A stretch of DNA of 34,687 bases from Nitrospira sp. (lineage in GTDB: Bacteria > Pseudomonadota > Gammaproteobacteria > Acidiferrobacterales > SPGG2), in the NCBI GenBank assembly GCA_019456345.1, contig VRUB01000011.1, positions 1 to 34,687 on the forward strand, read 5' to 3'. The notes under the pieces were generated by a model, which did no database searches, had not been told where the DNA came from, and was given only the letters and a program-made list of their open reading frames with translations. The position numbers and the translations under genes are program-made. Position 1 is the stretch's first letter. The number at the start of each line of letters is the position of its first letter. This document shows, piece by piece, positions 1 to 34,687 of the stretch.

Positions 1-285
1 CCGATGAGAATGGACAAATGGTTCCCGACGCTGGGTGCCGCCCCGCGCGGCATGGAAGGCATGATGACTTTCATGATGAAACAAAAGATGAAGGCCAAGG
101 GTATTGCGAGTGTGGAGGAATTGCGCGATGTTTGTATTGAAGCAGACGTTAAGCTGATCGGCTGCCAGATGACGGTCGACCTGTTTGATTTCAAGCGCGG
201 CGATCTGATTGATGGTATCGACTATGGCGGCGCTTCCACCTTTGTTGAATTCGCCGGCGACGCCAATGTGAGCCTGTTTATCTAG
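1..285 (+). CDS. dsrE2: DsrE2-like sulfurtransferase, C-terminal part (5' end outside window)
   Basis: The open frame enters from the left edge, so only about the last 95 residues are visible. The sequence shows a Met-rich stretch (GMEGMMTFMMKQKMK) followed by the conserved motif LIGCQMTVDLF, whose cysteine is the expected persulfide carrier of the DsrE/DsrF/DsrH-like superfamily, DsrE2 branch. Proteins of this branch pass sulfane sulfur between rhodanese, TusA and DsrEFH in sulfur oxidisers. Some sulfur oxidisers carry dsrE2 just before dsrAB, which fits the dsrB remnant that follows. The reading frame is intact up to its stop. The ATG at base 4 is internal rather than the true start, because the family is clearly longer. 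Assignment to the branch is by motif memory and not by alignment. Confidence 0.75.
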   Translation, partial: PMRMDKWFPTLGAAPRGMEGMMTFMMKQKMKAKGIASVEELRDVCIEADVKLIGCQMTVDLFDFKRGDLIDGIDYGGASTFVEFAGDANVSLFI

Positions 286-321
286 CAAGATGCCTTAGGC
301 GGTATACAGCTAGGTCGATGA

Positions 322-697
322 AAAAAATACGTATGCTGCGGCGCGCGCTATCCGCCGTGCCCGCCGATGCAGATCAATGATCCCGAGCACTCGAAGCTGG
401 CGATCCCGGTGGGGGCAACCACTTGAACGCCCGCAGCCGGTCGAGTTTTCAGACGCTGGTGGCAGTGGGGGGGCGAACAACCTGCCGCGTTGGCCGGAGG
501 CTACGGCGATCGTCAAGCGGATCCTCAAGGCCTATCAGCAAGATGCCAAGGACTGGCAGCGAATCAACGACTGGATCGATCGTATCGGCGGGCCCCGGTT
601 TTTTGAGCTGACGATCTTGCCGTTTACAAAGTTCCACGTTGACAATTGGCGTGGATCTCGCAAGAGCCTCAACGCTTCAACGTATATCCGCTTCTGA
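322..697 (+). pseudogene. dsrB: Remnant of dsrB (reverse dissimilatory sulfite reductase beta subunit), C-terminal end only
   Basis: Three frames together spell the DsrB C-terminus. Frame 1 (322 to about 417) gives GARYPPCPPMQINDPEHSKL. Frame 3 (about 418-474) gives NARSRSSFQTLVAVGG. Frame 2 (about 475-697) gives NNLPRWPEATAIVKRILKAY, then FFELTILPFTKFHVDNW and the end LNASTYIRF. The switches lie at G runs near 412-416 and 466-472, where one base lost in each run would explain both. The usual Trp of the IGWPRFFE motif is Gly here. A stop codon (319-321) precedes the first frame. About 120 of some 350 residues remain, and the siroheme/Fe-S core is missing. dsrA is absent. The gene therefore cannot make sulfite reductase. 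It precedes dsrE by 23 bp, the normal dsrB-dsrE order. Confidence 0.85.
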
Positions 698-720
698 TAG
701 CGATGCAAGGAAGTTAACGC

Positions 721-1113
721 ATGAAGTTTGGCATAGTGGTAAACGAGGGGCCCTACACGCACGAGGCCTCCGACACAGCGTACCAATTCAGCAAGGCGGC
801 CCTTGAGAAAGGGCACGAGGTTCTGCGCGTGTTCTTCTACCATGACGGCGTGAATAACGGTACTCGGTTAACCACGCCGCCCCAGGATGATCGCCACATT
901 ACGAATCGCTGGAGCGAGCTTGCTGAGCAGCATGGGCTCGATTTGGTTGTGTGTATTGCCGCCGCGCAGCGGCGCGGCATTGTGGATCCTGATGAAGCCA
1001 AGCGTCAAGGTAAGGACGCGAACAACATCGCTTCTGGCTTCCGTATCTCGGGCTTGGGCCAGCTGATTGAGGTGGGTATCCAGGCGGATCGCCTGATGGT
1101 CTTTGGCGATTAG
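721..1113 (+). CDS. dsrE: Sulfurtransferase DsrE
   Basis: A 130-residue protein starting with MKFGIVVNEGPYTHEASDTA, full length for DsrE. The cysteine in LVVCIAAAQRRGI falls at residue 78, the same number as the catalytic Cys78 described for Allochromatium vinosum DsrE. In that organism DsrE forms an E2F2H2 hexamer with DsrF and DsrH and hands sulfur to DsrC in the cytoplasm. The start is supported by an AAGGAAG ribosome site 9 bp upstream of the ATG. The gene sits between the dsrB stub and dsrF and appears intact. With dsrAB missing here, any activity would need to feed another sulfur acceptor or a reductase encoded elsewhere. Confidence 0.93.
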   Translation: MKFGIVVNEGPYTHEASDTAYQFSKAALEKGHEVLRVFFYHDGVNNGTRLTTPPQDDRHITNRWSELAEQHGLDLVVCIAAAQRRGIVDPDEAKRQGKDANNIASGFRISGLGQLIEVGIQADRLMVFGD

Positions 1114-1126
1114 TGGGTTTCAGGCA

Positions 1127-1526
1127 ATGGAAGAGATGATGGAAGAGGGCGGGAGCAGCGGTGGCGTCACCAAGAAGTTCATGTACATCAACCGGCGCGC
1201 ACCTTACGGCACGATCTACGCACTGGAGGGTCTCGAGGTGGTGCTCATAGGCGCTGCATTTGAGCAGGATGTGAGCATGGTATTTCTGGACGATGGCGTG
1301 TTTCAGCTGAAGAAGGGTCAGAACACCGAGGAGGCGGAGATGAAAAACTTTTTCACCGGCCTACCGAGCCCTGGCGATGTATGATGTTGAAAAGCTGTAC
1401 GTTGAAAAGGAGTCCATGGAGCAACGCGGTTTGACTGCGGATGACTTGATCGTACCGGTCGAGATCCTGAGCACGTCCGAGCTCGCAGATCTCATGGAAC
1501 AGCAGGATGTCATTTTGGATTATTAG
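1127..1526 (+). pseudogene. dsrF: DsrF, split by a single-base frameshift
   Basis: The first frame reads KKFMYINRRAPYGTIYALEG and VVLIGAAFEQDVSMVFLDDG, typical DsrF, but runs to a stop at 1382-1384. The rest of DsrF continues one frame over, from about 1348 to the stop at 1524-1526, as NFSPAYRALAMYDVEKLYVE and on to LADLMEQQDVILDY. The shift maps to a run of five T in AAAAACTTTTTCACC (about 1340-1354). With four T the protein would be read through in one frame at normal family length (about 132 residues). DsrF is the third partner of the DsrEFH hexamer. Either this is a real recent mutation or a homopolymer sequence error. An upstream TTG at 1103 is a less likely start because it lies inside dsrE. 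Confidence 0.88.
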
Positions 1527-1541
1527 TGACGCTGACGGCTC

Positions 1542-1844
1542 ATGTTACACACGGTCAATAAATCACCCTACGAGAAGAATAGTCTGGATACGTGCCTGCG
1601 GCTTGCTAAGCAAGGCAGTGCGATATTGTTGATCGAGGATGGGGTGTACGCTGCGATGGGTGGAACGTCTGAGACCGACAAGATGAAAAGGGCGACCGAT
1701 GCGCACAACGTGTATGTTCTGGGGCCGGACCTGAAAGCGCGTGGGCTGGATGAGGCTCAGGTCATCGATGGGATCAAGGTTGTCGGATACGACGGTTTTG
1801 TTGATTTGGCCGTCGAACCTAATACGGTCCAATCCTGGCTTTAA
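1542..1844 (+). CDS. dsrH: Sulfurtransferase DsrH (TusB family)
   Basis: A 100-residue protein starting MLHTVNKSPYEKNSLDTCLR. Length and sequence (AILLIEDGVYAA in the first half, VVGYDGFVDLAVEP near the end) match DsrH/TusB. The cysteine at residue 18, in SLDTCLRL, corresponds to the single conserved cysteine of DsrH. It lies 15 bp after the dsrF stop, in the normal dsrEFHC order. In the known system DsrH is the small subunit of the DsrEFH sulfur-carrier hexamer. The gene appears intact. No strong ribosome site is visible before the ATG, so translation may be coupled to dsrF, which would be upset by the dsrF frameshift. Confidence 0.92.
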   Translation: MLHTVNKSPYEKNSLDTCLRLAKQGSAILLIEDGVYAAMGGTSETDKMKRATDAHNVYVLGPDLKARGLDEAQVIDGIKVVGYDGFVDLAVEPNTVQSWL

Positions 1845-1887
1845 TGTAGGCGTAACGTTAAGCACGTAAATTCGAGGAAGCTGCAAG

Positions 1888-2220
1888 ATGACGCTTGAAG
1901 TGGGTGGAAAAGTCCTGGAAACCGACGAGGAAGGTTATATCGCCAATCTGAGCGATTGGAGCTCGGAGGTAGCGGAAAAGATGGCGGCCGACGATGGCTG
2001 CGATCTTACGGAAAATCACTGGGAAGTAATCAATTTCTTGCGCGAATACTATCAGGAGTATCAGATTGCTCCAAAGGTTCGCGTCCTTACCAAGGCTATT
2101 GGTAAAAGGCTTGGAGCGGACAAGGGCAACAGCATGTACCTCTACGAGTTGTTTCCGTACGGGCCGATCAAGCAGGCCTGTAAGTACGCCGGCCTACCGA
2201 AGCCGACAGGCTGCGTTTAA
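1888..2220 (+). CDS. dsrC: Sulfur carrier protein DsrC
   Basis: A 110-residue full-length DsrC. The flexible C-terminal arm ends QACKYAGLPKPTGCV. The two redox cysteines are Cys98 and the penultimate Cys109, with the usual ten residues between them. This arrangement marks true DsrC, able to carry a trisulfide, rather than a TusE-like relative with a single cysteine. In sulfur oxidisers DsrC takes sulfur from DsrEFH, presents it to DsrAB and exchanges electrons with DsrMKJOP. A GAGGAA ribosome site precedes the ATG. The gene looks fully functional although the enzymes that act on its cargo are deleted on both sides, which is the main oddity of the locus. Confidence 0.96.
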   Translation: MTLEVGGKVLETDEEGYIANLSDWSSEVAEKMAADDGCDLTENHWEVINFLREYYQEYQIAPKVRVLTKAIGKRLGADKGNSMYLYELFPYGPIKQACKYAGLPKPTGCV

Positions 2221-2280
2221 TTTAACCGCCAGGGGATGATCCCCCGGCGTGCCGCTCTCACCGTGCGAGGCTGCGGAACG

Positions 2281-2388
2281 ATGTCGGTCGTAATGCTTGT
2301 GTACGCGCTACTGTTTTATGTTGCAACGGCAGTGCTGCTGGGCGGTTTGGCGTACCGAGTTCAACGTTATGCGCGCACGACTCGCTAG
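2281..2388 (+). pseudogene. dsrM: Remnant of dsrM, first 35 codons
   Basis: A 35-codon frame reads MSVVMLVYALLFYVATAVLL and then GGLAYRVQRYARTTR before a TAG. This matches the N-terminal membrane helix and following cytoplasmic turn of DsrM, the cytochrome b (NarI-like) subunit of the DsrMKJOP complex, as I remember it (LYALLFYVATAVLLVGLA). It lies 60 bp after dsrC, exactly where dsrM stands in dsrABEFHCMK operons. The remaining roughly 200 residues and dsrKLJOP are absent: the next gene is an MFS transporter. The piece is short, so the call rests on both sequence and position. Confidence 0.75.
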
Positions 2389-2447
2389 ACGCACGACTTA
2401 CCCGGCTCGCCCGACGTCGGTGATTGTGCTCGGCGCAGACTGAGCCC

Positions 2448-3674
2448 ATGCCGGCGAATACCTTCCGTCAGACCTTTCGTTCCCTCAGACATCGAAATTA
2501 CCGTCTCTACTTCTTCGGCCAGCTGGTGTCGTTGCACGGTACGTGGATGCAGACGGTGGCCCAGGCCTGGCTCGTTTACCGGTTGACAAACTCGAGCTTC
2601 ATGCTGGGCCTTGTCGCGTTTTGCAGCCTGGCACCCGTTCTCGTGCTCGGCCTGCTTGGTGGAGTGGTCGCCGACCGCTACCGGCGGCGAAAACTGTTAA
2701 TCGCAGGACATACGGCGGCGATGGTTCATGCGGCGGTATTGGCGATGCTCACGTTCGGGGGCTGGATCACCGCCTGGCAAATCGTGGTGCTCGCATTGAT
2801 TCTAGGGGTGGTCCTCGCATTTGAGATGCCGGCCAGGCACGCCTTCATCACGGAGCTGGTGCCGCGGGAGGACCTGCCGAATGCGATTCCATTGAACTCC
2901 AGTGTGTTTAATGTTGCGCGTTTCGTGGGCCCATCGATTGCCGGTTGGCTGGTGGCGTTCTACGGTGAAGGCACGGTTTTCCTGGTCAACGCCGCAAGCT
3001 TCGCGGCCGTTCTGGTGGCGTTGTTAATGATACGTGTGGTCGAGAGGCCGGCGGCGCCGGCGGCGGGCTCGGTCTACGGGCACCTGCTGCAGGGGCTGGA
3101 GTTCGCCTGGCGACAGCCGCAGATACGCGCCGGCCTGCTGGTAGTAGGTATGATCAGTCTGGTGGCGGCATCAGTGACCGTACTGATGCCAGTCTTTGCC
3201 AAGGAGACGTTCAGTGGCGGACCGACGACCCTGGGGCTGTTGCTGGCCGCAATCGGGATGGGCGCGTTGGCCGGCGCACTGCGACTCGCTTACCGGCTGT
3301 CCGGTGATGGGCTCGAGCGTAGTATCGGTGTGGCCACCGTGGGGGCCGGGATCTGTGTGCTGGTGTTCTCGTTTATCGATACATTGGCACTGGCATTGCC
3401 GATTCTGGTGTTTGCCGGTTTCGCGCACACGACCACGGCGGCCTCCACCAATACCCTTATACAGCTTACTGTGGATGACAGATTACGTGGCCGTGTGATG
3501 TCACTGTTTTCGATGATCTTCATCGGTTTGATGCCATTGGGGAGCCTGCTTGCAGGCGCGCTTGCGCAGCGACTCGGTGCGCCGGCAACAGTCGGGTTGT
3601 TCGGCCTGGGCTGTACCGTGGCCGCCGCCGGGTATCTATACAGCGCGCGTCGAAAATTGTCGGCTTCGGGTTAA
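2448..3674 (+). CDS. MFS transporter, EntS-like (MFS_3 family)
   Basis: A protein of 408 residues with about twelve hydrophobic segments. After a short N-terminus, the segment RNYRLYFFGQLVSLHGTWMQ is typical of the MFS_3/enterobactin-exporter-like branch. The intracellular loop GGVVADRYRRRKLL carries the MFS signature (G-x-x-x-D-R-x-x-R-R). Members export small molecules by proton antiport across the inner membrane, and the substrate here is not predictable. I chose the ATG at 2448 over the TTG at 2424 because family members start just before the FRSLRHRNYR element. The gene begins 59 bp after the dsrM stub. That places it at the right edge of the dsr deletion, so it probably had its own promoter or was joined to the dsr transcript by the deletion. 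Confidence 0.88.
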   Translation: MPANTFRQTFRSLRHRNYRLYFFGQLVSLHGTWMQTVAQAWLVYRLTNSSFMLGLVAFCSLAPVLVLGLLGGVVADRYRRRKLLIAGHTAAMVHAAVLAMLTFGGWITAWQIVVLALILGVVLAFEMPARHAFITELVPREDLPNAIPLNSSVFNVARFVGPSIAGWLVAFYGEGTVFLVNAASFAAVLVALLMIRVVERPAAPAAGSVYGHLLQGLEFAWRQPQIRAGLLVVGMISLVAASVTVLMPVFAKETFSGGPTTLGLLLAAIGMGALAGALRLAYRLSGDGLERSIGVATVGAGICVLVFSFIDTLALALPILVFAGFAHTTTAASTNTLIQLTVDDRLRGRVMSLFSMIFIGLMPLGSLLAGALAQRLGAPATVGLFGLGCTVAAAGYLYSARRKLSASG

Positions 3675-3752
3675 GTTGCGACGTTAACTTGCAGCGTGAG
3701 GCAGTATCAGAGCTGATAAAATGCGACCGGCAGCTAAACATCGGAGACGGGC

Positions 3753-4082
3753 ATGCACGATGCATATATCAAGGTTGCGCGCACCGACGATATTCAGCCG
3801 GGCAAGATGAAGCGCGTGGAGATCGCGGGCTGCCCTGTGCTCGTGGCGCAGGTGAATGGTGATTACTATGCTGTCGCTGATACCTGCACGCACGAGGACG
3901 CTTCGCTCTCGACCGGCTCGCTAAAAGGCGAGCTAGTCAAATGTCCGTTGCACGGCAGCCGCTTCAACGTCATCACCGGTGAGGTACTGGAAGAACCAGC
4001 CGAGGAAAACCTCAAGACGTATGCCCTCAGGATCGATGGTGACTACATTTTTGTTGAAAACCCGAATGCGCGACAGTCCTGA
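3753..4082 (+). CDS. Rieske-type [2Fe-2S] ferredoxin
   Basis: A soluble 109-residue protein. Rieske ligands are visible as CTHEDASL (Cys45, His47) and CPLHGSRF (Cys64, His67), with the usual spacing. The small size, the lack of a membrane anchor and the ending with a DYIFVENP strand fit the ferredoxin subunits of ring-hydroxylating or nitrite-reductase-like systems (NirD/BphF fold). It would carry one electron in the cytoplasm, and no oxygenase partner is next to it. A GGAGACGGG ribosome site precedes the ATG. It lies between the MFS gene and a minus-strand gene scrap, so its original partner may have been lost. Confidence 0.9.
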   Translation: MHDAYIKVARTDDIQPGKMKRVEIAGCPVLVAQVNGDYYAVADTCTHEDASLSTGSLKGELVKCPLHGSRFNVITGEVLEEPAEENLKTYALRIDGDYIFVENPNARQS

Positions 4083-4151
4083 CATCAAGACCGCATTACC
4101 GAGACGGCGTTTCATATTCTCCTCTTCCACGCCCGCCCGGTGGCCCAGCCA

Positions 4152-4229
4152 CGCCTGTCGAACCTGCGATAGCGCCGCCAAATCGGCGATGCCGGCGCCG
4201 ACGATAGCAACATCAACGTATTTATTCAT
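4152..4229 (-). pseudogene. N-terminal scrap of a dihydrolipoamide-dehydrogenase-like flavoprotein gene
   Basis: Reading leftward from 4229, the frame gives MNKYVDVAIVGAGIADLAAL then SQVRQA. This resembles the FAD-binding start of lipoamide dehydrogenase-like proteins (MNKYVDVAIIGAGTAGLAALSQVR). The third glycine of the GxGxxG dinucleotide motif is Asp here. After SQVRQA the similarity stops, and the frame runs on without meaning into the antisense of the Rieske gene. About 26 of some 470 residues are left. The family call is by eye from a short stretch, so the exact parent is uncertain. Confidence 0.6.
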
Positions 4230-4314
4230 GCGCGCCCCTGGCATCGCTAACACACTTTAGGATTTTTCGCGACACACCATAATCAAACCAGGCATTATCG
4301 GGACGGGGCTATCA

Positions 4315-5733
4315 TCAGTCAGTGGACTGCGCGATGTCGTTTTCATGCATCGGCTCAAACCAGGCGAGCTTGTCATGCAGCCGGACCACTTCGCCCACGA
4401 TGACCAGCGTCGGTGCATGCACCTGGGCCTCGGTCACGATGCCCGGCAATGTCCTGAGATCTCCAACGAATACTCGCTGTTGCGGCGTCGTTCCGTGCTC
4501 GACCAGGGCGGCAGGCATGTCGGGCGACATGCCATGGCGGACGAGCTCCTGACAAACTACCTCTAATCCCGTGAGCGCCATATAGAAAACGATCGTCTGC
4601 TGCGGTTGCACCAGTGCGTTCCAGTTCAAATTGACGGTACCGTCCTGCAAATGGCCCGTAACGAAAACGCAGGACTGCGAGTAATCTCGATGGGTGAGCG
4701 GAATGCCGGCATAGGCAGCGCAGCCTGAGGCGGCGGTAATACCGGGCACGACTTGAAACGGTACTCCTTCCTCCGCCAGTGTATCGATCTCTTCTCCGCC
4801 GCGCCCGAATATGAAGGGATCGCCCCCCTTCAGGCGCAGTACCCGCTTTCCTTCCTTGGCCAGGCGTACCATCAGCTGGTGAATCTCATCCTGCCGAACG
4901 GTATGGTAGTCACGCCGCTTTCCCACGTAGATTTGCTGCGCGTCGCGTCGCGTCAGGTCCAGAACCTCTTTGCTCACGAGCCGGTCGTAGAGCACGATAT
5001 CTGCCTGTTGCATGAGGCGCAACGCGCGGAAGGTGAGGAGGTCGGGGTCACCCGGTCCGCCACCGACAATGTAGACCTCTCCCGTTTCGTACCCGGCACC
5101 GGGCGCCTCCTCGACCGCGTGCTCCAAGGCTCGATAGGCGGCCTTCTCCTGTCCGGCGAACAGCATCTCTGCGATCGGACCCTGCAAGACCTTTTCCCAG
5201 AATCGGTGGCGCTGCTGCGTTGTGGGAAAGCAGACTTTAACCTGCGCCCGGAATTTTTCCACCAGCGCTGCCAGCCGCCCATAGGCAGCCGGAATCAAGG
5301 TCTCAAGGCGGGCGCGAAGCAACCGCGCCAACACCGGGGAGGCGCCGCCGCTGGAGACGGCAATGAGCATCGGCGAGCGGTCGATAATGGAAGGCATAAT
5401 AAAACTGCAAAGCTCAGGGTGGTCGACCACGTTAACGGGAATTCCGCGCTCACGGACCGCCGAGGAGACCTGGCGGTTAACGGCAGCGTCATTCGTGGCC
5501 GCGACCACCAGCACGTAACCATCAAGGTCGGCGGGCGTGAAGGTAGTCGGCCGATACGTGATTTGTCCCTTCGTGGCTTGTTTCGCCAGAGTCTCGCACA
5601 ATGCCGGCGCGGTGACGGTCACGCGCGCGCCAGCTCGACGCAACAGCGAAACCTTGCGTGCGGCCACCTCGCCACCGCCTACGACAAGGCAGGCGCGGTC
5701 TCTGATGTTTAGAAATATGGGCAGAAAGTCCAT
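4315..5733 (-). CDS. cysG: Siroheme synthase CysG (fused dehydrogenase/ferrochelatase and uroporphyrinogen-III methyltransferase)
   Basis: A protein of 472 residues with both halves of CysG. The N-terminal part ([20 protein letters not shown] near residue 20, [27 protein letters not shown]) is the precorrin-2 dehydrogenase and sirohydrochlorin ferrochelatase module. From about residue 220 the SUMT module follows ([51 protein letters not shown]). Together they turn uroporphyrinogen III into siroheme. The start at [13 protein letters not shown] (5733) fits the family better than the upstream alternative at 5769. Siroheme is the cofactor of DsrAB and of assimilatory sulfite and nitrite reductases. 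Its survival near a deleted dsrAB suggests another siroheme enzyme in the genome. Confidence 0.96.
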
Positions 5734-5883
5734 TGGCGTCGGCTCGGGGTGATGCAGATAAATCACCAAAACCGTGGCGTTGAGAATATCCTGTTATTGA
5801 TAGTGCGTCTCCCCTTGGGGTAATGGTCACCGCTGCGCCGGTTCAGTGCCGTGCACGCTCCCGTCGCCCAAGGTGCGGTAAAG

Positions 5884-6132
5884 TCATACTGGCGAAACCA
5901 GGTACATAAATCCCATGCCGTGCTGGGCCAAGGCGTGGCCATGGTCGGCCGCAGCACGCGTCCATTTCTCCGCCATGGCTTCATTGCGCACGACTCCGAG
6001 ACCGTTCTGGTACATGATGGCCATGCGATACCGCGCGTCGGCATTGCCTTCTTCGGCCAGTGACGACAAAAGCTGCAATGTCCGCAAGAGGTGCTTGGTC
6101 TCGAAAGCGGCAATACTGCTCGATAGATTCAT
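5884..6132 (-). CDS. Short Sel1-like repeat protein, possibly truncated
   Basis: An 82-residue frame starting MNLSSSIAAFETKHLLRTLQ. It contains one full Sel1-like (TPR-type) repeat, AEEGNADARYRMAIMYQNGL followed by GVVRNEAMAEKWTRAAADHG, and the start of a second, HALAQHGMGFMYL, which then breaks off as VSPV and a stop. Sel1 repeats normally come in longer arrays, so this is probably the N-terminal piece of a longer gene or a minimal single-repeat protein. The start is supported by purine-rich sequence before the ATG. It runs in the same direction as cysG, about 150 bp upstream of it. No signal peptide is evident, and function cannot be inferred beyond protein-protein contact. Confidence 0.6.
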   Translation of the reverse strand: MNLSSSIAAFETKHLLRTLQLLSSLAEEGNADARYRMAIMYQNGLGVVRNEAMAEKWTRAAADHGHALAQHGMGFMYLVSPV

Positions 6133-6290
6133 ATCTCGATTCTCAGATATTATCGCGCCTCGTCGTTTCTGAACGCCCGCAGCCTGCATCATCTGCCGGG
6201 CGAGCACAATAGTATCAGTTGATTGTCTGGAAGAATAAATCCCAAAGCGAGTGAGGTTTTATCTGTTTTCAGTCAGGCGGCGCGGTTGCA

Positions 6291-6319
6291 TTGACATCGA
6301 AAAGCCGCTAGCTTAGTCG
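6291..6319 (+). promoter_or_regulatory. Possible sigma-70 promoter for the SelT/SelW-like gene
   Basis: A perfect TTGACA (6291-6296) lies 65-70 bp before the GTG of the next gene. Seventeen bases later stands TAGTCG, a poor match to a -10 box. The -35 box and spacing are good and the -10 is weak, so this is tentative. Confidence 0.3.
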
Positions 6320-6360
6320 GCCGGCCCGCGACCGATTCCTGTCACCTGTTTGTCGTTTTT

Positions 6361-6636
6361 GTGAATAAGCCCAGGATTGAAATCGAATACTGCACGGAGT
6401 GCAGGTTTATCCTGCGAGCCGCGTGGATGGCGCAGGAGCTTCTTATGACCTTTCCAACCGAAGTCGGTGAGGTGGCTTTGATCCCGGGCCGTGGCGGGGC
6501 ATTCGAGATCCGGCTTGAAGGGGAGACGCTGCACACGCGAACAGCGACCCACGCTTTTCCCGAATCGAAACAGATCAAGCAGATGGTGCGCGACCGGATC
6601 GCAACTGGGATGAGCCTCGGTCACAGTGGCCGTTAG
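6361..6636 (+). CDS. SelT/SelW/SelH (Rdx) family protein
   Basis: A 91-residue protein beginning KPRIEIEYCTECRFILRAAW. The CxxC at residues 11-14 (CTEC) sits directly after the first beta strand, as in the thioredoxin-like Rdx family, where the second or first Cys is selenocysteine in some members. Length is normal for bacterial SelW-like proteins. Role: a small thiol redox protein of unknown partner. The start is GTG and no ATG is available upstream in frame. The 3' end overlaps the longer alternative frame of the next gene but not its chosen start. Confidence 0.85.
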   Translation: MNKPRIEIEYCTECRFILRAAWMAQELLMTFPTEVGEVALIPGRGGAFEIRLEGETLHTRTATHAFPESKQIKQMVRDRIATGMSLGHSGR

Positions 6637-6712
6637 TGCCCCCACCTCCGACAGCCGCTTACTGGGATGCTTGCAGTCACCTCAACCGCAACCGCAGTGT
6701 AGAGAACGATCC

Positions 6713-7843
6713 ATGCCGCAAGCAGATTCGCGCGCTCCCGATCCTGCTGCCATCATGCGTTCCTGCATCCAGCGGATCGCCACCGGACCCGAGCTTAGCA
6801 AGGACATCTCATTCGAAGAGGCGCGCGCGGCCATGGACGCTATCCTTCACGGGAAAGTGGGCGCGGTGCAGGCCGGTGTGTTTCTGATCGCGCTGCGTAT
6901 GAAACGGGAAACCGATGATGAGAACAAGGGGGTGTTGCAGGCGATTCTGGATGCCACGACCATGGCGGTCGCCCCCGTGGACGAGGTGTTCCATGTGGCC
7001 GATCCTTATGACGGGTTCACTCGCGGTCTACCGGTATCCCCGTTTCTGCCCGCCGTGCTCGCGGCCTGTGGTGTCCCCACCGTCTCGCATGGCCTCGAGC
7101 GTGTGGGTCCGAAGTACGGCGTCACGCACCGGCAGGTACTGCAGGCGGCCGGGGTCGATGTTGATTTAAACGTGGCTGAGGCCGCCAAGCGCATCGGTGC
7201 GCCCGGGATCGGCTGGGCCTACGTGGACCAGAAGGCCTTTTGCCCGCCGCTGCACGAGCTCGTGGGGCTGCGCACCCTGATCGTAAAGCGGCCGGCGATC
7301 ACGACAGTGGAAGTGCTCGCCGGGCCAATCCGGGGCCGGAAGAAGACTCACATCGCCACCGGCTATGTGCACAAACCGTATCCCGGCAAATATGCTCTGC
7401 TCGCGCGCCATGCCGGATTTAATTCGGCCGCATTGATTCGAGGCGTCGAGGGCGGTGTTATCCCGTCGCTGCAGCAACCGAGCAAGGTGTTTTATTATCA
7501 CGGCGATGGTGAGCTCGACCAGATGCCGGTGAATCCGGCGACGATCGGTATCCGCCAGTCTACCCGGGCCGTGCCGATGCCTGGTGCGTTCACCAGGCCG
7601 GATCGCGGCAGCGAAGATGTGGTGACGGCGCTTGATACGCAGGCCATCGCGCAGGCCGCGGCCGAGGCGGGCCTCGCGGCACTCGAGGGCCGACACGGCG
7701 CCGCCTACGACAGTCTTGTCTACGGTGCGGCCATCTGTTCGCGGCATCTCGGACGTTATGATTCCCTCGAGGCGGCGGCCGATGTGGCTCGCGAGTGTCT
7801 CGATTCCGGTGGTGCTTTAGCGCGGTTTCGATCACAGCAGTAG
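6713..7843 (+). CDS. TrpD2-like glycosyltransferase family 3 / anthranilate phosphoribosyltransferase-like protein
   Basis: A protein of 376 residues. The N-terminal helical domain (SFEEARAAMDAILHGKVGAV, QAGVFLIALRMKRET) matches the TrpD N-domain, and VPTVSHGLERVGPKYGVTHR plus RTLIVKRPAITTVEVLAGP matches its C-domain. The GTGGD phosphate-binding motif of true TrpD is replaced by DPYDGFTRG, so catalysis of anthranilate transfer is doubtful. This is the TrpD2/YbiB-like branch, whose role is unsettled and in which nucleic acid binding has been described for E. coli YbiB. The ATG at 6713 follows a GAGAACG stretch and gives the family start. No trp genes are adjacent. A strong terminator follows. 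Confidence 0.8.
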   Translation: MPQADSRAPDPAAIMRSCIQRIATGPELSKDISFEEARAAMDAILHGKVGAVQAGVFLIALRMKRETDDENKGVLQAILDATTMAVAPVDEVFHVADPYDGFTRGLPVSPFLPAVLAACGVPTVSHGLERVGPKYGVTHRQVLQAAGVDVDLNVAEAAKRIGAPGIGWAYVDQKAFCPPLHELVGLRTLIVKRPAITTVEVLAGPIRGRKKTHIATGYVHKPYPGKYALLARHAGFNSAALIRGVEGGVIPSLQQPSKVFYYHGDGELDQMPVNPATIGIRQSTRAVPMPGAFTRPDRGSEDVVTALDTQAIAQAAAEAGLAALEGRHGAAYDSLVYGAAICSRHLGRYDSLEAAADVARECLDSGGALARFRSQQ

Positions 7844-7869
7844 GATCTGGCAGGCGGACTCAAATCATT

Positions 7870-7900
7870 AAGAAAACCCGGCATTGCGCCGGGTTTTCTT
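7870..7900 (+). terminator. Rho-independent terminator after the TrpD2-like gene
   Basis: Perfect 13-bp inverted repeat AAGAAAACCCGGC / GCCGGGTTTTCTT with a five-base loop. The stem is GC-rich at its tip and ends in a T-rich arm. It lies 27 bp after the stop. Because the arms are symmetrical it could also end transcription from the minus strand, where the FadL remnant stops at 7921. Confidence 0.9.
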
Positions 7901-7920
7901 GGTCGGGATCGCTTGTGTGG

Positions 7921-8172
7921 TCAGAATGACTTGCCGACGCCGACCAAAATCGCATCCGATTTGTACGTGCCATTGAAGGCGTTCGTGCCGTGCGGATCGC
8001 CGCCGGCGAACGGGGTTGTGTTGCTAATGGTACGGTCGTCCCAATCGACGAACATGTTGGTTCCCTCGAGGTCCCAGGTCTTTATACGTTGTTTGACGCC
8101 GAAGCTAACAAACTGGTGGTAGGCATCGGGAATCCTAGCGGTAAACGTTGCATCGGGCTGCGGCGTTTCGCA
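7921..8172 (-). pseudogene. C-terminal remnant of a FadL/TodX-family outer membrane transporter
   Basis: Minus strand, ending at 7921: the frame reads ETPQPDATFTARIPDAYHQF, then VSFGVKQRIKTWDLEGTNMF, and ends YKSDAILVGVGKSF before TGA. The Pro-Asp-Ala plus ARIPDA block followed by a beta-strand pattern and a terminal Phe is the usual C-terminus of OmpP1/FadL/TodX hydrophobic-compound transporters. About 84 residues of some 450 survive. The upstream part is missing, and the similarity ends within a few bases of where the plus-strand PEP synthase piece begins, marking a deletion or rearrangement joint near 8170. Confidence 0.8.
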
Positions 8173-8285
8173 GAGATCGGCATTAAAGACGTCGCATTCG
8201 TCGGAGGCAAGAATGCCTCACTGGGGGAGATGTACCGGGAGCTCGCGGGCAAAAGCGTCAAGGTGTCGAATGGGTTTGCAATCAC
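8167..8285 (+). pseudogene. ppsA: Internal N-terminal piece of phosphoenolpyruvate synthase
   Basis: Plus strand, frame 1, reads FAEIGIKDVAFVGGKNASLG then EMYRELAGKSVKVSNGFAIT. The GGKNASLGEM motif is the hallmark of the N-terminal ATP-grasp region of PEP synthase and PPDK-like enzymes. Only about 40 of some 790 residues are present, with neither start nor continuation. On the left it meets the FadL remnant, and on the right it changes frame into a SAM synthetase piece at about 8285. Confidence 0.8.
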
Positions 8286-8288
8286 GGC

Positions 8289-8642
8289 CGCGATAACCGT
8301 GCCAATGGCGTCATCGCCCCCTATCGGCCGATGACTTTGGAGGCGGTGGCCGACAAGAATGCCGTGACCCATGTCGGCAAGCTGCATAACCTGGCCGCCC
8401 GGGCGATTTCGGAGGCCCTGAGCTCTGAGCCCGGGGAGATCAGTGCGGCCCGCTGTGCGCTGGTGAGCCGAATCGGCCAGCCGGTCCATACCCCGCAGAT
8501 TGTCGATATTGAGGTCACCACGGCCGATGAGGGGCTCGGTCCGGGGCTGTGGGCACGCATCCGCGCGATCACCGAAACCAAGCTCCAGGGGATCAATACC
8601 CTGTGGCAGAAGGTGATTAGGGGGTCTGTGGCGATATATTAA
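8289..8642 (+). pseudogene. C-terminal piece of an archaeal-type S-adenosylmethionine synthetase
   Basis: The frame reads RDNRANGVIAPYRPMTLEAV then ADKNAVTHVGKLHNLAARAI, and ends KVIRGSVAIY before TAA. The blocks NGxIxPYRPMxLEAxAxKN, HVGK, and VSRIGQPVHTPQIVDIEV match the C-terminal third of the archaeal-type methionine adenosyltransferase family, which is unrelated in sequence to bacterial MetK. About 117 of some 400 residues remain. Upstream residues of the enzyme are replaced by the PEP synthase piece. The segment has no in-frame start with a ribosome site, so expression is unlikely. Confidence 0.8.
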
Positions 8643-9114
8643 AAGGTGTCTTTTGGGGGCCCGAGCCGGTTACAATATAGGGCGAACCTTTGGCAGGCGC
8701 AGGGGTCAAGTCGTGGTAGGCGCCAGTGCTGGGCCTGCGCCGTGGCCCTTGATTATAGTGGCGCGTGGCCCCACATAGAGAAAACGTGCGTTAATTCAAC
8801 AGGTTCGGCTGTACACAGCCCTGAACATATGGAATTGTTCGCTGTCCTTGTCTAGCCGCATCGTGTCCGATAGCGACGGGCGGGTTTTTGAAAAAGTTCG
8901 GCCCCGACTTTTTCGGCTGAAAAAACGGATGATCTGGGGCCCCGTTTTCTCCATACCGTACCACCCAGGGGAGTTATTTCCTGGTACCCATGAACGACCC
9001 GCGTGACCCGCGCGCCGGATGCGCTAAGGGATGCGGGGCGACGAGAAAGCGGCAGCGGCAAAGGGCCGCGCGAGATGAGTCAGATTACTTAGATTAAGTG
9101 TGAAAGGCAGATTA
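8643..9114. other. 472-bp gap before rpoD with hairpins, no gene seen
   Basis: No protein or tRNA was recognised. Structures seen: a 6-bp palindromic stem GGCTGT/ACAGCC extended by GTTC/GAAC at 8803-8826, a long-range pairing GGCGCAGG (from about 8697) with CCTGCGCC (about 8740), and an A/T-ended hairpin at 8890-8914. TACAAT at about 8674 could be a -10 box but lacks a convincing -35. A small RNA is possible but not supported. Confidence 0.5.
8890..8914. terminator. Possible hairpin terminator upstream of rpoD
   Basis: GAAAAAGTTCGG / CCGACTTTTTC forms an imperfect stem (one unpaired T) with A- and T-rich ends, so it could end transcription in either direction. It may insulate rpoD from the decayed region to its left. 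Confidence 0.45.
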
Positions 9115-10926
<1,812 letters not shown>

Positions 10927-10965
10927 CCTGTTGCCCCCGTTGGCAGGGGTCGGGACGATCGTAGC

Positions 10966-10990
10966 GCAGGCCGCCCCATGGGTGGCCTGC
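10966..10990 (+). terminator. Hairpin after rpoD
   Basis: GCAGGCCGCC / GGTGGCCTGC, a 10-bp stem with one G-T pair, begins 40 bp after the rpoD stop. No T run follows at once, so termination strength is uncertain. Confidence 0.45.
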
Positions 10991-11113
10991 AGTAGTCCTT
11001 TCCGCCCACGCCAAAGGCGGGTTGCGCTCACGGCCGTGCCAACCCCATTACGGACTAAGTTTGGGGTATCGGCATGTAGAATTGTGGCGCATGCCGCGAA
11101 ACCATAGCCTAAC

Positions 11114-11620
11114 GTGAAACCCGTTTTCCATCCCCAGTTGCTGAATGATTCCTTCAGTGATTCTGGGGTCTAAGTCGAATTCCTCTTTGGCAAGCGGGCG
11201 ATACTCTTCGACCTTGGGGATGTGAGCAGGCTCACCCCGCGTAAAATCCTGCGCATCAATGACGTGTTCGTGTCGCATACGCACATGGACCATTTCGTAG
11301 GATTCGATCAAGTGCTGCGTATTTTTTTGGAACGACGAAGTCGACTGCGTCTGTTCGGGCCACCGGGATTCATCGATCGGGTCGAGCACAAGCTCGTGGC
11401 CTACGCTTGGAACCTAATTCACAATTACGAAAACGACTTTACGCTTGATGTCACGGAGGTCGATATCGACGGGCAGGCGCACAGCGCTTCTGTCCGGTGC
11501 CGAACGGCGTTTGAGCAGGCTCGGGCACCAATGGCGCGTCAACTGGGGGCGGCCGCTGACAGGTTCTCGGCGCACCGCTCTCACACACGACGGGCCTTGC
11601 CGATTTATGCGGCTATATGA
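11114..11620 (+). pseudogene. MBL-fold hydrolase (RNase Z-like), broken by a nonsense codon and C-terminal loss
   Basis: From GTG at 11114 the frame reads MKPVFHPQLLNDSFSDSGV, then a TAA at 11171-11173, then VEFLFGKRAILFDLGDVSRL, TPRKILRINDVFVSHTHMDH and FVGFDQVLRI in the same frame. The HTHMDH zinc motif and FDLGD strand identify a metallo-beta-lactamase fold of the RNase Z-like branch. The stop replaces what is probably Tyr (family: PGVYVEFLF-like). After VRCRTAFE (about 11507) the family sequence is lost, and the frame ends at 11620. The protein would lack most of its metal ligands. No start with a good ribosome site exists after the stop codon. Confidence 0.8.
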
Positions 11621-11650
11621 TTCGCAGAACAGCCGCAGGCCGTGCATTGA

Positions 11651-11992
11651 TCAACGACAGACACCTCGGTCTGACTGCTCGTGTTCCACAACGGTCTTGG
11701 CTTCGGCTATTAAATGAAACAGCTCGCCCTGCGCCTCCTTGGTCAGACATCGATGATCGCACTGGGTCAGCGAGGCTAGGTTGACTATCTTGGATAGCTT
11801 GCCCACGAGTCTTCTCAAGTGGTCAATCTCATCATCGGCCTTGTCAAGGGCGTCAAGCAGGCGTGGCGCGTCACGCAATGCCACGTCGCCCCAGGCACCA
11901 AAGACCTCTGTGCTGGTCTTATGCTTGCTGGTGGATCGGGCCGCTCTTTCAATGCGGTGTCGGATCTCCCCCCGCTCTTGTCTGGTCAGCAT
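11651..11992 (-). CDS. Hypothetical protein, helical, Ala/Asp/Leu-rich middle
   Basis: A 113-residue protein beginning MLTRQERGEIRHRIERAARS. The middle, LRDAPRLLDALDKADDEIDH followed by LRRLVGKLSKIV, has a heptad-like pattern and probably forms a coiled coil. Two cysteines occur in TQCDHRCLTK. There is no signal peptide or membrane span. The start is well supported by AAAGGAG eight bases before the ATG, one of the best ribosome sites in the window. The RLLDALDKADDEIDHLR style recalls small phage or plasmid-borne proteins that annotate host-unknown loci, but I recognise no family. It is oriented against its neighbours and sits between two decayed genes. Confidence 0.6.
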   Translation of the reverse strand: MLTRQERGEIRHRIERAARSTSKHKTSTEVFGAWGDVALRDAPRLLDALDKADDEIDHLRRLVGKLSKIVNLASLTQCDHRCLTKEAQGELFHLIAEAKTVVEHEQSDRGVCR

Positions 11993-12273
11993 GTATCGCT
12001 CCTTTATCGGCGTCCACTGGCCATGAGACTCTGTGCAAGCAACCGCAGTCGATCCGAAAGCGAGGAGAAGTTGATCCGGATCAAGTATGGGTCACGGCAG
12101 GCAATACGCGGCGAATCCTGTAGGCTCGGGGGAAATTGGCCTTCAAATAGGCGTATTTTTGCCGGGTGAGAAAAGATAAGCTTAGGCCACGGTGGCAAGA
12201 CGGCGGCGACAAGCAGCTTGGCGAGTGAGATATGAATCTCCGCAGCATTCAGCGATCGGATACCAGGCACTAA

Positions 12274-12912
12274 ATGAGCAGAGCGAGCACGATGTCCACG
12301 AGCACGGCAAACACCACGTTTGCCGCGACAACACTACTTGTTGTATTCGTCTTTACCATAGCCGCAGTTCAGACAACGCGCGGCGCGGGAGCGGTAACTA
12401 CGCCCATGGGGTCATTGCAGGATATAACTTATGCGACCAGACTATGGTCCGCAATGCAGTCCGAAAAACTTGTGGGAGCGAAGGCGGAAAAGCTAAAGCC
12501 GTTTTTCGGCGGTGCACGTCCGCACGGCATCATCCTGGAGTTGGTGTATAGGAACTTGACCGTCGGTAATCATAGTGGTTTCCTGGTCGTCAAGAAAAAC
12601 TACAACGGTACCGATGTATCCGTTGCCAATGTTGAGAGAAACCGGGCGAAGTACCTGTCATCCATAACGGTTATGTATCGCCGGGAAAAGGGTTACGATG
12701 AAGATAACCAGAATTGGTTCTGGGTGAAATACAGACCGGATGGCTCCCTTTTTAAAAAAGACATGAACGGTAAGACCATAGCCCTGGCAGGAAGGATCCT
12801 TAAGGGCAAGACTAGGGATGAAAACGGCGGCTGCATCTATTGCCACAGCTCCGCTCGCGATGGCGATTATGTCTTCTACCCCGAGATACGAGTACCTCCT
12901 GTGAACGATTAG
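12274..12912 (+). CDS. Cytochrome P460-like exported haem protein
   Basis: A 212-residue protein. Residues 1-38 form a signal peptide (hydrophobic LLVVFVFTIAAV, then a polar Ala-rich cleavage zone). The body has the P460 pattern of short beta strands: HGIILELVYRN, GFLVVKKNYNG, SSITVMYRREKGYD, NWFWVKYRPDGS. Near the C-terminus CIYCHSSARDGDYVFYP carries one CxxCH c-type haem site. P460-family proteins are periplasmic, and the best-known member oxidises hydroxylamine with a haem-lysine cross-link. Some relatives have other or unknown roles, so the substrate is not claimed. No cytochrome partner is adjacent. An in-frame hemN scrap begins immediately after its stop codon. Confidence 0.75.
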   Translation: MSRASTMSTSTANTTFAATTLLVVFVFTIAAVQTTRGAGAVTTPMGSLQDITYATRLWSAMQSEKLVGAKAEKLKPFFGGARPHGIILELVYRNLTVGNHSGFLVVKKNYNGTDVSVANVERNRAKYLSSITVMYRREKGYDEDNQNWFWVKYRPDGSLFKKDMNGKTIALAGRILKGKTRDENGGCIYCHSSARDGDYVFYPEIRVPPVND

Positions 12913-13047
12913 CCTGAGTGGCGCAACTTCCAGGGCTACTCCACCCACGGAGACTGCGATCTTGTTGGCATGGGGGTGAGCGCGATCGGTATGGTTGGCG
13001 ACAGCTATGCGCAGAACGTGCACGATCTCGCTCACTACCGCTACTAG
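12913..13047 (+). pseudogene. hemN: Internal scrap of hemN (oxygen-independent coproporphyrinogen III oxidase)
   Basis: Directly after the P460 stop, and in the same frame, 44 codons read WRNFQGYSTHGDCDLVGMGV then SAIGMVGDSYAQNVHDLAHY before TAG. This is the HemN block RNFQGYSTHADCDLVGLGVSAI...GDSYSQN that lies in the second half of the enzyme. Neither the radical-SAM N-terminus nor the C-terminus is present. It cannot be functional as it stands. Read-through of the single TAG at 12910-12912 would append it to the cytochrome, but nothing suggests that is intended. Confidence 0.8.
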
Positions 13048-13097
13048 CGAAAAAACTTGGTTTGTGGCCGCGAGCTTCGCACGCCAACTAAAGGCAT

Positions 13098-14480
13098 TTA
13101 CTGGATCACGATGAACAAGGCCGCGTCGCCACGCCGTATATTCAACAGTAACGCGCCCTTCGCCTTTCGTACCTGCGTTGCAAATTGGTTTAGCGTTTTC
13201 ACGGGCTTGCGATTTACCGACGTGATTACATCGCCCTGACGAAGCCCGGCGGACCATGCTGGACTGCCGGGTTTCGCCTGCAACACCTCCACACCTTCCA
13301 CCCGCCCGAACAACGGAGAGCTTCGGCTAATGGGGCCGAGCGTCGCTCCGGCGATTCGCGGGTCGATCTCCTCGACGTGAACCTTGGCCCGGTGCCGCGG
13401 CGCGAGCTTGATTACCAACGTCATCTTGCGTCCCTGACGTAGAACGGTAAGCGTCACCGCTTCGCCTACGCGTGCCAGGCCGATCTTATTGCGTAGGTCA
13501 GAGGCGTTGCGAATCTTATCGCCGTTGACCGCAACAATGACATCACCGGCCTCAACGCCGGCCTTGGCCGCGGGTGAGCCTTTGACGACTTCGCTGACGA
13601 CCGCCCCCCGGCCGGCCGGAACACCCAAGGCTTTGGCAATCTCAGGCGTGAGATCCTGGATGCTCACGCCGAGCTGACCGCGACGCACCTCCCCGTGCTC
13701 GATGAGCTGGGTCATGATGGAGCGGGCCATATTGATGGGGATGGCGAAGCCAATGCCGACGTTCCCGCCCGATGGTCCGACGATGGCGGTGTTGATCCCG
13801 ATGAGCTCACCGCGCAGATTGACCAACGCGCCGCCGGAATTGCCCGGGTTGATGGAGGCATCGGTTTGGATAAAGTCTTCATAGCCCTCGATCCCGAGCC
13901 CGGTGCGCCCGAGCGCGCTGATCAGGCCGGAGGTTACGGTCTGACCCAGGCCGAACGGATTACCCACAGCAATGACGAAGTCGCCGACTCGCAGCCGGTC
14001 AGAATCCCCCAGGCGGAGCGCGGTGAGGTCCTTGGCGGGAATGCGGATGACAGCGATATCGGCCTCGGGGTCTCTTCCGACCAGCTCGGCCTTGAGCTTA
14101 CGCCCATCCTGGAGCGCTACCGTGACCTCGTCGGCGTTTTCGATGACATGATTGTTGGTCAGAATGTATCCTTCCGTGGCGTCGACCACGACGCCTGACC
14201 CGGCCGCCTGGAATTCGCGCTGCGGTGCCAACTCGGGCAGGCCGAAAAATCGCCTGAAGAACGGGTCGTTTAATAGTGGATTTTCCTGGACCGCGACATG
14301 CCCGCGCACGGCGATATTGACCACGCCGGGCGTCACACGCTCCAACAGCGGTGCCAGCGTCGGTAGCTCCTGCGTGCTCTCGCCAATGCTCAGCGGCAGG
14401 CCGGCTGCTACCGGCAGCGTCAGTGCGGCCGTCAGAAATATCAGAGTTACTAATGCAAGCAGGCCAGATTTGATATGCAT
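13098..14480 (-). CDS. degQ: Periplasmic serine endoprotease, DegP/DegQ (Do) family
   Basis: A 460-residue protein with an N-terminal signal peptide (LLALVTLIFLTAALTLPVAA). The trypsin-like domain holds the triad His111 (ILTNNHVIEN), Asp141 (EADIAVIRI) and Ser215 (NPGNSGGALVN). Two PDZ domains follow, at about residues 265-355 (RGQLGVSIQDLTPEIAKALG) and 370-455 (SPAWSAGLRQGDVITSVNRK). It degrades or refolds misfolded envelope proteins as an oligomeric cage. GGAGCG lies before the ATG. Length and the modest Q-linker favour DegQ over DegP. It is divergent from pilT and convergent with the hemN scrap. Confidence 0.94.
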   Translation of the reverse strand: MHIKSGLLALVTLIFLTAALTLPVAAGLPLSIGESTQELPTLAPLLERVTPGVVNIAVRGHVAVQENPLLNDPFFRRFFGLPELAPQREFQAAGSGVVVDATEGYILTNNHVIENADEVTVALQDGRKLKAELVGRDPEADIAVIRIPAKDLTALRLGDSDRLRVGDFVIAVGNPFGLGQTVTSGLISALGRTGLGIEGYEDFIQTDASINPGNSGGALVNLRGELIGINTAIVGPSGGNVGIGFAIPINMARSIMTQLIEHGEVRRGQLGVSIQDLTPEIAKALGVPAGRGAVVSEVVKGSPAAKAGVEAGDVIVAVNGDKIRNASDLRNKIGLARVGEAVTLTVLRQGRKMTLVIKLAPRHRAKVHVEEIDPRIAGATLGPISRSSPLFGRVEGVEVLQAKPGSPAWSAGLRQGDVITSVNRKPVKTLNQFATQVRKAKGALLLNIRRGDAALFIVIQ

Positions 14481-15257
14481 CGCCCTACGCTCCAGTCAAT
14501 TGCTCGGGTTTGTATTACTCTTCATTTAAATTGTGAATGGTGTCGCCGCATGTTATCGTCCAACGGTCCCGGGTGCTAACGGCTCGCTCCCGCGAGGACG
14601 TCCTGACCCCACTTGTAGGTTCCAAACAGCTTGTCGACGTGGGTTCCGTTATTTGTGTGTTGCTGCGGTCTTGTGGCCAGGCCGCGACCTGCGCGAGGTG
14701 TGTGATTCCTGTACCAACAGCCACCCGCTTTGCGGCCGTCATTTCCGCCCGGGTAGTCCCTGTTCTACGTATCGACATGGGTCTGCATTCAATCTTTTCA
14801 AGTGCCAGCGCACATGCAGATGGCCTGCGCCGTGATGCGTTGTGATGCTTAGGGGGCCGGATGAGTTGGCAGGGTCAGGGCGAAAAATAATAATATCAGC
14901 TTATGGTATGGCGCCTGTTTGATTTGCATCAAACGCAGCGCGGGCGCGCAAATAATGGCGGGCTCGCATGGCGGGCTATACTGCCATCGTCGCAGCACGT
15001 GTGTGCCGCCGGATGACGTTTGGAACCTGTGCTGCCCGCATAAGTACGGCGCGGGCTACGGTGAGCGCTTTTCCAGTACAAGGTGGTCGCGCTGCACGGC
15101 CGCGGGGCGAGTTTTTTTATGAAAAAATAATGACTTATTTGGCCACCACTGGTGCGGTAGGGGGCAGCAAGGCGGTTACAGCACCCGGTCGATCGGCTAT
15201 AGTTAAGGACGATGACAGACCCAATGAGAAAAAACGGTGGAAGCTGAGGAGAGCGGC
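14481..15257. other. 777-bp gap with a perfect FNR-type box and no recognised gene
   Basis: Several open frames exist (for example 14537-14845) but none resembles a known protein, none has a convincing ribosome site, and neighbouring frames are equally open. The clearest signal is the TTGAT-N4-ATCAA box at 14919-14932. The length and lack of genes suggest a further deleted locus. Confidence 0.5.
14919..14932. promoter_or_regulatory. FNR/ANR-type binding site
   Basis: TTGATTTGCATCAA matches the consensus TTGAT-N4-ATCAA at all ten defined positions. By chance about 0.03 such sites are expected in a window of this length. Oxygen-responsive regulators of the FNR family bind such sites. The nearest intact downstream gene is the pilT/pilU gene, 326 bp away, which is far for direct control, so the site may have served a gene now lost. 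Confidence 0.5.
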
Positions 15258-16370
15258 GTGGCTGTGTCGGTAGAGACGGTACCGGGCACGACAGACCCGC
15301 TGAAATTACTGGGCCAGCTGCTGATGCTCGCCGTACGTCACCGGGCCTCAGACGTACATCTGCGCGCGCGCAATCATCCGATCCTTCGTATAGACGGCGT
15401 CTTGCGCTCGGTGCGCGAGATCCCGGCGTTCGCGCCGGATATGCTGGAAAAAATCGCGCGCAATATGATGTCGGTACGCCACATATCGGAGTTCGAGCGG
15501 GAGCACCAGGTGGATCTCTCTTTCGGCTTCAAGGACATCGGTCGGGTACGCGCTAATGTATTTCAGCAACGCGGCAGTGTCGCGATGGTGTTACGCGTAA
15601 TCAATACTGACATCCCGCGACCGGCAGAGCTGATGTTGCCTGACATCGTCATCAACTTCACCAAGCAAGAGCGCGGCCTGGTTCTGGTGACCGGTGCCAC
15701 CGGGTCGGGTAAGTCCACAACGCTGGCGTCGTTGACGAACGAGATCAATCTGGTGCAAACTCGACACATCATTACCATCGAGGACCCGATCGAGTTCCTG
15801 TTCACGGAACGGCGGTCTATTATCACCCAGCGCGAGATCGGTATGGACACCAACACCTTTGCCGATGCCATGCGCGCGGCGATGCGCGAGGATCCTGACG
15901 TGATCCTGCTCGGTGAGATGCGCGATCCCGAAACCATCGAAACTGCCTTGACCGCGGCCGAGACCGGTCACCTGGTATTGTCGACCTTGCACGCGCCGGC
16001 GGTGGCGGAGGCGATCCCGCGCATTATTACGGCCTTCCCCCCCGAGGCACAGGCCAGCATTCGCGGAAAATTGGCGCAAAACCTCCATGCCGTCGTAGCA
16101 CAACGACTGCTTCCGCGTAAGGAAGGCGAGGGCCGGATCGTAGCATGCGAGGTTATGACGGCCTCGGCGCGTGCGCGCGAGCTCATTCTGGACCCGCTCA
16201 AGGTGAAAGAGCTCGCGGATCTCATCAAAAAAGGGACGCTGGCCGAGGGCATGCTCAGCTTCGATCAGTGCCTGTTCGATCTCTACAAGCGTGGCCTTAT
16301 CGATGATGAGACCGCGCTGCAGCATGCCACCAGCGCAACCGACCTCAAGCTGAAGTTAGATGGATACTAA
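15258..16370 (+). CDS. Type IV pilus retraction ATPase, PilT/PilU family
   Basis: A protein of 370 residues. The N-terminal PAS-like domain contains ASDVHLRARNHPILRIDGVL. The ATPase core has Walker A GATGSGKST, the Asp box TIEDPIEF, Walker B DVILLGEMRDPETIETALTA and the His box TGHLVLSTLHAPAV. The C-terminal MLSFDQCLFDLYKRGLIDDE is closer to PilU than PilT, but I would not separate them without alignment. The hexamer depolymerises pilin to retract type IV pili and drive twitching, at the inner membrane. GTG at 15258 is chosen because GAGGAG lies six bases upstream. A GTG at 15237 is in frame but lacks a ribosome site. No other pil gene is in the window. Confidence 0.9.
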   Translation: MAVSVETVPGTTDPLKLLGQLLMLAVRHRASDVHLRARNHPILRIDGVLRSVREIPAFAPDMLEKIARNMMSVRHISEFEREHQVDLSFGFKDIGRVRANVFQQRGSVAMVLRVINTDIPRPAELMLPDIVINFTKQERGLVLVTGATGSGKSTTLASLTNEINLVQTRHIITIEDPIEFLFTERRSIITQREIGMDTNTFADAMRAAMREDPDVILLGEMRDPETIETALTAAETGHLVLSTLHAPAVAEAIPRIITAFPPEAQASIRGKLAQNLHAVVAQRLLPRKEGEGRIVACEVMTASARARELILDPLKVKELADLIKKGTLAEGMLSFDQCLFDLYKRGLIDDETALQHATSATDLKLKLDGY

Positions 16371-16442
16371 TCCAGTTACGAGTGGCTGGTAGCTAGTAGC
16401 GAGGAGAACAACGTCCAGATCTGGCACGCGCTACTGCCTTTC

Positions 16443-17828
16443 TCACAATATTTCACTTGCGTAATCCGCCAGCCTGGAGCGCTCGCCACGCTGCAACGTG
16501 ATGTGACCGCTGTGCTCCCAATCCTTGAAACGATCTACTGCATAGGTCAACCCGGATGTCGTTTCCGTCAGGTAGGGTGAATCGATTTGTGCGATGTTCC
16601 CCAGACACACGATCTTGCTGCCCGGACCGGCGCGGGTGATCAGTGTCTTCATCTGGTGCGGGCTCAGGTTCTGGGCCTCATCGATGATGATGAATTTTTT
16701 GAGAAAGGTGCGCCCGCGCATGAAGTTGAGCGACTTGATTCGGATGCGACCGCGCACGAAGTCGTGCGTGACGGCACGCCCCCAGGCGCCGTGGCTACGC
16801 TCGCCGGTCTCGTGCAGCACGTCCAGGTTGTCTTCGAGCGCGCCCATCCACGGTTGCATCTTCTCCTCTTCCGTGCCGGGTAGAAAGCCAATATCTTCTC
16901 CCACCGGGACGGTTGCGCGCGTCATGATAATCTCCGTATAACGTTTGTGCTCAAGCGTCTGGGTGAGGCCGGCCGCCAGCGTGAGCAGCGTCTTACCGGT
17001 TCCGGCCTGCCCAAGCATGGTCACAAACTCGATGCCGGGGTCCATTAATAGATTGAGGGCAAAATTCTGCTCGTGATTGCGTGCATGAATGCCCCAAACC
17101 TTATTTCTTTCCTGGCTGTAGTCCGTGACCTCCTCGAGCAAAGCTGGCGTGCCCGGCGCCCGGCGAAGCACAAAGGCCGTCGCCTGCTCGCCGTCTGCGT
17201 AGAGATACTGGTTGGGGTACCAACCCCGGGTGTGGGCGTCGTCGATCTGATATTTCCTGTTGGGGTGTTCTGCTTCCTTGGCTTTTTCGAGGCCGCGCAA
17301 TAAGCTCGGCTCCAGCCTGGCCGTGCCGCTATAAAGCAGGTTAGCGTCGTCGAGCACCTGGTCGGTCGTATAATCCTCGGCGCGAATTCCGAGCGCATGC
17401 GCCTTGATCCGTAGGTTGATGTCCTTGGAGATCAGCGTGACCTCGCGCTCGGGATGATCTTTGCGTAGATCCAGCGTTACTCCTAGGAGCACGTTGTCCG
17501 AGCTGTCGGGCGAGAGTCCTTTCGGCAGGACGCTCTGGACCGCATCGGAGTAGAAGTACAAGCGTCCTGCTTGTGCGCCGGGGGTAGTCGCGGGTAGCTC
17601 CACTCCGCCAGAGATGTCGCCATTGGCGTGTTCGACGACTTCGTCGAGAAAGCGGCTGACCTGGCGTACGTTGCGCGCCACCTCGGACATACCGATCTTC
17701 GCGGCATCCAACTCCTCGAGTACGACGATGGGCAGATAAATATCGTGCTCGTTGAAGCGCAGCAACGCCGTAGGGTCGTGGATCAGGACGTTGGTATCTA
17801 ATATAAATATTTTCTTTTGCATACTCAT
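16443..17828 (-). CDS. PhoH-family ATPase with N-terminal PIN domain
   Basis: A protein of 461 residues. Residues about 5-150 are a PIN nuclease domain with acidic residues in ILDTNVLIHDP, VVLEELDAAK and LISKDINLRIKAHALGI. From about residue 230 the PhoH ATPase domain follows, with Walker A MLGQAGTGKTLLTLAAGL and Walker B KFIIIDEAQNLSPHQMKTL. This PIN-PhoH fusion (PhoH2/YlaK type) is tied to RNA unwinding and cleavage in the literature. ATG at 17828 (MSMQKKIFILDTN) gives the family start: the longer upstream frame runs into the repeat island and is spurious. It converges on the pilT/pilU gene with a 72-bp gap. Confidence 0.9.
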   Translation of the reverse strand: MSMQKKIFILDTNVLIHDPTALLRFNEHDIYLPIVVLEELDAAKIGMSEVARNVRQVSRFLDEVVEHANGDISGGVELPATTPGAQAGRLYFYSDAVQSVLPKGLSPDSSDNVLLGVTLDLRKDHPEREVTLISKDINLRIKAHALGIRAEDYTTDQVLDDANLLYSGTARLEPSLLRGLEKAKEAEHPNRKYQIDDAHTRGWYPNQYLYADGEQATAFVLRRAPGTPALLEEVTDYSQERNKVWGIHARNHEQNFALNLLMDPGIEFVTMLGQAGTGKTLLTLAAGLTQTLEHKRYTEIIMTRATVPVGEDIGFLPGTEEEKMQPWMGALEDNLDVLHETGERSHGAWGRAVTHDFVRGRIRIKSLNFMRGRTFLKKFIIIDEAQNLSPHQMKTLITRAGPGSKIVCLGNIAQIDSPYLTETTSGLTYAVDRFKDWEHSGHITLQRGERSRLADYASEIL

Positions 17829-18279
17829 GACTAGTCCATCATCTACATACGCGAGGCTTGCCAGTGTCAGCACAAGGCGAGCGGTGGAGCCCCGTCTGCG
17901 CTCCCGAACAAGCCCCGAATGGGGGCGAGAGCAGGATGCCTCGCCCGAGCGCCGGGACAGGGGTGAGCCGGGCAAAGACGAGTGCCCGGTGGACGCTCGT
18001 CCCGGCGAACGGGCCTGCCACAGACGGCAAGCCCCGGGCTTTGATGCCCGCCATCCGTGGCGTGCCCCCTGCGGGTCGCCTCCGGCGGTCCAATTTCGCT
18101 CCCGGCGAAATTGTCAAGCATCGCAGGAGAGCATAGCGATGAAAGTCCCGTCGGGCGGCTCGGGGCGCAGGCCAGAAAAGGCGAGGAGTGGTACAGGGAC
18201 GTACCGTCCACGGAGCCGAGGATGCAAACCCTGGAGCCGCTTGCTGACACCGGGGAGCCCGTACGTGGCTCAATCGGCC
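17829..18279. repeat. GC-rich structured repeat island between phoH and the nrdJ stub
   Basis: No real gene, although GC-rich open frames cross it on both strands. Segment 17957-18040 is clearly related to 21696-21780 (shared ACAGGGGTGAG, CCGAACGGGC or CGAACGGGC, GGCAAGCCCC or GGCGAGCCCC), with compensating changes in the stems (ACGAG/CTCGT here, AAAAGTG/CACTTTT there). Segment 18095-18160 is repeated at 22696-22761. Its right edge meets the point where nrdJ homology ends. Confidence 0.8.
18095..18160 (+). repeat. 66-bp dispersed repeat, copy 1
   Basis: It begins TTCGCTCCCGGCGAAATTGT and includes GCAGGAGAGCATA. About 60 of 66 bases are identical to 22696-22761 in the same orientation. GGCGAAATT and neighbouring sequence can fold back on TTCGCTCCCGGCGAA. 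Confidence 0.85.
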
Positions 18280-18765
18280 TCACGCTCGATGCTGCAGCAG
18301 TGTGGCGCACATGCTGTCCCAGATGCGCATGAAGGAAACGGGACCGGAAGCGATACTCCCGGTCGTGCGTGCCCGCGTGCCGTATGGCCGCAGGGTAGAG
18401 AAATCGTAACCCACGCCCCCTCCCTGCTGCATGGTGAGCGCACCTTCCTTAAGATTATCGAAAATGCTGTCCATCGAGTCCTCGATGATCCCCATCACAA
18501 AACAGTTCAACAGCGTGACCTTGTGATGAGTCCCGGCACCGGCCTGGATGCGCCCCCCCGGGAGAAACTTGAAACCCTCCAGCACCCCGCAGAAATGCTG
18601 CTCCCAGTGCTCACGGTCTTTGCGTTCGGTTCCCGCCAACGCGCACGCGATGCGCTGCCACGTATCTGCCACCGTGCGATCATGGATCACGTTGCCGACA
18701 CGGTAACGGTACTTGGTGTCCCAAATGTGGCGGGCGATGTCGGTGGTGAAATACTGTCTGGTCAT
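18280..18765 (-). pseudogene. nrdJ: 5' fragment of adenosylcobalamin-dependent ribonucleotide reductase
   Basis: A 161-codon frame with class II ribonucleotide reductase N-terminal sequence: ISR-like start, HIWDTKYRYR, FKFLPGGRIQAGAG, VTLLNCFVMGIIEDSMDSIF, GALTMQQGGGVGYDFSTLRP, GPVSFMRIWDSMCATLL. After ATLL the family continues STGARRGAMM, but here the frame reads QHRA and stops, at the edge of the repeat island. Most of the catalytic barrel and the C-terminal cysteines are missing, so the product cannot be active. Ribonucleotide reduction must be supplied by another gene. The start is ATG at 18765, with a GTG directly before it. Confidence 0.85.
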
Positions 18766-18784
18766 CACTGAGGTGTCGGGACGG

Positions 18785-20146
18785 TTAGTTGGAGATCAAC
18801 GCCGCGCGTACTTCTTTGTCTGCCCGGCGCGCGAGCTGCTCCAGCGCGTGCGACACGCTGACCGGATAGGCGGACTTGGCATCGAGATCATACAAGTCCG
18901 ACGGCAAACGTGAGAGCTGGTCGGCCGCGCGTTCGCGGGAACGTACCAACGGTTCCGGCGCATGGATGCGCTGTCCGCCCTGCATCACCGGTCGAATCAG
19001 CGCTTCACCGCTCTGGGTGTCGTGTTCCACCGTGATGACGTCAGCCTGCATGCGCTTGACGCTGTCCGTCCCGTAAGAACGGTAGACTTGTTTGCGTCCC
19101 GGCAGCGTCGCCTTACCCTCGGAGAGCTTGCGTCGCGGATGTCCGGCGTACTCCACGAGCTTGTATGCGCAGTCCAGGTAAGGGGCATCGGCGGAGGTAT
19201 CCAGGCGGGTTCCGACACCGAAGCCATCGATGGGCGCACCTTTGTCGAGCAACTCGCGCAGAGTGTACTCATCCAGATTGCCGCTGCTGAAGATGCGAGC
19301 CTCGGTCAGTCCGCCGGCGTCAAGAATCTTACGTACCTTACGTGCGTGGCTGGCCAGATCGCCACTGTCCAGGCGTACCCCTTTGATCGCAATGCCGAGT
19401 GCTTTCAGCCGGGGCGCGAGCTCCACGACGGTTTGCGCTCCCACCTCGGTATCGTAGGTATCGATCAGCAGCAAGACGTTATCGGGCTGAGCGTGGGCGA
19501 AATGCTCGAACGCGGCCAACTCGTTGTCGTGGGCCTGGATGAAGGAATGCGCCATCGATCCGAAGATGGGGATGTCATACAGCTTGCCGGCCAACACCGT
19601 CGCCGTGCCGGCAAAGCCTGCCAGGTAGCTCGCCCGCGCCGCAAGCAGACCGGCCTCGGCACCGTGAGCGCGACGCAGGCCGAAATCGACGAGCAGCTTT
19701 CCCGGCGCTGCCAGCACGCAACGGGCCGCCTTCGATGCCAGTACCGTCTCGAAGTGCAGCAGATTGATGATGCGCGTTTCCACGAACTGCGCCTGCGGAA
19801 TCGGCGCCGTCACCCGCAGAATCGGCTCGTTGGGAAAAAACACCGTGCCTTCCGGCATGGCGTGAACATCGCCCGCGAAGCGGAGGCTCGCAAGATAATC
19901 CACAAACTCAGGGGTAAAGCGCTTTGTACCGGTGAGCCATGTGAGCTCCTCATCGGTGAAGTGCAGGGTCTCCAGGTATTCCAGCACCTGCTCGAGGCCC
20001 GCTGCCACCAAGAAGCCTCGTCCCGGGGGCAAGTCGCGCACAAAAAACTCGTACACGGCCGTGTCCTCCATGCGCTGCTGGAAGTAGCCCTGCAGCATGG
20101 TGAGCATGTACAGATCGGTTAAAAGGGCGCCGGTAATTGAACTCAT
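18785..20146 (-). CDS. pncB: Nicotinate phosphoribosyltransferase
   Basis: A 453-residue protein. Family landmarks are TDLYMLTMLQGYFQQ at the N-terminus, FGLRRAHGAEAGLLAARASY (with the catalytic histidine), LLIDTYDTEVGAQ, IKGVRLDSGDL and IDGFGVGTRLDTS. It makes nicotinate mononucleotide from nicotinate and PRPP with ATP, the first step of Preiss-Handler NAD salvage in the cytoplasm. I chose ATG at 20146 (MSSITGALLTDLYML) because upstream frame sequence lacks family character. It is divergent from an isochorismatase-fold hydrolase that could supply its substrate from nicotinamide. The long plus-strand frame under it is a shadow. Confidence 0.94.
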   Translation of the reverse strand: MSSITGALLTDLYMLTMLQGYFQQRMEDTAVYEFFVRDLPPGRGFLVAAGLEQVLEYLETLHFTDEELTWLTGTKRFTPEFVDYLASLRFAGDVHAMPEGTVFFPNEPILRVTAPIPQAQFVETRIINLLHFETVLASKAARCVLAAPGKLLVDFGLRRAHGAEAGLLAARASYLAGFAGTATVLAGKLYDIPIFGSMAHSFIQAHDNELAAFEHFAHAQPDNVLLLIDTYDTEVGAQTVVELAPRLKALGIAIKGVRLDSGDLASHARKVRKILDAGGLTEARIFSSGNLDEYTLRELLDKGAPIDGFGVGTRLDTSADAPYLDCAYKLVEYAGHPRRKLSEGKATLPGRKQVYRSYGTDSVKRMQADVITVEHDTQSGEALIRPVMQGGQRIHAPEPLVRSRERAADQLSRLPSDLYDLDAKSAYPVSVSHALEQLARRADKEVRAALISN

Positions 20147-20553
20147 CGCTGTGGCGTTGCTCGCCAATAACTGTTGAAATCCTGTACTGTCAGGTACTGT
20201 GGTTGCGAGGCCCGGCGCCCAGGCGGTGGCTGCCCGCGTTGACGCTGGCCATCCGTTGTTTGGCAGGATGTTAATAAAGGCCTTTCTGACCTTTTTCAAC
20301 TCGCTGCGCTGAGAACGCGGTTTCCGACTTGCTGCATTTTTCAACGGCTAACAGCCGTCGAAAAATAACAGCCTGTGGAGAATCGGTGCTCAACGGACAC
20401 CAAGACTTGGTTATAATTTTAAGGTAGTTGGCCCAAGCGAACCAGTGGGCCATCGTCGACCGGCGGCAGCGTGGTCGGATGGCCGAGGCGCGCGTTAACT
20501 CGATGACGGCCTGAGCCGTCCGCGAGGGTGGTTTACGAACACAAGGAGCCGAT
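20147..20553. other. 407-bp divergent regulatory region
   Basis: No gene is seen. It holds a hairpin TTTTTCAACGGC / GCCGTCGAAAAA at 20337-20365 (one mismatch) and a TATAAT at 20412-20417 that could serve the rightward gene. Being between two diverging starts, it must contain both promoters. Confidence 0.5.
20412..20417 (+). promoter_or_regulatory. Possible -10 box for the isochorismatase-fold gene
   Basis: Perfect TATAAT, 137 bp before the start codon. No clear TTGACA-like hexamer lies 16-18 bp upstream, so the assignment is weak. Confidence 0.3.
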
Positions 20554-21588
20554 ATGTCGTATGCAGAACTTCCGGTTCCCTCTCATTTTGTCCTCGATCG
20601 GGTGGGAGGCGTATGGCGGGTCCCCTACCAGGAGCGGGCCGAGCAGGCCCGGCAGTGGGCACGACAGCATGGCATAGCGCCGGCGTCCGGGGACAGTTTC
20701 AAGATTGGCTTGCTGGCCGTAGACGTACAGAACACATTCTGTATACGGGAGTTTGAGCTGTTTGTCGGTGGGCGTTCCGGTACAGGGGCGGAGGATGACA
20801 ATCGGCGCCTGTGTGACTTTGTTTACCGAAATCTGCGCGTTCTTACGCAAGTGATTCCGACGATGGACACGCACCAGGCAATGCAGATCTTCCACTCAAT
20901 CTACCTGGTCGATGGGCATGGCAAGCACCCGGACCCGTTTACACTGATCGCTGTTGAAGACATAGAGCAAGGCCGCTGGAAGTTCGACCCGGAGGTCGCC
21001 CGCGGGCTGCATATCGACTACGATTTCGGCCAGCGGCACTTGCTTGGCTACGCAAAGCAGCTACGCGATACGGGCAAGTACAACCTTACGGTGTGGCCGT
21101 ATCACTCGATGCTGGGCGGCATTGGCCATGCACTGGTCTCGGCTGTCGAGGAGGCAATCTTTTTCCACGGCGTCGCCCGCTACAGCCAACCGGACTTCCG
21201 CATCAAGGGGAGCAACCCGCTAACCGAGCACTACTCGGTCCTCGGCCCGGAGGTAACGGTAGGGCCCGACGGGCAGGCGATCGCGCAGAAGGATCAGCAG
21301 TTAGTGGACCGTCTGCTGGAGTTTGACGCAATCGTCATTGCCGGTCAGGCCAAGAGCCATTGTGTGGCATGGACGATCGATGACCTATTGCGCAGTGTGC
21401 TCGAACGTGATCGCGCGTTAGCGGGCAAGGTATACCTGCTCGAGGACTGCACCTCGCCCGTGGTGATACCGGGCGTAATCGACTATACGGATGAGGCTGA
21501 CGCCGCGTTCCGGCGATTCGCCGATGCCGGCATGCACGTCGTGCGCTCCACCGAGCCGCTCGCGGGCTGGCCGGGCATCGAGCTGTGA
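20554..21588 (+). CDS. Isochorismatase-fold hydrolase, probable nicotinamidase-like enzyme
   Basis: A 344-residue protein, longer than the usual 180-220 for the fold. The first catalytic Asp is in [12 protein letters not shown], and the nucleophile Cys is in [18 protein letters not shown] lysine candidate lies between them in the region around [17 protein letters not shown]. These match the Asp-Lys-Cys scheme of isochorismatase-family amidases, and the WPYHSMLGG block resembles nicotinamidase WPxHCxxGT. The enlarged form with insertions is known from bacteria as a 'nicotinamidase-like' group. Placement opposite pncB supports nicotinamide deamidation, by inference. AAGGAG lies seven bases before the ATG. 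Confidence 0.8.
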
Positions 21589-21643
21589 AAAAGGACGCGT
21601 GGTCACTGCTCCCATAATCTTCGACCATAGCCCAACATATGTT

Positions 21644-21844
21644 TTGAGCGTTTATTTCTGAGACCGTTGCCAGCAGGGATGCTGGCACCGAGCCTACAGG
21701 GGTGAGGCCGACGAAGGAAAAGTGCCAGTGACACTTTTCCCGGCCGAACGGGCTCGCCACGGATGGCGAGCCCCGGTCCTGCAAGCGGAGCAGGATTGCG
21801 TAGCGCCGCAGGTATTCACGGCGTGTCTCAGAAATAAACGCTCA
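21644..21844. repeat. 201-bp MITE-like element with perfect 21-bp inverted ends and internal hairpins
   Basis: The ends are TTGAGCGTTTATTTCTGAGAC (21644-21664) and its exact reverse complement (21824-21844). Inside are at least three hairpins: GCCAGCAGGGATGCTGGC, GGAAAAGTG/CACTTTTCC, and GGGCTCGCCA/TGGCGAGCCC. The centre (21696-21780) is related to 17957-18040. No target-site duplication is convincing. There is no coding capacity. Confidence 0.85.
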
Positions 21845-22022
21845 ATGCATGTCTGCGCCGCAGCCCATTCGAAAGACGCCTTCCAGTTTTAACGGTTTTC
21901 AAAAGGTCAGACCGAGATTTGTGGCGCGGTAGTGACCCGTGGTTGTAGTGTTTCGCGGAAACGGGCGGGCGGCTATAGGGTGTTCTTGAGCAGCTTGCGT
22001 ACGGTGCGCAGCGGACGCGCAT

Positions 22023-22508
22023 TCAGCACATTGCTTCGTCCGAGCCAGCCGCATGTGCCTCGAGCGCTTCCAGGATGTGGCGCTCGGTTTTTTCACCGAA
22101 CCCCGGAAGGTCGCGAATGCGCCCATCGCGCACCGCACGGCGTAATTGCGCAACCGTATTGATGCCGAGATCTTTGTAAAGCGCACGCACCCGCTTGGGA
22201 CCGAGACCAGGGATCTTCAGCAGCGCCGCCAGCGCGGTCGGCACGCGCCGGTGCAGCTCCTCGAGCGCCCCGCATTGGCCGGTGTCAATAATCTCTTTGA
22301 TCTTGGCCGCAAGATCGCGGCCGATGCCCGGAATGCGAGTCAGGTCCTGGCCCTTATCGAGCAGTGTCGTGAGGCTGGGACCCAGGACCTGGATGGTGCG
22401 CGCCGCATTACGATAGGCGCGCACCCGAAACGGGTTGGCACCCTCGATCTCCAGAAGATCAGCGATCTTATCGAAGACGGCAGCGATGTTGGCGTTATGG
22501 ATGGGCAT
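22023..22508 (-). pseudogene. polX: N-terminal part of PolX (family X DNA polymerase), truncated
   Basis: A 161-residue frame starting MPIHNANIAAVFDKIADLLE. It holds the 8-kDa-like domain (ANPFRVRAYRNAARTIQVLG) and two helix-hairpin-helix motifs (LTRIPGIGRDLAAKIKEI, LLKIPGLGPKRVRALYKDLG). It ends AHAAGSDEAMC. PolX proteins are about 570 residues, with a nucleotidyltransferase palm and a PHP exonuclease domain, and both are absent. No continuation is visible in any frame between 22022 and the repeat element at 21844. It may be a deletion remnant. A stand-alone DNA-binding protein is possible since the frame itself is clean. Confidence 0.7.
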
Positions 22509-22830
22509 AGATTAAGGTGTTGCCTGCGGCGACGATTTACTAGCCGGGTCTCGTCCCGGCGGACGATGTCCTTTCTTGTCGCGACAAGATAAGGATGCAA
22601 AGAAACGCTCCCCTGACTCTGCGCTACGCAGCGAAAAGCGCTGCGGGGTTTCCGCGCTCGTCGGTCGGCTTAGAAGGTTCGCGGAAGGAACTTTCTTCGC
22701 TCCCGGCGAAATTGTCAAGCGTTGCAGGAGAGCATAACGATGAAAGGCTCGTCGGGAGGCTTCAGGCCGTGGCGGAAACGGCAGAACGTTGGAGCCGACC
22801 GGTGACGCCGGCGGGACGCAAGCAACGCAC
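22509..22830. other. 322-bp gap between polX fragment and rtcB, mostly repeat sequence
   Basis: It contains the second copy of the 66-bp repeat and further GC-rich hairpin sequence (for example GCGCTACGCAGCGAAAAGCG near 22620-22640). The minus-strand open frame over it resembles the frame over the 18095 copy only because the DNA is repeated. No gene is supported. Confidence 0.6.
22696..22761 (+). repeat. 66-bp dispersed repeat, copy 2
   Basis: About 91% identical to 18095-18160 in the same orientation. Flanking sequence differs, so the unit moves or is copied as a module independent of the 21696-21780 module. Confidence 0.85.
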
Positions 22831-24261
22831 CTAGCCCTTAACACACACCAGCGGCTTCAACCGCGCCACTTTGCGCGACAGTCCGGCATGATCGGCGACA
22901 TCGACGACGGCGCTGACATCCTTGTACGCCCCCGGTGCTTCTTCTGCCACCCCTCGCATCGAACGGCTGCGAATTAGAATACCGGAGCCCGCCAGGTCAT
23001 CGACAAGCTTGCGCCCTTGCCACTTGCGCTTGGCCTGATGGCGACTCATGGCGCGCCCGGCACCGTGGCACGACGAGCTGAACGGCAGCGCCTCGCCCTG
23101 CTTTGTCCCCACGAGAATGTACGACGCCGTGCCCATGGAGCCGCCAATGAGGACGGGCTGACCGATCTTACGCAACGCCTCGGGTAGGTCGGCATGACCG
23201 GGCCCAAACGCGCGCGTGGCCCCTTTGCGATGTACGAACAGGCGGGTCGGCCGGCCGTTGACGGCATGCTCCTCGACCTTGCAGGTGTTATGCGATACGT
23301 CATAGAGCAGCGAAAGCCGCGCTTGCGGGAGCACCTTCGAGAACGCCTCGCGTGCCAGATGGGTAATGATCTGGCGATTAGCCAAGGCGCAATTGATGGC
23401 GGCGCGCATGGCGCCCAGGTAAGACCGGCCGACCGGGGAGTCAATCGGCGCACAGGCGAGCTCCCGGTCGGGGAGCTCAATGCCATACTCGCTCGCGTTG
23501 ATGGCCATCCTTTTCAGGAACTCGGTGCCGAGTTGATGCCCGAGCCCACGCGAGCCGCAGTGAATGCTCACTACGATATCTCCCGCCGTGAGATTGAACG
23601 CCGCTGCCGCCTCGGCATCGTAGATCTCGGTTACTTGTTGCACCTCCAGATAGTGGTTGCCGGAGCCCAGCGTCCCCATCTGGTCGCGCTGGCGCTTCTT
23701 GGCGTGATCGGAAACCTCCTCCGGTCTTGCGCCACGCATGCTTCCGTGTTCTTCGATACGCTCGAGATCTTCACGTTGACCGAAGCCGTGTTGGACCGCC
23801 CAGGCAGCGCCGCCCGAGAGCATCTCGTCCATCTCTTCGCGCTCCAGGCGAATACGCCCGGTGCTACCAACGCCGGCGGGTATCTTGTGAAACAGGGCAT
23901 CGGCCAGCGGCTTCTTGACGGCCTCAATATCCTCTCGCTTCAGACCTGTGTGCAGTGTGCGCACACCGCAAGATATGTCGAAACCCACGCCACCGGCGGA
24001 GACTATGCCGCCGCGCTCCGCGTCGAATGCCGCCACGCCGCCAATGGGAAAACCGTAACCCCAGTGTGCATCGGGCATGGCGTAGGACGCGTCCACGATC
24101 CCGGGCAGCGCCGCCACATTCGAGACTTGCTCGTAGACCTTGTGGTCCATCTCCTTTATCAAGGACTCGCTTGCGTAAATCACCCCGGGCACCCGCATCT
24201 TGCCCTGCGGCTCGATATGCCAGGCGAACTCCGACTCGCGCTTCAAAAGGTTAAGGTCCAT
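22831..24261 (-). CDS. rtcB: RNA-splicing ligase RtcB
   Basis: A 476-residue full-length RtcB. Metal and active-site landmarks are PDAHWGYGFPIGGVAA, GGVGFDISCGVR (metal-binding Cys), TLGSGNHYLEVQ, VSIHCGSRGLGHQLG, SHNTC and the guanylated-histidine loop RLFVHRKGATRAFGPG. It also has SMGTASYIL and CHGAGRAMSR. RtcB joins RNA 3'-phosphate or 2',3'-cyclic phosphate ends to 5'-OH ends using GTP and Mn2+. It lies downstream of archease on the same strand with a 75-bp gap, the expected activator pairing. The start ATG at 24261 gives MDLNLLKRESEFAW. Confidence 0.96.
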   Translation of the reverse strand: MDLNLLKRESEFAWHIEPQGKMRVPGVIYASESLIKEMDHKVYEQVSNVAALPGIVDASYAMPDAHWGYGFPIGGVAAFDAERGGIVSAGGVGFDISCGVRTLHTGLKREDIEAVKKPLADALFHKIPAGVGSTGRIRLEREEMDEMLSGGAAWAVQHGFGQREDLERIEEHGSMRGARPEEVSDHAKKRQRDQMGTLGSGNHYLEVQQVTEIYDAEAAAAFNLTAGDIVVSIHCGSRGLGHQLGTEFLKRMAINASEYGIELPDRELACAPIDSPVGRSYLGAMRAAINCALANRQIITHLAREAFSKVLPQARLSLLYDVSHNTCKVEEHAVNGRPTRLFVHRKGATRAFGPGHADLPEALRKIGQPVLIGGSMGTASYILVGTKQGEALPFSSSCHGAGRAMSRHQAKRKWQGRKLVDDLAGSGILIRSRSMRGVAEEAPGAYKDVSAVVDVADHAGLSRKVARLKPLVCVKG

Positions 24262-24336
24262 GATGTGTCCGTGATCCGTTAGCTGGTGTCTACCTCAAAG
24301 GCTAACTTGGCATTTACTCGCAACATGCAACTGTAG

Positions 24337-24759
24337 TCACACATCCACCACACACTGAGCGACCCAGGTTCCGTCTGTATGAGGGCCTACGTGCAAGGTG
24401 GTGTAAGTGGCGCCCTTGACTTCCACGGCAGGCTGGTGTTTGTCGCTATTCACGGTTTCGCCCCAGACCTGGGCGTGTAAGCGTTTACCGGTACCGTCGA
24501 CCTCGAACCGGCTGAACAGCATTTTACGCGTTGCCATCTCGTATACCAGGGCATTCAGCCAGTCGACCAGCAAGAGCTCGTCGTCAGGCGCCTCACAGGA
24601 GATTTCGATTTCCTTTGTAGCATCGACTGTTTGTGGATCTGTAATCACCGCGGTCATCGCCACCGCAGCCTGCTCGAACGCCTCGTTCCTCGAGTTGCCG
24701 AAACCGCGTATGCCCATATCGGCCTCATGCGAGAAATGTTCCCAACGAATTGTAGCCAT
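24337..24759 (-). CDS. Archease, activator of RtcB
   Basis: A protein of 140 residues. It begins [20 protein letters not shown], the archease N-terminal motif with the conserved His and Asp of the calcium/metal site (HEADMGIRG), and continues [32 protein letters not shown] and AQVWGE. It ends [10 protein letters not shown]-like. Archease helps RtcB become guanylated and turn over. The ATG at 24759 is the family start: the longer frame to 24840 has no ribosome site and overlaps the upstream gene. It lies 16 bp after the phosphoribosyltransferase gene and before rtcB, so the three are probably co-transcribed. Confidence 0.93.
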
Positions 24760-24775
24760 CCGTGTGCGCCCGATC

Positions 24776-25486
24776 CTACGCAGGGACTTTCGATGATTCA
24801 GGGAAGAACGACTCCAGTATGCTGAGCACCTCGTCTTCATTCACATCGGACCACCGCTCGTAAGCGTCGGCTACTGCAAAGCTCGAGCCACCGCAAATGT
24901 TAGGGCAGTAAAGTGCAGTGACCTCGGCGGCGATCTCGCGCGCGGCACGGGCATGAGCGGTGGGGACCGCCACAACGATCTGTTCGGCCCCCGCATTCCT
25001 TACGGCTTTGATCGCAACCCGCATGGTGAATCCCGAGGCAAGGCCGTCGTCAACCAGCACGACCGGCCGCCCCGAGAGCGCCGGCAGCGGGCGGTTGGCA
25101 CGAAGCCGTCGCAACCGGCGGGTAACCTTGGCAGTCGTCGCCTCGATCCCGTCCCGGATATCTATTTGGCTCAACGCGAGACGTGGTAGCAGCGCTTCAT
25201 TGAGTCGTACGGTGCCGTCAAACGCGACGGCACCGTAACCCGCCTCAGTGTTCCACGGTAGCGTGATCTTGCTGACGACTGCCACGTCCAACGGCGCGCC
25301 CAGGCGCGGAGCGATCGCAGCCGCCACCGGCACCCCGCCGGCGGGGATGGCCAGTATCAGCGGTTGCGCGACGCCAAGACCTTGGAGCATATCGGCGAGC
25401 ACCTCTCCGGCGTGGGTACGATCGCGAAACACGCCCGCACGATCGCCAAGTCGCGTTAACGTATGAATAGATTCGCCAGATTGCAT
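24776..25486 (-). CDS. Phosphoribosyltransferase-domain protein
   Basis: A protein of 236 residues starting [20 protein letters not shown]. The PRPP loop is visible as [20 protein letters not shown], and an [20 protein letters not shown] loop earlier. This type (COG1926-like) is widespread, often as a stand-alone or fused domain, and its substrate is not established. [21 protein letters not shown] near the end carries a Cys and the Tyr-Trp tail usual in the group. ATG at 25486 is chosen because the upstream frame is not conserved in style and crosses the amrS intergenic space. It sits between amrS and archease on the same strand, so a link with RNA repair or AmmeMemoRadiSam is possible by position only. 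Confidence 0.85.
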
Positions 25487-25587
25487 TGCTGATTTAAACC
25501 ACGCTCGGAGGACAATGACATTGATGTTGATCAACCAGAACGCCGGGACCGGGCGGATCGTTCGCGTTCCGCCACGGTGATTGGCCC

Positions 25588-26688
25588 TCAGGCTGCGAAG
25601 TCCTTCAGGTGTACCGGCATGCGCCGTGCCCCCCACGTCCCGGGCTTGGCCTCAAATATGCCGGCGCACGGCGTTCCGCAAGCCTTGCAAGCGCCCTTTT
25701 CGTCCAGGTTCCAGGCCGTCAGCTCATACCAGTCGCGACCGATCAGTTTCTCACCGCATTGGTGGCAATAGGTACTGCCCCCTGCCTCGTCGTGGACATT
25801 GCCCGTATAGACGTAGCGCAGGCCATTCTTTATCGCGATCTTCCGCGCACGCGTAAGCGTCGACGCGGGTGTATGGGGATGGTCCATCATCTTCCAATCC
25901 GGGTGGAAGGCCGTGAAATGCCAGGGCACATCGGGCCCGAGGTTCTCGACGCCCCACTGCGTCATTTCCTCGAGCTCCTTGTCCGAGTCGTTCTCGCCTG
26001 GGATCAACAGGGTGGCGATCTCGAACCAGACGTCGGTCTCGTGCTTGAGATATCTCAGCGTGTCCAGCACCGGTTGCAGATGACCGCCACAGATCTTGTA
26101 GTAGAAATCCTCCGTGAACGCCTTCAGATCGACATTGGCGGCATCCATGTAGTCGAAGAACTCTTTACCGGCTCGCTCCGTAATGTAGCCGGCTGTGACC
26201 GCCACGGACTTGATGTCGTACTCGCGACAAGCCTTGGCCACGTCGATCGCATACTCCAGGAAAATGACCGGGTCGTTGTAGGTGTAGGCCACACTGCGGC
26301 ATCCCAGGCGGTGTGCCGCCTTGGCGATCTTCTCCGGTGATGCCTCATCGGCAAGCGTGTCGATCTCGCGGGACTTGCTGATGTCCCAGTTCTGACAGAA
26401 CTTGCATGCCAGATTGCAACCGGCGGTGCCAAAGGACAGGATTGGCGTACCGGGCAGGTAATGATTAAGCGGCTTCTTCTCGATCGGATCGATGCAGTAT
26501 CCGCTGGAACGCCCATAGGTGGTAAGGACGATTTGATCGTTCTGATTGGCGCGCACGAAACACAGTCCGCGCTGGCCTTGGCGTAGCTTGCAAAAGCGTG
26601 GGCAGACGTCACACTGTACGCGGCCATCCGCAAGCGTATGCCAGTAGCGGGTCGGTACGACCTTGCCCCAATCCTCTTGTTGCTTCAT
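25588..26688 (-). CDS. amrS: AmmeMemoRadiSam system radical SAM enzyme
   Basis: A protein of 366 residues. Its N-terminal motif QCDVCPRFCKLRQGQRGLCF is followed by the radical-SAM cluster site AGCNLACKFCQNWDIS (CxxxCxxC), then VAYTYNDPVIFLEYA and LIPGENDSDKELEEM. The C-terminal cysteine pairs YCHQCGEKLIG and ACKACGTPCAGIFE suggest a zinc-ribbon-like end. It belongs to the COG1180 family named AmmeMemoRadiSam, found with MEMO1-like and AMMECR1-like proteins. The reaction is not established in my knowledge. Partner genes lie divergently 288 bp away. Start ATG at 26688 (MKQQEDWG) is chosen over the frame reaching 26748. Confidence 0.92.
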   Translation of the reverse strand: MKQQEDWGKVVPTRYWHTLADGRVQCDVCPRFCKLRQGQRGLCFVRANQNDQIVLTTYGRSSGYCIDPIEKKPLNHYLPGTPILSFGTAGCNLACKFCQNWDISKSREIDTLADEASPEKIAKAAHRLGCRSVAYTYNDPVIFLEYAIDVAKACREYDIKSVAVTAGYITERAGKEFFDYMDAANVDLKAFTEDFYYKICGGHLQPVLDTLRYLKHETDVWFEIATLLIPGENDSDKELEEMTQWGVENLGPDVPWHFTAFHPDWKMMDHPHTPASTLTRARKIAIKNGLRYVYTGNVHDEAGGSTYCHQCGEKLIGRDWYELTAWNLDEKGACKACGTPCAGIFEAKPGTWGARRMPVHLKDFAA

Positions 26689-26976
26689 TGCAATCCTCGC
26701 CCAAGCGCATGGTGCGCTCGCACATGGGTCTCTGTATGGAGGCCGCAATGTCCGAATTCAGACCTCACGCCAACGGATACACCCGGCCGGTTCCCGGCGC
26801 GACACGCATCGTTACTTGCGCCCCGATTCAGGAATTGTTTTATCTATCAAATGCTTCGCGCCCCGCGAGCGGCGGCTTTTGTGGTACCGTGGAGATTACA
26901 GGTTACACCCATTGCTTGCAAAAATAACCGTCTGGCTGCATGTTTAGCGTTATCACACCCGCGCGAGGGCAAGACC
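26689..26976. promoter_or_regulatory. Divergent region between amrS and the MEMO1-like gene
   Basis: It must hold promoters for both directions. No clear sigma-70 pair was found by eye. It includes a possible small gene at 26748-26927. Confidence 0.4.
26748..26927 (+). CDS. Possible small ORF, 59 residues, unknown
   Basis: The frame begins MSEFRPHANGYTRPVPGATR, contains two Cys (IVTCAPIQ, GGFCGTVE) and ends YTHCLQK. It is supported mainly by a strong GGAGG placed seven bases before the ATG. No family is recognised, and it may also be a gene scrap. It lies 49 bp before the MEMO1-like gene and could be translated from the same message. Confidence 0.35.
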   Translation: MSEFRPHANGYTRPVPGATRIVTCAPIQELFYLSNASRPASGGFCGTVEITGYTHCLQK

Positions 26977-27762
26977 ATGACGGCTGTCAGGCGTCCGGCA
27001 GTAGCCGGTATGTTTTATCCGGCAGAGCGCAGCAGGCTGCAAGCGATGGTGGGGGAGTTCCTGAGCGACGCCCACACCAGCGGCTCTGTGCCGAAAGCGA
27101 TCATTGCCCCACATGCGGGCTACATTTACTCGGGTCCGGTGGCCGCCAGCGCCTACGCCTTGCTCGCCCCGGCACGTGAATCGATCACGCGGGTGGTGCT
27201 GCTGGGACCGGCACACCGCGCGCCACTAAGAGGCCTGGCACTGCCGAGCGCTGATCGCCTGGCTACCCCGCTGGGCGAGGTACCCGTGGACAAGGATGCC
27301 ATCGCCAAGATTGCCGGCCTGTCGCAGGTACAGGTCATGGATGAAGCGCACAGCGAGGAGCACAGCCTGGAGGTGCACTTGCCGTTTCTACAGACCGTCC
27401 TCGATCATTTCTCACTGGTGCCGCTGGCCGTCGGGAAAGCGGAGCCCGAGGAGGTCGGCGAGGTGCTGGAGCGCCTGTGGGATGGGCCGGAGACGCTCAT
27501 TGTTATCAGTTCCGACTTGAGTCATTACCATGATTACGATACCGCGCGACGCCTGGACAGCGCGACCTCCCGCGCCATCGAGCAGCTGCGACCGGACGAC
27601 ATCGGTTACGAGCAGGCGTGTGGCCGCATACCTATTAATGGGCTGCTCCATGTGGCGCGCAAGCGCGGGATGAAGGCCAAAACGGTTGATCTGCGAAGCT
27701 CGGGGGATACTGCGGGCCCGCGCGACCAGGTGGTCGGCTACGGTGCCTATGTCTTCGTGTAA
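26977..27762 (+). CDS. amrB: AmmeMemoRadiSam system protein B (MEMO1 family)
   Basis: A protein of 261 residues starting MTAVRRPAVAGMFYPAERSR. MEMO1 landmarks are APHAGYIYSGPVAASAYALL, LLGPAHRAPLRG, EEHSLEVHLPFLQ, ISSDLSHYHDYDTARRLD and YEQACGRIPINGLL. The two His (in PHAGY and GPAHR) and the Cys (in ACGR) match the residues reported to bind metal in human MEMO1 (His49, His81, Cys244). The fold is related to extradiol dioxygenases, and its role in bacteria is not settled. ATG at 26977 has GAGGGC upstream. Its stop lies 10 bp before the AMMECR1-like start, so the two are translated together, divergent from amrS. Confidence 0.93.
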   Translation: MTAVRRPAVAGMFYPAERSRLQAMVGEFLSDAHTSGSVPKAIIAPHAGYIYSGPVAASAYALLAPARESITRVVLLGPAHRAPLRGLALPSADRLATPLGEVPVDKDAIAKIAGLSQVQVMDEAHSEEHSLEVHLPFLQTVLDHFSLVPLAVGKAEPEEVGEVLERLWDGPETLIVISSDLSHYHDYDTARRLDSATSRAIEQLRPDDIGYEQACGRIPINGLLHVARKRGMKAKTVDLRSSGDTAGPRDQVVGYGAYVFV

Positions 27763-27772
27763 TACCGACTCG

Positions 27773-28324
27773 ATGCTGTCGCCCGCAGATCGGCAAGCGC
27801 TGTTGCAGCTTGCCGAAACGTCGATCAAGACCGGGCTTGGCGGCGACAGACTGCGTATCGATCCTGCGGAGTACTCCCCGAGCCTGCAGCAGCCCGGAGC
27901 CAGCTTTGTGACAATCAAGGTTCGTCACGAGCTTCGCGGTTGTATCGGAACACTGGAATGCGAACGGGTGCTGGCGATCGATGTCGTGCAAAACGCGTAT
28001 GCTGCGGCATTTCGCGATCCGCGTTTTTCACCTTTGACCGCGCCGGAGTTCGAGCACTTGCATGTGCACGTCTCGGTATTGGGTCGCCCGGAGTCCATAG
28101 AGTTCGCCTCCGAGCGCGACCTGATCCAACAACTGCGACCCGGCGTTGACGGTGTCATTTTGCAGGAGGGATCGTATCGGGCCACGTTCCTGCCGGCCGT
28201 GTGGGAGTCGTTGCCGGATCCCAACGAGTTCATGCAGCAACTCAAATGCAAGGCGGGGCTGTCCGCGGATCACTGGTCTGACAAGATCACGGTGCAGCGC
28301 TACACCACGGAGAGCATTCCCTAG
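27773..28324 (+). CDS. amrA: AmmeMemoRadiSam system protein A (AMMECR1 family)
   Basis: A protein of 183 residues starting MLSPADRQALLQLAETSIKT. The AMMECR1 core is KVRHELRGCIGTLECERVLA, with the invariant LRGCIG, followed by AAAFRDPRFSPL and, near the end, ATFLPAVWESLPDPNEFMQQ LKCKAGL. An alternative ATG at 27749 overlaps the MEMO1-like stop. I prefer 27773 because family members begin just before the LSPxERxxLL helix, but neither has a good ribosome site, which suggests coupling to the upstream gene. Function is unknown. It is the third member of the AmmeMemoRadiSam set. Confidence 0.92.
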   Translation: MLSPADRQALLQLAETSIKTGLGGDRLRIDPAEYSPSLQQPGASFVTIKVRHELRGCIGTLECERVLAIDVVQNAYAAAFRDPRFSPLTAPEFEHLHVHVSVLGRPESIEFASERDLIQQLRPGVDGVILQEGSYRATFLPAVWESLPDPNEFMQQLKCKAGLSADHWSDKITVQRYTTESIP

Positions 28325-28774
28325 CTTTGCACCGGTTTGTGGATGCCTGCCTGACGTCACGGTCGATGGATCCCGGCGATACCGAGTGTCGAAAATGGCG
28401 CAATCTCAAACGCCAGCGACCGCCCGAGATCGAAATAGCGGGGCTGGGGCAAGAATCGGTTTGGGATTACCCGCGACCGTCGAGGGTGGAGATAGTGCTC
28501 AGTTGTCAGTACTTGTGTTCCTCGCCCCTTGCTACTTGCAACTGAAGTTTATCTACTCGCAACCCGCTACTCGCTACTGCGGTTCTACTACTTGTCACTT
28601 GCAACTGAAGTCGCGCCTCACGCTTCACGGACCATGGTCCTCTGTCCCCGGTCCTTGCTGTATCAGTTCCTTGCCACTTGGTACTTGTAACTTGCTACTG
28701 TAGTTATCACTCCCGCCTCACCAAATTCCCTCCCCCAGATCGGGGAAGGGTTAGGGAGGGGGGGGATTCACGGA
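28325..28774. repeat. 450-bp gap with decayed heptamer-like repeats and a GC hairpin
   Basis: From about 28505 to 28705 the words CTACTTG, ACTTGCAACTGAAGT, CTACTCGC and TTGCTACTG recur irregularly (for example ACTTGCAACTGAAGT at 28535 and 28597). At 28726-28770 CCCTCCCCC pairs with GGGGAAGGG and GGGAGGG. No gene is seen. A shorter stretch of the same flavour (GGCTGGTAGCTAGTAGCGAGG) lies at 16384-16404. Confidence 0.65.
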
Positions 28775-29959
28775 TCACGAACTCCCCGGCGCGACGATTT
28801 TCAGGATCGCGCCGGATCCGTGATCGACGACATACAGCTCGTGCTGCTGGTCTTCGCCGAAGCTGCTGATGGCGTGAGATGTGTCGAGGAGTTTTCGCTG
28901 TCGTGTCACTCGGTGTCCGTCGTAGCGCAAGCCCCAGATACGCTGCGTGACATAATCTCCGTAGATGTAAACGCCGCACAGACCCGGGATAGCGTTGCCG
29001 CGATACACGAAGCCACCGGTAATGGAGAACCCCTCCGGGTGCAGGTAGGTGAAGATCGGCGGCGCCAGGCCGCTTGAATCACACTGTCTGTTGACCGCAG
29101 GCGTGCAGATGTTCCCTTCCATGATGTTCCAGCCGTAATTGCGGCCGCGCTCGATGACGTCGATCTCCTCGGCCCGGTCCTGTCCTACGTCGGCGAGATA
29201 AAGGCGCCCGGTGCCGGCATCGAAGGAAAATCGCCAAGGGTTTCTTAGCCCGTACGCCCATAGCTCGGCGCGATGGCGTGGCTTGCCGATGAAAGGGTTG
29301 TCGGCGGGAATCCCGTAGGGGAGAGTGGTTCCGGTACGGTTCACATCGATTCGCAGCAGCGCGCCGAGCAGAGTATTCGGATTCTGGCCATTTTCGTGTG
29401 GATCGTTGGCGCCGCCGCCGTCTCCCATACCGATATAAAGATAACCATCGGGACCGAAGACGAGCTGCCCGCCGTTGTGGTTCGCGAACGGCTGCGCGAT
29501 TTTCAGCAGGACCCGTTCATTTTGCGAGTTCGCCCGGCCGGGCGCGGTGCGCTTGAATTGTGCCACGACCGTGCGCAGCCCGTTCTCGCGCGTGGTGTAG
29601 TCGACGTAGAACCGCCTGTTGTTCTGGTACTGCGGGTGGAACGCCACGCTCAGGAGCCCTTTCTCCCCGCCGCTGTTCACGCGCTCCCGAATGTCGAGGA
29701 ACGGTTCAGTGCGCAACACGCCGCGATCGATCACGCGTATGACACCCCGCTGCTCCACGACGAATAATCGTCCGGTGGCATCGCCGGCATGGGTCAGCTG
29801 CACGGGCTCGTTAAGGCCGTCGACCAGCTCTTGCAGCGCAATAGGCGGGATCGGGCGATCGGGTCCCGGATCGGCACACGCGGCCGCCACGGCCGCCTCA
29901 ACGAAAAGCACCGGGAATGAACCCAGGAATAGTAAGACTATCAGCCGAGCGGTCGTCAT
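28775..29959 (-). CDS. PQQ-dependent sugar dehydrogenase (soluble aldose dehydrogenase type)
   Basis: A 394-residue protein with a signal peptide (LIVLLFLGSFPVLFVEAAVA). The six-bladed propeller family signs are GLNEPVQLTHAGD, LFVVEQRGVIRVI, GEKGLLSVAFHPQY, NHNGGQLVFGPDGYLYIGMG, GLRNPWRFSFD, LADVGQDRAEEIDVI and GRNYGWNIMEG. The NHNGG His is the expected catalytic base, and PQQ and calcium sites lie in the following loops. It would oxidise aldoses in the periplasm and pass electrons to the respiratory chain. Whether the cell makes PQQ cannot be seen here. The cysteines in GNICTPAVNRQCDSSG and IPGLCGVY may form disulfides. Confidence 0.9.
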   Translation of the reverse strand: MTTARLIVLLFLGSFPVLFVEAAVAAACADPGPDRPIPPIALQELVDGLNEPVQLTHAGDATGRLFVVEQRGVIRVIDRGVLRTEPFLDIRERVNSGGEKGLLSVAFHPQYQNNRRFYVDYTTRENGLRTVVAQFKRTAPGRANSQNERVLLKIAQPFANHNGGQLVFGPDGYLYIGMGDGGGANDPHENGQNPNTLLGALLRIDVNRTGTTLPYGIPADNPFIGKPRHRAELWAYGLRNPWRFSFDAGTGRLYLADVGQDRAEEIDVIERGRNYGWNIMEGNICTPAVNRQCDSSGLAPPIFTYLHPEGFSITGGFVYRGNAIPGLCGVYIYGDYVTQRIWGLRYDGHRVTRQRKLLDTSHAISSFGEDQQHELYVVDHGSGAILKIVAPGSS

Positions 29960-30273
29960 AGTTGCTGTGGCAGATCCGTTCAGGAGACCGCTTCAGGCGC
30001 GCGCCCGCGGGCAGGTCCGAGGATAGTCGTGATCATGTCCAACGGGATATTCTACCGGCTACAGTGCAATTCCCCGTAGCGGGGCGGCCGCCGCGAACGG
30101 TCTTGAAAAACGGGCCGGGCGCGGGCAAAGCGCTTTTTCTGTCTTACCGGCGCGGGGTGGGTGCCACCGGGGGTCGCGCCAATCCCGGGAAGGCTCCGTG
30201 GGGCTGACTTGTCAATGCGCAAGGGGGAAAGTACTATGCGGCGTGCAAACCCAAGAGTAAGGTCCCCGACGCG
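29960..30273. other. 314-bp divergent gap, no gene seen
   Basis: It lies between the minus-strand sugar dehydrogenase and dapA. A small hairpin CCCCGTAGCGGGG stands near 30071-30083. Promoters for both sides are expected, but none was clear enough to place. Confidence 0.4.
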
Positions 30274-31152
30274 ATGTTTCACGGCAGCATGGTCGCCCTG
30301 GTCACGCCGATGCGGGAGGACGGGTCGGTAGATCTTCCCGCTCTGCACCGGTTGATCGATTTCCACATCGAAAACGGTACAAACGCCATCGTGGCGGTGG
30401 GCACCACCGGTGAGTCCGCCACGCTGGAGGTCGATGAGCATTGCCAGGTCATCCGCGAAACGGTGCAGCACGTCAATGGCCGCATTCCGGTCATTGCCGG
30501 GACCGGCGCCAACTCCACCTCCGAGGCCATTGAGCTTACCCGCTACGCGCATGAGGCGCGGGCCGATGCCTGCTTGCTGGTGACGCCATACTATAATAAG
30601 CCGACACAGGAAGGTCTGTACCGGCATTTCAAGGCCATCGCCGAAGCGGTACCCATTTCACAGATCTTGTACAACGTGCCGGGCCGTACCGCATGCGACA
30701 TGCTGCCCGAGACTGTCATTCGACTTAGCCCCATTCCCAATATTGTCGGAATCAAGGAGGCGACCGGCAAGATCGAGCGCGCAACACAGATCACCGAGGC
30801 ATGTGGCGAGGCGTTGGACGTTTACTCGGGTGACGACGCGACTGCGTTGGACCTGATTCTTGCCGGGGGCAAAGGAGACATCTCGGTAACGGCCAACGTT
30901 GCTCCCCGGCTAATGAGCCAGATGTGTGAAGCCGCGCTGAACGGAGACGGAGAGGAGGCGCGTGCCATTAATGCTCGTTTGATGAATCTGCACAAAAAGC
31001 TGTTCGTGGAGTCGAACCCAATACCGGTGAAGTGGGCGCTAAAAGAAATGGGGATCATTGAGGGCGGCATCCGCTTGCCGTTGACCCCGCTCGCAAGCGA
31101 GTACCACGAGCCGGTACGCCAGGCATTACGCAGTGCCGGCGTCATTAGCTAG
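30274..31152 (+). CDS. dapA: 4-hydroxy-tetrahydrodipicolinate synthase
   Basis: A 292-residue protein, the usual length. It begins [20 protein letters not shown]. Active-site features are [39 protein letters not shown], the Tyr of ILYNVPGRT and the Schiff-base Lys of VGIKEATG. It condenses pyruvate with aspartate semialdehyde, the first step toward diaminopimelate and lysine. It opens the dapA-bamC-MBL-purL run. The dapA-bamC adjacency is typical of gammaproteobacteria. Confidence 0.97.
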
Positions 31153-31182
31153 ATTGATTTGGAGCTTCGTCGCCGGCCTAGC

Positions 31183-32310
31183 ATGAAGACAACTAGCTTC
31201 ACACTAGCCCTGGTCATGTTCTTCGTGCTTGCCGTAGTAAGCGGGTGTGGCGGCAAGAAAGGCACTAAGATCGATTACGAGGCGGCGCGGACGCTGCCCC
31301 CGCTGGAGATTCCGCCGGACCTCAGCAGCCTGCCGCCCGATACGCATACCTCCACCTCTGGTGGTTCATCCGGTGCGGCGACCTACTCGCAGTTCGAAAA
31401 GGAGCAGCAACGCAAGCAGGGCCCCAAGTATGCGGGCTTGCTTCCCGAGTTTCAGAATGTGCGGCTGGTGCGCGCGGGGAGTGAGCGTTGGCTGGTCATA
31501 AACGAGACGCCGGACAAGCTGTGGCCACAGCTTCTCGATTTCATAGACAAGATGGGCCTGTCGATCTCCAAGCAGGAGCCGGCGGCCGGCATCATGCAGA
31601 CCAACTGGGCCGAAAACCGCGCCGGTGCCGGCGGAGGGGTCGAGCGATTCTTCTCCAAGATCACGGGTCAGGGCGCCGGCACCGGTCTGCGCGACCGCTA
31701 TCGCATCCGGCTGGAGCGGGGTGAGCAGCCGGGGACCACCGAGATCTTCCTTACTCACCGCGGCGTGCAAAGTGTGGTTGTGCAGGACACGGGTCCGGTC
31801 GACCTCACCGGGCGCGAGCTTCAAGGCCGATCGGCGTGGATACCGCGCCCGAGCGATCCGGAGCTCGAAGCGCAGATGCTGCGCCTGCTCATGGTGCACC
31901 TGGGGACCACGCCTTCGCGGGCCAAGGCGATTATCGCGTCCGCGCAACCGGTGCCGGACCGGGCCAAGCTGATTCGCACGGCGAATGGCTATCCGTATCT
32001 GACCGTGGCAGACACTCGCGAACGTGCCTGGCGTCGTGTCGGGTTGTCGCTCGATCGAATCGGTTTCACGGTCGAAGACCGCGACCGTTCCAAGTGGACC
32101 TACTACGTACGCTACATTGACCCCGGCGAAGAGGGTAAAAAGAAAAAGAAGAAAAAGAAGAAAAAGCTTCAACAGAAGACCGAGTATCAGATTGCATTGC
32201 AATCAGTAGACGACGGCACCAAGGTCGAGGTTCTGGATAATGACGGCAAGCCCGAGGCCTCCAAGACGAGCGAGCAGATCCTGAGCCTGCTCTATGAACA
32301 GCTCAAGTGA
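31183..32310 (+). CDS. bamC: Outer membrane assembly lipoprotein BamC, with an internal lysine tract
   Basis: A protein of 375 residues. Its lipoprotein signal MKTTSFTLALVMFFVLAVVS ends in GCGG, placing the lipidated Cys after VVSG. The unstructured N-terminal segment with LEIPPDLSSLP (the BamD-binding lasso) is followed by the first helix-grip domain (RWLVINETPDKLWPQLLDFI) and the second (YPYLTVADTRERAWRRVGLS). In the loop of the second domain, after RYIDPGEEG, come ten lysines in a row (about 32137-32166), where relatives have a mixed acidic/hydrophobic loop. ATG at 31183 is chosen because it starts the signal peptide. BamC is part of the BAM complex that inserts outer membrane proteins. 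Confidence 0.93.
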   Translation: MKTTSFTLALVMFFVLAVVSGCGGKKGTKIDYEAARTLPPLEIPPDLSSLPPDTHTSTSGGSSGAATYSQFEKEQQRKQGPKYAGLLPEFQNVRLVRAGSERWLVINETPDKLWPQLLDFIDKMGLSISKQEPAAGIMQTNWAENRAGAGGGVERFFSKITGQGAGTGLRDRYRIRLERGEQPGTTEIFLTHRGVQSVVVQDTGPVDLTGRELQGRSAWIPRPSDPELEAQMLRLLMVHLGTTPSRAKAIIASAQPVPDRAKLIRTANGYPYLTVADTRERAWRRVGLSLDRIGFTVEDRDRSKWTYYVRYIDPGEEGKKKKKKKKKKLQQKTEYQIALQSVDDGTKVEVLDNDGKPEASKTSEQILSLLYEQLK

Positions 32311-32347
32311 ACACGGTAGGTAGGGACTGACCACCCAGACCGCTGTC

Positions 32348-33127
32348 ATGCGTTTCGCGTGCCTCGGCAGTGGCAGCCGGGGCAATGCTTTTCTGGTCGA
32401 GTGCGGCGACACCACCCTGATGATAGACTGCGGGCTGTCGCTCAAGACCACCCTGGAGCGCATGGCTCGCCTGGGCAAGACAGCAGATAGTCTCAGCGCT
32501 ATTCTCCTGACCCATGAACATCATGATCACGTGAAAGGCGTCGGGCTGCTCGCCCGTCGCTTCGGCCTGGCGGTATGGATGACAGCGGGCACCTTTCGCC
32601 AATGCGCGGAGCGCGCGGGCGCACTGCCGCGGGTCGAGCTGTTCAGCCCCCACGGAGCCTTCGAGATTGACGATGTCATGGTGACACCTTTTCCCGTTCC
32701 CCACGATGCCAGCGAGCCTAGCCAGTTCGTGCTGTCCAATGGGGCGGTAAGATTGGGCATACTGACCGATACCGGCAGCAGCACGCCACACATCGAGGAT
32801 GCCCTGCAGGGCTGCGACGGGTTGATCGTGGAGTGCAATCATGACCGGGACATGTTGCTGAGCGGCCCGTACCCCGAGCCACTGAAAACGCGGATCGCCG
32901 GCGCTTACGGGCACCTGGATAATGTCGCCGCGGCCGAGTTGTTGGCGCGCGTCGACCCCGGTAACTTGCAGCACATCGTGGCGGCGCATCTGAGCGGCGC
33001 GAACAACACGCCGGCGTTGGCTCGTATCGCATTGAGCGAGGCCGTGGGGTGCACGCCGGATTGGATACAGGTCGCCGATCAGGAAGACGGCCTCGCCTGG
33101 TGCGCGCTCTCATCGAACTGGGTCTAG
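32348..33127 (+). CDS. MBL-fold metallohydrolase (YycJ/WalJ-like)
   Basis: A 259-residue protein beginning MRFACLGSGSRGNAFLVECG. The metal-binding motif is LLTHEHHDHVKGVGLLARRF, with further ligands in TDTGSSTPHIEDAL (Asp), IVECNHDRDMLL and GHLDN or AAHLSG (His). It belongs to the YycJ-type branch of metallo-beta-lactamase-fold enzymes, some of which act as 5' exonucleases. Its place between bamC and purL is shared by several gammaproteobacteria. The start is 38 bp after bamC and the stop is 12 bp before purL, so the four genes look like one operon. Unlike the 11114 gene this one keeps all its metal ligands. Confidence 0.9.
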   Translation: MRFACLGSGSRGNAFLVECGDTTLMIDCGLSLKTTLERMARLGKTADSLSAILLTHEHHDHVKGVGLLARRFGLAVWMTAGTFRQCAERAGALPRVELFSPHGAFEIDDVMVTPFPVPHDASEPSQFVLSNGAVRLGILTDTGSSTPHIEDALQGCDGLIVECNHDRDMLLSGPYPEPLKTRIAGAYGHLDNVAAAELLARVDPGNLQHIVAAHLSGANNTPALARIALSEAVGCTPDWIQVADQEDGLAWCALSSNWV

Positions 33128-33139
33128 CGGACTTACATC

Positions 33140-34687
33140 ATGACGGTGCGTAAATCGCAGGCCCGCTCCGCCCGCCAGGCGGCAGCGCTCGAGGTCCTGC
33201 ATCTGCGCGGTTCTGCGGTGCTGTCGGCCTTTCGTTGCGAGAAGCTTTTGCGCCAACTCAGTGATCTCGTCCCGTCGCTGGAGCGAGTGTACGCGGAGTA
33301 CTGGCATTTTGTCGCAAGCACAGGCGCGCTCAATACCGATGAGACCACGATCCTAAACCGCCTGTTGAGCTACGGCCCCAGCCGCCCGGAGCAACCCGCA
33401 ACGGGTGAGTTGGTACTCGTGGTGCCGCGTCTCGGCACCATTTCGCCCTGGGCCAGCAAGGCGACCGATATTGTGCAAAGTTGTGGGCTTGATCGGGTCA
33501 AGCGGGTCGAGCGCGGCGTGGCGTGGTATCTGACCAAGACGCATGCAGCCGGATTAACCCCGGGCGAACGCGAACGCTTAGCGCCGTGGATCCACGATCG
33601 CATGACCCAAAGCGTCTTGCCGAGCTTCGATCGGATCGGCGAGCTGTTTCGCGAAGCCGAGCCCGCGCTGCTCATGACCATCGATGTGCTCAGCAGTGGC
33701 AGGGCGGCGTTGGAGTCCGCGAACACGGATCTGGGGCTCGCACTGTCGGGGGGCGAGATCGACTATCTGTTGGAAAATTTCCTGCGCCTGCAGCGCAACC
33801 CCACGGACGTCGAGCTCGTGATGTTCGCCCAGGCCAACTCCGAGCATTGTCGCCACAAGATCTTCAATGCCGATTGGGTCATCGACGGCAAAGTGCAGCC
33901 AGGCTCGCTGTTCGAGATGATCCGCGTGTCACACAAGCAAAACCCGAAGGGTACGATCGTCGCGTATGAGGATAACGCCGCGGTCATCGAAGGTTTTCGG
34001 GTGGCGCGATTTTTCCCTGATCCGGGTGCGAACGAGTACGCCTACCACGACGACGATACGCCCATCGTCATGAAGGTCGAGACCCACAACCATCCGACCG
34101 CGATCTCCCCCTATGCCGGCGCCGCCACCGGCGCCGGCGGTGAGATCCGCGACGAGGGCGCCACCGGACGGGGCGCCAAACCCAAGGCCGGCCTCACCGG
34201 ATTCTCCGTGTCCAATCTGAACATCCCCGGGGCCGAGCGGGCGTGGGAGCGGGACTGCGGCAAGCCGGGCCGTATCGCCAGCGCGCTGGCGATCATGCTC
34301 GAAGGCCCTATAGGCGGGGCGGCTTTCAACAATGAGTTCGGCCGGCCGAATCTGGGCGGGTACTTCCGCACGTTTTGCGAGACCGTCGACGGCGAGATGC
34401 GCGGCTACCACAAGCCCATCATGCTGGCCGGCGGCATTGGCAACGCCCGCGCCCAGCACGTCCACAAGGCCGCGATCCCCGCCGGCGCGAAGCTGATCGT
34501 GATCGGCGGGCCGGCGATGCTGATTGGCCTGGGCGGTGGCGCGGCCTCGAGCATGGCGAGCGGCAGCAGTGTCGAGGATCTCGATTTCGCCTCGGTGCAA
34601 CGCGACAACGCCGAGATGCAACGCCGCTGCCAGGAGCTCATTGACCGCTGCTGGGCGCTGGGGGCGGGCAATCCCATACTCTCGATC
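33140..34687 (+). CDS. purL: Phosphoribosylformylglycinamidine synthase, N-terminal 516 residues (runs off window)
   Basis: The frame is open to the right edge, so 516 of about 1290 residues are visible. It shows the large single-chain PurL: N-terminal domain with [19 protein letters not shown], the linker [20 protein letters not shown], then the FGAM synthase core [69 protein letters not shown] and [17 protein letters not shown]. The glutaminase domain lies beyond the edge. It converts FGAR to FGAM in purine synthesis. ATG at 33140 is the only ATG near the family start and gives an N-terminal extension of about 20 residues. Confidence 0.95.

Follow-up and report, generated by a model that had tools for sequence, protein, structure and literature searches.

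A relic dsr operon in which sulfur-carrier genes outlast the reductase, perhaps shrinking to a TusBCDE-like relay

The carrier block and its closest known relatives

Oxidative dsr operons of the Allochromatium vinosum type have the gene order dsrABEFHCMKLJOPN, and four of the encoded proteins, DsrE, DsrF, DsrH and DsrC, match the TusBCD-TusE proteins that serve tRNA 2-thiouridine formation in E. coli. Of the two conserved cysteines of DsrC, CysA is penultimate in the protein, and CysB occurs almost only alongside DsrAB, being almost always replaced in organisms that lack DsrAB and in TusE; the exceptions are Methylococcaceae, Marinobacter and Lawsonia (PMC3397948).

The 34,687 nucleotides of the window form a complete contig (G000:C44:1-34687). 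It belongs to G000, a metagenome-assembled genome (MAG) of 2.99 Mb in 413 contigs that is 84.6% complete and 4.5% contaminated, with about 15% of the genome missing. The reference for comparison was the complete dsrABEFHCMKLJOPN operon of a finished genome from the same order (L031); the full operon is also kept in two genomes of the same family, G001 and G002 (loci L024; L128 + L025). The remaining dsr genes of the window share both gene order and sequence with the A. vinosum type operon: they lie in the order dsrB-E-F-H-C-M, exactly as in the complete operon, with identities of 50-81%, a fit that excludes chance. Unlike that operon, the window has no dsrA, only the end of dsrB and, of dsrMKLJOPN, just 35 codons of dsrM. 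The resemblance to TusBCD-TusE extends to the same four proteins, to Cys78 of DsrE/TusD and to the penultimate cysteine of DsrC/TusE, but the DsrC of the window retains CysB and falls short of the TusE equivalog threshold, and dsrF/tusC is frameshifted. In keeping both CysA and CysB, the window and another genome of the order, G036, are similar to Methylococcaceae and Marinobacter, where two-cysteine DsrC/TusE proteins occur without DsrAB (PMC3397948); in contrast to those, the block in the window is still flanked by decayed dsrB and dsrM, so that the loss is visible in progress.

All the dsr genes of the window are on the forward strand. The first, dsrE2 (1-285), is represented by its C-terminal 94 codons, which match positions 66-159 of the 159 positions of the NCBIfam profile NF047629 with 148 bits. 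Because contig C44 begins at position 1, the truncation is technical, caused by the assembly rather than by evolution. The TusD-type dsrE (721-1113) is intact, scoring 163 bits against TIGR03012 (cut-off 89), with none of its 53 conserved sites broken; the TusB-type dsrH (1542-1844), with 106 bits against TIGR03011 (cut-off 49), has 0 of 17 broken; and dsrC (1888-2220), with 160 bits against TIGR03342 (cut-off 53.5), has 2 of 42 broken. The DsrC of the window carries the substitutions A64K and K84M (reference numbering). The cysteines named in an initial annotation of this sequence, Cys78 of DsrE, Cys18 of DsrH, and Cys98 (CysB) and Cys109 (CysA) of DsrC, are all present, in three frames that are open, complete and above the NCBIfam cut-offs.

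The fourth carrier gene, the TusC-type dsrF (1127-1526), was left unmentioned by that annotation, and its frame is broken: the first ORF stops at 1384, and the rest is open in frame +3 to 1526. The break is caused by one extra T, with TTTTT at about 1349-1353 where G001, G002 and G003, a MAG from a sister genus of the same family, have TTTT. The two halves score 70 and 58 bits, each under the TusC cut-off of 94 (NCBIfam profile); they are otherwise well conserved, with 0 of 32 conserved sites broken when both sides of the frameshift are pooled. An error in the consensus is possible but not the obvious reading because many other long genes on the contig are open. Programmed frameshifting seems unlikely: it would require a +1 step, and inspection by eye showed no known slippery signal. 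Among the parts of a TusBCD relay, the window thus encodes a TusD with Cys78 and a TusB but no open frame for TusC; its DsrC belongs to the TusE/DsrC/DsvC family by both the profile and the penultimate cysteine (CysA, Cys109). With dsrF frameshifted in the consensus, decay has reached the carrier genes of G000 or is about to do so.

Several other genes on the contig are incomplete. These include a fragment of the large chain of ribonucleotide reductase (18283-18768, reverse strand; 162 aa, taking in the N-terminal domain and 70 positions at the start of the barrel domain) and short pieces of a PPDK_N/PEP synthase-like gene and an MBL-fold gene (7990-8334 and 11222-11620). One copy of a 66-nt repeat (18095-18160 and 22696-22761, 91% identical) lies just past the 3' end of the ribonucleotide reductase fragment. 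Together with dsrB and dsrF, the three fragmentary genes suggest a wider gene erosion.

Joints, remnants and sequence constraint

On the left, as initially annotated, dsrA and most of dsrB are missing, and only the C-terminal third of dsrB remains. This pseudogene (306-697, residues about 236-365, with homology beginning at about 306-312) carries three 1-bp deletions and the substitutions C243Y, C249R and W331G; its Fe-S motif has lost two cysteines, reading YVCCGARYPPCPP in the window as opposed to CICCGACYPPCPP in relatives. The left joint (286-305) lies between the dsrE2 stop codon (283-285) and the start of the dsrB homology. In relatives, tusA-dsrE2 forms a separate locus, which in G001 adjoins an M48 peptidase gene, and dsrA of G002 is preceded by a dioxygenase-type gene. 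Thus dsrE2 is not the ancestral neighbour of dsrB, and the left joint is a rearrangement rather than a simple loss of dsrA. Contig C307 of G000, which carries the M48 peptidase gene that neighbours tusA in relatives, shows no overlap with the start of C44 and no tusA in the part read.

On the right, the 35-codon dsrM stub (2281-2388), with homology to relatives ending at about 2379, is followed by the joint (2389-2447) and by a gene for an MFS transporter (2448-3674, forward strand). The MFS gene is a native downstream neighbour, found in G001 after a DsrC paralogue, which speaks against an insertion of this gene as the cause of the right deletion. Beyond it come a gene for a Rieske ferredoxin-like protein (3753-4082, forward strand) and cysG (siroheme synthase; 4315-5769, reverse strand), both syntenic with G002; cysG also adjoins dsrEFHC in G003 and G036. 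The order in G002 is dsrC-dsrM...dsrN, DsrC paralogues, Rieske, cysG, compared with dsrM'-MFS-Rieske-cysG in the window. This joint is explained by a single deletion that starts at dsrM codon 35, ends shortly ahead of the MFS gene and spans about 12.4 kb, judging from the spacing in G002. Neither joint has a direct repeat of at least 40 nt, the sole one in the window being located elsewhere. The initial annotation had the two deletions ending at the edges of the carrier block; this holds on the right, where the break follows dsrM codon 35, but not on the left, where 390 bp of decayed dsrB intervene and the joint is rearranged.

The absence of the reductase genes extends beyond the window. No dsrA, intact dsrB, dsrM or dsrK was detected elsewhere in the G000 assembly (84.6% complete), and dsrL, dsrJ, dsrO and dsrP were not found within the window contig, the only place searched for them, in agreement with the initial view of the right side. 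The siroheme sulfite reductase domain occurs in G000 only in the dsrB stub and in one ORF of the assimilatory type on C236 (773 aa counted from the first start codon). A functional oxidative Dsr pathway is accordingly missing from the assembly, where dsrAB is represented by the decayed dsrB stub and DsrMKJOP, with dsrJOP sought on the window contig, by 35 codons of dsrM.

As a measure of selection on the carriers, dN/dS was dropped: between genera, synonymous sites have reached saturation (pS about 0.65-0.95), and the ratio says nothing on the time since the loss. Instead, we counted broken conserved sites, that is, changes at positions at least 97% conserved in the other loci. Such changes affect 9 of the 57 sites in the dsrB stub compared with 2 of 144 in DsrE, DsrF, DsrH and DsrC combined (Fisher p = 2.4e-4), and single-base indels number three in the 0.4 kb of the stub as against one in the 1.5 kb of the carriers (p = 0.027). 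Relaxation of dsrE and dsrC to the level of the stub, named in the initial annotation as a refuting outcome, is not what these counts show (0 of 53 and 2 of 42 sites, respectively, vs 9 of 57). The carriers are better kept than dsrB, although dsrF is broken by their one indel. Over its final 70 codons, the stub has a pN as low as in intact relatives, which indicates that the dsr loss is recent and that survival of the carriers in G000 alone is weak evidence of selection.

Recurrence in relatives and changes in DsrC

Of 57 genomes surveyed within the order, four have dsrE without dsrB: G000, G003, G036 and G050. The dsrEFHC block lies beside cysG without dsrAB or dsrMK in G003 and in G036, a distant, 98% complete genome from another family. 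G050 was ruled out as a further carrier-only case because it keeps dsrMK; its locus (L171, G050:C200:3530-6939) consists of dsrEFHCMK, with an unrelated membrane-protein gene in place of dsrAB, and no dsrB was found elsewhere in this genome (76% complete). The apparent lack of dsrE or dsrB in G041 and G045 is explained by contig ends. Six genomes from other families (G024, G037, G043, G047, G053 and G038) have neither dsrB nor dsrE; thus, carrier retention is common but not obligatory. In GTDB genomes, 80 dsrE loci were compared, and in those on long enough contigs dsrE has dsrB next to it, with one exception, the contig of G003 itself (LXTK01000279, 'Proteobacteria bacterium SPGG2').

A phoH + dapA tree groups G003 with full-operon G002 as sisters (bootstrap 100), which makes the dsr losses of G000 and G003 independent. 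The joints differ too: the G003 carriers, with dsrE, dsrF, dsrH and dsrC all open, lie behind the tusA locus, in the arrangement M48 / tusA-soxK (SAXB)-dsrEFHC. At this locus (L026, 1749-3872), dsrEFHC comes directly after tusA and soxK (SAXB), and downstream of it is a cysG pseudogene of reduced length.

In the DsrC of G003, as in TusE, CysA is retained but CysB is gone (C99G). Relative to the TusE equivalog cut-off of 191 bits, the window DsrC, with CysB, scores 126 and the G003 DsrC, without CysB, scores 122. Position 84 (reference numbering) is also different in the carrier-only genomes: about 80 loci with dsrAB have Lys here, apart from a single exception, as against Met in G000 and Arg in G003 and G036, and Arg is found as well in E. 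coli TusE and in the DsrC-like protein of G065, which lacks dsrB. The raw Fisher value of 4e-5 for this position is not corrected for site choice or relatedness and serves as a lead only. The G065 locus (L191, G065:C178, 3802-5233), from another family of the class, is a carrier-only set in which CysB is replaced by Ser. Tentatively, these genomes may form a series, from the full operon (G001, G002) through a fresh break with intact or nearly intact carriers (the window) to a carrier-only block changing towards TusE (G003), with Lys84 of DsrC kept only together with DsrAB.

Why the carriers may have stayed

We lean towards the reading that the locus is a relic dsr operon in the course of reduction to a TusBCDE-like relay for tRNA 2-thiouridine, with carriers that outlast the reductase and a relay that may already fail in G000. 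The lineage would have given up lithotrophic sulfur oxidation, leaving the oxidative operon as a relic; dsrA and most of dsrB would have been lost via the left rearrangement, and dsrMKLJOPN via one deletion on the right. The dsrEFH-dsrC genes would have been retained, probably because of a double role as a persulfide relay to tRNA wobble uridines (TusA to DsrE-Cys78 to DsrC-CysA to MnmA to tRNA), given that they are the only TusBCD homologue in the family of G000. Indeed, with E. coli TusBCD as the query, the only match in G000-G004, G014 and G036 is the dsrEFH of the dsr locus, and no second TusBCD was found in G000. A second, divergent DsrEFH/TusBCD set is present in G009 (G009:C1:2300279-2301349), whose genome is complete and has the whole dsr operon. 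MnmA, 53-59% identical to the E. coli protein, is encoded in G001, G002, G003 and G036 and was not found in G000. The mnmA neighbours clpA, clpS and purB are missing from the MAG as well; the entire clpA-clpS-mnmA-purB segment being absent, the lack of mnmA points to an assembly gap, is uninformative, and was set aside as an argument against a role in tRNA modification. Canonical TusA is not in the G000 assembly either, where the only relative is a 39% identical protein on C199; the canonical copy would fall off the contig end. By analogy with the relatives and with the known Tus pathway, a double role in tRNA thiolation is the most likely reason why the carriers were kept.

Decay of the whole locus, with the carriers simply the part not yet lost and under no selection in G000, is a possible but less probable account. 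It is consistent with the dsrF frameshift, the other truncated genes on the contig (ribonucleotide reductase, PPDK_N), the low pN in part of the dsrB stub, which implies a recent loss, and the complete loss in other families. It does not fit the carriers' having significantly fewer indels and broken conserved sites than dsrB, nor the retention of the same four genes in two independent lineages, with all four open in G003. The initial annotation had put decay and selection for another use side by side. Retention for another use is favoured by the recurrence in G003 and G036, the 2/144 vs 9/57 broken sites and the sole TusBCD homologue, with tRNA thiolation the best fit among the uses then listed; the dsrF frameshift nevertheless signals decay.

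An artefact of assembly or binning, with chimeric joints and with intact dsrAB and dsrMKJOP hidden in the unassembled remainder of the genome, seems improbable. The MAG is incomplete (84.6%, 413 contigs), with a proven gap around clpA-clpS-mnmA-purB, and the contig ends inside dsrE2, but misassembly does not produce the real decay of the dsrB stub, with its three deletions and lost Fe-S cysteines; the right joint runs into the native MFS-Rieske-cysG order, and dsrA, dsrM, dsrK and soxB are absent together. Equally hard to credit, if not slightly more so, is that the carriers feed another sulfur pathway, such as sHdr or thiosulfate or cyanide handling by DsrE2, TusA or rhodanese, to which the position of dsrE2 directly upstream in the window and of tusA and soxK (SAXB) in G003 could point. 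However, no HdrB of the sHdr type (sHdrB1/B2) was found in the G000 assembly; its three CCG-domain loci are in Lut/Glc contexts and resemble lactate and glycolate oxidation proteins rather than DsrK or sHdrB; and soxB, present in G001 and G002, is absent from G000, G003 and G036.

The proteins involved are of a known kind, and the window is an instructive transitional case, in which carriers common to both would tie an energy-metabolism operon to a housekeeping tRNA pathway. It cautions that the presence of dsrC and dsrEFH in a MAG does not demonstrate sulfur oxidation. Genomes of this kind may provide a natural before-and-after series for separating what DsrC needs for DsrAB from what it needs for tRNA thiolation. 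If the preferred reading of a dsr relic turning into a tRNA-thiolation relay is correct, this family may display, at different stages, the origin of a Tus relay from a dsr operon.

Follow-up and report, generated by a model that had tools for sequence, protein, structure and literature searches.

The window, that is, the whole stretch of 34,687 nucleotides that was analysed, carries a MITE-like repeat on the plus strand at about positions 21604-21934. Within it lie 21-bp inverted repeats, TTGAGCGTTTATTTCTGAGAC, located by sequence match at 21644-21664 (+) and 21825-21845 (-); no match to TTGAGCGTTTATTTCTGAGAC with up to three mismatches occurs elsewhere in the window, and none in 100 shuffles. 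The preliminary description of the locus took these repeats for the ends of a 201-bp element. They are indeed exact, but the span that they delimit, inclusive of both, is 202 bp (21644-21845), and they are not the ends: homologous copies run outward to CTGTCCCACAA and TTGTGGGACAG, which here places the limits of the carrier, as deduced from the related copies, at about 21604-21934, with CACTGCTCCCATAATC and GATTTGTGGCGCGGTAGTG as its outer ends. Because homology extends outward, the 21-bp repeat was rejected as a transposon end, and a role as the transposase end is not supported. The element strand folds with -152.8 kcal/mol (z = -7.4 versus shuffles), and a carrier hairpin, GCCAGC[AGGGAT]GCTGGC, with GGA in its loop, is located at 21666-21689 (+).

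The best-kept and shortest relative of the carrier (locus L016) measures 206 bp and contains no core unit. CTACAGGGAAGTATT in L016 corresponds to CTACAGGG, the core and GTATT in the window copy, which indicates that a small carrier hairpin holds the core in its loop as a cassette; by this comparison the insertion point corresponds to CTACAGGGAAGTAT of the short carrier. CATTG occurs to the left and right of L016 as a possible 5-bp direct repeat, and at the window copy no clear target-site duplication is seen. The carrier has the short terminal inverted repeats, the several dispersed copies and the zero coding capacity of a MITE, and its earlier classification as a MITE-like modular repeat family holds here apart from the transposase-end role assigned to the 21-bp repeat. 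A transposase with matching ends, which had been envisaged, was not found: the genome of the window (G000; 2.99 Mb in 413 contigs, assembly 84.6% complete) revealed neither a transposase-bearing copy nor a copy of transposase size between matching ends. The carrier is a MITE-like vehicle without a detectable transposase and one of several vehicles of the core.

The core unit and its copies in the window

The core unit comprises 116 nt (21700-21815, +) and scores 124 bits with R1, a covariance model based on 57 units. Its fold begins with helix P1 (21706-21710/21741-21745), which encloses the hypervariable helix P2 (21717-21724/21732-21739, apex CCAGTG), both within 21706-21745 (+). These are followed by helix P3, GGGCTCGCC[ACGGAT]GGCGAGCCC (21750-21773, +), whose loop CACGGATG conforms to CANGGANG, and by helix P4 (CCTGC/GCAGG; 21777-21812, +), which surrounds P5, GCGGAGC[AGGATT]GCGTAGC, with a second GGA loop.

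The core also occurs without this carrier. A second carrier type with imperfect inverted ends (17855-17872/18242-18259) extends over 17855-18259 (+) in the window and has relatives on contigs C66, C258 and C217. It contains a degenerate core unit (17961-18148, +; 73 bits), the P3 loop of which, ACAGAC, lacks GGA, and a small hairpin with a GGA loop, GGTAC[AGGGAC]GTACC (18190-18205, +). The core sequence reported to be common to the element and this second locus was recovered at 17957-18037 with 81% identity. A 66-bp module had likewise been noted at 18095 and 22696; both copies are present (18095-18160 and 22696-22761, +; 91% identity), the second beside other sequence, but they do not constitute a separate second family; they consist of a replacement hairpin joined to the 3' part of the core unit, P4/P5. 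A fragment of the large subunit of ribonucleotide reductase (18280-18768, -) comprises the all-alpha domain and the barrel up to position 71 of 523. It ends at the second carrier, where either the gene is broken or the assembly has a chimeric junction at the repeat.

Distribution of the module

R1 finds 94 matches in the genome of the window, in agreement with the earlier proposal of a repeat family with further copies. Many of them are located at contig ends, as expected of repeats. A third context of the core is found at L048, L050 and L054, and core units also occur in tandem and nested within one another. In a complete genome (G082, contig C1, 1015893-1016872) at least seven units follow one another in tandem at a spacing of about 145 bp. 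Other assemblies contain 58 modules (a Muproteobacteria assembly), 32 (Halomonas salipaludis) and 16 (the complete chromosome of H. socia); no module copies were found on plasmids. The distribution across gammaproteobacteria is broad and patchy, since 32 of 185 genomes sampled across the class carry the module. The preliminary description did not foresee this spread far beyond the genome of the window, nor the nesting of units, nor the tRNA fusions and GGA loops described below.

Conserved structure

Alignment A1, which was derived from sequence only, comprises 57 diverse units. Standard pairs occupy 95.6% of its pair cells, and both sides have changed in a compensatory manner in 26 of 34 pairs. 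The compensatory cells number 339, versus 94 in shuffles, and none of 500 shuffles reached the observed value of any measure. The covariation score is 0.485, compared with 0.141 after shuffling and at most 0.094 when the helix partners were slid, which left 33-43% of the positions paired. The observation that stems differ in sequence and still pair, originally made within the window, thus extends to 57 copies, with covariation well above background. RNAalifold, unprompted, returned essentially the same helices and added pairs 3-54 and 4-53, the latter of which covaries. An invariant 2x2 G-A/G-A loop separates these two pairs from P1; the tandem G-A (columns 5-6/51-52) is retained in at least 56 of the 57 units, and a GNA/GNA loop in P5 is retained in most copies.

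Paired change could also arise in a purely DNA-level hairpin repeat of the REP/BIME kind, in which template-switch correction or a hairpin-recognising enzyme would preserve the pairing and GG in the loop would serve as the recognition or insertion site. Arguing against this possibility are the non-Watson-Crick motifs, which selection on an RNA would be expected to keep, whereas simple palindrome correction would erase the invariant G-A mismatches. In addition, G-U pairs outnumber A-C mismatches in the stems (32 versus 14) on the GGA-bearing strand. These two features, together with the strand specificity of the GGA loops and the sense placement seen in two settings (see below), favour RNA over cruciform DNA. 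Of the earlier suggestion that an RNA or cruciform structure is maintained, the structure stands and the choice shifts towards RNA; the evidence for a repeat family maintained as structured RNA is strong.

GGA loops and the CsrA/RsmA motif

In the P3 loop, A-N-G-G-A-N, the fixed positions are occupied by A in 57/57, G in 57/57, G in 56/57 and A in 57/57 units and both N are variable, while the C-G pairs that close P3 are fixed in at least 56 of 57. Read with its closing pair, the loop is C-A-N-G-G-A-N-G, i.e. CANGGANG, the published RsmA/CsrA motif; the Rsm site has been given as 5'-A/U-CANGGANG-U/A-3' (PMC4353343). The P5 loop is mostly C-A-G-G-A-N-N-G, and the unit presents two hairpin loops with CANGGANG or GGA, as found in CsrA/RsmA-binding RNAs. 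In units from distant families the P3 and P5 loops vary in length (CAGGAG, CAGGATG, CACGGATG) and GGA is retained. The loss of the P3 GGA from the degenerate unit at 17961 counts against CsrA as the partner.

GGA loops are also frequent in hairpins outside the unit. Within 250 nt on each side they were present in 29 of 102 flanking hairpins in sense and in 6 of 102 in antisense orientation, compared with 90 of 1437 in control DNA; these counts are not independent, some of the hairpins belong to neighbouring units, and like all enrichments given here they were found post hoc and include related copies. The MITE's own hairpin, GCCAGC-AGGGAT-GCTGGC, is one of them. Because of the agreement with the motif and the strand asymmetry, CsrA/RsmA is the best candidate for the partner as far as sequence can indicate.

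A structured RNA might have another role, as a 3'-end stabiliser, a processing signal or a tRNA-operon spacer to which another protein or none binds. We consider this rather improbable, since the fixed and variable loop positions match the CsrA/RsmA motif one by one and GGA loops recur in nearby hairpins that are not part of the unit. Support for another role comes from the location of units right after stop codons in Halomonadaceae, from their fusion to tRNA leaders, and from a 99%-complete genome (G141; L333, L334) with weak unit matches in which no csrA match was obtained at E 1e-5.

The csrA gene in module-carrying genomes

The genome of the window contains a csrA gene with a canonical N-terminal sequence (G000 contig C172, 60516-60710). 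It is the sole csrA found there and sits at a contig end, with a reading frame still open where the contig stops. Among the 185 class genomes no association between csrA and the module was observed, csrA being present in 28 of 32 carriers and 131 of 153 non-carriers, which counts against CsrA as the partner. In 6 of 26 genomes R1 matches directly follow csrA on its own strand. Most of these genomes have tRNA-Ser after csrA, in a cluster csrA-tRNA-Ser-tRNA-Arg, and the units are fused to fragments of tRNA-Ser(GCT). A functional linkage to csrA was rejected as confounded; the adjacency is not counted in favour of CsrA because tRNA-Ser is a sufficient explanation.

Genomic context and tRNA fusions

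The units lie between genes. Those of Halomonadaceae are more often than not located after the stop codon of a same-strand gene (37 versus 12, p = 5e-4), mostly at a distance of 25-60 nt, about 40 nt. In the genome of the window the units show no preferred orientation relative to the upstream gene (13 versus 11), which speaks for a DNA-level repeat and against the reading favoured below. Gene calls for both counts came from a simple codon-usage finder.

5' fragments of tRNAs were identified upstream of 17 of 112 units in sense and 0 of 112 in antisense orientation. In several families the tRNA sequence breaks off either within the D-loop, at nt 18-19 (Arg, Phe, Ile, Met, Ser), or at nt 42-43 (Ser), and an intact tRNA, often of the same kind, usually lies downstream of the fused unit. 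Fused units occur in several genomes (L329:3090-3570, L313:1550-2110, L301, L302, L303, L326); none was found among the copies of the window or among those sampled from its genome. The arrangement resembles a targeted insertion after which the tRNA was reconstituted. A mini-element that targets tRNA genes, inserting site-specifically at their D-loop or anticodon arm and leaving behind a 5' fragment, with an intact tRNA further downstream and with all other copies secondary, would account for these junctions and their exclusive sense orientation. Such an element is nevertheless very unlikely as the basis of the family: it would explain the spread and not the constraints on GGA and covariation, fusions are missing from the sampled copies of the genome of the window, and the junction may reflect microhomology at GGG. 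Integron attC sites were also considered and rejected, as the unit junctions have no consistent core site.

Units were also found in GG-containing loops of the P3 hairpins of other units. GG in a hairpin loop is a recurring insertion context, because units reside in P3 loops, in tRNA D-loops (nt 18-19) and in the carrier hairpin CTACAGGG. This context is the strongest point for a reading at the level of DNA or insertion and the most surprising by-product of the analysis. REP/BIME sequences are intergenic mosaic hairpins, which the module and its mosaic arrays resemble. Unlike REP/BIME, however, its GGA loops are strand-specific and persist despite changes in loop length, a sense bias exists in Halomonadaceae and at tRNAs, and no mobilising enzyme was found among the terminal-repeat pairs checked. 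A repeat shaped exclusively at the DNA level thus appears unlikely.

Relation to known RNAs and repeats

Several GGA hairpin loops per RNA are also a feature of CsrB/CsrC and RsmX/Y/Z/V/W, which are encoded by dedicated sRNA genes in one or few copies, whereas the module is a 116-nt unit whose copies number in the tens and are dispersed, nested or in tandem. Correia/NEMIS MITEs and composite BOX elements are short, have terminal inverted repeats and a modular core, and lack coding capacity, like the element in the window. The module differs from them in having several unrelated carriers, in its occurrence across families, in RNA-type covariation and in its GGA loops.

TwoAYGGAY (RF01731) consists of two hairpins with ANGGAN loops and a tandem G-A in a stem and has been proposed as a CsrA decoy (PMC4333381). 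The module shares the two GGA loops and the tandem G-A, and a similar argument for CsrA was made for TwoAYGGAY, which is not described there as an interspersed repeat (PMC4333381). The TwoAYGGAY model does not match the module: no match was obtained in the genome of the window at E up to 10 or in a cmscan of the carrier loci. Rfam reported nothing at gathering score over the element in the window and only weak matches on units at related loci; unit L202 has a sub-threshold match to RsmW (27 versus 52 bits). Near a unit of a Thiotrichales assembly a sub-threshold match to the gyrA RNA was observed (L202:4759-4845; RF01740, 30 bits, E 0.0017). The literature searched contained nothing relevant on interspersed repeats of CsrA sites.

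A proposed dispersed CsrA/RsmA-binding module

With moderate confidence we favour a module that is a structured RNA with two GGA loops, most likely bound by CsrA/RsmA, either as a decoy or as sites tethered to mRNA, and that has spread as repeats. In this model the module is predicted to be transcribed, whereupon the GGA loops of P3 and P5 would most likely bind a CsrA/RsmA dimer. Each copy would act as a CsrA decoy, with a predicted titration of the protein, or as a site where CsrA lands on a 3' untranslated region or on a tRNA-linked transcript. The module would have increased in number as DNA through several carriers, in the window through a transposase-less MITE-like element, a mode of mobility that is likewise predicted.

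Csr/Rsm decoy RNAs are commonly viewed as the products of a few dedicated sRNA genes. More tentatively, and as a possibility rather than a probability, mobile and tandem repeats may have scattered a two-site CsrA/RsmA-binding module over tens of loci in each of the patchily distributed gammaproteobacterial genomes, with a preference for GG-containing hairpin loops, both GGA hairpins of copies already present and tRNA D-loops, such that the CsrA capacity of the cell would be set by copy number and by transcription of the host genes and tRNA operons. If this is true, mobile DNA would be linked to the dosage of a global post-transcriptional regulator, which could be rewired between related species, and bacterial interspersed repeats, which usually remain unexplained, would acquire a concrete, testable function.
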